Positions 1 through 64,000 of a DNA stretch of 64,000 bases are shown here, piece by piece; the first letter of the stretch is position 1; every line of letters starts with the position of its first letter. The DNA comes from Gammaproteobacteria bacterium. Its GTDB lineage: Bacteria > Pseudomonadota > Gammaproteobacteria > Eutrophobiales > Eutrophobiaceae. Below the pieces are notes generated by a model. The model made no database searches. It saw nothing but the letters and a program-made list of their open reading frames with translations, and was not told where the DNA came from. Position numbers and translations under genes: made by a program. The DNA is taken from positions 1 through 64,000 of the forward strand of contig JAJDUB010000034.1 of NCBI GenBank assembly GCA_022826885.1, given 5' to 3'.

Positions 1-1520
1 GGGTCCAGGACGCAGTGAAGGCTCCCGTCCGGCCCGATCGCGGAGGACAGGGCGCGCGCCACCTTGTCCTTCAGCCAGACATCATAGGCCCACTCGCCGC
101 GGCTCCAGGAATAGCCGCCGTCAATCTTCCAGGAGAACTCGCCCAGGTCCCCCTCCAGGCCCAGGCGCAACGCGCCCACGTCGTTCTTCACCTCCGTGAC
201 CGGGTCCAGCAGGTCGTAGCTCATCACCACCGGCTGGCCGATGCCGCCGATAATGCCGAACGGGTTGGTCGGGTTGGCCGGGTGGACATAAGGAAAGAGT
301 TGACGGTACCCGTTGTTGTAGCTTTCATCGCGGTGGGTGAAATAAAACTCGTAGCCGGCGCTGACCGTCCCCAGCAGTCCGCCCAGGTCCAGATCCAGCA
401 GTCCGTCACTGTACACCTGGATGCGCCGCCGGTCCGGTATCAGGTGCTCCTCGCCCCAGTTGCGGTCGTCCCGGTAGCCTTCTTCCGGTACCCGTTCTCC
501 ATCCCTGTCGCCAAGCTCGCGCCAGGGAAGGCCGGTCCCGGCAAGGTCGGCGCCGGGGTCGCGCACCAGGGAGGTCACCGGACCGAGCCCGTATACGTCC
601 ACGAAACCGAATACCGAACCGAAGCAACGGCCGCGCGTGGGCGCAAAAATCGAAGGATGGATGCCCCCGTCGGTCAGCGGGCGCTCATCGCAGAAACTGT
701 ATTCCTGTTCGTCCCTCCCCACCGGCCCCAGGCTTGAGAATTCGACCGCGGCGTCGATATAACCGCGATCCCAGGTCTTGCCGAACAGTCCGCTCACGGA
801 GCCGTAATCGAGTTCATCCTGGTAGTAGCCCTCGAGAATAAAGTCATCGAAGCGTTTTCTGGTGATGATGTTCACCACCCCGGCGATGGCATCGGCGCCG
901 TAGATGGAAGAGGCGCCGTCCTTGAGGATTTCGATCCGGTCAATGGCGACATCCGGGATCGAGTTCAGGTCGACGCTGTTGACCTGACCGCGGGTGCCTG
1001 CCGGCGTAAAGCGCCGGCCGTTCACCAGGATCAGGGTGCGGCCCGGATCCAGGCTGCGCAGGCCGAACGTGTTGACGCCGGGGCCGCCGGAGACCACGAA
1101 CCCCCCGAACGTGTTGTCGATCTGTGTGCCCGAGGCCAGGGCGCTGGTCTGCAGGATCTCCGAGGTGTTGGCCATGCCCGCCAGGGTAGCGCTCTCGCTG
1201 GTGATGACCGTTACCGGCAAGGCCGATGTGAACGCATCGCGCCGGATGCGTGAGCCTGTCACTATGATCTCTTCGGTCGCGCTCCCTGTTGGAGTAAGTT
1301 CCACCGCCCGTTCTTCATCGACCTCCGGGGCTGCTTCCCCGGCGTCAGAAGTCTGGCTGCCGGCCTGCCGGGGCTCCTCCGTTTCATCATTCGTCCCCTG
1401 TTCCGGTTCGGACGCCCCCGGCGGAGCTGGTTCAGCCGTATCCTGCGCTGCCGTCGCCGGCCCTGACAACCACAACAGGCCAAGGAAGAACAGGATAAAC
1501 AATGACACTTCTCGCCGCAT
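1..1520 (-). CDS. TonB-dependent outer membrane receptor, N-terminal part (3' end runs off the window)
   Basis: Manual minus-strand translation from ATG at 1520: MRREVSLFILFLGLLWLSG signal peptide, EEIIVTGSRIRRDAFTS TonB-box region, plug motif LRSLDPGRTLILVNGRRF...VDLNSIPDVAIDRIEILKDGASSIYGADAIAGVVNIIT. Absent from the ORF track because no stop lies inside the window. Confidence 0.93.
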   Translation of the reverse strand, partial: MRREVSLFILFFLGLLWLSGPATAAQDTAEPAPPGASEPEQGTNDETEEPRQAGSQTSDAGEAAPEVDEERAVELTPTGSATEEIIVTGSRIRRDAFTSALPVTVITSESATLAGMANTSEILQTSALASGTQIDNTFGGFVVSGGPGVNTFGLRSLDPGRTLILVNGRRFTPAGTRGQVNSVDLNSIPDVAIDRIEILKDGASSIYGADAIAGVVNIITRKRFDDFILEGYYQDELDYGSVSGLFGKTWDRGYIDAAVEFSSLGPVGRDEQEYSFCDERPLTDGGIHPSIFAPTRGRCFGSVFGFVDVYGLGPVTSLVRDPGADLAGTGLPWRELGDRDGERVPEEGYRDDRNWGEEHLIPDRRRIQVYSDGLLDLDLGGLLGTVSAGYEFYFTHRDESYNNGYRQLFPYVHPANPTNPFGIIGGIGQPVVMSYDLLDPVTEVKNDVGALRLGLEGDLGEFSWKIDGGYSWSRGEWAYDVWLKDKVARALSSAIGPDGSLHCVLD

Positions 1521-1567
1521 GATGGTTGCCGGTTTTCAGGTTAAATTCGCCAATAGCAATTCAGGAC

Positions 1568-3319
1568 TTAAATGAGTTTGACACCCAGTTCACGCAATTG
1601 TTCCGGAGAGGCGGCCGCGGGAGCGGACGTGAGCAGGCAACTGGCGGTCTGGGTCTTGGGAAAGGCGATGACGTCCCGGATCCCCTTCGCCCCGGCCATG
1701 ATCATGACAATGCGGTCCAGACCGAAGGCGATGCCGCCGTGGGGCGGACAGCCGTATGACAGGGCGTCGATCAGGAAGCCGAACTTCTCCCGGGCCTGCC
1801 CCTCATCGATGCCCAGCAGTTCCAGCACCTTAAGTTGCATTTCCGGCTCATGAATTCGGATCGAGCCGCCGCCCAGTTCCATGCCGTTCAGGACCAGGTC
1901 GTATGCCCGCGAAAGGCTCTCATGCAGGTCAGTGTCCTGCCCTGTCTGTGCCGGCGCGGTAAAGGGATGATGCAGTGAGTCCCAGCGTTGCTCCGCATCG
2001 TTATATTCGAATAACGGGAAGTCCACTACCCAGAGGGGCTCCCAGTCTCCCTGCAGCAGGCCGAGGTCTTCGGCCAGCACCGTACGCAGGGCGCCGAGCG
2101 AGTCGTTGACGGTGCGCGCCTTGTCCGCGCCGAAAAAAACCATATCGCCGGTCTGCGCCCCGGTACGCTGCAAAACGGCCTGCACTGTTTCCCCGGGCAG
2201 GAATTTCAGGATGGGCGATTGCAGTCCGGCAACGCCCTTCTCCATATCATTGATCTTGATGTAGGCCAGCCCCCTGGCGCCGTACTTTCCCACGTAAGCG
2301 GTATAGTCATCGATCTCCTTGCGCGTGAGCGTGTTGCCGCCCGGCAGGCGCAGCGCGGCCACGCGGCCGTTCGCCTGGTTTGCCGGGCCGGAAAACACCT
2401 TGAATTCCACCTGTTTCATCAGATCGCCGACTTCAACCAGTTCCAGCGGGTTGCGCAGGTCCGGCCGGTCTGTCCCGTAGCGGCTCATGGCTTCAGCGTA
2501 GGTCATGCGCGGGAACGGATCAGCCAGATCGATGCCTTTTACCTGCCTGAACACGGTACGCATCATATCTTCCACCAGGCCGATCACGTCATTCTCTTCG
2601 ACAAACGACATTTCCATATCGAGCTGTGTGAATTCCGGCTGCCGGTCCGCGCGCAGGTCCTCGTCGCGAAAACAGCGGACAATCTGGTAGTAGCGATCCA
2701 TCCCGGACATCATCAGCAGTTGCTTGAACAGTTGCGGTGACTGCGGCAGGGCGAAAAAACCGCCGCGCTGGGTCCGGCTCGGCACCAGGTAATCCCGCGC
2801 GCCTTCGGGGGTTGCCCTGGTCAGGACGGGGGTCTCAATATCAAGGAAACCGCTCCCGTCAAGATAATCGCGGATAGCCCGGGTGACCCGGCTGCGCAGC
2901 TTGATGTTCTCCTGCATAGCCTCCCGGCGCAGGTCCACGTAGCGGTAGCGCAGGCGGATATCATCCTGCACGTTTTCATCATCCAACTGGAACGGCGGTG
3001 TCCTGGCTCTGTTCAACAATTCCAGGGTGTAGCCCAGCACTTCGACTTCGCCGGTGGGCAGGTTCGGGTTCAGCGTACCTTCCGGGCGCCGGCGCACCCG
3101 GCCGGTCACGCGCACCACGTATTCGTTCCTGAGCGTCTCGGCCACGGCGAATGGTTCGGCCCGGTCGGGATCGTAGACAACCTGGGCCAATCCCTCCCGG
3201 TCGCGCAAATCAATGAAAATCACGCCGCCATGATCCCGGCGCCGGTGTACCCAGCCGCATAATGCGACTTCCTCGCCGATCATGTCCGCCGTCAATTCTC
3301 CGCAATAATGGCTGCGCAT
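1568..3319 (-). CDS. aspS: aspartyl-tRNA synthetase
   Basis: 583 aa; [55 protein letters not shown] class II motif, [13 protein letters not shown]. Confidence 0.98.
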
Positions 3320-3358
3320 GGATCGCCCCGGCTTGCCTGTCAGGTTACTCGCGGCCGT

Positions 3359-4003
3359 TCAGGAACCGGCAGCGTCGGCGCTTTCCTGTAACAGCCGTTT
3401 GATTTTTCCGTCGGGCACGATAACTCCCATGGATATTATGAACTTGAACCCGTCTTCCACCGACATGTCCAGCTCTATGATGTCCCGCTGCGGCAGCAGC
3501 AGGTTGAACCCTGAAGTCGGGTTAGGCGTGGTCGGCAGGTAAATTGACTGGAGCTGAAGGTCGGTAATGGCGCTGTCCGTATCGAGTTGTTCATTCACCA
3601 GGAAGCCGATACACCAGCTGTCCTTGCGCGGATATTCAACCAGCACCACCTTGCGAAATGACTTGCTCTGGGATGCCAGCAGGGTGGTGGCTATCTGTTT
3701 GACGCTGTTGTATATGTTCCGTACCAGGGGGATTTTTCCCAGCGCCTTCTCCCAGATAAGTACCAGGCGCCGGCCCAGCAGGTTGGCGGCAAACATGCCG
3801 GTGAGGAGCAGGACGCCGACAGCCAGGACTATGCCGGCGCCCGGTATGCTGAACCCCAGCAATGCTTCCGGGCGGTATTCCGGCGGCAACAGCAGGATGG
3901 TGCCGTCGAGGAGGTCAACCACGAATTTGATAGTGACTACGGTGATGATCAGGGGCAACCATACCAGCAGTCCGGCTATGATGTATTTCCGCAAGGCAGT
4001 CAT
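3359..4003 (-). CDS. DUF502 family membrane protein
   Basis: MTALRKYIIAGLLVWLPLIITVVTIKFVVDLLD; IPGAGIVLAVGVLLLTGMFAANLLGRR; start trimmed from the ORF-track start; sits in an fmdB-DUF502-aspS arrangement. Confidence 0.88.
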   Translation of the reverse strand: MTALRKYIIAGLLVWLPLIITVVTIKFVVDLLDGTILLLPPEYRPEALLGFSIPGAGIVLAVGVLLLTGMFAANLLGRRLVLIWEKALGKIPLVRNIYNSVKQIATTLLASQSKSFRKVVLVEYPRKDSWCIGFLVNEQLDTDSAITDLQLQSIYLPTTPNPTSGFNLLLPQRDIIELDMSVEDGFKFIISMGVIVPDGKIKRLLQESADAAGS

Positions 4004-4141
4004 TGTTTTACTCAGAATTTTCCAATCCGGGCGCGCGGTGCAGGATAACACATCCAAACTCTCGTGAGCAGGTCTCTACACAATGGCATGAAATAACCGG
4101 GGACAGAGTATGTGCCGAAGTTAGCGGGAACTGCTGGCGGG

Positions 4142-4513
4142 TCAGCCGGCGGGAGAAGATGCGGCCGCGCTGCCGCCTGACGGTTGTGTTGAGGACTTCG
4201 TTTCCTTGCCGGCGCTGCCGCTATCGGTTTTTGCTTCCTTGTCCTTGCTCTTGTCTTTCTCTCCCGTGGTTTTGGCGCTACCGGATTCACCGGCCTTGTC
4301 ATCTCCCTTGGCCAGGTTCCTGCGGGATTTCTCATCCTTGAAATCCGTTTCGTACCACCCGCTGCCACTGAGCCGGAAGGCAACCGCAGACACCAGTTTT
4401 TTCAGGCCGGGCTGCCCGCACGCGGGACAATCCGTCAGCGGCTGATCGGAAATCTTCTGTAATTTCTCCAGCCTGTGGCCGCAGGCATGGCATTCGTATT
4501 CGTAAATCGGCAA
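4142..4513 (-). CDS. FmdB-family zinc ribbon protein with low-complexity Ser/Lys tail
   Basis: MPIYEYECHACGHRLEKLQKISDQPLTDCPACG, the canonical FmdB N-terminus with two CxxC pairs. Confidence 0.92.
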   Translation of the reverse strand: MPIYEYECHACGHRLEKLQKISDQPLTDCPACGQPGLKKLVSAVAFRLSGSGWYETDFKDEKSRRNLAKGDDKAGESGSAKTTGEKDKSKDKEAKTDSGSAGKETKSSTQPSGGSAAASSPAG

Positions 4514-4578
4514 GACGTTATCCTTTAATGTTACGGAACAGGAGGAAGATAGTGACGGCTTTGGGGAATTTCAAGTCT

Positions 4579-7098
4579 TTAGAAACGGTAGGATGCTTCC
4601 ACGCCCCACACTCGCGGCGCTCCGACGACACAACGCTGCATACCTCCGCCGTCGACCGGGTCAACCAGGCTCAGCGTGGTAGCCAGGGCCTGGATAAATA
4701 TCACCTGGCAGTAATCCTGGCCGAACACGTTGTGTACGAAGCCTGAAAACTCCCAGTCGTCGTTCGCGCCGCGCAACCCCAGGCGGGCATTGACGATGTC
4801 ATAGCCCGGCTGCATTGTCTGCGGCGCCTGGTTGGTATCCGCGCCGACGTTCTGTTCGGAAACATACTGGTATTCACCCCGCACGAACCAGCCCAGGCCG
4901 TGAACGGGGATGCGGTCAGACCACTCGGCCACGAGCGACAGTTGCCATTTCGGTGAGAAATGGTTGCTGTCTCCTGTCAGGTCCCGGGTCGGCAACGCTT
5001 GCGCGGGGAACCCCAGAAACCTGCTCAACTGGACGGATGTCCGGTACGCGGCGATGTCGGCGGGCAGGCTGGTGGCGTCGGGGAAATTTCCGAAACTGGA
5101 GCCCAGATAACTAACTCCGAGAACGGTATAGAGCCGGTCCAGGGGGCGCGCCTGGATGTCCAGTTCCATGCCCTGCTGGGTAAGCTCCTCGACATTCTGC
5201 ATAAGGAAATTCACCCCGTCGAACCGGCGGTCCTGGAGATCATCGATCTGCGTATGGAAATAGTTCAGGCTGATCACCACCCGGTTATCGAACAGCCCGC
5301 CCTTGATGCCTATCTCGATATTGTCCACGGTTTCCGTCTCGTACACCCGGTCCGCTCCGGCAGCCTCGGCAACGGAATCGAAACCTTCGGGGTTGAAGCC
5401 TCCCGACCTGAACCCGGTGGCGTATGTGGCGAACAGCATCAAATCTTCGGTCGGAGAATAACTGATATTCGCCAGCCACGTGATCTCTTCCTCATCATAC
5501 ACAAGGTCGGGATGTTCTTCCGGTATGCGCAAATCAAGCGAGAAGGGATTCTCCGGTGAAGGCGGCAAGGAAATCGGGTTGTTGACCAGGCTGAGAAAGC
5601 TGCCGTTTTTGTTGCTGTCGGTCCAGCGCACCCCGCCGGTCACGCGCAGTTGTTCAGTGACATTGAGCGTCAACTGGCCGTACAGCGCGTAGTTGCTGAC
5701 TTCCTGCCCGAACCGGGTAGCGACGGCATCTCTCTGCGCTACTTTTGCACAATCCCTGCTGACGCCGCCGGCAATGGCGTTGGCTGCTTGGGGACTGAAG
5801 TTGAAACTGGCAAGATAACTCGCGAACAGGTTGCTGACAAAGGGAGAACAGAAGTCCCGGCCCTGGTCGAAAGACTGGTCTATCCCGTAATCTTCCCGGT
5901 AGAAATACGCGCCGGCAACGTATTCGATGAGCCCGCCGGTCGGGGATAACAACTGAAATTCCTGGGATACGGTTTCCACGTCATAGAACGTGACGCGCCG
6001 TATCAGGTCCATGGGCAACCGTATGACGGATTCATTCAGGGTATCGTTGGACCATTTCCGGTAGCCGGTCAGGGAACGCACGGTATGCTCGCCCAGGCGC
6101 CAGTTGATATCGCCGGCAATGCCCCACTGTTCGTCCTCCGCATAGTCCCGGTGGTCCTGGTGGACTTTATTATCAAAGCCGTTCACGGATTCGGGCACTT
6201 CCCCGGAAGGCATCGTGAGGGGATCCGTGGGTGACAGGAAGCTGCGGAGCGCTGCCAGGTATTCCGGCTGCACCGTGTCGGACAGCACTTCAATTACGCC
6301 GCCGCCGTTAATTATCCTGGAGAAATCGGCAGTCAGGGTAATGTCAAGGTCCGGGGCAGGTTCAAAAAAGAGCTTGCCGCGCACGCTCCCATCTTCCCAG
6401 GCGCCTACGTCACTGTCGCTGCCGTTTTCGGTGAAACTGTTCTCGCCGAAGCCGTCCCGGTCGGAATACTGAAATGCCACGCGGCCGGCAATGTCAGGCG
6501 AGAATGCCCCGCTCAAGGCGCCGGCCACCTGCACGTTGTCATAATTTCCGTAACTGGCCCTGATATTTCCGGAAAACTCATCCTCCGGCTTCCTGGTGCG
6601 AATGTTCAGCGCCCCCATGGAGGCATTACGCCCGAACAAGGTGCCCTGGGGCCCGCGCAGGACCTCGACAATTTCCAGATCCGTGAGGGTGCCTATGACC
6701 GAGGACGGCCTGGGGATATAGATCCCGTCGACGAACACCGCCACGCCCGGTTCAATGGCGCTGTTGCCCACCGACCCGACCCCGCGCAAGATTATGCGGT
6801 TGTTCGCCAGTTGGCTGGAAAAGGCAAGGCTCAGGTTGGGGGTGTATTGACCGAGTTGCTGCAAGGTGTCGATGCCGGAATCTTCCAGGAATTCCCCAGT
6901 GAATGTGGAGATGGAAATGGGGACGTCCTGCAGGGATTGCTCCCGTTTCTGCGCGGTGACAATGATTTCCTCGATAGCCTGCGCAGCGGCCGCGCCGGGC
7001 GCTGCCAGGAGCACGAATACCGTAAACGTCAATATCACCGGATTATTGGACGTCCCTGGCGCGGAATTTATCATTTCGCTTTCTCCCCGAGGTAACAA
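4579..7098 (-). CDS. TonB-dependent receptor
   Basis: 839 aa; IEEIIVTAQKREQSLQDVPISISTFTGE; LRGPQGTLFGRNASMGALNIRTRKP plug; C-terminal VEASYRF. Confidence 0.95.
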   Translation of the reverse strand: MLPRGESEMINSAPGTSNNPVILTFTVFVLLAAPGAAAAQAIEEIIVTAQKREQSLQDVPISISTFTGEFLEDSGIDTLQQLGQYTPNLSLAFSSQLANNRIILRGVGSVGNSAIEPGVAVFVDGIYIPRPSSVIGTLTDLEIVEVLRGPQGTLFGRNASMGALNIRTRKPEDEFSGNIRASYGNYDNVQVAGALSGAFSPDIAGRVAFQYSDRDGFGENSFTENGSDSDVGAWEDGSVRGKLFFEPAPDLDITLTADFSRIINGGGVIEVLSDTVQPEYLAALRSFLSPTDPLTMPSGEVPESVNGFDNKVHQDHRDYAEDEQWGIAGDINWRLGEHTVRSLTGYRKWSNDTLNESVIRLPMDLIRRVTFYDVETVSQEFQLLSPTGGLIEYVAGAYFYREDYGIDQSFDQGRDFCSPFVSNLFASYLASFNFSPQAANAIAGGVSRDCAKVAQRDAVATRFGQEVSNYALYGQLTLNVTEQLRVTGGVRWTDSNKNGSFLSLVNNPISLPPSPENPFSLDLRIPEEHPDLVYDEEEITWLANISYSPTEDLMLFATYATGFRSGGFNPEGFDSVAEAAGADRVYETETVDNIEIGIKGGLFDNRVVISLNYFHTQIDDLQDRRFDGVNFLMQNVEELTQQGMELDIQARPLDRLYTVLGVSYLGSSFGNFPDATSLPADIAAYRTSVQLSRFLGFPAQALPTRDLTGDSNHFSPKWQLSLVAEWSDRIPVHGLGWFVRGEYQYVSEQNVGADTNQAPQTMQPGYDIVNARLGLRGANDDWEFSGFVHNVFGQDYCQVIFIQALATTLSLVDPVDGGGMQRCVVGAPRVWGVEASYRF

Positions 7099-7181
7099 CG
7101 CAACGCTCCAGATTGCCTCAGGAGCCTGCGTATTTTACCACAGATCGGGCGTGATTTCCTTAACTTTCCGCGTCCGGCCGC

Positions 7182-7739
7182 TTACTCTTCCGCCTTCATG
7201 CCGGTGGTCATGCGCCGCAAGGTATCGTCTTTCAGCCAGAAATGATGGTACAGGGCAGCCAGGATGTGTATTCCCACCAGTACCAGTATCACAATTGGAA
7301 AGATTCCATGCAAATCCCCAATCAGTTCATTCAGGGCTTCGTCCTTTTGCATCGGGAGCCCCACCTCGAACAACCCGAAGAACGGAACCTTGTAACCGGC
7401 CGTGGCGAACCGGGCCATGCCGTTGAATATCTGGACGAACAACATGAGGTACAACCCGTAATGGACCGTCCTTGAGACAACGTGCTGCCAGACGGGGATA
7501 TGCGGCATTTTTGTGGGCGTGACGTTCAGCCAGCGCCAGATCAGGCGTGCGCTTAGTACGAACAGCAGCAGCAGGCCAAACGAGGCATGCAGGAGTATCA
7601 ACTGCAGTTTTTCCTCTCCGCGGGGCAGTTCGGTTGACTGCGCGGCAATCGCCAGCAGCGTGATTACGATGACCAGCACCAGCCAGTGCAGGGTCTTACT
7701 GATTGTTCCATACTCTTTTTCGGTGTTTTTGACAGGCAT
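7182..7739 (-). CDS. cytochrome b561 family protein
   Basis: 185 aa; KTLHWLVLVIVITLL, HASFGLLLLFVLSARLIWRW, DLHGIFPIVILVLVGIHILAALYHHFWLKDDTLRRM. Confidence 0.92.
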   Translation of the reverse strand: MPVKNTEKEYGTISKTLHWLVLVIVITLLAIAAQSTELPRGEEKLQLILLHASFGLLLLFVLSARLIWRWLNVTPTKMPHIPVWQHVVSRTVHYGLYLMLFVQIFNGMARFATAGYKVPFFGLFEVGLPMQKDEALNELIGDLHGIFPIVILVLVGIHILAALYHHFWLKDDTLRRMTTGMKAEE

Positions 7740-7760
7740 TGACGTTCCTCCCCCTTACAG

Positions 7761-7836
7761 TGGTGGGTCGTGCAGGAATCGAACCTGCGACCAACTGATT
7801 AAAAGTCAGCTGCTCTACCGACTGAGCTAACGACCC
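7761..7836 (-). tRNA. tRNA-Lys (anticodon TTT), CCA encoded
   Basis: Reverse complement GGGTCGTTAGCTCAGTCGGTAGAGCAGCTGACTTTTAATCAGTTGGTCGCAGGTTCGATTCCTGCACGACCCACCA folds as a full cloverleaf (76 nt) with anticodon TTT. Confidence 0.98.
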
Positions 7837-7967
7837 GGGAATTACATCGGCGCCCGCTGCGCGGGGCGCCGCGTTCACGACTATTACATCAGGGGAGGAT
7901 GATACCGGAGATTTCATTCCCGGTAAATCGGACGGCTTGCGGTCTTCGCTCTTGATTTGAGATTTGA

Positions 7968-8010
7968 GGGGTCAGAGTAAAATTTCTGGCGAAATTCTTA
8001 CTCCGACCCC
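7968..8010. repeat. intergenic imperfect palindrome, GGGGTCAG type
   Basis: GGGGTCAGAGTAAAATTTC tggc GAAATTCTTACTCCGACCCC; long near-perfect inverted repeat. Confidence 0.85.
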
Positions 8011-8022
8011 TGGATATTTATA

Positions 8023-8712
8023 TCACCGTTTGAACGATGTAAGCACCTGGGTGTATTCGCTGGGGTAGAGGTTCGGGATGGCGTATTCCCTGCGGGTCAT
8101 CTTGACCAGCCCGACACCCGGCGCGTACCACTGGCTCTGTTCGACCTTGATGATCCTGATCCCCAGCATGAGACGGCTCGGCAGGTCCAGGAAGCCGATT
8201 GCATCGATGCGCAGGCACCTGGGGAAATAGCCGGCGGGCACGTTCACACTGTCTTCCAGGCTGGTTATGGTGTAATCCAGTTCCAGGTTGCTGCTGATCC
8301 TGTCCCAGGCGCCTTCCAGTCTTTTCGGCAGGTCAAACAGGTATAGCCGCGACCGGGCGCTCCACTCGTTGCCGACATTCAACGGATAGCCGATAACAGG
8401 GTCTGCGACTTCGTGTCCCGGGTTCCCGCGGCTGATCCCGTCTGCCGAACGGGTGAAATGGCGTATGCTGCCGTTCGCGTATGCCTTCGGGTAGTAAGTG
8501 ACGCCGTCAACCGTCCTGGCCGGCAGGTTGCGAACGATGGCTTTCTGTACGATCGGTTCATTGAATTCCGGGACAATCCTGCTTATATCATAGGTCCATT
8601 CATGGCCGGGCGCAGTCGGAAAATATCCTGTTTCAGTGGAAGAGCAGGAGGATATGAACAGGAATACAATCCCGTACAGGCAGCGCTTGTGTGGGAACGG
8701 ACCCCGCTTCAT
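8023..8712 (-). CDS. putative lipoprotein of unknown function
   Basis: 229 aa; signal with lipobox-like LFISSC; no family recognised. Confidence 0.7.
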   Translation of the reverse strand: MKRGPFPHKRCLYGIVFLFISSCSSTETGYFPTAPGHEWTYDISRIVPEFNEPIVQKAIVRNLPARTVDGVTYYPKAYANGSIRHFTRSADGISRGNPGHEVADPVIGYPLNVGNEWSARSRLYLFDLPKRLEGAWDRISSNLELDYTITSLEDSVNVPAGYFPRCLRIDAIGFLDLPSRLMLGIRIIKVEQSQWYAPGVGLVKMTRREYAIPNLYPSEYTQVLTSFKR

Positions 8713-8731
8713 ACCTATATCCCGACGTTCC

Positions 8732-10225
8732 TTATTTCCTCAGTTTCAAATCCCGCTCCAGTTGCAGTTCCTGTTCCAGGAACGCCATCCGGGCCTTGAT
8801 GCGTTCCGTCTGGTAATAATCCGGGCGCGGCGCGTCCTGGCGTAAAATATGCCTGAGCTGTTCGATGGCCACCTGGGTCTCCCCAGTCAGGAAATAATAT
8901 TCCGCGTTGGCAATGCCGGACTCGACCTGGTCGCCTGCTTCAGCCTCGGCGCGGGTCAGGTAATCGAAATAAGTAATGTCCGGAGGCTGGAACCTGCCGA
9001 ACTCGCGCAGTTTGTCGCGGGCCAAGTAGGGCTGTTCGCCCTTCAACAGGGCATTGCTGTAGTTCAGCACCAGCGGGCGATAGTCCGGGTACAGTTTTTC
9101 CGCTTTTGAGAATATCGAAAACGCCGCATCGTAGTTCCCCTGCCTGAGTTCGATGTCCGCCGCGGCAAGCAGGTAGGTGACATTTTCCGGGTCCTTTGCC
9201 AGCAGCAGCCGCGCCTGCTCCCGCGCAAGCGCATACTGGCCGTCCTCGGTCAGCGCTATGATGTAGCCGTAACGGTCTGCATCCCGGCTTTCCTCATGCA
9301 GCGCGCCGGCAACCCGGCGGGAAAAAAAAGCCACCGCCTCCCGCGGGTTCGCATGCGTCCGCGCCACCAGCTTTGCCCGGACCAGGTCAAAGCTCATGCT
9401 TTCATTGTAGGGACCTGTGCCGGAATAGGCCGCCGCCCGCGCCGCGGCGTCGGCAATCCGGCGCGTGGTCAACGGGTGGGTGCGAAGAAATTCCGGGGCC
9501 TGGGCGGAAAACCGCGAGCTTTGCTGCAGTTTCCTGAAAAATCCCGTCATGCCGCGGGGGTTGAAGCCCGAGCGCGCCAGCAACTGGATGCCTATGCGAT
9601 CCGCTTCCTGCTCGTTGGCGCGGGTGAAATTGATCTGCGCCTGTGCCGAAGCGCCCTGCACCGCCATCAGGGCGGCCTGCCCGGCATCGGGATTCTGGGT
9701 CGCAATCAGGATGGCCCCGAGCATGGCCGCCATTGTCGGGATGCTCATTTTTTTTGACATCTCCACGGACCTTGCCATGTGTTTCTGGGTCACGTGGGCG
9801 ATTTCATGGGCCACGACACCGGCGAGTTCGCTTTCGCTGTCGGCATTCATGATGATGCCGCTGTTGATCCCGACTATGCCGCCGGGCGCGGCAAACGCGT
9901 TGATCAGAGGATCATTGATAACGAAAAAAGTGAATTGCTGTTCATTGTTGTCGCTCTGGGAAACCAGCCGGTAGCCGATCGACTCGATGTAGGTGTTGAT
10001 TTCCGGGTCGGACACGATGTCCGCCTGTTTCCTTACCTGGCTGAGAAACGCCTGGCCCAGGCGTCGCTCAAACTCCGGGCTTAGCAATTCTCCGGTTGAA
10101 TCGCCGATATCCGGCAGGTCCAGGGTTGTCACGTCGGCCGCGGCCGGCGCGCACAAGCAATACGCCAGCAGGAGACTGATTCCCGTCCGGATTAACAGGC
10201 TGGAATTTTCCGTGCTCATCATCAT
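8732..10225 (-). CDS. M48 family metalloprotease with TPR region, BepA/YfgC-like
   Basis: ELAGVVAHEIAHVTQKHMARS (HEIAH), NEQEADRIGIQLLARSGFNPRGM, signal peptide, C-terminal TPR-like region. Start trimmed to MMMSTENSS. Confidence 0.92.
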   Translation of the reverse strand: MMMSTENSSLLIRTGISLLLAYCLCAPAAADVTTLDLPDIGDSTGELLSPEFERRLGQAFLSQVRKQADIVSDPEINTYIESIGYRLVSQSDNNEQQFTFFVINDPLINAFAAPGGIVGINSGIIMNADSESELAGVVAHEIAHVTQKHMARSVEMSKKMSIPTMAAMLGAILIATQNPDAGQAALMAVQGASAQAQINFTRANEQEADRIGIQLLARSGFNPRGMTGFFRKLQQSSRFSAQAPEFLRTHPLTTRRIADAAARAAAYSGTGPYNESMSFDLVRAKLVARTHANPREAVAFFSRRVAGALHEESRDADRYGYIIALTEDGQYALAREQARLLLAKDPENVTYLLAAADIELRQGNYDAAFSIFSKAEKLYPDYRPLVLNYSNALLKGEQPYLARDKLREFGRFQPPDITYFDYLTRAEAEAGDQVESGIANAEYYFLTGETQVAIEQLRHILRQDAPRPDYYQTERIKARMAFLEQELQLERDLKLRK

Positions 10226-10373
10226 CTTCGAGTTACCCGGGTTGGCGGAGTTCCCACCGGCCTCGCTGCGGGAACGCTCGCCTCGTGAGAAGCGAGGCAT
10301 AAACGTGTAACATATCGCATTTTTACCGTTATTTCATGGCGCAGACCGGAATTTTCTCCGGGCTGGAGGTGTT

Positions 10374-11651
10374 TTGTCGATGGCTGAAGCAAAAAACGCT
10401 TTTTACGCACAATCCGGCGGGGTGACCGCAGTTATCAATGCCAGCGCCTGCGGCGTGCTGGAAACCGCGCGCCGGAATCCCGGCAGAATAGCCAACGTGT
10501 ACGCCGGACGCAACGGTATTATCGGCGCCCTGACCGAGGACCTGATCGACACCGGGCAGGAGGCGCCCGAAGCCGTTGCCGCACTCAGGCATACGCCGTC
10601 CGGCGCCTTCGGTTCCTGCCGCTACAAACTGAAGGGGCTGGAAGAAAGCCGGGCCGAATACGAGCGCCTGATCGAGGTCTTCAAGGCCCATGACATCGGG
10701 TATTTTTTCTATAACGGAGGCGGCGACTCGGCCGACACTTGCCACAAGGTTTCACAACTGTCCGCTGAATGGGGTTTCCCGATACAGGCGATACACATTC
10801 CCAAGACGGTCGACAATGACCTGCCCGTCACCGACAACTGCCCCGGGTTCGGTTCGGTGGCCAAATACGTTGCGGTATCCGTGCGCGAAGCTTCCTACGA
10901 CGTCAGTTCGATGGCCAGGACGTCCACCAAGGTGTTCATCATCGAAGTCATGGGCCGCCATGCCGGCTGGATTGCCGCCGCGGGAGGGCTGGCCGCCGAC
11001 CGCGACAATGACATTCCGGTGGTGATCCTGTTTCCCGAAGTCCCGTTCGACCAGGAGCGGTTTCTCGCCAGGGTCCGGGACTGTGTCGCGCGCCATGACT
11101 ACTGTTCCGTCGTCGTGTCCGAAGGCGCGCGCTGGCCTGACGGCCGCTTCCTGGCTGAACAGGGCACGAAGGACGCCTTCGGTCATGCCCAGTTGGGCGG
11201 CGCGGCGCCGGTGGTGGCAGGCCTTGTCAAGCAGGAACTGGGTTATAAATATCACTGGGCCGTAGCCGACTACCTGCAGCGCTCGGCGCGCCATATCGCC
11301 TCAAAGACGGATGTCGACCAGGCATACGCGCTTGGCAAGGCCGCGGTGGAGTTCGCCCTGGCCGGGAACAGCGCCATCATGCCGGTGCTTGTGCGCACCT
11401 CCGATAACCCGTACCGATGGGAAATCGGCCAGGCGGACCTCAAGGACGTGGCCAACGTGGAAAAATTCATGCCCGGGGAATTCATCAGCGAAGACGGTTT
11501 CGGCATCACACCCGCGTGCCGCGCCTACCTGGAGCCGCTGATCCAGGGAGAAGACTATCCGCCTTACCGGAACGGGATGCCCGACTATGTGCGCCTCAGA
11601 AATGCGCCGGTGGCAAAAAAAACCGCCACAGAGTTTGAACTTCGCAGATGA
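10374..11651 (+). CDS. 6-phosphofructokinase, probably pyrophosphate-dependent
   Basis: 425 aa PFK fold: QSGGVTAVINAS, YNGGGDSADT (Asp at the PPi-type position), IPKTVDNDL (Lys at the PPi-type position), EVMGRHAGWIAA. Confidence 0.93.
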   Translation: MSMAEAKNAFYAQSGGVTAVINASACGVLETARRNPGRIANVYAGRNGIIGALTEDLIDTGQEAPEAVAALRHTPSGAFGSCRYKLKGLEESRAEYERLIEVFKAHDIGYFFYNGGGDSADTCHKVSQLSAEWGFPIQAIHIPKTVDNDLPVTDNCPGFGSVAKYVAVSVREASYDVSSMARTSTKVFIIEVMGRHAGWIAAAGGLAADRDNDIPVVILFPEVPFDQERFLARVRDCVARHDYCSVVVSEGARWPDGRFLAEQGTKDAFGHAQLGGAAPVVAGLVKQELGYKYHWAVADYLQRSARHIASKTDVDQAYALGKAAVEFALAGNSAIMPVLVRTSDNPYRWEIGQADLKDVANVEKFMPGEFISEDGFGITPACRAYLEPLIQGEDYPPYRNGMPDYVRLRNAPVAKKTATEFELRR

Positions 11652-11715
11652 ATCTATAAACTTACCAGCTTCGAATTTCGGCTAACCATCAACAACCAAA
11701 AGAAAGGAGCACACA

Positions 11716-13728
<2,013 letters not shown>

Positions 13729-13745
13729 TACCCGGTTACTGAACC

Positions 13746-14219
13746 GTGTCAGTCGCCTCGCTCATTCTGTTTGTTGTCCTTAATGAGCCGCGCCAGTTTT
13801 CCGCTCTCGATCTGTGGGAGAGAGAATGCAATGCGGGTGATGCCGCGGCCTGTGAACGGTTGAAGAAAGCGCAGGCCGGGGCCGGGAAACTGGAGCGCCT
13901 GGACAGCCTGGCGCAACGCTACGGTGCCCGCGCCGACCGACGCGAACTTGAAGAGGACGGCATGCCGCGACTGGACCTCGCCTACATACAGGTGATGCGG
14001 GATTTTATCGACGCAGAACATGCGGCGGGCAGCGAGGAATTGAATTATGACGAGGAAACCGTCAATTATTGCGCGGACCACTTCCATAACTACTGGAGAA
14101 ACAGAAAACTGTGGTGGCCCACCGATGAGAACGGCGCCCCGAGCTGGACCGACATTTATTACTACATCGTCGACCACTACCACGGCATCTGCCTGAGGCG
14201 CTATTTCAACCGGCTCTGA
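13746..14219 (+). CDS. hypothetical protein
   Basis: 157 aa; N-terminal hydrophobic stretch, ECNAGDAAACERLKKAQ, Trp/Tyr-rich C-terminal region; no family recognised. Confidence 0.65.
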   Translation: MSVASLILFVVLNEPRQFSALDLWERECNAGDAAACERLKKAQAGAGKLERLDSLAQRYGARADRRELEEDGMPRLDLAYIQVMRDFIDAEHAAGSEELNYDEETVNYCADHFHNYWRNRKLWWPTDENGAPSWTDIYYYIVDHYHGICLRRYFNRL

Positions 14220-14260
14220 CCGGGCTGTTAAGGGAAGCTCCAACTGAATCAGGGGTTTCT

Positions 14261-14830
14261 TTACCGGTAGCCGGCAAGCAACTGCGCCGTCTCAAACAGG
14301 GGCAGCCCCATGATCCCGGAATAGCTGCCCTCTATTCTTGAAATAAATTTCGCGGCGCTGTCCTGGATGCCGTATCCGCCCGCCTTGTCATAGGGCGTTT
14401 CGTTGTCGCAATAGGCTTCACATTCCCCGACAGTGAGCTGTTTGAACCGGACCGTGCTCTCGCTCAGCCTGTGGTCAAGCCGCTCATTGAGGAGTACCAC
14501 GGCGGTGAGTACCCGGTGCGTCCTGCCGGACAGCGACATGAGCATGTCGACCGCGGCTTGCCGGTGCGGCGGTTTTCCAAGAATCCGGTTATCCAGGACC
14601 ACTTCCGTGTCCGCGGCGAGTATCGGCCAGGGGTGAGGCGCGACCGCTCTGGCGGCTTCGGCTTTTGCCGCGGCCACGCGCACGACATAATCTGCCGCCG
14701 GCTCGTTTTCCCCGCGGATTTCTTCCACGTCTGTGCCGATGATCTCGTAAGCTACTCCGATCTGGTCCAGCAGCGCCTTGCGCCTGGGCGACCTGGAAGC
14801 CAGGTAGAGCCGCCGCGACGGTTCGATCAT
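14261..14830 (-). CDS. maf: Maf-like nucleotide pyrophosphatase
   Basis: LYLASRSPRRKALLDQIGV, ILAADTEVVLDNRILGKP, YDKAGGYGIQDSAAKFISRIEGSYSGIMGLPLFET. Confidence 0.96.
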   Translation of the reverse strand: MIEPSRRLYLASRSPRRKALLDQIGVAYEIIGTDVEEIRGENEPAADYVVRVAAAKAEAARAVAPHPWPILAADTEVVLDNRILGKPPHRQAAVDMLMSLSGRTHRVLTAVVLLNERLDHRLSESTVRFKQLTVGECEAYCDNETPYDKAGGYGIQDSAAKFISRIEGSYSGIMGLPLFETAQLLAGYR

Positions 14831-15165
14831 GGGAGACTGCTTGCCCTGTCGGTTACCGTCCAGAGTTTCTCGAGTTGATAATATTCCCTGGTGTCGGGGT
14901 GCATGACATGGGCGATCACGTCACCGAAATCGATCAGTATCCATTCCGCCTGTTGTTGTCCCTCCACGCCGAGCGGCCTGATTTGCCTTGTCTTTGCCGC
15001 CTCGATTATCCTGTCCGCAATTGCCTTGACCTGGCGGTCTGAGCGCCCGCTGGCGATGATCATGTAATCCGTCATGGTCGTCAGCGCGCGTACGTCGAGC
15101 GTCTGCACGTCCTGGGCTTTCAGGTCTTCCATCGTGTCGGTAATCAGGCGGGCGAAACTGTTCAT
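14827..15165 (-). CDS. rsfS: ribosome silencing factor
   Basis: TLDVRALTTMTDYMIIASGRSDRQVKAIAD...GVEGQQQAEWILIDFGDVIAHVMHPDTREYYQLEKLW. Confidence 0.96.
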   Translation of the reverse strand: MNSFARLITDTMEDLKAQDVQTLDVRALTTMTDYMIIASGRSDRQVKAIADRIIEAAKTRQIRPLGVEGQQQAEWILIDFGDVIAHVMHPDTREYYQLEKLWTVTDRASSLP

Positions 15166-15806
15166 GAGTATAAATTGTTCTCCTTGATGTAGTTATGGAT
15201 GCCGGGGGGCAGTATGTTTTCCGTATTCTGTTTTCCGTTGAGCAATGCGCGCGCCTGTGAGGATGAAATGTCCGGGACGCTGACCGCCGCCTTGTGGATG
15301 CAGCCGCCGGGGCGCGTATGCAGGCTCAGCGGCGAGGCGCAGGCATGCTTGGCATAAAGGTCCTGCAGGCGCTGGTCCCGGCGTTGCCTGCCCTGCTGCT
15401 TCCTGTCGATGATCACCAGGTGCGCATAATCCGTCAGTTCCTGCCAGCGGCGCCATGTCGGCAGGGTTGTAAAAGCATCCGCGCCCATGATGAAGCAAAG
15501 CGATTGTTCCGGCGCGCCGGCGCGCAGCTCGATCAGGGTGTCGATTGTGTACGATATGCCGCCTCTCCTGAGTTCGACGTCATCGACTGCCAGTTGCGGA
15601 TACGGTTTCAGCGCACACTCCAGCATGGCTTGCCGGTGCGGCGGCGCAGCGGCGGCGACTGCTTTATGGGGAGGGGTGTTCGCAGGGATGAAGTTGACTC
15701 CGTCAAGGTCCAGGGCTTCCAGGCATTCGAGCGCAATACGGATGTGACCGATGTGTACCGGATCAAATGCGCCGCCTATCAAACCGATGGGTTTCCCGTT
15801 ACTCAC
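15162..15806 (-). CDS. nadD: nicotinate-nucleotide adenylyltransferase
   Basis: IGLIGGAFDPVHIGHIRIALE, IPANTPPHK, FIMGADAFTTLPTWRRWQEL. Confidence 0.97.
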   Translation of the reverse strand: MSNGKPIGLIGGAFDPVHIGHIRIALECLEALDLDGVNFIPANTPPHKAVAAAAPPHRQAMLECALKPYPQLAVDDVELRRGGISYTIDTLIELRAGAPEQSLCFIMGADAFTTLPTWRRWQELTDYAHLVIIDRKQQGRQRRDQRLQDLYAKHACASPLSLHTRPGGCIHKAAVSVPDISSSQARALLNGKQNTENILPPGIHNYIKENNLYS

Positions 15807-15823
15807 TCAACCCACACTTGAAA

Positions 15824-17080
15824 TCACTTTCTGATATGGCCATCACCGATAACGATAAACTTCTGCGAAGTCAGCCCCTCGAGGCCAACCGGACCCCGGG
15901 CGTGAAACTTGTCCGTGCTGATCCCGATTTCCGCGCCCAGGCCGTACTCGTAACCGTCCGCGAAACGGGTCGAGGCATTCACCATGACCGAACTCGAATC
16001 GACCTCTGCCAGAAAGCGCCGGGCGTGATTCACGTTCTCCGTCACTATGGCGTCGGTATGCCGGGAACCGTAATGCTCGATATGCTCCAGCGCCTGGTCC
16101 AGCCCGCTGACGATCCTCAGCGACATGATCGGCGCCAGGTACTCCGTGAAATAATCCTCATCGGCAGCGGCCGTTATGCCCGGCAGGATCTGCCTGGAGC
16201 GCTCGTCGCCGCGGATCTCCACCCCGACCTCTTCCAGCATCGGACCGAGGCGCGCAAGCACCTCCTCTGCTTTCGGTTCCGCCACCAGCAGGCATTCCAT
16301 CGTGCAGCAGGTGCCGTAACGCTGGGTCTTGGCGTTATAGGCGATGGTCACCGCCTTGTCCGCATCCGCATGGCTGTCCACGTAGACATGGCATACCCCG
16401 TCCAGGTGCTTGATCACCGGCATCCTGGCTTCCTTGCTGATTCGTTCAATGAGGCCCTTGCCCCCGCGCGGGATGACCACGTCGATATATTCATCGAGGG
16501 CCAGCATTTCCCCGACCGCGGCCCGGTCCGTGGTTTCGACGACCTGTACCGCCGTGCCCGGCAGGCCTGCGGACTGCAGGCCGTCGGCGATGCACGCGGC
16601 GATGGCGCGGTTGGAATTGATCGCTTCCGAGCCACCCCTGAGGATCACCGCGTTGCCCGATTTTATGCATAGACCCGCGGCATCCGCGGTCACGTTGGGC
16701 CGGGACTCGTAGATGATTCCCACCACGCCCAGCGGCACCCGCATGCGCCCTACCTGGATCCCGGTCGGGCGGTAATTCATTCCCGAAATTTCTCCGATGG
16801 GATCGGCCAGGCCGGCAACCTGCACCAGGCCGTCAGCCATGGCTTCCAGTCGCGCCGGGGTCAATTCGAGACGGTCCAGCAGCGCGTCTGTCAGCCGGTT
16901 TTCCTTCGCCGCAACCAGGTCCGTATGGTTTGCCTCGGATAACTGCGCGCGTTGCGACAGCAACCGTTCGGCGATGGCGTTGAGCGCGGCGTTCTTGGTC
17001 CCGGCTTCTGCCCGCGCCATGGCTCGCGCCGCGTCTCGCGCGGCGTTGCCCATAGCTCGCATGTAATCACGAATATTCAT
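15824..17080 (-). CDS. proA: gamma-glutamyl phosphate reductase
   Basis: [74 protein letters not shown]. Start trimmed to MNIRDYM. Confidence 0.97.
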
Positions 17081-17114
17081 ACTGTCATTGCGTCTTGTCC
17101 AGCGTGTAGCGTGT

Positions 17115-17139
17115 GGGGGCGGAATTGAATTCCGTCCCC
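17115..17139. repeat. 25-nt dispersed palindrome (GGGGxCxGA type)
   Basis: GGGGGCGGAATT G AATTCCGTCCCC, one mismatch in the stem, between proA and holA. Confidence 0.85.
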
Positions 17140-17164
17140 GTATTGCCACCACGAATCCTGGCTG

Positions 17165-18190
17165 TCATTGTTTCTCATCCAGCCTGTAGCCGGCCAAGGT
17201 AAACATAAACTTCTCCAGCAGGCGCCAGCCGTCCGCCTCGACTACCCCTTTCAGGGCCTTGTCCACTTCCAGGGCCTCGACCAGCAGCGCCGACAACCGG
17301 TCGGGGGCGAAGCGCCGCAACAACATATTGAGGCCTTTCCTGTGCCGCTCCAGCACCCGGTAGGCGCCGAAAACCTGTTCTTTCGGTTTTCCCCGGGCTA
17401 TTTCATGGGCGATGGCGCCTGCCCGGCGAAACCCCCACATCAGGGCGCCGTAAACGTTGAGCGCCTCGATGCCTTCATTCCTGAGCCCCCGCAGCATCCT
17501 TGAGACCCGTTCCGGTTCGCCGCGGAACACGTTCTCAATCAGGTCGAACACGTCGTAGCGGGCACTGTCCACCACCATATTCAGCGCCGCCTCGCCGCCG
17601 ATTTCCTCCTGGCCCACCAGCAATGCCAGTTTATCAATTTCCTGCTGCGCCGCCAGCAGGTTTCCTTCGACCCGTTGTGCTATCAGCGCGGCGGTTTCCC
17701 TGGTAATCCTTTTATCCTGGCGCCGGCAACGGGCCATAATCCAACCCGGCAGTTCGGCGGGTTCAACCGGCCAGACCTGTATGCAGCACCCGCACTGTTC
17801 CAGCGCCTTGAACCACTTCGCCTGCTGGGCCTTTCTGTCGATGCGGCCCGAAGTCAACAACAACAGGTTGTCGGGAGAATGGCCCGCCGCGTAGGCGGCC
17901 AGGGCCGCGCCGCCTTCCCTGCCCGGCTTGTGGTCGCCCAGCCTGAGCTCGATGATGCGTCTGCTGGAAAACAGGGACAGGTTGGCGCCGGCTTCCTGCA
18001 ACCGGCCCCAGTCAAACCCGGCATCCATTTCCAGGACGATGCGTTCGTCATGGCCAAGTTCGCGGGCGCGGGCCCGGATCAGGTCGCCCGCCTCCTGCAA
18101 CTGCAGAGGTTCATCACCGCTGATGTAATAGACCGGCAGGAGTTCGGGCCTGTTCAGGTGTGCCGGGAGTTGCTCTGACTTCAGCCGCAT
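17165..18190 (-). CDS. holA: DNA polymerase III subunit delta
   Basis: LPVYYISGDEPLQLQEAGDLIRARARE; RIIELRLGDHKPGREGGAALAAYA; located leuS-lptE-holA. Confidence 0.94.
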   Translation of the reverse strand: MRLKSEQLPAHLNRPELLPVYYISGDEPLQLQEAGDLIRARARELGHDERIVLEMDAGFDWGRLQEAGANLSLFSSRRIIELRLGDHKPGREGGAALAAYAAGHSPDNLLLLTSGRIDRKAQQAKWFKALEQCGCCIQVWPVEPAELPGWIMARCRRQDKRITRETAALIAQRVEGNLLAAQQEIDKLALLVGQEEIGGEAALNMVVDSARYDVFDLIENVFRGEPERVSRMLRGLRNEGIEALNVYGALMWGFRRAGAIAHEIARGKPKEQVFGAYRVLERHRKGLNMLLRRFAPDRLSALLVEALEVDKALKGVVEADGWRLLEKFMFTLAGYRLDEKQ

Positions 18191-18206
18191 TCAGCCTGTT
18201 CTTGCC

Positions 18207-18704
18207 TCAATTCGCCAGCGTATTCAGGCGCCGTATGATCTGCGCCGCGGCCTGTTCGATCAGTTCTTCCCTGATGGTCTCCTCTTCGGAAAATTTTCCC
18301 AGCGCCGCGTCTTCATCAAATGCGTAATCACCGCTGACCCTGATGTCCTGGCCCGCAACCAGGTCTTCCCCGCCGGCTTCGCTGATGCTGATGCGGGCAG
18401 TGAATACGATAAGGTATTCTTCAACCTTGCCGGTTTCGGGGGAAACGCTTGCAACCTGGCGCTCAAATGCCCCGCCGGACATGGTCAACACATAGTCGGC
18501 GCCTTTAATTCCGTCCGTAACCCTGACGCCGGATATCGCCAACTGTGACTTCACCGCATCTGCAAGCGGTCCGGCAGCGGCGCTTACGTGGATACTATAA
18601 CCGCCCTCGGCCTTGACCTGCGGACTCTGGCCGCGCAGATGATAGCCGCAGCCCTGGACCAGGGCCGCGGCCAGCAGAACAACATGCAGCGCCGCTGTTT
18701 TCAT
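18207..18704 (-). CDS. lptE: LPS-assembly lipoprotein LptE
   Basis: Lipobox LVQGCGYHLRGQ; between leuS and holA. Start trimmed to MKTAALHVV. Confidence 0.9.
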   Translation of the reverse strand: MKTAALHVVLLAAALVQGCGYHLRGQSPQVKAEGGYSIHVSAAAGPLADAVKSQLAISGVRVTDGIKGADYVLTMSGGAFERQVASVSPETGKVEEYLIVFTARISISEAGGEDLVAGQDIRVSGDYAFDEDAALGKFSEEETIREELIEQAAAQIIRRLNTLAN

Positions 18705-18756
18705 GCGCGCAAAGGATACGGCTTTACGCAATCCGACACAAGGAAAATCAGGGGGA

Positions 18757-21336
18757 TCACCCGACCGCGACGATGTTGACCAGGCGTTGCGGCACGACGA
18801 TGACTTTCGCCACGGTTTTGCCGCTGATGTGCCGCTGTACGTTTTCATTGCTCAGGGCATCGGTTTTTATACTTTCTTCGCTGGCATCGGGCGCGGCAAG
18901 AATCTGTGCCCGCTTCTTCCCGTTTACCTGCACCACCAACTGCAGTTCGTCCTCAACCATGGCGCCTGCATCCGCCTGCGGCCAGCCGGCGTCAATGAGC
19001 GCGGTTTCCTTTCCCATCGCGCGCCAGATTGCATCGGTGATATGGGGGATAATCGGCGAGAGCAGCAGCACCATGACTTCCAGGCCCTCGCGGCGCACGG
19101 CCGCGGCATTGGCGGATTGCTCGTTCATGCGCGACAGCACGTTCAACAACTCCATTACCGCGGCAATGGCGGTATTGAAAGTATAACGGCGGCCGATGTC
19201 ATCGTTCACCTTGACTATGGTCTGGTGGATTTTGCGGCGCACATCCCGCTGTTCCCGGGTATACGCGGCCGGACCGGCCGGCGCTGCGCGGTAATTGTTG
19301 CGGGCGTATTTCCAGAGGCGTTTGAGAAAGCGGTAGGCGCCTTCAATCCCTGAATCCGACCACTCCAGGCTTTGCTCCGGCGGCGCGGCAAACATGATGA
19401 ACAGGCGCACGGTGTCGGCGCCGTACCTGTCGATGATGTCCTGCGGGTCGATACCGTTGTTCTTTGATTTCGACATTTTCTCTCGTTTGCCGATGGTTAC
19501 CGGCAACTTGTCCGAACTGAGCCTTGCCGCGATGATCCGGCCCTTGGCGTCCCGTTCGAATTCCAGGTCCTTGAAATTGTAATACGTCCTGCGGCCGGCC
19601 TCCTCCCGGTAGAAGGTTTCTGCGACGACCATGCCCTGTGTCAGCAGGTTTTTAAACGGTTCCCCGTGACGGGTCAGCCCCAGGTCGCGCATGAGCTTCT
19701 GAAAAAACCTCGAATACAACAAGTGCAACACGGCGTGTTCTATTCCGCCGACATACTGGTCCACAGGCAACCAGTACTCGGTCCGCTCATCCAGCATCGC
19801 GTCATGGTTGTCCGTGCAACAGAAACGCGCGAAATACCAGGAGGACTCGAAAAACGTATCGAAGGTGTCGGTCTCCCTGCGCGACGGCAACCTGGTTTCA
19901 GGGTGGGGGGTGTAAAGAAAATCATCCATTTCGTTCAATGGTGATCGAACACCGGAAAATTCGACATTTTCCGGCAACACCACCGGCAGCTCATGCGCCG
20001 GTAGCGGCACTGAACCGCCGTTCTCATCCGTAATCACGGGTATGGGGCAACCCCAGTAGCGTTGCCGTGAAATGCCCCAGTCGCGCAAACGGTAGTTGAC
20101 CTTGCGCCCGCCCATCCCGGCTTCTTCGATCCGGTCCGCGATGGAGGCAAATGCCTGTTCGAAGGTCAGACCGTCGAATTCGCCGGAGTTTTCCAGTATC
20201 CCTTTCTGCACATACGCGCCCTCGTCCAGGGTTATCCCTATGCCGTCCGCCGGACGGATGACCGGCTTGATCGGGAGATCATGTTTTTTTGCGAATTCCC
20301 AGTCGCGCGAGTCATGCCCGGGCACTCCCATCACCGCGCCGGTGCCGTAGCCCATCAGGATGAAGTTGGCCACCCACACCGGCAGGGCTTCCCCGGTAAA
20401 CGGATGAGTAACGTGTATATCCAGGGGAACGCCCTCTTTCTCCATGGCTTCCAGTTCGGCCTCGGACGTGCCGACACTGCTGTATTTCTGCACAAATGCT
20501 GCGATGTCCGCGCGCCTCTCCGCGGCGGCAACAGCCACGGGATGTTCGAAGGCCACCGCCATGTAACTGACGCCGAACAGGGTATCGGGACGAGTGGTGA
20601 ACACCGTCAGCTTTTCCGGGCCGCCGGCAATCGGGAAATCAATTTCAACCCCTTCGGATCGCCCGATCCAGTTGCGCTGCATGGTGCGCACGGAATCGGG
20701 CCAGCCATCAAGGTTGTCCAGTTCTTCCAGCAATTCCTCGCTGTAATCGGTAATCTTCAGGAACCATTGCGGTATTTCTTTCCTTTCCACTACTGCGCCG
20801 GACCGCCAACCCCTGCCGTCTATCACCTGTTCGTTGGCCAGTACGGTCTGGTCCACGGGGTCCCAGTTAACCGGGGCGGTTTTCTTGTAAACCAGCCCTT
20901 TCCTGTACAGCTCGGTGAAAAACCATTGTTCCCAGCGATAGTAATCCGGCCTGCACGTGGCGATTTCCCGGTCCCAGTCATAGGCAAACCCCAGTCGCTG
21001 CAACTGGGTGCGCATGTAGTCGATATTCTGGTAGGTCCATTTGGCCGGTGCCACGCGGTTTTCTATCGCCGCGTTCTCCGCCGGCAAGCCGAAGGCGTCC
21101 CAGCCCATGGGCTGGAGCACGTTCCTGCCCTGCAAGCGCTGGTAGCGGGCTATCACATCGCCTATGGTGTAATTTCTCACGTGGCCGATGTGCAGCTTCC
21201 CGCTGGGGTAGGGAAACATGGAGAGGCAGTAAAACTTTTCCCGGCCAGGCTCCTCCCTTACCTTGAAGGCGCGCTTTTTTTCCCACGTCGCCTGGACTTC
21301 GGTCTCTATTTTCCTGGGCTGGTACGCTATATCCAT
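18757..21336 (-). CDS. leuS: leucyl-tRNA synthetase
   Basis: MFPYPSGKLHIGHVRNYTIGDVIARYQRLQGRNVLQPMGWDAFGLPAENAAI; KMSKSKNNGIDPQDIIDRYGADTVRLF. Confidence 0.98.
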   Translation of the reverse strand: MDIAYQPRKIETEVQATWEKKRAFKVREEPGREKFYCLSMFPYPSGKLHIGHVRNYTIGDVIARYQRLQGRNVLQPMGWDAFGLPAENAAIENRVAPAKWTYQNIDYMRTQLQRLGFAYDWDREIATCRPDYYRWEQWFFTELYRKGLVYKKTAPVNWDPVDQTVLANEQVIDGRGWRSGAVVERKEIPQWFLKITDYSEELLEELDNLDGWPDSVRTMQRNWIGRSEGVEIDFPIAGGPEKLTVFTTRPDTLFGVSYMAVAFEHPVAVAAAERRADIAAFVQKYSSVGTSEAELEAMEKEGVPLDIHVTHPFTGEALPVWVANFILMGYGTGAVMGVPGHDSRDWEFAKKHDLPIKPVIRPADGIGITLDEGAYVQKGILENSGEFDGLTFEQAFASIADRIEEAGMGGRKVNYRLRDWGISRQRYWGCPIPVITDENGGSVPLPAHELPVVLPENVEFSGVRSPLNEMDDFLYTPHPETRLPSRRETDTFDTFFESSWYFARFCCTDNHDAMLDERTEYWLPVDQYVGGIEHAVLHLLYSRFFQKLMRDLGLTRHGEPFKNLLTQGMVVAETFYREEAGRRTYYNFKDLEFERDAKGRIIAARLSSDKLPVTIGKREKMSKSKNNGIDPQDIIDRYGADTVRLFIMFAAPPEQSLEWSDSGIEGAYRFLKRLWKYARNNYRAAPAGPAAYTREQRDVRRKIHQTIVKVNDDIGRRYTFNTAIAAVMELLNVLSRMNEQSANAAAVRREGLEVMVLLLSPIIPHITDAIWRAMGKETALIDAGWPQADAGAMVEDELQLVVQVNGKKRAQILAAPDASEESIKTDALSNENVQRHISGKTVAKVIVVPQRLVNIVAVG

Positions 21337-21480
21337 CTCGAATGAGTCTGTATGCATCAATCGTGGAAGAATACAGCAGAGGGGCCGTAATGAACAAGCC
21401 CGAAAGTTGCACAGGGGGACGGGCCGCCGCTTACTGGATATGGGAGGATGCCTTGAACCCGCCCCCGTCTGTGCGTTCTT

Positions 21481-21753
21481 TTACTCGGGACTGTCGCCGA
21501 CCGTCAGCATCTCCCTGTTTTTTTCCACCAGCGTCCGTCCTATTCCCCTGATATTGGTCAGCTCCTGCACAGCCTTGAAACCGCCGTTCTGTTCCCGGTA
21601 TTCGATGATCCTTTCAGCGAACGATTCGCCGACGCCGCGCAGGCTCATCAATGTTTCCTTGTCTGCCGTATTGATGTCAACCGTCCCGCCGGCAAACAGC
21701 GTGACAGGCAGGCAGAGCAACATGGCGGCGGCAAGATTCCTTAATTTTTTCAT
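21481..21753 (-). CDS. comEA: ComEA-like helix-hairpin-helix DNA-binding protein
   Basis: Signal peptide followed by GTVDINTADKETLMSLRGVGESFAERIIEYREQNGGFKAVQELTNIRGIGRTLVEKNREML. Confidence 0.88.
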   Translation of the reverse strand: MKKLRNLAAAMLLCLPVTLFAGGTVDINTADKETLMSLRGVGESFAERIIEYREQNGGFKAVQELTNIRGIGRTLVEKNREMLTVGDSPE

Positions 21754-21862
21754 AATGGTCTCCTTCTGTTTTTCAGTTAAAAGTTATTTTGTCCGTGATC
21801 CTCGACCACACTTAACAGTCTATCGGCCGCCCGGCTACCGGCAAGAAAAAAATCAGCAAAAA

Positions 21863-21878
21863 TGTGAGAAAACTCACA
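21863..21878. promoter_or_regulatory. CRP/Vfr-type operator candidate
   Basis: TGTGA GAAAAC TCACA, exact match to the TGTGA-N6-TCACA consensus, about 110 bp upstream of the comEA start. Confidence 0.6.
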
Positions 21879-22063
21879 AAATCAGTGAAATTTTTTGCGC
21901 AGGGCCCCGCCGAACCTGCAGGTTTACCCGGGCGGCGAACAGATGTTTGCGATTTATGCTATAATTTAGCGTCATTCCGGGCCATGCGATACAATGTTAA
22001 AAACCGGTAAAACAAGCTGTGAACAATTTGTATAAAATACGTCATCCTTTGACGGAGCACTGA

Positions 22064-22072
22064 TTATCCACA
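22064..22072 (+). promoter_or_regulatory. DnaA-box-like 9-mer
   Basis: TTATCCACA, exact match to TTATNCACA; a second near match TGTGAACAA (reverse TTGTTCACA) lies at 22018-22026. Confidence 0.6.
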
Positions 22073-22195
22073 GGGAATTAAACGGGAGTCGGCAATAAAA
22101 TTCTTTTCGGTATGGAGCGTATCTTTTTGATTTTTAAGGAGAAAATAGTTTTTTCCCGTTTTGCGTCCGTGCAATAAAAACTACTCTAAAAATAT

Positions 22196-23296
22196 ATGAA
22201 GCTTACAATTAATAGAGATATTTTCCTGCCTGCGTTGAACAATCTCAACGGTGTCGTGGAAACCCGCCCAACTTTGGCGATCCTCGCCAATGTTTTGTTG
22301 AACGTATCTCCCCAACAGTTGCGTTTGACGACGACGGACATGGAAGTCGAACTGTCAGAGGCCATTTCAGGTGAGTTCGGGCAAACCAGCGACATTACCA
22401 TTCCGGCGAGAAAAATACTGGACATCTGCCGGACATTGCCGGAAGGAGCTGAAATCACGTTATCGGTTGAGGACGAGCGCGTGAATGTTTCATCGGGAAG
22501 AAGCCGGTTTTCGCTGTTATCGTTACCTGCGCAGGAGTTTCCCCTCGTTGACCCGGGGGAAGCTGATACCAGGTTCACGCTTCCGCAAAAACAGTTCAAA
22601 TCGTTACTGGACAGGACGGCATTCGCCATGGCCAGGCAGGATGTGCGATATTACCTGAACGGCGTATTACTTGAGGCGCAGAATGACAGGTTGCGTGCGG
22701 TGGCAACAGACGGACACAGGCTGGCCCTGTGCGATGTAGACATCACAATTCCCGCGGAAGAAAAAAAGCAACTGATCATACCGAGAAAAGGCGTACAGGA
22801 ACTGGTGCGACTGGTGGGGGAAACGGAAGCAGAAATGGAAGTGGTCATGAGCAGGAACCACATTCGTGTTGTCCTGGACGACCTGGTCTTTACCAGTAAA
22901 CTGATAGATGGGAAATACCCTGACTACAACAGGGTAATACCGGAAATTTCGGCGAATCCTGTACTGGCGCAAAGGGAGACGCTGAAAAAGAGCCTCAGCA
23001 GGGCCTCCATTCTTTCCAGCGACAAGTACCGGGGAGTAAAAATCTCATTGGAACAGGATAAACTGAGGTCTCTGGTGCACAACCCGGAGCAGGAGCAGGC
23101 GGAAGATGAGATTGACGTGGAATATTCGGGAGAAGATATAGAAGTTGGATTTAACGTGAGTTACCTGCTCGATGCGGTCAGCATCGTTCAAACAGACAAG
23201 GTAAGGCTTTCGGTTTCTTCCCCGAAGAGCGGTTGTCTGGTGCTGCCCGAGGAAGGAGGAGAGTGTAAGTACATCGTCATGCCGCTGTTGCTGTAG
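22196..23296 (+). CDS. dnaN: DNA polymerase III beta clamp
   Basis: MKLTINRDIFLPALNNLNGVVETRPTLAILANVLL...; C-terminal KSGCLVLPEEGGECKYIVMPLLL. Confidence 0.96.
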   Translation: MKLTINRDIFLPALNNLNGVVETRPTLAILANVLLNVSPQQLRLTTTDMEVELSEAISGEFGQTSDITIPARKILDICRTLPEGAEITLSVEDERVNVSSGRSRFSLLSLPAQEFPLVDPGEADTRFTLPQKQFKSLLDRTAFAMARQDVRYYLNGVLLEAQNDRLRAVATDGHRLALCDVDITIPAEEKKQLIIPRKGVQELVRLVGETEAEMEVVMSRNHIRVVLDDLVFTSKLIDGKYPDYNRVIPEISANPVLAQRETLKKSLSRASILSSDKYRGVKISLEQDKLRSLVHNPEQEQAEDEIDVEYSGEDIEVGFNVSYLLDAVSIVQTDKVRLSVSSPKSGCLVLPEEGGECKYIVMPLLL

Positions 23297-23327
23297 GCGC
23301 CAGGCTATATTGTCCAACAGGCGGCCG

Positions 23328-24389
23328 ATGTACATAGAATGGCTGCAAGTCAGAAACGTTCGTAATCTATCCGATCAGAGAATTGAGCCGGGCCCGGTTC
23401 TGAACGTGATTTGCGGACCCAACGGCAGCGGCAAGACAGCGCTGTTGGAAGCGATACATATTCTGGGTCGTTGCCGGTCTTTCCGCACAACGGGCATCAA
23501 CCGCGTCATCCGTTACCAACAAAAAGAAATACAAATCAGTGCGGGATTGCGATTGCCGGACCGGACGCTGGTGGTAACGGGCGTTGAGCGGAGCAGGACA
23601 GCGTTGAACATCCGTTATAACCAACGAACGGTGCGCAAGGTTTCGGAACAGGCAGCGTTAATTCCTGTCATCACTGTCACCCCGGAAAGCCACAGGCTGG
23701 TTTCCGGAAGCCCAATTTTCCGTAGACGCTGGTTGGATTGGGCAATGTTTCACGTGAAACCGGACTATATCGAGACCTGGAGGGATTACCATAAGGCCCT
23801 GAAAAACCGAAACAGCTTACTGAGGAAGAACAAGGCCGGCCAGCTTGCCCCGTGGGAACAAGCCATGTGGCGGGCCGCGAAAGAGTTGACAATTCAACGG
23901 ACTGCATTCATCAGAGAGCTGTCCGATGCAATGGAAACGGCGATACGTCAACTCCGGATACCGCAGACCACGCTCGAGTACGACCGTGGCTGGCAGGCGG
24001 GTGTTGACCTGGACCGCTATCTGGCGGAGCAGCGCCGGGGGGATATGGAAAGAGGAGTGACGCGCCACGGACTGCACCGGAGTGATATTACGATTTGTCA
24101 GGACGGGAGAGAAGTCGGACACTTTTATTCCCGCGGACAGATCAAGCTGTGTATTACAGCGTTATCACTGGCGCTGGACAGCGTATTCAGAAACAGGACA
24201 CAGCGCTCTCCTATTATCCTGGTAGATGATCTGCCGGCGGAACTGGACCATACGGGACAACAGCGAATCATTCAGGCGTTGGCCGGGCAGGGAGGACAGG
24301 TGTTTATAACGACAACAGGAAACCTGCCGCAGGTAAATAATTTGCCGATAAAGATGTTTCACGTGGAACAGGGCCAATTCGCCTCCTGA
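23328..24389 (+). CDS. recF: DNA replication and repair protein RecF
   Basis: MYIEWLQVRNVRNLSDQRIEPGPVLNVICGPNGSGKTALLEAIHILGRCRSFRT; SRGQIKLCITALSLA; ILVDDLPAELD. Start trimmed. Confidence 0.97.
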   Translation: MYIEWLQVRNVRNLSDQRIEPGPVLNVICGPNGSGKTALLEAIHILGRCRSFRTTGINRVIRYQQKEIQISAGLRLPDRTLVVTGVERSRTALNIRYNQRTVRKVSEQAALIPVITVTPESHRLVSGSPIFRRRWLDWAMFHVKPDYIETWRDYHKALKNRNSLLRKNKAGQLAPWEQAMWRAAKELTIQRTAFIRELSDAMETAIRQLRIPQTTLEYDRGWQAGVDLDRYLAEQRRGDMERGVTRHGLHRSDITICQDGREVGHFYSRGQIKLCITALSLALDSVFRNRTQRSPIILVDDLPAELDHTGQQRIIQALAGQGGQVFITTTGNLPQVNNLPIKMFHVEQGQFAS

Positions 24390-24455
24390 CAAGCCCGAAG
24401 CTCTCACAACGCGCCGGTTCATGTTGCAGCGAACAATTGCGGCATGGTAAAATAA

Positions 24456-26882
<2,427 letters not shown>

Positions 26883-26887
26883 GGGTT

Positions 26888-27130
26888 AACCCGCATTTCT
26901 CACCAAGTGATGCGAAGATCGCGCCGGATTTTTTGCGTGAGCGGGCGCTCACGACCGAAAGCATAGTTATTCTTCTGGTTGAGGGAGTATGTGCCCGCTC
27001 ACGCAAAAAAGACAAGCGAGGGCGCATCAAGCGTAGTCAGGAATGGCACCACGGCAGAGAGAATACCATAACTCATTGATTGCAAACATCTATCCGATGG
27101 CAATAAGCGACTTGGTGGGAAATGCGGGTT
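26888..27130. mobile_element. MITE-like element with nested inverted repeats, no ORF
   Basis: Outer arms AACCCGCATTTCTCACCAAGT (26888-26908) and ACTTGGTGGGAAATGCGGGTT (27110-27130), 20/21 complementary. Inner arms TTTTTTGCGTGAGCGGGC (26929-26946) and GCCCGCTCACGCAAAAAA (26993-27010), 18/18. Begins shortly after the gyrB stop. Confidence 0.6.
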
Positions 27131-27136
27131 GATGCC

Positions 27137-27817
27137 TTACTGACTCGGGGGCGTAGCGCGGGCCAGGCACCAGACCTGCACATGTTGTGCGCCGTGATGT
27201 TTCAGCAGGCGCGCAAGTTCATCCGCGGTCGCCCCGGTCGTCAGGATGTCGTCCACAACGGCGATGTTTTTGTATCTCATTGTTTTTATTAATGAAAAAG
27301 CATCCCTGACATTGTTTTTGCGCTGTTCCGGGCGCAGTTCATATTGGTATGCCGTAAGTTTGTTTCTGCGAAGCAGTTGATCGTCAACAGGCAGAGACAG
27401 CCGTTGAGACAGGACGCTCGCAACCTCCCGCGCCTGGTTGTAGCCGCGGCTGCGCAGGCGCTTGCCATGCATCGGTGTCGGCACCAGGCAGTCGGGAACA
27501 ACCTCCATGTCGCGCTCGAGGGCTTCCAGCAGCGGTCGGGACAGGGCATGCGCCAAATCCAGCCGTGCCAGGTATTTCAACCTTTTTATCATCTGGTCCA
27601 CGGGGTAACGGTACATGCAGCCGGAGAAGCAGGAATCGAAAGACGGCGCGCGCGGAAAACAGCGTGCGCAGTTGGTGGCGACAGCCTCGGGCCCTCCGCA
27701 ACAGGGACAAACGCCCGCCGGCTGCAGCGGCAATTCTGCGCGGCAGGCACGGCAGAGCCGTTCCCCGGACAGCTCAGCGGGCGCGCCGCAAAGGATGCAC
27801 AGGATTCTGATGAACAT
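27137..27817 (-). CDS. comF: ComF family protein (phosphoribosyltransferase-like)
   Basis: CILCGAPAELSGERLCRACRAELP...CPCCGG zinc-binding Cys; LVPTPMHGKRLRSRGYNQAREVA; VAVVDDILTTGATADELARLL-type PRTase motif. Confidence 0.93.
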   Translation of the reverse strand: MFIRILCILCGAPAELSGERLCRACRAELPLQPAGVCPCCGGPEAVATNCARCFPRAPSFDSCFSGCMYRYPVDQMIKRLKYLARLDLAHALSRPLLEALERDMEVVPDCLVPTPMHGKRLRSRGYNQAREVASVLSQRLSLPVDDQLLRRNKLTAYQYELRPEQRKNNVRDAFSLIKTMRYKNIAVVDDILTTGATADELARLLKHHGAQHVQVWCLARATPPSQ

Positions 27818-27902
27818 GCCGGTTAAAGAACATCTGGTTTAGTCAGGGCTTCCCTGGAAAGAGTACTGGTATAAAACAGTAGTCAATCCCAACGGGACGC
27901 CG

Positions 27903-28964
27903 GTGTTGACAAGACTGGCTCAGGCGATAACATATTCATCCATGTCGACTTATGAAACAGCACGGGAGCTCGCTCCGTTTACGGCTCCAAGACACGACTG
28001 GAGCCTGGATGAGATATTAACACTTTACCGGCAACCCTTGAATGATTTGTTGTCTCGAGCGCACTCGGTTCACCGCGGCTGTTTCGACCCCAACCGCATA
28101 CAGCTAAGCACCCTGGTCAATATCAAGAGCGGCGGCTGTCCGGAAGACTGTGCATATTGTCCGCAGAGCGTTCGTTATAAGACCGGGGTCGACAGCGAAG
28201 CGCTGATGTCCTGTGAGCAGGTCCTGGCCGAGGCGCGCCGCGCCAAGGCATCGGGCGCAAGCCGGTTTTGTATGGGCGCGGCCTGGCGCGGGCCGAAAGA
28301 GAAGGATATTGACAGGGTTGCCGAGATGATTTCCGGGGTCAGGGAGCTCGGGCTGGAAACCTGTGTTACCCTGGGGATGCTGAAACCCGGCCAGGCGGAA
28401 CGCCTTAAAAACGCAGGTCTTGATTACTACAACCACAACCTCGATACATCGGAGAGTTTCTACTCCAGCATCATCAGCACCAGGACCTACCAGGAACGGC
28501 TTGATACGCTGCAGCGGGTACGCGACGCCGGGATCAATGTATGCTGCGGCGGAATTATCGGAATGGGAGAGTCGGTCGATGATCGGGCAGCGCTGCTGCA
28601 AACGCTGGCATGCCTGCCCCGGCAACCGGAGAGCGTACCCATCAATACCCTGGTCAAGGTGGCCGGCACGCCGTTGGCCGGAGAGGAGGACGCGGACCCC
28701 ATAGAACTTGTCAGGACTATCGCCTGCGCTCGTATTTTGATGCCCCGGGCGTATGTGCGGCTGTCCGCGGGCAGAACCGGGATGAGCGATTCGACCCAGG
28801 CATTGTGTTTTTATGCCGGCGCCAATTCCATCTTTTACGGAGAGAAACTCCTGACGACCGAAAACCCGCAGTTTTCCAAAGATAAGGCCCTGTTTGCACG
28901 GCTCGGCCTGGTCGCCGATACGGATGAAGCCTCAGGGATGGCGCTGGCAGATCAAAATCATTGA
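27903..28964 (+). CDS. bioB: biotin synthase
   Basis: [14 protein letters not shown] radical-SAM CxxxCxx[56 protein letters not shown]-type motif. Confidence 0.98.
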
Positions 28965-30145
28965 TGTCCCGCGCCCTGTCGGCCGATCCGTTTTCGTTAG
29001 CAAAAGGTCTGGACAGCATCAGGGCCGCGGGCCGGTTCCGGACAAGGCACACCGTCACTTCTGCGCAGGGGGCGGTTCTCCGGGCAGACGGGCGGAACTA
29101 TATCAACTTTTCCGGCAATGACTACCTCGGTATGGCCAATGACGGCAGGGTGGTTCAGGCGCTGCAGTCTGCCGCGGCCGTTTACGGGGCCGGCAGCGGC
29201 GCTTCCCAACTGATCTGCGGGTACAGCCGGGCTCACGAACACCTGGAACAGGCGCTTGCGCAGCAACTGGGCCGTTCCCGCGCGGTGCTTTTTTCCAGCG
29301 GGTACCTGGCCAATCTTGCGGTTGTAACCACCTTTGCCGCGCGCCGTGAAGATGTGGTTGTGATGGACCGGGAAAACCATGCGTCACTGATCGACGGCGC
29401 GTTACTGGCCCGTGCAGGCCTGCGCCGCTATCGGCATCTTGACGTGGCGGAACTGGACAGCCTGTGCGGCAATGGCCGCTCCCTGGTTGCCACCGACGGG
29501 GTATTCAGCATGGACGGCAGCATCGCGCCGTTGCCGGAAATTACCGCAATCTGTGCGCGCCGCAGGGCGCTGCTTGCCGTGGACGACGCGCATGGATTCT
29601 GCGTCCTGGGCAAAGACGGCGGCGGCACGCCGGAACATTATTCCCTGGACCAGACGCAGGTTCCCGTGCTGATGGGCACATTCGGCAAGGCCTGCGGGGT
29701 GTCGGGGGCCTTCGTGGCCGGCCCCGATGACGTTATCGAGACCTTGATTCAAACAGGCCGGCCCTACATTTACACGACCGCCATGCCCCCTGCCCTGGCA
29801 GCCGCGATCAGCGAATCACTGGTCATAATCACGCGGGAATCCTGGCGCCGGGAAAAACTGCGCGCCCTGGTGGCCCGGTTTATCCGGGGCGCACGGGAAC
29901 TTGGACTGCCGTTGATACCGTCGGAAACACATATTCAGGGATTGCTCGCGGGCAGTGGCGAGGCGGCGGTACGGACCAGCGACCGGTTGCGCGAACGGGG
30001 GTTCTGGGTGAATGCGATCCGGCCGCCCACGGTTGCAAAAAATACAGAACGGCTGAGGATAACGTTGAGCGCGGGTCACAGTGAAGAACAGGTTGATTGC
30101 CTGCTGGACGCCCTGGCGCAGGTCGAGAAGCGGCAACAGCCATGA
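28961..30145 (+). CDS. bioF: 8-amino-7-oxononanoate synthase
   Basis: [88 protein letters not shown]. Confidence 0.97.
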
Positions 30146-31056
30146 GCGGCGATCCGTATCGAAGGGACAAGGCTGGAATACGGCGTAATTTTAACCGCGC
30201 CGCGGGAAGATACGACCAGGTGGCCGTATTACAGCAAACCATAGGCGAGCGCCTGCTGGATCGGCTGGACGTGATAAGGCTGAACCCCGGGCGCATACTT
30301 GACTTGGGCGCGGGCACCGGACGCCTGTCGGCAAGACTGGCGCAACGCTATGCTCTTGCGCAGGTCATACAGCTGGACCTGGCGTTCAATATGCTGAAAC
30401 GGTCAAGCCGGGCAACCGGCGATGACGGCAGGCACATGCTGCTTTGTGCCGATGCGGAAAACCTGCCTGTTGCCGATGAGTGCGCGGGCTTCGCCTTTTC
30501 CAATCTTATGTTTCAGTGGCTCTCCCGGCCGGCCGAGGCGCTGGAAGAAATTTACAGGTCTCTCCGGGCCGGCGGGCTGCTGCTGTTTTCCACGTTCGGC
30601 CCGGATTCCCTGGCGGAATTGCGGGACAGTTGGGCAAGAGTGGACGGCCATGTGCACGTCAACGCATTCGCGGACATGCACGACGTGGGCGATGCCCTGG
30701 TGCGAGCCGGTTTTGTCGACCCGGTCATGGAGACGGAGATGTTTACCCTGGTCTATAACGACGGCCTGGCGCTGATGAAGGAACTGAAGTTCCTAGGCGC
30801 AACCAACGTTAATGCAGGCAGGCGTAAATCCCTGACCGGCAAGCGTGCGCTACGGGCCATGCTGGCTGAGTACGAGAAGCGCAGACAGGATGACGGCCTG
30901 CCTGCAACATTTGAGGCGATATATGGCCATGCCTGGGTGCCGGAGAAGAAACAGGGGCGCCGGGAGGATCTGGAGCAGGGTGTTTTTCCCATTTCCTTTC
31001 GCTCCCGTACTGATGCCGGCGGCAGGATGTTGGATTTGTCCCCCGGAGCAGCATGA
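30142..31056 (+). CDS. bioC: malonyl-ACP O-methyltransferase BioC
   Basis: RRNFNRAAGRYDQVAVLQQTIGERLLDRLD; ILDLGAGTGRLSARLAQRY SAM motif; overlaps bioF by ATGA. Confidence 0.95.
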   Translation: MSGDPYRRDKAGIRRNFNRAAGRYDQVAVLQQTIGERLLDRLDVIRLNPGRILDLGAGTGRLSARLAQRYALAQVIQLDLAFNMLKRSSRATGDDGRHMLLCADAENLPVADECAGFAFSNLMFQWLSRPAEALEEIYRSLRAGGLLLFSTFGPDSLAELRDSWARVDGHVHVNAFADMHDVGDALVRAGFVDPVMETEMFTLVYNDGLALMKELKFLGATNVNAGRRKSLTGKRALRAMLAEYEKRRQDDGLPATFEAIYGHAWVPEKKQGRREDLEQGVFPISFRSRTDAGGRMLDLSPGAA

Positions 31057-31724
31057 ATCACCTGTTTATCACCGGCACCGATACCGAAGTGGGTAAAACC
31101 TGGGCAACGCTGGGGATAATGGCGCGTTTTCAGGCCCAGGGGCTGGCGGTCAAAGGCATGAAGCCGGTGGCCAGCGGCAGCGAGTGGCATGACGGTAAAT
31201 TGAGAAACCCGGATGCGTCCCTGATCCAGGCGCAATCAAGCGGGTCGCCGGCGTATGAGCAGGTCAATCCATACACATTCGCCGAGCCCATCGCGCCCCA
31301 TATAGCAGCGGACAAGCAGCGCGTCGGAATCGATATGGACAGGGTCTCCGCGGCTTTTGACGAGCTGGACAGGAGCGGCGACCTGGTCATCGTCGAAGGC
31401 ATAGGCGGCTGGCGGGTGCCGTTGTCCGATAAGTTACAGACTGAGGACCTGGTCAGGCGGCTGAACCTGTCCGTGGTGCTGGTGGTCGGTCTGCGGCTGG
31501 GCTGTATCAACCACGCGTTGCTGAGCGCCGAAGCGATACAGGCGTCCGGACTGCCCTTCGCTGGCTGGCTGGCGAACTGCATCTGCCCCGATTATACGGA
31601 ACAACAGGCGACGCTGGATTACCTGCGCGCGCATATACCGGCCCCGATGTCGGGATGTATTCCTTATCTGGATGAACTTGACGCGGCAGCCATCGGCGCA
31701 ACGATAAACCTGGCTGACCCTTGA
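31053..31724 (+). CDS. bioD: dethiobiotin synthetase
   Basis: MNHLFITGTDTEVGKTWATLGIMARFQAQGLAVKGMKPVASG; VIVEGIGGWRVPLSD. Confidence 0.97.
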   Translation: MNHLFITGTDTEVGKTWATLGIMARFQAQGLAVKGMKPVASGSEWHDGKLRNPDASLIQAQSSGSPAYEQVNPYTFAEPIAPHIAADKQRVGIDMDRVSAAFDELDRSGDLVIVEGIGGWRVPLSDKLQTEDLVRRLNLSVVLVVGLRLGCINHALLSAEAIQASGLPFAGWLANCICPDYTEQQATLDYLRAHIPAPMSGCIPYLDELDAAAIGATINLADP

Positions 31725-31791
31725 ACAGGCCGGAAGGTTTGCCGGGAAATACTTCCTGTGATAGTGTTGGTCACTTGACATTGAGTGCTGA

Positions 31792-32280
31792 GTGTGGATG
31801 ATTCACGAACTGAAAGTCTCGCAGGATCAGAGGCGCACTTTTGTGATTGCGCCCAACCAGTCGATGTCGGGGAGAGAGCTGATGCTGGTTTTCAGTGGTA
31901 TCGCGGGTGTTACCCTGGCAATCGGCGGTTACTTCTGGTTGCAGGGATTCACCCTGGTATTGCCGTTTTCAGGACTGGAGGTGCTGGCCCTGGGCGCGGC
32001 GCTCTACATAACCGCCTGGCGCGGTGGCGCGCGGGAGGTTATAACCATTACCGATGATTCCATTTCTGTGGAAACGGGCCGAAGCAGGCCGGAACAACGC
32101 CATGACTTTCAAAGATACTGGACCAAGGTCGTGTTGCGGCGGCCCTGGGTGGCCTGGTATCCGAGTAAGCTGCTGTTGTGTTCCCACGGCAGGGAAATAG
32201 AAGTCGGCCGGTTTCTCAATGAAGAAGAACGCAAGGGGCTGGCAAAAATTTTACGATCTGCAATACATCAATATGCCTGA
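31792..32280 (+). CDS. DUF2244 domain membrane protein
   Basis: 162 aa; two TM segments, IAPNQSMSGRELMLVFSG; upstream of the cox genes as typical for DUF2244. Confidence 0.8.
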   Translation: MWMIHELKVSQDQRRTFVIAPNQSMSGRELMLVFSGIAGVTLAIGGYFWLQGFTLVLPFSGLEVLALGAALYITAWRGGAREVITITDDSISVETGRSRPEQRHDFQRYWTKVVLRRPWVAWYPSKLLLCSHGREIEVGRFLNEEERKGLAKILRSAIHQYA

Positions 32281-32328
32281 TGGTGTGGAGAAACAGAAGA
32301 AAACAACAATGACGCCGAGGAAGACTGT

Positions 32329-33468
32329 ATGTCTGCTGGATACATGAAAAAAATCCGGGGAGCGGTGATATCCCTGTTCGTGCTGGCTGCACAGCCGGCC
32401 TGGGCTGAGTACGGGCTGAACATGCCGGAAGGCGTGACCCCGCTGAGCCGCAATATTTACGACCTGCACATGTTGATATTCTATATCTGCTGCGTGATTG
32501 CGGCAGTGGTTTTCGGCGTCATGTTCTGGTCAATTTTTCGCCACCGGAAGTCCCGGGGCGTAAAAGCGGCCCAGTTTCACCACAATACCACGGTGGAGAT
32601 CATCTGGACCGCCATCCCGATGCTGATTCTTGTCCTGATGGCCATTCCCGCCACCAAGTCCCTGATACTTATCGAATCCACCGGCGATTCCGACCTGACC
32701 ATCAAGGTTACGGGCCACCAATGGCGCTGGCATTACCAGTACATCGAAGAGGATTTCGGCTTTTTCAGTTCACTTGCGCCCGAGAGCAACGAGGCCAGGC
32801 AACTCAAGTCCGGAATTGACCCCGGCGAGATAGAAAATTACCTGCTCGAAGTGGATAACCCGGTGGTGGTGCCGGTCAATACGAAAATTCGCTTCATGAC
32901 CACCGCCTCGGACGTCATCCATGCGTGGTGGGTGCCGGCCCTGGGTTGGAAACGGGATTCCATACCCGGGTTCATCAATGAATCCTGGGCCATCATTGAA
33001 GAAGAGGGCACGTACCGCGGCCAGTGCGCGGAACTGTGCGGGCGCGACCATGCGTTCATGCCGATTGTCCTGAAAGCCGTCAGCGAGGATGAATACTACG
33101 ACTGGGCCGGAGACATGATGGTGGCGGTAATGGACGCTGAAGCCGGCGCCGATCGCGAGTGGGCCATGGACGAGTTGATGGAGCGCGGCGAGCAGGTTTA
33201 CAGCACGTTTTGCGTGGCCTGTCACCAGGTCAACGGCATGGGCATACCCGGCGCCTTCAAGCCCCTGGTCGGTAGTCCGGTTACCACGGGCCCGCTGGAC
33301 GGGCATATCGATACCGTCATGAACGGCGTGGCCGGCACGGCCATGGCGCCGTTCGGCATGCAGCTGAATGATGTGGACGTCGCTTCAGTGATCACCTACG
33401 AGCGCAACTCCTGGGGCAATGACCTGGGTGACCTGGTCCAGCCGTCCATGATTGCCGAGAGGCGTTGA
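32329..33468 (+). CDS. coxB: cytochrome c oxidase subunit II with fused cytochrome c domain (caa3 type)
   Basis: HHNTTVEIIWTAIPMLILVLMAIPATKSL; DVIHAWWVPALGWKRDSIPGFINESW; GQCAELCGRDHAFMPI CuA motif; C-terminal YSTFCVACHQVNGMGIPGAFKPLVGS haem c. Confidence 0.97.
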   Translation: MSAGYMKKIRGAVISLFVLAAQPAWAEYGLNMPEGVTPLSRNIYDLHMLIFYICCVIAAVVFGVMFWSIFRHRKSRGVKAAQFHHNTTVEIIWTAIPMLILVLMAIPATKSLILIESTGDSDLTIKVTGHQWRWHYQYIEEDFGFFSSLAPESNEARQLKSGIDPGEIENYLLEVDNPVVVPVNTKIRFMTTASDVIHAWWVPALGWKRDSIPGFINESWAIIEEEGTYRGQCAELCGRDHAFMPIVLKAVSEDEYYDWAGDMMVAVMDAEAGADREWAMDELMERGEQVYSTFCVACHQVNGMGIPGAFKPLVGSPVTTGPLDGHIDTVMNGVAGTAMAPFGMQLNDVDVASVITYERNSWGNDLGDLVQPSMIAERR

Positions 33469-33509
33469 AGCGCTGCGAAACCAAGAACAGATATTACGAG
33501 GGCAACAGC

Positions 33510-35111
33510 ATGAGTTACGCTGAAACACACGAACACCATCACGACGATCACGACCACAAACCGACAGGTCTGGGCCGCTGGCTGTTTTCCACCAACCACA
33601 AGGATATCGGCACCATGTACCTGGTGTTCGCCCTGATCATGTTCTTTATCGGTGGCGCCATGGCCATGGTGGTTCGCGCCGAACTGTTCCAGCCGGGAAT
33701 GCAGTATGTCGACCCGCAGTTTTTCAACGCCATGACTACCATGCACGCGCTGGTCATGATATTCGGCGTGATCATGCCCGCTGGCGTCGGGCTCGCCAAC
33801 TGGATGGTGCCCATGATGATCGGCGCGCCGGACATGGCGCTACCGCGCATGAACAATATGAGTTTCTGGATCCTGCCGTTTGCCTTTACCATGCTGCTGG
33901 CGACCTTTTTCATGGAAGGCGGCGCGCCGGCAGGCGGCTGGACCATGTATCCGCCCCTGATCACCCAGCTTGGAGACGGGTTTCCGTTCCTGATTTTCAC
34001 CGTGCATTTTCTCGGTGTCTCTTCCATCATGGGAGCGATCAACATAATCGCCACCATATTCAACATGCGCGCCCCGGGCATGGGCTTCATGCAGTTGCCG
34101 CTGTTCGTGTGGACCTGGATTATTACCGCGTTCCTGCTGATTGCGTCCATGCCGGTGCTTGCCGGCGCGGTGACCATGTTGCTGACGGACAAGTATTTCG
34201 GCACCAGCTTTTTCATTGCGGCCGGCGGCGGCGACCCGGTCATGTTCCAGCATATCTTCTGGTTCTTCGGCCATCCGGAGGTGTATATCCTGATCCTGCC
34301 GGCGTTTGGCATCGTATCGCAGATCATCCCGACATTTTCCCGCAAGCCGCTGTTTGGGTATGAGTCCATGGTCTACGCCACCGCGGCCATCGCCTTCCTG
34401 TCATTTTTTGTCTGGGCGCACCACATGTTCACGGTTGGCATGCCCCTGGCCGGCGAGTTGTTCTTCATGTATGCGACCATGTCCATCGCGGTGCCGACCG
34501 GGGTCAAGGTCTTCAACTGGATTGCCACCATGTGGCGCGGCGCCATGACGTTCGAGACCCCGATGCTGTTCGCGCTGTCCTTTGTGTTCCTGTTTTCCAT
34601 CGGCGGGTTCTCCGGGCTGATGCTGGGGATTACCCCGGCGGACTTCCAGTACCATGACACCTATTTTGTCGTTGCGCATTTTCATTACGTGCTGGTCACC
34701 GGCGCTCTGTTTGCGCTGATGGGCGGAGCTTATTTCTGGCTGCCCAAGTGGACCGGCCACATGTATGACGAGAAGCTGGGTCAGCTTCACTTCTGGCTTT
34801 CCGTGATCTCGGTCAACGTGCTGTTCTTCCCGCAGCACTTCCTGGGGCTGGCGGGAATGCCGCGTCGTATCCCGGATTACGCCGTGCAGTTTACCGAGTG
34901 GAACATGATTTCCAGCGTCGGCGGTTTTGTCTTCGGGATCAGTCAGTTGCTGTTCGTCTGGGTCATCATCAAATGTATTCGCGAGGGCAAAAAAGCGGAC
35001 GAACAGGTATGGGAAGGGGCGCGCGGGCTGGAGTGGACGTTGCCGTCGCCACCACCGTTCCATACGTTTACCATCCCGCCCAAAGTGGACGAGGCGACCG
35101 CTCACTCATAG
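33510..35111 (+). CDS. coxA: cytochrome c oxidase subunit I
   Basis: LFSTNHKDIGTMYLVFALIMFFIGG; HIFWFFGHPEVYILILPAFG; WAHHMFTVG; HDTYFVVAHFHYVL. Confidence 0.98.
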   Translation: MSYAETHEHHHDDHDHKPTGLGRWLFSTNHKDIGTMYLVFALIMFFIGGAMAMVVRAELFQPGMQYVDPQFFNAMTTMHALVMIFGVIMPAGVGLANWMVPMMIGAPDMALPRMNNMSFWILPFAFTMLLATFFMEGGAPAGGWTMYPPLITQLGDGFPFLIFTVHFLGVSSIMGAINIIATIFNMRAPGMGFMQLPLFVWTWIITAFLLIASMPVLAGAVTMLLTDKYFGTSFFIAAGGGDPVMFQHIFWFFGHPEVYILILPAFGIVSQIIPTFSRKPLFGYESMVYATAAIAFLSFFVWAHHMFTVGMPLAGELFFMYATMSIAVPTGVKVFNWIATMWRGAMTFETPMLFALSFVFLFSIGGFSGLMLGITPADFQYHDTYFVVAHFHYVLVTGALFALMGGAYFWLPKWTGHMYDEKLGQLHFWLSVISVNVLFFPQHFLGLAGMPRRIPDYAVQFTEWNMISSVGGFVFGISQLLFVWVIIKCIREGKKADEQVWEGARGLEWTLPSPPPFHTFTIPPKVDEATAHS

Positions 35112-35114
35112 CGC

Positions 35115-35252
35115 ATGCGTGTGGACAGGGAACCTGAAAGAGATGACCGCGAGTTTATTGCCCGCCGCAGCAAGGCAAATATACGCCTGGCCATTTGCCT
35201 GGCCCTGGTTGCGGCAGCGGTATATTTCGGGTTCATAGTGAGCCACCTGTAG
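35115..35252 (+). CDS. small single-TM protein between coxA and ctaG (candidate cytochrome oxidase small assembly protein)
   Basis: Manual translation MRVDREPERDDREFIARRSKANIRLAICLALVAAAVYFGFIVSHL* (45 aa), below the ORF-track cutoff; one TM helix; tight spacing on both sides. Confidence 0.75.
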   Translation: MRVDREPERDDREFIARRSKANIRLAICLALVAAAVYFGFIVSHL

Positions 35253-35256
35253 AGCA

Positions 35257-35814
35257 ATGTCCGATAAAAACGTCAACAGGACCGTACGTAAACTGCTTCT
35301 CACGGCAGTGTGCATGTTCGCGTTCGGCTATGCCCTGGTGCCGCTCTACCGGGTCTATTGCGATCTTACCGGCCGCGGTACCGCCCGCGTCGCCGAGGCT
35401 GATGCAGGAATGGGCGAGGTTGACGCCGGGCGCCTGGTCACGGTGGTGCTGGATACCAATACCAGGGATATTCCCTGGACATTCAAGGCGGAACGGCACA
35501 AGACAAAGGTTCGCCCGGGGGAATTATCCGAGGCAGTGTTCATGGTTGAAAACCGCTCCGGACGGACGGTGACCGGGCGCGCGATACCCAGCGTCTCACC
35601 GGCACAAGCGGGCGTGTACATCAGCAAGATGGACTGTTTCTGCTTTGACGAGCAGGTCCTGGCGCCGGGGGAAAGCAGGGAGATGCAGGTCAGGTTCATA
35701 GTCGATACAGATTTGCCGGAACGGTTTTCATCGCTGACGCTGTCGTATACCTTCTTTGACGTAGGGGACAGCGCGCCGGCAGGCGCGCAAACGGGGCAAA
35801 AGGCCAACTCCTGA
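35257..35814 (+). CDS. ctaG: cytochrome c oxidase assembly protein CtaG/Cox11
   Basis: MFAFGYALVPLYRVYCDLTGRG; IPSVSPAQAGVYISKMDCFCFDEQVLAPGESREMQVRFIVD. Confidence 0.97.
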   Translation: MSDKNVNRTVRKLLLTAVCMFAFGYALVPLYRVYCDLTGRGTARVAEADAGMGEVDAGRLVTVVLDTNTRDIPWTFKAERHKTKVRPGELSEAVFMVENRSGRTVTGRAIPSVSPAQAGVYISKMDCFCFDEQVLAPGESREMQVRFIVDTDLPERFSSLTLSYTFFDVGDSAPAGAQTGQKANS

Positions 35815-35847
35815 TAACGAATAACGCTGAAATCTCGAGGAACACAC

Positions 35848-36762
35848 ATGTCAAATCCGCAAGATACCTATTTTATCCCTGAACCCAGCAAGTGGCCGGT
35901 CTTGTTTTCCCTGGCCCTGTTTCTTGCTTTTTGCGGCACAGCATTCATGTTTAACCAGTACCTCGCCACCGGCAACATGCCGGGTTTCGGTTCGCACCTG
36001 TTGCTGCTGGGATTTGTCGCCGTTTTCTACATGTTTTACGTCTGGTTCAGGGACGTGATTGATGAAAGCCTGAGCGGGGTATACAACAATCAGGTGGATA
36101 TCAGTTTCCGTTGGGGCATGGCGTGGTTCATTTTTTCGGAAGTGATGTTCTTCGCCGCGTTTTTCGGCGCCCTGTTCTATGCCCGGGTGTACTCCGTGCC
36201 GTGGCTGGGGGGTGAAGGGGCCGGCGCCGCCACCAACGAATTCCTCTGGCCGGCCTTTGAAAATGTCTGGCCGCTGTTGGCAACTCCGGACATGACGGTG
36301 GATGGACTGGCCAGTAAATTCACTGAGATCAAGGAAGTCATCCCCGCGTTCGACATCCCCGCGATCAATACCATCATCCTGCTGTCCAGCGGCGCGACCG
36401 TGACGTTTGCCCACTGGGCCCTGAAAAAGAACCAGCGCGCCGGGTTGTGCTGGTGGTTGTTTGCCACCGTGTTCCTGGGGTTCCTGTTTGTAATTCTACA
36501 GGCAGGGGAGTATGTCCACGCCTACAACGACCTGGGACTGACCCTGAATTCCGGTATCTACGGGTCCACGTTCTTCCTGTTGACCGGCTTCCATGGTTTC
36601 CACGTGACCATGGGCGCAACCATGCTGACCGTCATCCTGCTGCGATCCATCAGCGGGCATTTCACCAAGGAAAACCACTTTGCATTCGAGGCGGTTGCCT
36701 GGTACTGGCACTTTGTCGACGTGGTCTGGCTGGGCCTGTTCATATTTGTTTACTGGTTGTAG
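35848..36762 (+). CDS. coxC: cytochrome c oxidase subunit III
   Basis: 304 aa; GMAWFIFSEVMFFAAFFGALFYAR; TFFLLTGFHGFHVTMGATML; WYWHFVDVVWLGLFIFVYWL. Confidence 0.97.
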   Translation: MSNPQDTYFIPEPSKWPVLFSLALFLAFCGTAFMFNQYLATGNMPGFGSHLLLLGFVAVFYMFYVWFRDVIDESLSGVYNNQVDISFRWGMAWFIFSEVMFFAAFFGALFYARVYSVPWLGGEGAGAATNEFLWPAFENVWPLLATPDMTVDGLASKFTEIKEVIPAFDIPAINTIILLSSGATVTFAHWALKKNQRAGLCWWLFATVFLGFLFVILQAGEYVHAYNDLGLTLNSGIYGSTFFLLTGFHGFHVTMGATMLTVILLRSISGHFTKENHFAFEAVAWYWHFVDVVWLGLFIFVYWL

Positions 36763-36768
36763 GCGATA

Positions 36769-36818
36769 TCCCTGCCCGCGGCAGGGCAATGTTGCCGGGT
36801 CGTGATCCCGGGCAGGGA
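36769..36818. repeat. cruciform-like structure between convergent coxC and DUF2909 genes
   Basis: Outer arms TCCCTGCCCG (36769-36778) / CGGGCAGGGA (36809-36818), 10/10. Alternative inner hairpins CTGCC-CGC-GGCAG and CCGGG-TCGTGAT-CCCGG. Confidence 0.7.
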
Positions 36819-36819
36819 G

Positions 36820-37065
36820 CTATGGCAGCGTTTCAGGCGGGGCAGAAGGATTGATGCCGTGGGGTTTGATCAGGCCGGCCGCGAAACCGATGAACAGCAG
36901 GACAAACAGGGCAATGGACAACACGATCCTGAGCGTCAGTGACTTTACGGTCCGGTCACTTTTGCCCTTGTCCCGGATCAGGAAGATTAGTCCTGAAGCC
37001 AGGGAGATCAGGATGATTGCCAGTAGTACAACGACAGCTATTTTAAATATTGCCGCTCCGCTCAT
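36820..37065 (-). CDS. DUF2909-like twin-TM protein
   Basis: MSGAAIFKIAVVVLLAIILISLASGLIFLIRDKGKSDRTVKSLTLRIVLSIALFVLLFIGFAAGLIKPHGINPSAPPETLP (81 aa). The rest of the 361-aa ORF-track entry is antisense to SURF1. Confidence 0.82.
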   Translation of the reverse strand: MSGAAIFKIAVVVLLAIILISLASGLIFLIRDKGKSDRTVKSLTLRIVLSIALFVLLFIGFAAGLIKPHGINPSAPPETLP

Positions 37066-37143
37066 GTTCCTTTTTTCATGCTTGGTCGGCGCCAGTATAG
37101 CCTGTTTCGACTGTTCCCGGTCGCGGTATTTTCGGCCAGGTTG

Positions 37144-37887
37144 ATGCGCCTTCATTTCAATCCGCTGCTTTTGCCAAGCCTGGCGGCGCTTGCGGCAATC
37201 CTGCTGTTCACCAGGCTGGGGTTCTGGCAACTGGACCGCGCAGAAGAGAAGCTGGCATTGCAGACCGGTTATCATAATCACATCAGCGCAGCGCCTGTCG
37301 ACCTGGAACAGGCCGTTCTGCATCGGGACCAGGCCGACCGGATGCACTGGAGGCGGTGCATACTGGATGGTCATTACGACACGCACAAGTCGTTCCTGCT
37401 GGATAACCAGGTATATCGAGGCGCGGTGGGCTACCAGGTCTTCTCCCGTTTCGTCCTGCAGGACGGCGCCTCCGTGCTGGTTGATCGCGGCTGGGTGCCG
37501 GCTCCCGAAACCAGGAGCGAAGCGCCTCAAATCAACTTCGTTGCGGGGCGCCTGTCCCTGGCCGGTGTCGCCAAGCCGGTCCCGGTCGCAGGGATAAAGC
37601 TGGCGCCTGACGTACCTGAAAGCATGGGCGAGAACCTGGTCCGGGTTCAACGTATCGAACTGGCTCAAATCGCCGCGCTGACCGGTTGGACACTGCTTCC
37701 TTATGTGGTGCGCCTGGATCCTGACGCGGCGGGGGCGCTGGTCTGGAACGGCACAGAGCCCGGCTTCAACAGGGAAAGGCACCTGGGTTATGCTTTTCAA
37801 TGGTTTGCCCTGGCGGCAACAGTGCTGGTTATTTACGTTGTTCTGTGCACGAAACAACGGCGGCGGGGAGGCGCTGCTGATCCATGA
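37144..37887 (+). CDS. SURF1 family cytochrome oxidase biogenesis protein
   Basis: AILLFTRLGFWQLDRAEEKLAL; GHYDTHKSFLLDNQVYRGAVGYQVFSRFVLQDGASVLVDRGWVP; C-terminal TM. Confidence 0.93.
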   Translation: MRLHFNPLLLPSLAALAAILLFTRLGFWQLDRAEEKLALQTGYHNHISAAPVDLEQAVLHRDQADRMHWRRCILDGHYDTHKSFLLDNQVYRGAVGYQVFSRFVLQDGASVLVDRGWVPAPETRSEAPQINFVAGRLSLAGVAKPVPVAGIKLAPDVPESMGENLVRVQRIELAQIAALTGWTLLPYVVRLDPDAAGALVWNGTEPGFNRERHLGYAFQWFALAATVLVIYVVLCTKQRRRGGAADP

Positions 37888-38477
37888 AATCGCGGAAACA
37901 GGCAATTCTGATTATACTGTTCGCGGTGTTTGCGCTGCCGCCGCTGTTGTCCTGGTACGCGTTCAATTACACCGACCTGGGGAAACAACGAAGCACGGGC
38001 GGGCACGGTACGCTGATTGCCCCGCCGCGCCTGCTACCTGCCTGGGACCTGGTCGACCAGCGAGGGACGACTACCCCCCTGCACGGCAAATGGACCCTGG
38101 TATACCCGTTGAACGGAAAATGCGGGGAGGACTGTCTTCAGAACCTGTACAGAATGCGCCAGTTGCGCTTGGCTGTGGGCAAAAACGCTGGCCGGATCCA
38201 ACGCGCCGTGCTGGTTGTGAACAGAGACCGTAGCGCCGTGACTGTAGAGCAATTGCGGGACTATCCCGGCCAGTTGCTGTTGTTCCCGGAAAATATGGAT
38301 GGCGACGCGTTGAGGTCCCTGTTCGCGCTATCCGCCGGAGACCGGCCGTTTGCCGGGGAACGGCTTTACCTGATCGATCCGCTGGGCAACCTGATGATGA
38401 GTTATGCCCGGACTGCTGACCCGAAGGGCATCATCAAGGATTTGAGCCGCCTGCTGAAGTATTCCCGAACAGGATGA
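37884..38477 (+). CDS. membrane-anchored Sco/thioredoxin-like protein of the cytochrome oxidase cluster
   Basis: N-terminal TM; GKWTLVYPLNGKCGEDCLQNLYRMRQLRLAVG with CxxxC; located between SURF1 and ctaA. Confidence 0.7.
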   Translation: MKSRKQAILIILFAVFALPPLLSWYAFNYTDLGKQRSTGGHGTLIAPPRLLPAWDLVDQRGTTTPLHGKWTLVYPLNGKCGEDCLQNLYRMRQLRLAVGKNAGRIQRAVLVVNRDRSAVTVEQLRDYPGQLLLFPENMDGDALRSLFALSAGDRPFAGERLYLIDPLGNLMMSYARTADPKGIIKDLSRLLKYSRTG

Positions 38478-39457
38478 AAAAAGGTTTTCTGAATCTTTCG
38501 ATAGTCTCTTTTCTGCTGGCATTCTGCGTGGTTATTCTGGGGGCGTACGTACGCCTGTCCGACGCGGGCCTGGGGTGCCCCGACTGGCCCGGCTGTTACG
38601 GGGAACTGTTCATTACGGAAGAGACCCGGGTCAACGCCGCGCAGCAGGCAAGCGGGTCCCGGCCGTTTGACATGGATAAGGCGGTTAAGGAAATGATCCA
38701 CCGTTACGCAGCCGGTATACTGGGCATCCTGGTTCTCCTGATGACGATAATCTCCTGGCGCTCGCGCCACGATGAAAAAATCTCCTGCAGTATCCTGCTG
38801 GGCCTGGTTGCGCTGCAGGCGCTGCTGGGGATGTGGACCGTGACGGAATTGCTCAAGCCCATTATCGTTGCCGCACACCTGCTGGGAGGCATGCTCATAC
38901 TGGGCATGCTCTACTGGATTATTCTCAGGCAATTGCCGAGTCCGGCACGGTCCCGGGCACACCCGCACACAGGAAGGCTGGCGCTGGCGGCGCTTGCCAT
39001 TCTTGCCCTACAGATGTTCACAGGCGGCTGGACCAGCGCCAATTATGCCGCGCTGGCGTGCCCGGAGTTTCCCACTTGCCGGGACGGATTATACTGGCCG
39101 GAGACGGATTTCAGTGAGGCGTTTACTGTCTGGCATGGAGGGCGAATTGATTATGAGGGAGGAATACTGGATGCGCCGGCGCGTACGGCGATTCACCTGA
39201 CGCATCGCCTGGGCGCGGGGCTGACGTTCCTGGTTGTCTTCACCGCGGCGCTTTGCGCCATGTTCCGGGCCGGGAGGCCTGCGCGCCTGACGGCAGCCTT
39301 TCTGCTGTTTGTGTTGTCACTACAGGTCACACTGGGAGTCGCCAACGTGTTGTTGCGATTGCCGTTGCCTGTTGCCGTTGCGCACAATTCCGTTGCTGCG
39401 CTGCTGATGTTATCATTATTGAGCTTATACCGGCATGCGCGGACCGGTGGGGACTGA
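38474..39457 (+). CDS. ctaA: heme A synthase
   Basis: VVILGAYVRLSDAGLGCPDWPGCYG; EMIHRYAAGILGILVLL; FTGGWTSANYAALACPEFPTC; IHLTHRLGAGLTFLVV. Confidence 0.96.
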   Translation: MKKGFLNLSIVSFLLAFCVVILGAYVRLSDAGLGCPDWPGCYGELFITEETRVNAAQQASGSRPFDMDKAVKEMIHRYAAGILGILVLLMTIISWRSRHDEKISCSILLGLVALQALLGMWTVTELLKPIIVAAHLLGGMLILGMLYWIILRQLPSPARSRAHPHTGRLALAALAILALQMFTGGWTSANYAALACPEFPTCRDGLYWPETDFSEAFTVWHGGRIDYEGGILDAPARTAIHLTHRLGAGLTFLVVFTAALCAMFRAGRPARLTAAFLLFVLSLQVTLGVANVLLRLPLPVAVAHNSVAALLMLSLLSLYRHARTGGD

Positions 39458-39464
39458 AACGGCA

Positions 39465-40358
39465 ATGACAGTGAAAATTGCTGCGTGGCGGGATTATCTC
39501 GCGCTATGCAAACCGAAAATTGTTTGCCTGATCGTGTTTACCGCGCTGGTGGGCATGTTGCTGGCTGCGCCCGGCATGGTGGCGCTTCCCCTGCTTGTAT
39601 GCGCAACCCTGGGCATCGGTCTTGCAGCGGCGTCCGCAGCAGCAATAAACCACATTGTCGATCAGGAAATTGACGGGGTTATGGCGCGCACGCTGAAACG
39701 GCCCTTGCCGAAAGGCAACCTTTCTGCGCGGGAGGCAATGGTTTTCGCCGCTGTCCTCTGTATCATATCCATGACGATCCTGAGTATTTACGTGAACGCA
39801 CTGACCGCGTTCCTGACGTTCGTCTCGCTGATTGGTTATGGCGTGATCTATTCCATGTTCCTGAAACGCGCCACGCCGCAGAACATCGTGATCGGCGGGG
39901 CCGCCGGCGCCGCGCCGCCGGTGCTCGGCTGGACTGCCGTGAGCAACAGCCTGGACCCCCACGCTTTGCTGTTGTTCCTGATCATTTTTGCCTGGACGCC
40001 GCCACATTTCTGGGCGCTGGCAATAGCCCGGCGCAAGGACTACGAAGATGCAGACATTCCCATGTTGCCGGTAACCCATGGACTTGATTTCACCCGCCTG
40101 CACATCCTGTTATACACCCTGCTGCTGTTCATTGTTTCCTTGTTGCCGTTCCTGACGGGCATGAGCGGGGTAGCCTACCTGTTCGGCGCGCTGACGCTGG
40201 GCGCCGGGTTTATCTATTTTACCGTCAAGCTTCTGCGGACGGCGGAAGAGGCTACGGCGATGCGCACCTTCAGTTATTCCATATGGTATTTGATGGGCCT
40301 GTTTGCCGTACTGCTGGTGGACCACTATATCCCTGCGATTGCGCGACTGGCCGCGTAG
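39465..40358 (+). CDS. ctaB: protoheme IX farnesyltransferase
   Basis: YLALCKPKIVCLIVFTALVGMLLA; AAAINHIVDQEIDGVMARTLKRPLPKG; GAAGAAPPVLGW; PPHFWALAIARRKDYEDADIPMLPV. Confidence 0.97.
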   Translation: MTVKIAAWRDYLALCKPKIVCLIVFTALVGMLLAAPGMVALPLLVCATLGIGLAAASAAAINHIVDQEIDGVMARTLKRPLPKGNLSAREAMVFAAVLCIISMTILSIYVNALTAFLTFVSLIGYGVIYSMFLKRATPQNIVIGGAAGAAPPVLGWTAVSNSLDPHALLLFLIIFAWTPPHFWALAIARRKDYEDADIPMLPVTHGLDFTRLHILLYTLLLFIVSLLPFLTGMSGVAYLFGALTLGAGFIYFTVKLLRTAEEATAMRTFSYSIWYLMGLFAVLLVDHYIPAIARLAA

Positions 40359-40362
40359 GCCA

Positions 40363-40387
40363 GGGGACAGAATTGAATTCTGTTCCC
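40363..40387. repeat. 25-nt dispersed palindrome between convergent ctaB and rpoH
   Basis: GGGGACAGAATT G AATTCTGTTCCC, one G-T wobble. Confidence 0.88.
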
Positions 40388-40390
40388 GGC

Positions 40391-41242
40391 TTAATCAGCG
40401 AAAGCGAGACGCAGTTTTTTCATTGCGTTCGCTTCCAGTTGCCGGATGCGTTCCGCGGAGACACCGAATTCCTCCGCCAGGGCGTGAAGCGTCACCTTGT
40501 CTTCGTTCAACCAGCGCTGCCGGATGATTTCCCGGCTGCGATCATCGAGAGTGAGTAATGCCGATGCCAGGTTTTTACGGTCAGCCTGGTCCGTCTGCTC
40601 CATGGCCAGTTGTTCTTCCGGGGAAGCGCGGCCGTCTGCCAGGTAACCGGCCGGAATGAAGCTGTCGTTTTCCGGGTCATCTGCGACCGGGCCATCGTAC
40701 GATGCGTCGTTGGCATTCAGGCGTTTTTCCATTTCCATCACGTCGGCAGCGCTGACACCCAGATCCCTGGCGACAGCGTTTACTTCGTCCTGGTTCATCC
40801 AGCCCAGCCGCTTTTTGCTGGAGCGCAGGTTAAAGAACAGCTTGCGCTGAGCCTTGGTCGTAGCGACCTTGACAATGCGCCAGTTACGCAGGATGAACTC
40901 GTGGATTTCAGCGCGGATCCAGTGTACTGCAAAAGAAACCAGCCGCACGCCCATCTCGGGATCAAAGCGTTTCACGGCCTTCATCAGGCCGATATTTCCT
41001 TCCTGGATCAGGTCCGCCTGGGGCAGTCCGTAGCCGCGGTAGCCGCGTGCGACCCGGACGACAAAACGCAGGTGAGACATCACCAGTTGTCGTGCGGCCT
41101 CAAGATCATGCAACTCATGCAGGCGCCGCGCCAGAGACTGTTCTTCCTCGGCGCTGAGCATCGGAATCTCGTTCACCGCATGAATATATGCTTCTATGGA
41201 GCTGGCAGGCAGCGCCGGCTGCAATGCTGTAATGTTATTCAT
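40391..41242 (-). CDS. rpoH: RNA polymerase sigma-32 factor
   Basis: [115 protein letters not shown] (RpoH box). Start trimmed to [16 protein letters not shown]. Confidence 0.98.
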
Positions 41243-41292
41243 GAAACACCTCCACAGAGAAACAAACCACAAAATCTCCGGTAATTAAGCCT

Positions 41293-41332
41293 GGGGAAAC
41301 TCTGATTTAATCAGAGGCTCCCTGATTTCCCC
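41293..41332. repeat. palindrome with CTCTGATTTAATCAGAG core in the rpoH leader
   Basis: GGGGAAA CTCTGATT T AATCAGAG GCTCCCTGA TTTCCCC; nested inverted repeats. Confidence 0.8.
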
Positions 41333-41337
41333 ACATA

Positions 41338-41364
41338 TTAGCACTCTTTTTAATAGAGTGCTAA
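41338..41364. promoter_or_regulatory. CIRCE element (HrcA operator)
   Basis: TTAGCACTC-N9(TTTTTAATA)-GAGTGCTAA, exact match to the CIRCE consensus, about 96-122 nt upstream of the rpoH ATG. Confidence 0.93.
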
Positions 41365-41433
41365 TATTTTTTCAAGTTCAATTGATATGGATGTGTAACC
41401 CATTGTTTTTGCGCGGTTTGGACAGGTCTTATT

Positions 41434-41456
41434 GGGGACAGAATTTGTCTGTCCCC
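41434..41456. repeat. dispersed palindrome downstream of ftsX
   Basis: GGGGACAGA ATTTG TCTGTCCCC, 9-bp perfect arms. Confidence 0.85.
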
Positions 41457-41463
41457 GGCGTGA

Positions 41464-42441
41464 CTATATCGGATCGATCGAGCGCAGATGGCGTTTTACG
41501 GAAAGCCAGGATCCTGTCAGGCCCAGACCTGCTCCGATGAGCACCAGGCCCAGGACCTCCCCGGCGCTGAGGGTAGCCAGAAAAAACCGGCTGCCGTACA
41601 GGTCTGCCAGCCGGGCAACCGGACCTTGCAGCAACGTCATGGAGACTTCAAGCATCAGCCAGGCAAGCATGCTGCCGGCAATGCCGTGGAGCATGCCCGA
41701 ATACAGGAACGGCCGGGCAATGAACGCGTCGGTAGCGCCGAACAACTTGTGGACCTCAATTTCCTGCCGGCGGTTGTGTACGGACATACGGATAGTGTTG
41801 CCGATCACGAGCAGTACGGCGCCGGCGAACAGGGCTGCAGCAATCATCACCCCGCGCTGAAATACCTCGATAATCTGGTGTAACCGTTGCGCCCACTGCC
41901 AGTCGAACTGGCCGAATTCCACTTCCGGAAGCGAATTCAGTTCCGACAGCAATGTACTGTTACCGGGAGACGTGGCGGATACGGATTGCGGACTGACGAC
42001 CAGCACGAACGGCAACGGGTTCCTGCCGAGGGCATCCAGGGCTTCGGCAAATCCTGAGTTCTGTTTATATTCGGCCAGGGCGTCTTCAGGGTTTATCACA
42101 TCAACTTCGATAATGTCTGAGCGGGCGCGCAGTCTGTCAGCCAGCGCAATAACCCGTTCTTCTTCAATGCCCGGAGGCAGGAACAGGGATATGTGTGAGG
42201 CTACGTCCAGATGTGAGGTAACCCGTTGCGCGTTTTCCAGCAGCGAATAAAAGCCTGCCGGAAGAGCCAGGGAGATTCCGATGACGGAAATACTTATCAG
42301 CCCGCCCGCCGGCTTCCTGTAAAGCTGTCCAAGGCTGGAAAAAAAGGCGCGGGCATGCTGCAGCAACCAATGACTGAAACGGCCGTGGCGCGCAGGAGTC
42401 GGTTTATTTCTGCTGCGCTGCTGTTTCATTCCTGCCGGCAT
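41464..42441 (-). CDS. ftsX: cell division protein FtsX
   Basis: HLDVASHISLFLPPGIEEERVIALADRLRARSDI; ISVIGISLALPAGFYSLLENAQ; ftsYEX-rpoH order. Confidence 0.95.
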   Translation of the reverse strand: MPAGMKQQRSRNKPTPARHGRFSHWLLQHARAFFSSLGQLYRKPAGGLISISVIGISLALPAGFYSLLENAQRVTSHLDVASHISLFLPPGIEEERVIALADRLRARSDIIEVDVINPEDALAEYKQNSGFAEALDALGRNPLPFVLVVSPQSVSATSPGNSTLLSELNSLPEVEFGQFDWQWAQRLHQIIEVFQRGVMIAAALFAGAVLLVIGNTIRMSVHNRRQEIEVHKLFGATDAFIARPFLYSGMLHGIAGSMLAWLMLEVSMTLLQGPVARLADLYGSRFFLATLSAGEVLGLVLIGAGLGLTGSWLSVKRHLRSIDPI

Positions 42442-42455
42442 AGTCCTCTTTCCAA

Positions 42456-43118
42456 CTAGTCCGTCTGGGGAAGCAGGCAGCCTCCCTGGAGGACGATCAC
42501 TTTTTTGTTCATTTTATTTATCGTGCCAAGGTCGTGGCTTGCAATAAGCACGGTGACTCCCACCTGGTTGAACATCTCGAACAGTTTCATCGTTTCCCAG
42601 GACAGGGCCGGATCAAGGTTTCCGGTAGGCTCATCTCCCAGCAACAGGGCGGGCCTGTGAACGACGGCCCTGGCAATGCCTACGCGCTGTTGTTCTCCCG
42701 TGGACAGCGCGGTCGGATAAAGCTTTTCCTTTGCCAGCAGGCCGACCTTTTCCAGGACGGCATGAGTACGTTTCTTTATGTCCTGGTAACGGTAGCCTGC
42801 AATGATCAGCGGCAGGGCAACATTGTCAAAGACGGAGCGCTCATTCAACAACCGGTGTTCCTGGAACATGAAGCCGATATTGCGCCGGTACAGCGGGATA
42901 CGGCGGCGCGGGAGTCGCGCCAGGTTTTGGCCGTTGACGACTATCTGGCCGCGGCTATGCCGCTCGGCGAGAACCAGAAGGCGCAGGAGGGTCGTTTTGC
43001 CGGCGCCGGAATGGCCGGTCAGGTAGACCATTTCACCTTGATCTATTTGCAGGTTGATGTTTTTCAGGATGTCCTTGCCCCCGTGGTATCGCATGTATAC
43101 GTCGGTAAAACTGATCAT
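42456..43118 (-). CDS. ftsE: cell division ATP-binding protein FtsE
   Basis: MVYLTGHSGAGKTTLLRLLV Walker A; LSTGEQQRVGIARAVVHRPALLLGDEPTGNLDP. Confidence 0.98.
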   Translation of the reverse strand: MISFTDVYMRYHGGKDILKNINLQIDQGEMVYLTGHSGAGKTTLLRLLVLAERHSRGQIVVNGQNLARLPRRRIPLYRRNIGFMFQEHRLLNERSVFDNVALPLIIAGYRYQDIKKRTHAVLEKVGLLAKEKLYPTALSTGEQQRVGIARAVVHRPALLLGDEPTGNLDPALSWETMKLFEMFNQVGVTVLIASHDLGTINKMNKKVIVLQGGCLLPQTD

Positions 43119-44062
43119 GCCGGGGATTCCAGCAGTGCGCGCACAAAATCATCCGCATTGAAAGGCTGGAGATCGTCCAGTGTTTCGCCGACGCCGATAT
43201 AGCGGATTGGCAATGATAATTGTTGCGCCAGGGGAAAAATCACGCCTCCTTTTGCCGTCCCGTCAAGCTTGGTCAATACCACGCCCGTTACCGGCACAGC
43301 CTGCATGAACTGGCGCGCCTGTACGATGGCATTCATGCCGGTACCGGCATCTACAACCAGCAGGGTTTCCACCTGTATCAATGCATCAAACTTATGGATA
43401 ATCCGGTGAATTTTCTTCAGCTCTTCCATCAGGTTGGCCTTGTTATGCAAACGGCCGGCGGTATCTGCGATAACGATGTCCGTTCCCCGGGCCTCGGCTG
43501 CCTGCAGGGCGTTATACAGCACCGCGGCGGCGTCCGCGCCCGGCTGTTGGGCTATGACCGGCGCGTTGACGCGGTCCCCCCAATGTTGAATCTGGTCAAT
43601 GGCGGCGGCCCTGAAGGTGTCGCCAGCGGCAAGCAGCACCGAGTGGCCGTCCTGTTGCAGGAGCTGGGTCAATTTGGCTATGGTGGTTGTTTTGCCGACG
43701 CCATTGACGCCCACAACCAGGATGACGAATGGTTTTTTTTCCGGAATGTCCAGCGGTTGTCCGGTACCGCCGAGCAGGGTGACCAGGGTTTCGCGCAGGG
43801 CGGACAATACGTCAGTCTGCCCGGTTGCGTCCCGTTTGAATGCGCTCTCGAGGTCTGCCAGTATCCCGGCTGTCGTCTCCACACCGACATCTGCGCTGAT
43901 CAGTTGCATTTCCAGTTCCTCAAGCAGCGTTTTATCAATATCCGATCTTGCCTTGAACAATTCCGCGTTAGCGCCAAGCAGGTGGGTGCGGGTCTTCTCC
44001 AGCCCTCGAGCCAGCCGGCGAAAAAAACTTCTTCCCGGCCCGCTGTGTTCAGGGGTAATCAT
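43115..44062 (-). CDS. ftsY: signal recognition particle receptor FtsY
   Basis: VILVVGVNGVGKTTTIAKLTQLL; GDTFRAAAIDQIQHWG; DTAGRLHNKANLMEELKKI; VVLTKLDGTAKGG. Start trimmed to MITPEHSG. Confidence 0.98.
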   Translation of the reverse strand: MITPEHSGPGRSFFRRLARGLEKTRTHLLGANAELFKARSDIDKTLLEELEMQLISADVGVETTAGILADLESAFKRDATGQTDVLSALRETLVTLLGGTGQPLDIPEKKPFVILVVGVNGVGKTTTIAKLTQLLQQDGHSVLLAAGDTFRAAAIDQIQHWGDRVNAPVIAQQPGADAAAVLYNALQAAEARGTDIVIADTAGRLHNKANLMEELKKIHRIIHKFDALIQVETLLVVDAGTGMNAIVQARQFMQAVPVTGVVLTKLDGTAKGGVIFPLAQQLSLPIRYIGVGETLDDLQPFNADDFVRALLESPA

Positions 44063-44101
44063 AGATGGAACAGTATACCTGTATCGGATAACATAGGAAG
44101 C

Positions 44102-45514
44102 ATGACGGGATTGAGGACAGGGTTTTTCCATACAGCAGGCAAACGTCTTTTAGCCTGTTGCCTGTTGCCGTTCGCCTGGTCTCCGGTCCAGGCCGAAGTC
44201 TATGAATATAACCTTGAAAACGGCCTGAAACTGCTGGTCAAGGAGGACCGGCGGGCACCGGTGGTGGTGTCACAGCTCTGGTACCGGGTCGGGTCGAGCT
44301 ATGAGCATGACGGGATAACCGGCATATCCCACGCGCTGGAACACATGATGTTTCAGGGGACGGAAAACCATCCCGGAGGGGAGTTCTCCAGGATTATTGC
44401 GGAAAACGGCGGCAGTGAAAATGCGTTTACCGGCAAGGATTACACCGCGTATTTTCAGACGCTGGAAAAATCCCGGCTGGAAGTCAGCTTCAGGCTTGAG
44501 GCCGACCGGATGCGCAACCTGCTGTTATCGGACCAGGAATTCAAAAAGGAAATTGAGGTGGTGAAGGAGGAGCGGCGGCTGCGCACGGAGGACAACCCTG
44601 TTTCATACCTGTATGAAACCGCATTGGCCACGGCGTACCAGACCTCGACCTATCGCCACCCGATCGTAGGCTGGATGGCGGACCTTGAGGCGATGCGCGT
44701 CGAGGACCTGCGGGTATGGTATGACCGCTGGTATGCGCCGAACAATGCCATCCTGGTAGTGGTGGGAGACGTTGACCATAAAGTGGTTCACCGCCTCGCG
44801 CAGAAACATTTCGGTCCGATCAAGGCAGGCGAACCGGCCGCGGCGGCTGAAGTCTCCGAAGTTCCGCAGCAGGGACTGAAACGGGTCACGGTAAGACGGC
44901 CCGCAGAACTGCCGCACCTGCTTATGGCATATAAAACCCCGGCATTGAGCACACAAGCCGAAGCCGCCGAACCCTGGGAACCCTATGCGCTGGAAGTCCT
45001 GGCCGGGGTGCTGGACGGCGGCTACAGCGCGAGGCTGGAGACCCGCCTGGTGCGGGAACAGGAAGTGACGGCCAGCGTCAGCGCGTCATATAACCTGACC
45101 GGCCGGCTGGACGGTTTATTCATTATCCAGGCAGTGCCGGCAAGGGGAAAGACCATCGATGACGTGGAACTGGCCGTGAGGGAGCAACTGGAGGACCTGA
45201 AATATGGAGACATCAGTGCGCAGGAACTGGCGCGGGTGAAAGCGCAGGTAGTTTCAAGCGATGTCTATGAACGCGATTCCATGTTTTACCAGGCCATGAC
45301 CCTGGGCGCCCTGGAGACTGAGGGTTTGCCCTGGCGCCTGGTTGATGAGTACGTTCCGCAAATCCATTCCATCGGCGCCGAACAGGTGAAGCAGGTGGCC
45401 AACAAATATTTCCGGGATGACAGGTTGACGGTTGCCGTACTCGAGCCGTTGTCCAAAGGGGGAGAACAGGATGCGCAACGGCAGACCGGCGAAGCAGGCA
45501 ATACGGACAGGTAA
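44102..45514 (+). CDS. M16 family zinc peptidase (catalytic subunit type)
   Basis: ITGISHALEHMMFQGT (HxxEH); signal peptide; real start MTGLRTGFFHTAG, the upstream part of the 764-aa ORF is antisense to ftsY. Confidence 0.93.
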   Translation: MTGLRTGFFHTAGKRLLACCLLPFAWSPVQAEVYEYNLENGLKLLVKEDRRAPVVVSQLWYRVGSSYEHDGITGISHALEHMMFQGTENHPGGEFSRIIAENGGSENAFTGKDYTAYFQTLEKSRLEVSFRLEADRMRNLLLSDQEFKKEIEVVKEERRLRTEDNPVSYLYETALATAYQTSTYRHPIVGWMADLEAMRVEDLRVWYDRWYAPNNAILVVVGDVDHKVVHRLAQKHFGPIKAGEPAAAAEVSEVPQQGLKRVTVRRPAELPHLLMAYKTPALSTQAEAAEPWEPYALEVLAGVLDGGYSARLETRLVREQEVTASVSASYNLTGRLDGLFIIQAVPARGKTIDDVELAVREQLEDLKYGDISAQELARVKAQVVSSDVYERDSMFYQAMTLGALETEGLPWRLVDEYVPQIHSIGAEQVKQVANKYFRDDRLTVAVLEPLSKGGEQDAQRQTGEAGNTDR

Positions 45515-45533
45515 GCAGGGGAACATACTGAAT

Positions 45534-46877
45534 ATGCTCAAGAACCCTGCGCTCTGTCCGGCACGACGCGTAATCCGGGTCATAGCGCCGGCGCTGTTGC
45601 TGTTCCTGACGCAAACCGTTTGGGCGTCACCCACCATCCTGAATTGGCAGACTGGCTCTGAGAGCCGGGTATATTTTGTCGAGTCCAGGGAATTGCCCAT
45701 GGTTGATGTGCGCCTGATATTTGATGCGGGAGCGGCGCGGGAGCCTGCCGGCAGGAACGGACTGGCAACACTGGTAAACAGTTTGCTGGACGAGGGCGCC
45801 GGCGGGCTGGACGCCACCGGAATCAGCTTTGAGTTCGAGCGGCTGGGGGCACGCTACAGCGCTGCCTCGGGTTACGATTTTGCCTCCGTGAGCCTGCGGT
45901 CACTGTCGGACCCGGCATTGCTGGGGCCGGCGCTGCAGAACCTGCGCAGGGTCATTACGGAGCCGGCATTTCCCATGAAGGCGGTGGAAAGGCAGAAACA
46001 ACGATTGCTGATCGCCATCGAGCGCAAACAACAGTCACCGGCCGAGATAGCCCGGGATGCATACCAGGCTGCAATATACCGGGACCATCCTTATGCATAC
46101 CCCGGCGACGGCACGCTGGAAAGTGTTGCGAAACTGGGCCGCGGGGACATAGTGAATTTCCACCGCGACTACTACAGCGCCCGCAACCTCCGGCTGGTTA
46201 TCGTCGGTGACCTGGACAAGGAACAGGCCGCGGCGCTGGCCGAAGAATTGACGGAGGGGCTGGAGCAGGGGCAGACGCCGGAACCGTTGCCGGCTGTTGG
46301 TCGACTGGAACAGGGGGAGACGATACGTATCGAACATCCATCTTCACAGGTGCATATACTGCTCGGGCAGCCCGGCCTCAAACGCGGCGACCCTGATTAT
46401 TTTCCTTTGTACGTAGGCAACCATATACTCGGCGGCGGCGGTTTTGTCTCGCGCCTGTATGAGGAAATCCGGGAAAAACGCGGCCTTTCATACGGCGCCT
46501 ACAGCTATTTTACGCCAAGGCGCGAGGCGGGTCCGTTCACGGCCAGCCTGCAGACCCGGGGCGGGCAGGAAGAGCAGGCCTTGCAGGTTATGCGCGAGAC
46601 CATCCGCTCGTTTATCGAGCAGGGGCCGACCCCGGAAGAACTGGAAGCGGCAAAAAAGAACATCAGCGGCGGTTTCCCCCTGCGCCTGGACAGCAACAGT
46701 AATGTTCTCGGCTATATTGCCATGATTGCGTTCTATGGGTTGCCGCTGGATTACCTGGATACGTTTGTCGAAAAGGTCAATGCGGTGAAACTTGAACAAG
46801 TCCAGGAGGCCTTCCGGCGCCGCGTGCAACCGGAACGGTTTGTGACCGTCATGGTCGGGCCGGTCTCCGGGGACTGA
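45534..46877 (+). CDS. M16 family peptidase-like protein (lacks HxxEH)
   Basis: M16 fold signature RNGLATLVNSLLDEGAGGLDATGISFEFERLGARY; FVSRLYEEIREKRGLSYGAYSYF; pair partner of the upstream gene. Confidence 0.92.
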   Translation: MLKNPALCPARRVIRVIAPALLLFLTQTVWASPTILNWQTGSESRVYFVESRELPMVDVRLIFDAGAAREPAGRNGLATLVNSLLDEGAGGLDATGISFEFERLGARYSAASGYDFASVSLRSLSDPALLGPALQNLRRVITEPAFPMKAVERQKQRLLIAIERKQQSPAEIARDAYQAAIYRDHPYAYPGDGTLESVAKLGRGDIVNFHRDYYSARNLRLVIVGDLDKEQAAALAEELTEGLEQGQTPEPLPAVGRLEQGETIRIEHPSSQVHILLGQPGLKRGDPDYFPLYVGNHILGGGGFVSRLYEEIREKRGLSYGAYSYFTPRREAGPFTASLQTRGGQEEQALQVMRETIRSFIEQGPTPEELEAAKKNISGGFPLRLDSNSNVLGYIAMIAFYGLPLDYLDTFVEKVNAVKLEQVQEAFRRRVQPERFVTVMVGPVSGD

Positions 46878-46880
46878 TGA

Positions 46881-46962
46881 GGTCAGGTCGCACATTGCAC
46901 ACGCGATATAGTCCCCTTTCTGACCCCATCAGTCACCCGCGTGTGCAATGTGCGACCTGACC
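46881..46962. repeat. 25-bp perfect inverted repeat between M16 gene and rsmD
   Basis: GGTCAGGTCGCACATTGCACACGCG (46881-46905) and CGCGTGTGCAATGTGCGACCTGACC (46938-46962), 25/25 complementary, 32-nt spacer. Confidence 0.93.
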
Positions 46963-46976
46963 CCATCAGTCCCGGC

Positions 46977-48021
<1,045 letters not shown>

Positions 48022-48035
48022 AAAAGGGTACTCGC

Positions 48036-49727
48036 ATGAAGGAAAAAAGAATAACAACCACCGCCGTATCATGGCTGTTTGCCTGTGTGCTCATCAGTGC
48101 AGGACCGTGCCGGGCGGAGGGCGCGCCTGCCCATGCCGTTGCCAGCGCCCACCCCCTGGCGACCGCGGCGGGAGTGGAGATTTTGCAGGAGGGCGGGAAC
48201 GCATTTGATGCGGCCGTTGCGGTCAGCGCAGCCCTGGGCGTGGTTGAGCCGTTCAGTTCCGGCTTCGGCGGCGGCGGCTTCTGGCTGGTCCACCGCGCCG
48301 CCGACGGTAAGCAGGTGATGATAGACGGCAGGGAAACCGCGCCGGCCCTGGCGCATGAGCGAATGTATCGCGACGCGCAGGATAACGTGATCAGGGACGC
48401 CTCATTGAAAGGCCCGCTGGCCGCAGGAATCCCGGGCATGCCTGCAGGCCTGGTCCATCTTGCCGAGGAGTACGGTCGCCTGCCGCTGCGCCAATCCCTG
48501 GCGCCGGCAATCCGTTATGCCGAACAGGGGTTCAAGGTAACGTCTCGTTACCACCGCCTGTCCGCCTATGTCGCCGATACATTACGGCAATACCCGGCTG
48601 CAGCAGGGATCTTCCTGCAGGACGGCAAGCCGCCGCGCATCGGTCACCTGGTCCGGCAGGAAGCGCTGGCGAAAACCATTGAAGCCATCGCGGAGAAAGG
48701 CCTGGATGGTTTTTACAGGGGTCCGATTGCGGAACGAATGGTGCGGGAAGCGCGCAAACACGGGGGGATCTGGAGTCTTCAGGACCTCGACGCATACCGG
48801 GTCGTGGAACGCGAACCGGTTGTCTTCAGCTACCGGGACACGCGTATCGTTTCCGCGCCGCCGCCTTCCTCGGGCGGCATAGTCATGGCCCAGGCCCTGA
48901 GCATCCTGGAACAGTTCGACCTGAACGACATGAGCAACGTGCAACGCAAGCATCACATCATTGAAGCAATGCGGCGCGCCTTCCGTGACCGGTCCGTGTT
49001 CCTGGGAGATCCCGACTTTGTGAATGTTCCGACCGATCGCCTCCTGGATGAATCTTACCTGGAGGGCCTGGCGCTGACGATAGATGCGGCTAATGCAACC
49101 CCCAGTGACATTCTCGGCAACGGCCCCACCCTGTTACAGGTCGGGACCCAGACCACGCATTTTTCCGTACTGGACAAGGAAGGGAACCGCGCGGCAGGGA
49201 CCTTGAGCGTCAACACCCTGTTCGGCGCATGCTTTGTGGCGGAAGGAACCGGGGTGCTGTTCAATAATGAGATGGATGACTTCTCCGCGAAGCGCAATAC
49301 CCCCAATGCCTACGGCCTGATCGGTGATGAAGCCAACGCGATTGCGCCGGGCAAGCGCCCGTTATCCAGCATGACTCCCACGTTTCTGGAGACACCGGAC
49401 CGGGTCGGGATTGTCGGGACGCCCGGCGGCAGCCGCATCATCAGCATGGTGATGCTGGCGGCGCTGGATTTTGCCGACGGCGGGTTACCCCAATCCTGGG
49501 TCAGCCTGCGGCGCTTTCACCACCAGTACCAGCCGGACCAGGTCCAGTTCGAACTGCACGGCCTGACGAAATTTGAACGGCAGCGCCTGGCCGGAATGGG
49601 CCATGAGTTGAGGGAAATCTCCCGCCGTTACGGCAACATGCAGGCGATTTTATGGGACAAGACGGAAGACAGGGTCTACAGCGCCAGCGACCCCAGGGGT
49701 GAAGGCCAGGCCGTCGTTGTCGAATAA
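48036..49727 (+). CDS. ggt: gamma-glutamyltransferase
   Basis: 563 aa; AVASAHPLATAAGVEILQEGGNAFDAAVAVSAALGVVEPFSSG; TTHFSVLDKEGNRAAGTLSVN (TTHFS); KRPLSSMTPTF; GTPGGSRI. Confidence 0.97.
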   Translation: MKEKRITTTAVSWLFACVLISAGPCRAEGAPAHAVASAHPLATAAGVEILQEGGNAFDAAVAVSAALGVVEPFSSGFGGGGFWLVHRAADGKQVMIDGRETAPALAHERMYRDAQDNVIRDASLKGPLAAGIPGMPAGLVHLAEEYGRLPLRQSLAPAIRYAEQGFKVTSRYHRLSAYVADTLRQYPAAAGIFLQDGKPPRIGHLVRQEALAKTIEAIAEKGLDGFYRGPIAERMVREARKHGGIWSLQDLDAYRVVEREPVVFSYRDTRIVSAPPPSSGGIVMAQALSILEQFDLNDMSNVQRKHHIIEAMRRAFRDRSVFLGDPDFVNVPTDRLLDESYLEGLALTIDAANATPSDILGNGPTLLQVGTQTTHFSVLDKEGNRAAGTLSVNTLFGACFVAEGTGVLFNNEMDDFSAKRNTPNAYGLIGDEANAIAPGKRPLSSMTPTFLETPDRVGIVGTPGGSRIISMVMLAALDFADGGLPQSWVSLRRFHHQYQPDQVQFELHGLTKFERQRLAGMGHELREISRRYGNMQAILWDKTEDRVYSASDPRGEGQAVVVE

Positions 49728-49739
49728 TTTTAGAGCGCC

Positions 49740-49763
49740 GGGGACGGACTTGAGTCCGTCCCC
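49740..49763. repeat. dispersed palindrome downstream of ggt
   Basis: GGGGACGGACT TG AGTCCGTCCCC, 11-bp perfect arms. Confidence 0.9.
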
Positions 49764-49791
49764 ACCCTTCTCCCGGCTGCCCCCTTTCGTC

Positions 49792-49844
49792 ATTCCGGGC
49801 TTGACCCGGAATCCAGTCAATTGATACGTCGCCCAACGGGCGAC
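49792..49844. repeat. two further hairpins in the ggt-mutM gap
   Basis: ATTCCGGG CTTGA CCCGGAAT (49792-49812) and GTCGCCC AAC GGGCGAC (49828-49844). Confidence 0.75.
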
Positions 49845-49850
49845 ACATTA

Positions 49851-50666
49851 TCATCGCTGGCATTGCGCACAATAATAGGTTGAACGCTGCCCCTGGCGAA
49901 TCTGCCTGATGCTGCCGCGGCAGTTCCTGCAAGGCTCCCCGGCGCGATCATAGACATCCAGTTCCAGCCTGAAGTAACCGGGCGCGCCATCCCCGCCGAC
50001 AAAATCCCTTAACGTGGTGCCGCCCTTCGCCAGCGCCGCATTCAGCACGTCCCTGATGGCGCCGACCAGCGCGTCGTAGCGCGCCAGTGAGATATTGCCT
50101 GCCTTGCGCAGGGGATGGATGCCGCTCCTGAACAAGGCCTCGCTGGCGTAGATGTTGCCTACGCCGACAACGGTACGGCTGTCCATGATGAAACTCTTGA
50201 TGGCTTGTGTTCTGTTCCGGGACAGGTCATACAGGTACGGGGCGCTGAAATCCCGCTCCAGCGGCTCAGGGCCCAGGTGCCGCAACAGATGGTGTTTCAG
50301 GGGATCCTGGCGGGTCCAGTGGATGGAGCCGAAACGCCGCGGGTCGCGCAGGCGCAGGCAGGCGCCATCGCCAAAAATAATATCGACATGGTCGTGTTTA
50401 TCTGCCGGAGTTGACGGGTCAAGGATGCGCAGGCTGCCGGACATGCCCAGGTGCAGGATGACGCAACCGTGCTCCAGGTAAAACAGCAGGTATTTCGCGC
50501 GCCGCCCCACAGCCGTGACCCGGCTGCCGACAAGTTCCTGCTCCAGACCCGCGGGGACCGGCCAGCGCAACTGCTGTTGCCGGATTGCAACGGCAAGAAC
50601 GGGTTTGTTGAGGATGTGGGGAGAGATGCCCCGGCGGGTGGTCTCAACCTCGGGTAATTCCGGCAT
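49851..50666 (-). CDS. mutM: formamidopyrimidine-DNA glycosylase
   Basis: MPELPEVETTRRGISPHI; VGNIYASEALFRSGIHPLRKAG; zinc finger CRNCRGSIRQIRQGQRSTYYCAQCQR. Confidence 0.98.
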   Translation of the reverse strand: MPELPEVETTRRGISPHILNKPVLAVAIRQQQLRWPVPAGLEQELVGSRVTAVGRRAKYLLFYLEHGCVILHLGMSGSLRILDPSTPADKHDHVDIIFGDGACLRLRDPRRFGSIHWTRQDPLKHHLLRHLGPEPLERDFSAPYLYDLSRNRTQAIKSFIMDSRTVVGVGNIYASEALFRSGIHPLRKAGNISLARYDALVGAIRDVLNAALAKGGTTLRDFVGGDGAPGYFRLELDVYDRAGEPCRNCRGSIRQIRQGQRSTYYCAQCQR

Positions 50667-50813
50667 TATGAATAAAAACCCATCCAACCCTCACAATACT
50701 CATAATTTCCATCTTGAAAGCAATGGGGAAATCTGGTAAAATGCGGGTTTGTTCCTGATGTCAAATCACTTGAAGAATTTATAATACAGTATGATGTTGT
50801 TGAGGAGACCATC

Positions 50814-53435
50814 ATGAAAAAATCCAGGATGTTCAGCCATTTCATTATAACATTCCTTGCTGTTTCACCCATCACCCTGCAACCTGTTGCCCATGCCCAG
50901 CAAGCGGAAGCGACAGTGATCGAGGAGATCGTCATCATCGGCAGCCGGCGCCAGGAAGGGCGTTCGCAGACCGAGTCATTGGTGCCGGTGGACGTGTTCG
51001 GCGGTGAGGACCTGTCAAACATGGGTTCAACCGATATGGACGCGGCGCTGTCCAACCTGATCCCGTCCTACAAGGTCGACCAGCAGGCCATCAACGATGC
51101 CGCCACCCTGGTGCGCCCGGCCACCTTGCGCGGCCTGCCGCCGGACTCCACCCTGGTGCTGGTGAACGGCAAACGCCGCCACCGGGCCTCGGTCATCACG
51201 TTCCTGGGCAACGGCGTGGCGGACGGCTCGCAAGGCCCGGACGTGTCCGTCATCCCCTCGATTGCGCTGAAGCGGGTGGAAGTGCTGCGTGACGGCGCCG
51301 CCGCCCAGTACGGTTCCGACGCCATCGCCGGGGTGATCAACTTTGAACTGAAGGACGACGCCGAAGGCGGCGCGTTCGAAGCGCGCTGGGGCCAGCACTA
51401 TGAAGGCGACGGCGATGGTTTCAACTTCGCCGGCAACATCGGTTTGCCCATGAGCAGCAGCGGCTTTCTCAACCTCAGTATGGAATACAAGGAAGCCGAC
51501 CCCACCAGCCGGGCATTTCAACGGCCGGACGCCCAGGCCCTGGTGAACGCCGGCAACCCGCATATTGAAGACCCCGGCTACGACCACGTGTTTCACCCGA
51601 CCGTGATGGTCTGGGGCGCGCCGGAGTTCAAGTATGACTACAAGTTCTTCGGTAATATGGGCATCGACCTGAGCGACAGCTTCGAGGTTTACGGTTACGG
51701 CAATTACGCAAAGCGCAAGGTGGAGGGCGGCTTTTACTTCCGTAACCCGCACACCCGTAGCGGCGTGTTTAATGGTGATATTGACCCCGTGAGCGGATAC
51801 GACACAGTTAAGGTCGCGGATATTAACGGCCTGGGCGTAGGTGAGCCCTGCCCTGTGATCCGAATCATGAATGATGCGGCCAACCCCGGGGACATCGCCG
51901 CAGTCGAGGCCCGTCCCGACTGTGAATCGTTTATCACGCGCTTTCCCGGCGGTTTTGTACCCCGTTTCGGCGGCACCATGGAAGACTACAGCGCAGCCTT
52001 CGGGGTGCGTGGAGAGCTGCCCGGCGACTGGCACGTGGATGTGAGTGGTGTTTACGGGCGCCACAAGGCGTCGTACTTCATGCGCCATACGATTAATCCG
52101 CAATTGTTGGCCAAGCCGGATATCTCGGCAGCCAATATCCCCATCGAGTATGTGCCGGGAGCCTACACGGAGACGGATTATTCCATTAACCTCGATGTGA
52201 CAAAACTCCTGGACCTGCCGCTGTTCGCTTCGCCGGTGAACGTGGCTTTTGGTGTGGAACATCGCCAGGAGGAGTTCAAGGTGACCCCGGGCGGCGAGAA
52301 TTCCTGGTTCATCGACGACCGCCCCGGCGGTTTGGCAGAGCAGGGCTTCGGCATCGGCTCCAACGGCTTTACCGGGTTCAGCCCCCGTATTTCCGGCACC
52401 TGGTCGCGTAACAGCTACGCCGGCTATATCGACGTCGAGGCCGAGTTGACGGACCGCATCGTACTGGGCGCCGCGGGACGCTATGAAGATCACAAGGGCG
52501 TCGGCGAGACCTGGGATTTCAAGATCAGCGCCCGCGCCCAGGTGACGGACGCCCTGGCCTTGCGCGGCGCGGTGAGCACCGGCTTCCGGGCGCCGACAGT
52601 GGGCCAGGCCAACGTACAAAACGTGACCACCGCGTTTACAGCCGGCATGCTGGCAGATGAAGCCACGCTGCCGCCCACTCACCCGGCCTCGGCCCTGGTG
52701 GGGGGCAGGGCGTTGACGCCGGAGGAATCCACCAACTTTACTCTTGGCATGGTGTTCAACGTGGGCGATATGGACGTGACCATAGACTACTTCAATATAA
52801 AGGTGGAAGACCGCATCGCCCGTAGCAGCAATAAAAATCTGACGGACGCGGACCGGCAGACCCTGTTGTCACAGGGTGTGGCGGATGCGCTCGCCTTCAC
52901 GGGTGTACGTTTCTACGTCAATGATTTCGACACCACCACCCAGGGTATCGACATTGTCGCCACCCTGCCGTTTGAGATGGCCGGGGGCAACTCCAATCTC
53001 AGCTTTGCCGGCAACTGGACCGAAACGGAAGTGGACCAGTGGAACCCGGATGTAATTGGCGACAAGAGGGTGACCCAGTTGGAGAAGAACCATCCAGAGT
53101 TCCGTTTCACCACTACGCTGAACCACACCCAGGGTCCCTGGAGCCTGCTGCTGCGGGGACGCTTCTACGATGGTTTCGTGGAGTTTACCACTGACAACTC
53201 AGCCGCCCTGTTGAACGCCGGGTCGCGCTGGTTGATGGATGCCGAACTGGGCTATTCACTCAACGACAACATCACCCTGGTGGCCGGCGCCGAGAACTTC
53301 ACCGATACCACGCCCACCCACCAGAGGAATAACGTCGGCTATCCGGGCGAGGTGTCCGGCATGACATACGCCGAGACCTCGCCGTACGGCTTTAACGGCG
53401 GGTTCTACTACTTCAGGGCGTTGTATAACTGGTAA
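50814..53435 (+). CDS. TonB-dependent receptor
   Basis: 873 aa; VIEEIVIIGSRRQEGRSQTESLVPVDVFGGEDL; LRGLPPDSTLVLVNGKRRHR; LKRVEVLRDGAAAQYGSDAIAGVINFELK; C-terminal FRALYNW. Confidence 0.95.
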   Translation: MKKSRMFSHFIITFLAVSPITLQPVAHAQQAEATVIEEIVIIGSRRQEGRSQTESLVPVDVFGGEDLSNMGSTDMDAALSNLIPSYKVDQQAINDAATLVRPATLRGLPPDSTLVLVNGKRRHRASVITFLGNGVADGSQGPDVSVIPSIALKRVEVLRDGAAAQYGSDAIAGVINFELKDDAEGGAFEARWGQHYEGDGDGFNFAGNIGLPMSSSGFLNLSMEYKEADPTSRAFQRPDAQALVNAGNPHIEDPGYDHVFHPTVMVWGAPEFKYDYKFFGNMGIDLSDSFEVYGYGNYAKRKVEGGFYFRNPHTRSGVFNGDIDPVSGYDTVKVADINGLGVGEPCPVIRIMNDAANPGDIAAVEARPDCESFITRFPGGFVPRFGGTMEDYSAAFGVRGELPGDWHVDVSGVYGRHKASYFMRHTINPQLLAKPDISAANIPIEYVPGAYTETDYSINLDVTKLLDLPLFASPVNVAFGVEHRQEEFKVTPGGENSWFIDDRPGGLAEQGFGIGSNGFTGFSPRISGTWSRNSYAGYIDVEAELTDRIVLGAAGRYEDHKGVGETWDFKISARAQVTDALALRGAVSTGFRAPTVGQANVQNVTTAFTAGMLADEATLPPTHPASALVGGRALTPEESTNFTLGMVFNVGDMDVTIDYFNIKVEDRIARSSNKNLTDADRQTLLSQGVADALAFTGVRFYVNDFDTTTQGIDIVATLPFEMAGGNSNLSFAGNWTETEVDQWNPDVIGDKRVTQLEKNHPEFRFTTTLNHTQGPWSLLLRGRFYDGFVEFTTDNSAALLNAGSRWLMDAELGYSLNDNITLVAGAENFTDTTPTHQRNNVGYPGEVSGMTYAETSPYGFNGGFYYFRALYNW

Positions 53436-53463
53436 GGGGGCAATATCAGCAGTTGAAACAATC

Positions 53464-53526
53464 GGGACGGAGTTAAATCCGTCCGCTTGGGCAACATGCG
53501 AGGGGACAGACCTCAGGTCTGTCCCC
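53464..53526. repeat. two tandem dispersed palindromes between convergent TonB receptor and yaaA
   Basis: GGGACGGA gttaaa TCCGTCC (53464-53484) and GGGGACAGACCT C AGGTCTGTCCCC (53502-53526, 12+1+12 perfect). Confidence 0.9.
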
Positions 53527-53533
53527 TTTTTCG

Positions 53534-54310
53534 TCAGGCTTTGCTGCTACGGGTAAAAACCGGGCTGTCGGTGTCTGACAAGGTGTCGTTGTAGCGGTAA
53601 CCCTCCAGGTCAAACCCCCTGAGGTCGTCCGGTTCCGCCAGCCGGTTGCGGATGATGTAACGGCTCATCAGGCCACGCGCCTTTTTGGCTGTAAACGAGA
53701 TGAATTTGTAATCCCCGTTGCGCGCTTCCTTGAAGGTCGGGGTAACGATGCGAGCGTTTAGACTTTCCGGCTGCACGGATTTGAAATACTCGTTCGACGC
53801 CAGGTTGACCAGTACCGGGCTGTCCTGTCCGGCGAGCTCATCGTTGAGGATCTTGTTTATCCGGTCGTCCCAGAAGTCATACAGGTCCTTGCCCCGGCGG
53901 TTTTTCAGTTTTGTGCCCATTTCCAGCCGGTAGGGCTGCATCAGGTCAAGCGGTTTCAGGACGCCGTACAGGCCGGAGAGTATCCGCAGGTGTGCCTGGG
54001 CAAACTGCAAATCGTCCACGTCCAGGTTGTCCGCGTCCAGCCCGGCGTATACGTCGCCCTTGAACGCCAGGACGGACTGCTTGGCATTGTCGGCGGTAAA
54101 CGGCAGTGACCAGTTGTGATAGCGATTCGAGTTCAGGTCGGCCAGCTTCGGGCTGATGCCCATCAAATCACCCAGCCGGTAGGGCTCGTATGAGCGAAGC
54201 TCATCGATTAACTCCGCCGAGTCGTCCAGAAAATCAGGGATGGTAAACGTCGGTACCTTGGGCGGGGTCTCGAAATCCAGTGTTTTCGCAGGTGAGATTA
54301 CGATCAGCAT
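53534..54310 (-). CDS. yaaA: YaaA family peroxide stress protein (DUF328)
   Basis: MLIVISPAKTLDFETPPKVPTFTIPDFLDDSAEL; LYGVLKPLDLMQPYRLEMGTKL; LVNLASNEYFKSV. Confidence 0.96.
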   Translation of the reverse strand: MLIVISPAKTLDFETPPKVPTFTIPDFLDDSAELIDELRSYEPYRLGDLMGISPKLADLNSNRYHNWSLPFTADNAKQSVLAFKGDVYAGLDADNLDVDDLQFAQAHLRILSGLYGVLKPLDLMQPYRLEMGTKLKNRRGKDLYDFWDDRINKILNDELAGQDSPVLVNLASNEYFKSVQPESLNARIVTPTFKEARNGDYKFISFTAKKARGLMSRYIIRNRLAEPDDLRGFDLEGYRYNDTLSDTDSPVFTRSSKA

Positions 54311-54332
54311 GGCGCCGGGTTCGGGTGTGGAA

Positions 54333-54500
54333 CTACTTGATCTTCCCTTCCTTGTAGATCACGTGCTTGCGGATGACGGGGTCGAATTTCATGATCTCCA
54401 TCTTGTCCGGCGTGTTCCGCTTGTTTTTTGTGGTGGTGTAGAAATGCCCTGTGCCGGCGGATGAAACCAGGCGAATTTTATCGCGTGCGCTGTTGGCCAT
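54333..54500 (-). CDS. rpmG: 50S ribosomal protein L33
   Basis: Manual translation [55 protein letters not shown] (55 aa), missed by the ORF-track cutoff; next to rpmB. Confidence 0.98.
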
Positions 54501-54516
54501 GTTTGTCTCCCGTTTC

Positions 54517-54753
54517 CTATACTTTTATGCCACGCGCCCGGACATCGGTCAGCACCTGGTCGATACCCAGCTTGTCGATGATGCGCAACCCCTTGCTGCT
54601 GACCCGAAGTTTCACCCAGCGGTTTTCACTCTCCACCCAGAACCTGCGCTCGTGCAGGTTGGGCAGGAAGCGCCGCTTGCTTTTATTGTTGGCGTGGGAA
54701 ACGTTATTCCCCGACATGGGTTTCTTTCCGGTTACCTGGCAGACCCGTGACAT
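54517..54753 (-). CDS. rpmB: 50S ribosomal protein L28
   Basis: [61 protein letters not shown]. Confidence 0.99.
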
Positions 54754-54848
54754 GGCAGTGTTCTCTTGGTTCTACAAAAGGACGCGGATTATACACTGTC
54801 AGGAAATGTGTGACAAGGACCGCTGTTGCACTCTCCTTGCTTTAACGG

Positions 54849-55523
54849 TCACATCAGACCTCGTTCGGCCATCGACGTCACCAGTTTGTCGCCGACTACC
54901 AGGTGATCTAATACGCGCACGTCCAGCAGGGCCAGGGCCTGGGTCAGCTTGATCGTGATCTGCCGGTCGGCCTGGCTCGGTTCGGCTATTCCCGAAGGGT
55001 GGTTGTGGGCAAAGATAATGGCGGCAGCGTTCAACTCAAGACAGCGTTTCACCACTTCGCGCGGATAGACGCTGGCGCCATCAATGGTCCCGGTGAACAG
55101 GATTTCACTGTTGATGATGCGGTGCCGGTTGTCCAGGAACAGGCAGGCGAATACTTCATGGGGATAGCGGCACAACCAGGCTTTGACGTAGGTTTTGGTC
55201 TTGTCGGGATTGCTCAGTGCCGGCCTGGCGCGCACCTCTGCCTCAAGAAAGCGCCGGCCCAGTTCCAGGGCGGCCTGCAGCAACACCCATTTGGCTTCAC
55301 CCAGCCCCTTGGTTTTCATGAGGGTCTTGCGGTCCTGTTCCAGCAGCGGGCGCAGCCCCTGGGCCCCGGCCAGCATGTCCCTGGCCATGTCCACGGCGCT
55401 GTGACCGCTGTAACCGGAGCCGAGGAAGAGGGCGATCAGTTCCGCATCGGACAGGCTGTGCGGGCCGTTGTTCAGCAGTTTGAAACGGGGTTGCTCGGTT
55501 TGCGGCCAGTGGCGGATTGCCAT
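54849..55523 (-). CDS. radC: RadC family JAB1/MPN domain protein
   Basis: HSLSDAELIALFLGSG; AAAIIFAHNHPSGIAEPSQADRQIT (JAMM motif); upstream of rpmB-rpmG. Confidence 0.96.
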   Translation of the reverse strand: MAIRHWPQTEQPRFKLLNNGPHSLSDAELIALFLGSGYSGHSAVDMARDMLAGAQGLRPLLEQDRKTLMKTKGLGEAKWVLLQAALELGRRFLEAEVRARPALSNPDKTKTYVKAWLCRYPHEVFACLFLDNRHRIINSEILFTGTIDGASVYPREVVKRCLELNAAAIIFAHNHPSGIAEPSQADRQITIKLTQALALLDVRVLDHLVVGDKLVTSMAERGLM

Positions 55524-55676
55524 GTTGAACCTCCTTGTTCGGTAGATAGGGGTAAGATGTAAGTAAAGCATACAGGAATGTGCTCCCAGTGACAATACTA
55601 AAACCCATAATCAATATCATTACCTGAAATCCCTGGAAAATATGCGTTTGCATCGAATATCGGCTAAACTTGCGCC

Positions 55677-56918
55677 ATGCAATCATTGAGTGACAAACGC
55701 ATCCTGCTTGGTATTACCGGGGGCATCGCCGCATACAAGAGCGCGGAACTGACCCGGCGTTTGCGCGATCACGGCGCCGAGGTCAGGGTGGTCATGACCC
55801 CGGCGGCAACCGAATTCATTGCGCCGCTGACCCTGCAGGCACTGTCGGGAAACCCGGTGCATACCGATCTTCTGGACCATGAAGCCGAAGCCGCCATGGG
55901 CCATATCGAACTCGCCCGCTGGGCCGATGCGGTCGTCGTCGCGCCGGCCACGGCGAACTTTATCGCGCGCCTGAGCAACGGCCTGGCTGACGACCTGTTA
56001 TCGACCCTGTGCCTGGCGACCGCCGCGCCGCTGCTGATTGCGCCGGCAATGAACCGGCAGATGTGGCAGAACCCGGCTACGCAGGAGAACATTGCCCGGC
56101 TGCAGGCTAGGGGAGTCACCCTGCTCGGCCCCGCCAGTGGAGCACAGGCATGTGGAGAGATGGGCCCGGGTCGCCTGCTCGAACCCGAGGAACTCGCTCA
56201 GGCGATTATTTCAGCCGGCAGGACAAACCAGCTTGCCGGGGTCAGCGTGCTGGTCAGCGCCGGGCCGACCCGGGAATTTATCGACCCGGTGCGTTACCTC
56301 AGCAACCGCAGCTCGGGCCGGATGGGTTATGCCGTGGCCCGCGCGGCCGAAGAGGCCGGCGCCGCGGTCACCTTGGTGTCCGGTCCCGTTTCCCTGGCGG
56401 CGCCGGCGCGGGTGAAGGTCGTAGAGGTGGTTTCCGCGGGGCAAATGCATGACGAAGTCCTTGCCGCGGCGCCGGCCACCGATATATTCGTTTCGTCCGC
56501 GGCGGTGGCGGATTACCGAACCGGCAATGCGGCAGGGCAGAAGATGAAAAAGAAAGATGCCGACCTGCTGCTGCGCCTGGAGAAGACGCCGGACATCCTG
56601 GCGGAAGTCGCCGCGCTGGACAGACCGCCGTTCACCGTCGGATTTGCCGCGGAGACGGAAAACCTCCATGACAATGCAAAGAAGAAACTGAAGAGTAAAA
56701 ACCTGGACATGATCGCGGCGAACCGGGTAGGAAACGGCCTGGGCTTTGACCGTGAGGAAAATGCATTGGAAGTTTTCTGGACGGGCGGATCAGAATCGCT
56801 GGCAACGGCGCCGAAGGAAAAACTGGCCCGGCAACTGGTGGAAATCATCATCGCGCGTTACCGCGAAAAATCTTTGGAGCAGCAGCACAGGACCAGGGTA
56901 AAAGACGTTCAGGATTGA
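55677..56918 (+). CDS. coaBC: phosphopantothenoylcysteine decarboxylase/synthetase
   Basis: ILLGITGGIAAYKSAELTRRLRDHGAEVRVVMTPAATEFI; APAMNRQMWQNPATQENI; SAGPTREFIDPVRYLSNRSSGRMGYAVA. Confidence 0.98.
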   Translation: MQSLSDKRILLGITGGIAAYKSAELTRRLRDHGAEVRVVMTPAATEFIAPLTLQALSGNPVHTDLLDHEAEAAMGHIELARWADAVVVAPATANFIARLSNGLADDLLSTLCLATAAPLLIAPAMNRQMWQNPATQENIARLQARGVTLLGPASGAQACGEMGPGRLLEPEELAQAIISAGRTNQLAGVSVLVSAGPTREFIDPVRYLSNRSSGRMGYAVARAAEEAGAAVTLVSGPVSLAAPARVKVVEVVSAGQMHDEVLAAAPATDIFVSSAAVADYRTGNAAGQKMKKKDADLLLRLEKTPDILAEVAALDRPPFTVGFAAETENLHDNAKKKLKSKNLDMIAANRVGNGLGFDREENALEVFWTGGSESLATAPKEKLARQLVEIIIARYREKSLEQQHRTRVKDVQD

Positions 56919-56925
56919 CCATCAA

Positions 56926-58320
56926 GTGACTGACACTACAATTCCCGCGTCCATCTTCCGCGCCTACGATATACGGGGAATAGTGGGCCGGACATTAACC
57001 GCCGATATTGCCCGCTTGATCGGCCTCGGTATCGGCGCCGAGGCCGCCGCGAGGGGCGAACAGGAGATTGTCGTGGGGCGTGACGGCAGGGACTCCAGTC
57101 CGGAATTGTCGGGCGCCTTGATTGCCGGCCTGAGGTCAAGCGGCCGTGATGTTGTGGATATCGGCATCGTCCCGACGCCGCTGTTGTATTTTGCTACCCA
57201 CTGGTTGCCTGCCGACAGCGGCGTGATGGTGACCGGCAGCCATAACGGCCCTGAATATAACGGCATGAAGCTGATCATTGCCGGAAAGACCCTGCACGGG
57301 GAAGACCTTCAGGCAATTTACCGGCGCATCGTTGCGGGTGATTTCACCCGCGGCCGGGGGAAGCTGTCGTCATCCGACGTCAAGAACGATTACGTCGCCC
57401 GGGTAGCCGGCGATATATCAACAGCCGCACGCGGCGCGGCGCTGAAGATAATCATCGACTGTGGCAACGGCGTGGCCGGCGTAATTGCCCCGCAACTCTT
57501 TCGCGCCCTCGGGCATGAAGTGGAAGAGATGTACTGCGAGGTGGACGGCGCATTTCCCAACCATCATCCCGACCCCAGCCAGCCGGAAAACCTGGAGGCG
57601 CTGATCGCGCGGGTGACAACTCAGGGGGCCGATATCGGGCTGGCTTTTGATGGTGACGGCGACCGGCTTGGAGTCGTTGACAGCGCCGGGCATATTATCT
57701 GGCCGGACCGGCAATTGATGGTGCTTGCAAAAGACGTGCTGTCCCGTAACAGGGGCGCCGGCATCATCTATGACGTGAAGTGTTCGCGCTACCTGAAGAC
57801 CGTGATCGAGGCAAACGGCGGCGTGCCGCTGATGTGGAAGACCGGGCACTCCCTCATCAAGAGCAAAATGGAGGAAATGCAGGCCCCTCTCGCCGGGGAA
57901 CTGAGCGGTCATATCTTTTTCAAGGAGCGCTGGTACGGGTTCGACGACGCCATTTATGCCGGCGCGCGGCTGCTGGAGATCCTGGTGCGCAGCGGGCGCA
58001 GTTCGGAAGCCCTGTTTGCCGATATGCCGGAGGGTGTTTCAACGCCTGAACTGCGGGTTGAATTGCCGGAGGCTTCCCACCAGACCTGTATGCAAAGACT
58101 GCGGGACAGCGCTGATTTCCCCGGCGCGGAGATCATCGATACGGATGGCGTGAGGGTGGAATTCCCGGACGGCTGGGGCCTGGTGCGGGCGTCCAATACT
58201 TCCCCGGTGCTCACCCTGCGCTTTGAAGCCGACAATCGGGCGGCCCTGGAAACAGTACAGCAACGCTTCCGCGGGTGGTTGCAGGCGGCGGCAGATGCTG
58301 CCATGCCGTTACCTTTCTAG
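56926..58320 (+). CDS. algC: phosphomannomutase/phosphoglucomutase (AlgC-like)
   Basis: IFRAYDIRGIVGRTLTADIARLIGLGIGAEA; GVMVTGSHNGPEYNGMKLII; GLAFDGDGDRLGVVD; GELSGHIFFKERWYGFDD; GTG start. Confidence 0.94.
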   Translation: MTDTTIPASIFRAYDIRGIVGRTLTADIARLIGLGIGAEAAARGEQEIVVGRDGRDSSPELSGALIAGLRSSGRDVVDIGIVPTPLLYFATHWLPADSGVMVTGSHNGPEYNGMKLIIAGKTLHGEDLQAIYRRIVAGDFTRGRGKLSSSDVKNDYVARVAGDISTAARGAALKIIIDCGNGVAGVIAPQLFRALGHEVEEMYCEVDGAFPNHHPDPSQPENLEALIARVTTQGADIGLAFDGDGDRLGVVDSAGHIIWPDRQLMVLAKDVLSRNRGAGIIYDVKCSRYLKTVIEANGGVPLMWKTGHSLIKSKMEEMQAPLAGELSGHIFFKERWYGFDDAIYAGARLLEILVRSGRSSEALFADMPEGVSTPELRVELPEASHQTCMQRLRDSADFPGAEIIDTDGVRVEFPDGWGLVRASNTSPVLTLRFEADNRAALETVQQRFRGWLQAAADAAMPLPF

Positions 58321-58994
58321 GGAAACTCCTGCTTAATCGGAGGTTCCTGTATCCCGTATGCCGTCCGGTATCGGGTAACCTTCTCAAGTTCCTTTGTATA
58401 TTCCGGATGGCGTCGCAGAAATTCGATCAGGTCATCCAGGGTGATAATCGGGACGACCGGGATCCCGTAGCGCCGTTCTATCTCTTCGATAGCGGATGTT
58501 CCCGCATCATCCCGGCCCCGTTCCTGCCGGTCCAGGGCGATCACTACGGCCGCGGGCCGGGCGCCATGGCGTTGTATCAGGTCGATGGAATAATGGATAG
58601 ACGTGCCCGCGGTTATCACGTCGTCGATAATCAATACCGCGCCATGCAGGGGAGCGCCGGCAACCACACCGCCTTCGCCATGGTCCTTTTCCTCCTTGCG
58701 GTTGAAACTGTAGGGCAAAGAACGTCCCAGTTCACGTGAGTAGGCGATGGCAACCGTCGTTGCCAGCGGGATGCCCTTGTACGCCGGCCCGAACAACATG
58801 TCGAATTGCAGGCCGGCATGTTCGATGGCCTGCATATAGAAGGTTCCCAGTTGCTCAATGCTGCTGCCGTCGTTAAACAGCCCGCTGTTGAAGAAATAAG
58901 GACTGGTGCGGCCGGATTTGAGCGTAAATTCGCCGAAATGCAGTACCTTGTTGCGGATAGCGAAGTCGATAAATTCGGCTTTATAGTCTCTCAC
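58317..58994 (-). CDS. pyrE: orotate phosphoribosyltransferase
   Basis: FAIRNKVLHFGEFTLKSGRTSPYFFNSGLFNDG; MLFGPAYKGIPLATTVAIA; VLIIDDVITAGTSIHYSIDLI. Confidence 0.98.
   Translation of the reverse strand: MRDYKAEFIDFAIRNKVLHFGEFTLKSGRTSPYFFNSGLFNDGSSIEQLGTFYMQAIEHAGLQFDMLFGPAYKGIPLATTVAIAYSRELGRSLPYSFNRKEEKDHGEGGVVAGAPLHGAVLIIDDVITAGTSIHYSIDLIQRHGARPAAVVIALDRQERGRDDAGTSAIEEIERRYGIPVVPIITLDDLIEFLRRHPEYTKELEKVTRYRTAYGIQEPPIKQEFP
58320..58347. repeat. GGGAAACTCC..GGAGGTTCC palindrome overlapping the 3' ends of algC and pyrE
   Basis: GGGAAACTCCTGCTTAATCGGAGGTTCC; resembles 41293-41332 (GGGAAACTCTGATTTAATCAGAGGCTCC) and 14232-14259 (GGGAAGCTCCAACTGAATCAGGGGTTTC). Confidence 0.65.
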
Positions 58995-59004
58995 AGGGGC
59001 ACTA

Positions 59005-59850
59005 TCATGGACTTTGCGGGACAGGGCGCGGCTGTGCGGGCGCCGGCCCGCCGCGTTGTAATCTCGATTTGGTGCGCAGCATCAGGCAAACCAGGGGGGC
59101 ATACCAGGGCTGTAACCGGGCAACACCACCCTTGAAGGAAGGCCGTTGAATGATGCGATCCCCCCAGTTGCGGATATTGGGATAATTCCGGAAGTCCACC
59201 GCGCCGACGCGCCGGTTCATGAAATACGTAACGAACCAGGCAATGTCGGCGTAACTGAACTCATCTCCCACCAGCCATTGATGCAGGCCGAGTTCCTTTT
59301 CTATGTCGTCGTAGAAGGCAAACAGGTTGCGCTCGGCTTCCAGGACCCTGGTTTGGTCGAAACCCGAGAGAGTTTCCTTGTGAAAGGCAATCAGTTCCTC
59401 GTCTTCCTGCTTTTTCAGGTAATTTTCCATCATGCCGGGTTTCTTGGAAGCGCCCAGTACGGTGGAATACATGAAGGTCTTGACCACGCGGACATGATTT
59501 TCCGTCGCGGCATCCATCCAGTTATCCACCTCCCGGCGTTGTTCGGGGTCGGACGGATAGAGCGGGGGGTCAGGAAACTGCTCCTCGATGTAACGCAGGA
59601 TGTCAATCGACTCGGTGACGACCACGCCGTCGTGCACCAACGCGGGGACCAGACCCTTGGGGTTGATCCGGAAGTATTCGTCCGTGGTATTTTCCTGGGT
59701 GAACAGGTTTATCGCATGGGGTGTCCAGTCCTGCCCCTTCTCTTCCAGCGCGAGAGTAACGCGCTGGGCGCAATTCGACAGGAAGTAATGGTACACACGA
59801 AGACCTTTCATTGACCTGATATCAGGGTCGGTGTTTTCGTAGACAGGCAT
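59005..59850 (-). CDS. glutathione S-transferase family protein
   Basis: LRVYHYFLSNCAQRVTLALEEKGQDW; INPKGLVPALVHDGVVVTESIDILRYIEEQFPDPPLYP; LVGDEFSYADIAWF. Confidence 0.92.
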   Translation of the reverse strand: MPVYENTDPDIRSMKGLRVYHYFLSNCAQRVTLALEEKGQDWTPHAINLFTQENTTDEYFRINPKGLVPALVHDGVVVTESIDILRYIEEQFPDPPLYPSDPEQRREVDNWMDAATENHVRVVKTFMYSTVLGASKKPGMMENYLKKQEDEELIAFHKETLSGFDQTRVLEAERNLFAFYDDIEKELGLHQWLVGDEFSYADIAWFVTYFMNRRVGAVDFRNYPNIRNWGDRIIQRPSFKGGVARLQPWYAPLVCLMLRTKSRLQRGGPAPAQPRPVPQSP

Positions 59851-59920
59851 GGGTTATCCTCCGCGGATGCCAGGAAGATTCGATTGATTTTTGAGATTTT
59901 CCGGTCAGTATACCTCAGCC

Positions 59921-60688
59921 ATGAAGATTATCACATTAAATGCCAACGGTATCCGCTCGGCGGACAGAAAAGGATTTTTTGACTGGATGCCGGGACAAGG
60001 CGCCGATGTCGTCTGTTTACAGGAAATAAAGGCGCAGACCGAACAACTGGACGACCGGGTTCTGCAACCGGACGGATATTTCGGGTATTTCAACAGCGCG
60101 CAGAAAAAAGGCTACAGCGGCGTTGCCCTGTATTCCCGGCAGGAACCGGATAGTGTCAGTGACCGGCTGGGCTGGGACACGGCGGACCTGGAAGGGCGCT
60201 TTATCCAGGCGGATTATCCCGGGGTCAGCATCGTGTCCCTGTACCTGCCGTCCGGCACCTCGGGTGAAGAACGGCAGACCATAAAGTATGACTTCATGGC
60301 GCGTTTCGAGCGGGTATTGGCGGACATCCTGCAGCAGGAAAAGGAATTCATCATCTGCGGCGACTGGAACATCGCCCACAGGCAAATCGACCTGAAAAAC
60401 TGGCGCAGCAACCAGAAAAACTCGGGTTTCCTGCCCGAGGAAAGGGCCTGGATGGACAAGGTGTTCGGTGAGATGGGACTGGTCGACGCATTTCGCGTGG
60501 TAAACCGGGAGGCCGAACAATATACCTGGTGGTCGAACCGCGGCCAGTCGTGGGCAAAGAACGTGGGATGGCGTATCGACTACCAGGTGGTCACCCCGGG
60601 ACTTGCGGACAGGGTCAGGGATGCCTCCATCTACAAGGAGCAGCGTTTTTCGGACCACGCCCCGCTGAGCATCGAATACGATATCTGA
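59921..60688 (+). CDS. xth: exodeoxyribonuclease III
   Basis: MKIITLNANGIRSADRKGFFDWMPGQGADVVCLQEIKAQ; GDWNIAHRQIDLKNWRSNQKNSGFLPEERAWMDKV; RIDYQVVTPGLADRV; SDHAPLSIEYDI. Confidence 0.96.
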   Translation: MKIITLNANGIRSADRKGFFDWMPGQGADVVCLQEIKAQTEQLDDRVLQPDGYFGYFNSAQKKGYSGVALYSRQEPDSVSDRLGWDTADLEGRFIQADYPGVSIVSLYLPSGTSGEERQTIKYDFMARFERVLADILQQEKEFIICGDWNIAHRQIDLKNWRSNQKNSGFLPEERAWMDKVFGEMGLVDAFRVVNREAEQYTWWSNRGQSWAKNVGWRIDYQVVTPGLADRVRDASIYKEQRFSDHAPLSIEYDI

Positions 60689-60703
60689 TCGGGATACTTG
60701 GGG

Positions 60704-61147
60704 TCAGTCCGTAAAAAACTGCTCCTGAAACGAAAAACTCAAGGCGACAGTCTCGCCTTCGGGGATTATATTCAGGTCAAAGTTGAGGGTTTCTTTGTTA
60801 TTAACGGAAGTTTCGGCGATGTAATAGATTGCCCCGTTGCTGCTTAACTCCCGGGTATTCAGGTTCTTCAGTTGCCGGTTCAAATTGGTCGCGGAGGCTT
60901 CCACCTGCGCTTTCACCGGCTGCCCTGTCGTGCCCATGACTTTTTTGAGCACCGATATATTGATGATGGCCCGGTTTTTGCTGCGGCGGATTTTGTAGAG
61001 CCGGGCGACCTCGGGCGACAGCAGGTCCGTGGTAAAGGCGGCATAGTGAATAGTGTAATCACCGAAGGTCTTGGATTGCTCTGCATTGACGGTTATTCCG
61101 GCGGTCAATAACAATACTGCGATCAGGGTGGTTGAAATGCGGGACAT
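60704..61147 (-). CDS. DUF4426-like periplasmic protein
   Basis: Signal peptide; FGDYTIHYAAFTTDLLSPEVARLYKIRRSKNRAIINISVLKK; adjacent to yggT-proC-yggS. Confidence 0.82.
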   Translation of the reverse strand: MSRISTTLIAVLLLTAGITVNAEQSKTFGDYTIHYAAFTTDLLSPEVARLYKIRRSKNRAIINISVLKKVMGTTGQPVKAQVEASATNLNRQLKNLNTRELSSNGAIYYIAETSVNNKETLNFDLNIIPEGETVALSFSFQEQFFTD

Positions 61148-61235
61148 CGGTTACTCCTTATTGCTGGGAGATCAAGAATACTATACCAGGCCGGAAGCTG
61201 GCAACAGGGTTATGAAACCGGCGACAGTAATGGTG

Positions 61236-61817
61236 TTATCCGGATAAAACCCGACCCAGGTCGGCCAGGGGTCTGACCAGCAGCATCAGAGATAGCTGTA
61301 GGAAGATAAACACCAGGATGGGGGAGAAGTCGATGCCATGGGTCGAAGGCAATAATCTGCGCGCCGGCCGCAACAGGGGTTCGGACAACTGATACAGGAG
61401 CGCCGTAACCGGGTTATACGCGCCTGGGTTAATCCAACTGAGGATGATCTGAACGAAAATGACGAACATGAAGATATAGATGATCAGCTTCAGCAGTTCG
61501 GCGGCGCTGAGCAGGAGCAGGCCGAAAAAGGCGAGAGTGACGCCGAAGGCAATCAGGCTGGTAAGAAACAGTTCCACGGCCTGGAGCGCTATCATCAGGA
61601 TAATGCAGGACCAGTCTACCCCGGCGTGCCCCGGAATGATTCGGCGCAACAGGCGCAGGGGCGGGTTGGTCGCCGCCAACAGGAATTGTGAGACCGGGTT
61701 ACGTGAATCGGCCCTGACCGTTTGCAGCATGAAGCGCAGGACTACCAGTAGAATGTATAAGGAAAAAATCGTATTGATCAGGAACAGCATGGCATCGGAC
61801 AGGTAGGAGACGCCCAC
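61236..61817 (-). CDS. yggT: YggT family membrane protein
   Basis: 193 aa, two YggT repeats: LVVLRFMLQTVRADSRNPVSQFLLAATNPPLRLLRRIIPG and IILSWINPGAYNPVTALLYQLSEPLLRPARRLLP. Confidence 0.95.
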   Translation of the reverse strand: MGVSYLSDAMLFLINTIFSLYILLVVLRFMLQTVRADSRNPVSQFLLAATNPPLRLLRRIIPGHAGVDWSCIILMIALQAVELFLTSLIAFGVTLAFFGLLLLSAAELLKLIIYIFMFVIFVQIILSWINPGAYNPVTALLYQLSEPLLRPARRLLPSTHGIDFSPILVFIFLQLSLMLLVRPLADLGRVLSG

Positions 61818-61820
61818 CTT

Positions 61821-62642
61821 TCAATCCCCGTGTTTTGCAAGCTCTACCGAACGGTCCCGGCAGGCCGCCAGCGCCCGGCGCAGCAAAGGCTCCAGTCCCC
61901 CTTCCCTGAAAACCTGCAGCGCTTTCTCAGTGGTGCCGCCCGGAGATGTGACCCGTTGCCTCAGGGTTGCCGCGTCCTCGCCGGTCTCCTTCAGCATTCT
62001 TGCCGCGCCCAGCGCAGTTTCAACGCTGAGCATATGCGCCTGTTCCCGGGACAAGCCCATGTCCGCGGCGATTCTTTCCAGCAGTTCGACGATGAGGAAA
62101 AAATAGGCGGGGCCGCTGCCCGAAACGGCGGTCACGGTGTCCAGTTGCGACTCGTCATCCAGCCAGACCGCAGCACCGACCGCCTGCATGATATGCATCG
62201 CCATCCGGCGCTGGTCCGCGCTGACGTCTGCCGCGGCGTACAGACCGGATGCGCCGGCGCCTAACAGGGCAGGCGTGTTGGGCATGGCGCGCACCACCGG
62301 GCAGGCGCCTCCGAGCGCATTGCTGATGGTTGCGCTGCGCACACCGGCGGCGATGGACAGGACCAGCGGGCGTTCGGCTTGCAGGGCCGGCTTCACCTCG
62401 GCCAGTGCAGCCGGGACGGTTTGCGGCTTGACCGCCAGCACAATGACATCGGCGCCGGGGACGCCTTCAGCTATCGCGGCCGTGACGCGTATATCATGCC
62501 GTTCCGCCAGTTTGCGGCGCTGATTTTCGTCCGGGTCAACGCCGGACAGGGAGGACGCAGGATGGCCGTTGGCGATAAGTCCGCTGATGAGGCTGGTCCC
62601 CATATTGCCGCAACCGAGAAAGGCGATCTTCTGATTCTGCAT
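61821..62642 (-). CDS. proC: pyrroline-5-carboxylate reductase
   Basis: IAFLGCGNMGTSLISGLIANGHP; RAMPNTPALLGAGASGLYA; TAVSGSGPAYFFLIVELLE; VTSPGGTTEKAL. Confidence 0.97.
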   Translation of the reverse strand: MQNQKIAFLGCGNMGTSLISGLIANGHPASSLSGVDPDENQRRKLAERHDIRVTAAIAEGVPGADVIVLAVKPQTVPAALAEVKPALQAERPLVLSIAAGVRSATISNALGGACPVVRAMPNTPALLGAGASGLYAAADVSADQRRMAMHIMQAVGAAVWLDDESQLDTVTAVSGSGPAYFFLIVELLERIAADMGLSREQAHMLSVETALGAARMLKETGEDAATLRQRVTSPGGTTEKALQVFREGGLEPLLRRALAACRDRSVELAKHGD

Positions 62643-62677
62643 AACATAAACATCATATCAATGTTTACGGTCCAAGT

Positions 62678-62702
62678 GGGGACGGACTTGAAGTCCGTCC
62701 CC
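62678..62702. repeat. 25-nt dispersed palindrome between yggS and proC
   Basis: GGGGACGGACTT G AAGTCCGTCCCC, 12+1+12 perfect. Confidence 0.92.
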
Positions 62703-62736
62703 GGTAGCGGGAGTCCGTCCTCGGTGGCTTCGGGAG

Positions 62737-63423
62737 CTACCGTGTTCTCGGTCCGAATAGCGCCGTACCGATCCTGATAATGGTTGCTCCTTCAGCTATG
62801 GCGGCGCGCATGTCATTGGTGGTCCCCATGGACAGGGTATCAAACCGGTAGCCTGTTTCGTTAAGGCGCTCCTGCAGGCGGCGCAGTTTCATGAAGGCGC
62901 GCCGTTGTGCGGCGAAATCTTCCGTGGGCGCGGGCAGCGCCATGAGCCCCCTCAAATTGAGCCTGGATAATGGAAGAACTTGCCCGGCCAGTTGTTCCAC
63001 TTCGTCCGGGTCGATGCCGGACTTGGTGGATTCAGCGTCAACGTTAACCTGTATGCAGATATTCAGGGGAGGCAGGTGCGCGGGCCGCGCCGCGTTTAAT
63101 CGCTGGGCCACCTTTATCCGGTCCACGGAATGCACCCAACCGAAATGCTCTGCGACTTGGCGTGTCTTGTTGGACTGAATTGGACCGATGAAATGCCAGG
63201 TAGGCGAATGCCCGCTTAACTGCCCGATCTTGGCCCGCGCCTCCTGGACGTAGTTCTCACCGAAATCCGAGACCCCCAGTTGCGCCAGCGCCAGGACATC
63301 ACCGGCAGCCCGGGTTTTGCTCACGGCCAGCAGTTTCACGCTGCCGGGTTCCCGGCCGAACTCACGTTCCGCCTCTTCTATCTCCAGGCGTACCTGTTGC
63401 AAGCGTTCGCGCAGTTTTTTCAT
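62737..63423 (-). CDS. yggS: YggS family PLP homeostasis protein
   Basis: KLLAVSKTRAAGDVLALAQLGVSDFGENYVQEARAKI; WHFIGPIQSNKTRQVAEHF; STKSGIDPDEVEQL; LSMGTTNDMRAAIAEGATIIRIGTALFGPR. Confidence 0.97.
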   Translation of the reverse strand: MKKLRERLQQVRLEIEEAEREFGREPGSVKLLAVSKTRAAGDVLALAQLGVSDFGENYVQEARAKIGQLSGHSPTWHFIGPIQSNKTRQVAEHFGWVHSVDRIKVAQRLNAARPAHLPPLNICIQVNVDAESTKSGIDPDEVEQLAGQVLPLSRLNLRGLMALPAPTEDFAAQRRAFMKLRRLQERLNETGYRFDTLSMGTTNDMRAAIAEGATIIRIGTALFGPRTR

Positions 63424-63453
63424 ATTCAGTGGTTTCACAATAACGCGGGCAAT

Positions 63454-63480
63454 AAAAAAGGGTCCTGAGGACCCTTTTTT
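63454..63480. terminator. bidirectional rho-independent terminator
   Basis: AAAAAAGGGTCCT G AGGACCCTTTTTT, perfect 13+1+13 palindrome between pqqA and yggS. Confidence 0.93.
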
Positions 63481-63501
63481 ATACAACTTGTAATATCGTT
63501 A

Positions 63502-63576
63502 TTACTTGTTGTTGATGTACATCGTAACTTCGAAACCGAAGCGGATGTCGCTGTATTCAGGAGTTTGCCAGTTCAT
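63502..63576 (-). CDS. pqqA: PQQ precursor peptide PqqA
   Basis: Manual translation MNWQTPEYSDIRFGFEVTMYINNK* (24 aa); conserved E-V-T-x-Y (Glu16, Tyr20) of PqqA; RBS GGAGAAA upstream. Not in the ORF track. Confidence 0.94.
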   Translation of the reverse strand: MNWQTPEYSDIRFGFEVTMYINNK

Positions 63577-63746
63577 TCTACTTTCTCCGATTGGTTGATA
63601 TTAAGGGTTAAAACTTCTTTGCCTTATATTGTGCAGGTTCCGTGCCAAAATTAAGAAAAATCTGCATAATTCTGTAAAGACTTAATATTTCAATGAGTTA
63701 AGAGAACGGAAAAGGGCGTGAAAAATTTCCTGTAGCGGAATGTGGA

Positions 63747-64000
63747 TCATGGTTCTGGTTGTAATTCTTCACTTTTCTGGTTGTTGCCAACCATTTCCGG
63801 AAACACTTCATCGGCCTGGAATACCGGGCCGTCCACGCATACGCGCAGCATGGAAACCTTCCCGTTCCTGTAAACGGGAGCGGTACAGCCGGCGCAACCG
63901 CCTACGGCGCAGGCCATGTATTCTTCCAGTGAAACCTGGCAGGGAAGGGCAAATTCCCTGGCCAGGCCGGCAACGGCCTGCAACATGGGAGTCGGCCCGC
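63747..64000 (-). CDS. pyrK: dihydroorotate dehydrogenase electron transfer subunit PyrK-like, C-terminal part (truncated by window edge)
   Basis: GPTPMLQAVAGLAREFALPCQVSLEEYMACAVGGCAGCTAPV with the Cys-rich 2Fe-2S motif. Confidence 0.85.
   Translation of the reverse strand, partial: GPTPMLQAVAGLAREFALPCQVSLEEYMACAVGGCAGCTAPVYRNGKVSMLRVCVDGPVFQADEVFPEMVGNNQKSEELQPEP

Follow-up and report, generated by a model that had tools for sequence, protein, structure and literature searches.

In the 64,000-nucleotide stretch of DNA analysed here (the window), a perfect CIRCE operator lies in front of rpoH, the gene for sigma-32. Comparison of sequences makes it highly probable that this CIRCE functions as an HrcA operator, gating the transcription of rpoH, and that it overlies a sigma-E promoter corresponding to the P3 region of E. 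coli; it probably overlies a sigma-70 extended -10 as well. A CIRCE at rpoH is the usual state in hrcA-bearing Gammaproteobacteria, nearly universal at about nine of ten families, and E. coli is the exception. The relevant features of the window are:

41464 to 42441, minus strand: ftsX, the gene upstream of rpoH by gene order.
41374 to 41380, minus strand: putative sigma-E -35 element, TGAACTT (GGAACTT in sister genomes), a block found de novo at the same offset.
41338 to 41364, minus strand: CIRCE operator (HrcA site), a perfect 9-9-9 palindrome that matches the consensus and is kept in relatives.
41359 to 41364, minus strand: possible sigma-70 -35, TTAGCA, with an 18-nt spacer to the extended -10.
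41353 to 41357, minus strand: putative sigma-E -10 element, TCTAT (consensus TCTAA), with a 16-nt spacer to the -35.
41335 to 41343, minus strand: probable sigma-70 extended -10, TGCTAATAT (class consensus TGCTAAAAT), made of the right CIRCE arm and the next 3 nt, with a predicted function.
41293 to 41332, minus strand: palindromic repeat GGGGAAA...TTTCCCC in the rpoH leader, within an insertion of about 64 bp.
41250 to 41254, minus strand: ribosome-binding site of rpoH, TGGAG, recognized by sequence.
40391 to 41242, minus strand: rpoH, sigma-32 (NCBIfam rpoH_proteo, E 1e-125, above cut-off).

The operator, TTAGCACTCTTTTTAATAGAGTGCTAA, is an inverted repeat of the CIRCE form, TTAGCACTC-N9-GAGTGCTAA, and agrees with the consensus at 18/18 arm bases. 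It ends 95 nt from the rpoH ATG (41242; stop at 40391) and overlaps promoter-like elements that sequence comparison shows to be conserved upstream of rpoH. The preliminary description had reported a perfect CIRCE at this place, about 100 nt from rpoH, and was accurate on both counts. No second CIRCE with three or fewer mismatches occurs in the 64-kb window, and shuffled sequences average 0.02. With a perfect site, so low an expectation per window at that threshold, and conservation of the CIRCE at rpoH across the class, we regard a chance palindrome or non-functional relic as scarcely credible. The gene order in the window is ftsY-ftsE-ftsX-rpoH, and the adjacency of ftsX and rpoH is shared with E. 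coli.

Conservation of the site, which had been put forward as a check, proved extensive. All 29 relatives with readable upstream DNA, mostly of the same family with some class neighbours, have a CIRCE before rpoH. Among 50 named gammaproteobacterial genomes, the site was found in 23/27 that have hrcA (including Dyella, Ketobacter, Thiodiazotropha, Plasticicumulans, Pleionea and Pseudoalteromonas) vs 0/23 that lack it (including Legionella, Aeromonas, Pseudomonas, Halomonas and Methylophaga). A survey of the class with one genome per family, taking Gammaproteobacteria in the GTDB sense that includes the former betaproteobacteria, found it in 85 of the 92 hrcA-bearing genomes vs 4 of the 30 in which no hrcA was detected (Fisher p = 4e-16), a very strong association even though the families are not fully independent; some absent hrcA calls may reflect assembly gaps. 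The survey counted only CIRCEs with N9 spacing, and at least one site scored absent (G185, L134) resembles a CIRCE with N8 spacing, so the prevalence is, if anything, too low. The contrast with E. coli drawn in the preliminary description holds in that E. coli is without hrcA, but the arrangement in the window is no oddity of one genome, since it is usual among hrcA-bearing members of the class. Two class members deserve mention for themselves: G046 has a tandem pair of CIRCEs upstream of rpoH (C61:202567-202625), and Pseudoalteromonas sp. FUC4 (L074) has a perfect rpoH CIRCE while the one HrcA match it gave has diverged strongly and falls short of the family cut-off (E 8e-33).

The same pattern bears on the idea that the palindrome is chiefly an RNA element or a terminator, forming a stem-loop with a plus-strand T run. 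The CIRCE does fall within a terminator-like call on that strand, but no plus-strand gene closely precedes it, rpoH lying antisense between the CIRCE and ctaB. Moreover, the arms are a near-invariant CIRCE sequence in most families and are gone with hrcA, where a terminator would conserve pairing rather than sequence. We give this explanation very little credence. A search for structured RNA in Rfam gave a sub-threshold chance match only.

The class of the overlapped promoter was approached by aligning 64 rpoH sites by their operator, without presupposing a promoter. The profile shows GGAACTT at -16 to -10 before the CIRCE, that is, 16 nt before the TC that ends the left arm, and a TAA bias directly after that arm by which the terminal TC reads TCTAA; the resulting class profile, GGAACTT-N16-TCTAA, is the pattern of a sigma-E promoter. 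In 86 new families, at least five of the seven GGAACTT bases matched in 47 at the exact offset and in 58 when a shift of up to one base was allowed, vs 0-2 at larger shifts. The CIRCEs of groES in the same class served as a control: the GGAACTT block is found in only 2/28 of them (p = 1e-8), and they carry TTGAC-N16-TATTA, a sigma-70 promoter. Against the sigma-E consensus (GGAACTT, TCTRA, spacer of about 16 nt), the window has TGAACTT-N16-TCTAT, matching at 6/7 and 4/5 positions, with the TC of the -10 again supplied by the end of the left arm. Because the -10 is partly fixed by the CIRCE itself, the independent evidence for sigma-E comes mainly from the -35 block; and since about a third of the surveyed rpoH sites have no clear GGAACTT, another promoter must serve in such lineages. 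The earlier suggestion that the operator overlaps the likely promoter agrees with the conserved elements, though the promoter type appears to be sigma-E.

That suggestion had been coupled to a sigma-32 -35-like CTTGAAA just upstream on the minus strand. The motif exists (plus-strand positions 41370-41376), and would, as the -35 of a sigma-32 promoter, combine autoregulation of rpoH with HrcA repression. It is, however, the tail of the -35 block that reads TGAACTT in the window, and no CCCCAT-like sigma-32 -10 (CCC[CT][AT]) was found 11-16 nt after it. Congeners such as L087 (GGAACTTAAAAA) keep GGAACTT and not CTTGAAA, and the class profile at the rpoH CIRCE is likewise GGAACTT; it is relatives' conservation of GGAACTT-N16-TCTAA, together with the missing -10, that led us to reject the sigma-32 promoter, which we think very unlikely.

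A sigma-70 promoter has more in its favor. Past the right arm, rpoH sites continue with AAT and groES sites with three CAA-like bases; the final T (position 29) is present in 76/86 of the former vs 3/28 of the latter (p = 4e-14). The right arm with AAT probably forms a second promoter element, an extended -10 of sigma-70 type, TGCTAAAAT, and the left arm supplies TTAGCA or TTGGCA 18 nt upstream of it. It could accordingly be supposed that HrcA represses rpoH mainly through this sigma-70 promoter, with its -35 in the left arm and its -10 in the right, and that GGAACTT is minor or used only in envelope stress. The completion of a -10 in rpoH but not groES sites speaks for this, as does TTGGCA, a common left-arm variant that improves the -35. 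On the other side, most families have a strong GGAACTT at the fixed distance, the sigma-70 hexamer in the window is just TAATAT, and scanning the window for sigma-70 promoters returned none there at the scan threshold. We hold this division of roles to be unlikely and prefer the sigma-E promoter as the main one under the operator.

HrcA repression of rpoH, as first proposed, called for the repressor gene and invited a look for further CIRCE sites. The genome assembly examined (3.43 Mb, 83 contigs, 94.6% complete) has a single hrcA gene (C73:97831-98832, E 8e-100, above cut-off) and a single rpoE (C81:36033-36596, E 2e-86, above cut-off). At three or fewer mismatches it has exactly two CIRCEs, one upstream of rpoH and one upstream of groES (groESL). 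The expectation of other sites was thus borne out for groESL and not for grpE/dnaK, whose upstream DNA in this genome yielded no CIRCE; HrcA would therefore reach grpE/dnaK via sigma-32 alone. The presence of hrcA, the groES CIRCE, the conservation of the rpoH site and its co-occurrence with hrcA together strongly support the proposal that rpoH is under HrcA repression. Upstream of hrcA (L003 1400-1426) there is a CIRCE-like sequence with four mismatches, and relatives in the family, for example G012, have a good CIRCE (C6:111830) before hrcA (C6:111928); autoregulation of hrcA may be decaying in the genus of the window. Part of a second, near-identical groES (residues 50-95, 98% identity) is found in G000 at C5:29734-29871 and may be a duplicate or come from the assembly.

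HrcA activity depends on GroE, and HrcA is released when GroE is occupied, in Bacillus and others. What the sequences show directly is an operator that is conserved and co-occurs with hrcA, and a sigma-E element fixed around it; the gating steps that we infer would run as follows. Without stress, GroE-folded HrcA on the CIRCE would sit over the start site and -10 of the sigma-E promoter, blocking initiation and holding rpoH low even with active sigma-E. Unfolded proteins would titrate GroEL and so release HrcA, derepressing groESL directly and making rpoH accessible to sigma-E, in envelope stress, and to sigma-70. The sigma-32 then made would induce the remaining heat-shock genes, other chaperones and proteases among them. 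As a gate, rpoH would require cytoplasmic misfolding (through HrcA release) and respond to envelope stress (through sigma-E). Read-through from ftsX could bypass the HrcA gate.

The operator sequence and repressor family are those of the HrcA/CIRCE systems at groESL and hrcA-grpE-dnaKJ in Bacillus and many other bacteria, and groESL is a target both there and in the genome of the window. What differs here is the target, a gene for a sigma factor, and the overlapped promoter, which appears to be of sigma-E rather than sigma-70 type. The closest comparison for the promoter is E. coli, where the DNA upstream of rpoH reads TTGAACTTG-N15-TCTGAT and aligns without gaps to TTGAACTTG-N15-TCTATT in the window, so that TGAACTT-N16-TCTGAT has the same -35/-10 spacing as the window element; we take this E. 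coli element to be the sigma-E-dependent P3 promoter of rpoH. E. coli, among the control genomes of the hrcA search, gave no hrcA match, and its P3 region has no CIRCE, the right arm matching at only 4/9 positions.

The work of Permina and Gelfand (2003), which reportedly covers these groups and quite possibly lists rpoH for some of the genomes, lay outside our search of the open literature, in which we found no account of a CIRCE at a gammaproteobacterial rpoH or of a class-wide overlap with sigma-E. A CIRCE at rpoH is already published for Geobacter sulfurreducens, as a comparative-genomics prediction of a perfect site at -51 (Rodionov et al., 2004; PMC545781, Table 8). That case concerns a single genome of a deltaproteobacterium, with no sigma-E element described in the passages concerned (PMC545781).

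Since the site is widespread, and absent where hrcA is missing, we suggest that an old arrangement was lost together with hrcA. Sigma-E-like sites stand before rpoH in 13/23 of the named hrcA-less genomes, and a half-operator remains in a few hrcA-less genomes (Pseudomonas, Methylophaga, G155). The upstream DNA of E. coli rpoH holds no convincing CIRCE relic. As proof of loss, such relics were set aside, a pooled test being weak (p 0.02 for the left arm, 0.09 for the right). The broadest form of the hypothesis, to which we assign about an even chance, is that in all hrcA-bearing Gammaproteobacteria one composite element, an HrcA operator within a sigma-E promoter and sigma-70 extended -10, rules rpoH, so that signals of cytoplasmic misfolding (HrcA/GroE) and of envelope misfolding (sigma-E) are integrated at rpoH, P3 of E. 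coli being derived after hrcA loss. The E. coli model has sigma-32 regulated through the folding of its mRNA, the binding of chaperones and its degradation, and sees HrcA as a separate system found in other bacteria. If HrcA does gate rpoH as proposed, both systems would be one hierarchy in most gammaproteobacterial families, with sigma-E feeding through the HrcA gate; what E. coli has would be a reduced version of the circuit. It would follow for any hrcA-bearing species that deletion of hrcA raises rpoH transcription from the sigma-E promoter.

The window CIRCE lies further from the rpoH start than most, its far edge at -122 vs mostly -50 to -91 in relatives and -58 in the closest one, because of the leader insertion of about 64 bp, which is found in the window genome only and is absent from 5/5 congeners. 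Within it, the 40-nt palindrome GGGGAAA..CTCTGATTAAATCAGAG..TTTCCCC looks like an inserted dispersed palindromic repeat; partial copies occur elsewhere in the genome, related ones lying at C73:143318, C51:8262 and C81:20744. A conserved thermometer was considered for this hairpin and rejected, as none of the five congeners has it and the entire leader is no more stably folded than shuffled sequences (z -0.9). A family of dispersed palindromic repeats, GGGGACAGANTT..AANTCTGTCCCC, occurs on both sides of rpoH (window 40363-40391 and 41432-41460); with 89 half-matches genome-wide vs 2 for a control, these look like REP-type elements.
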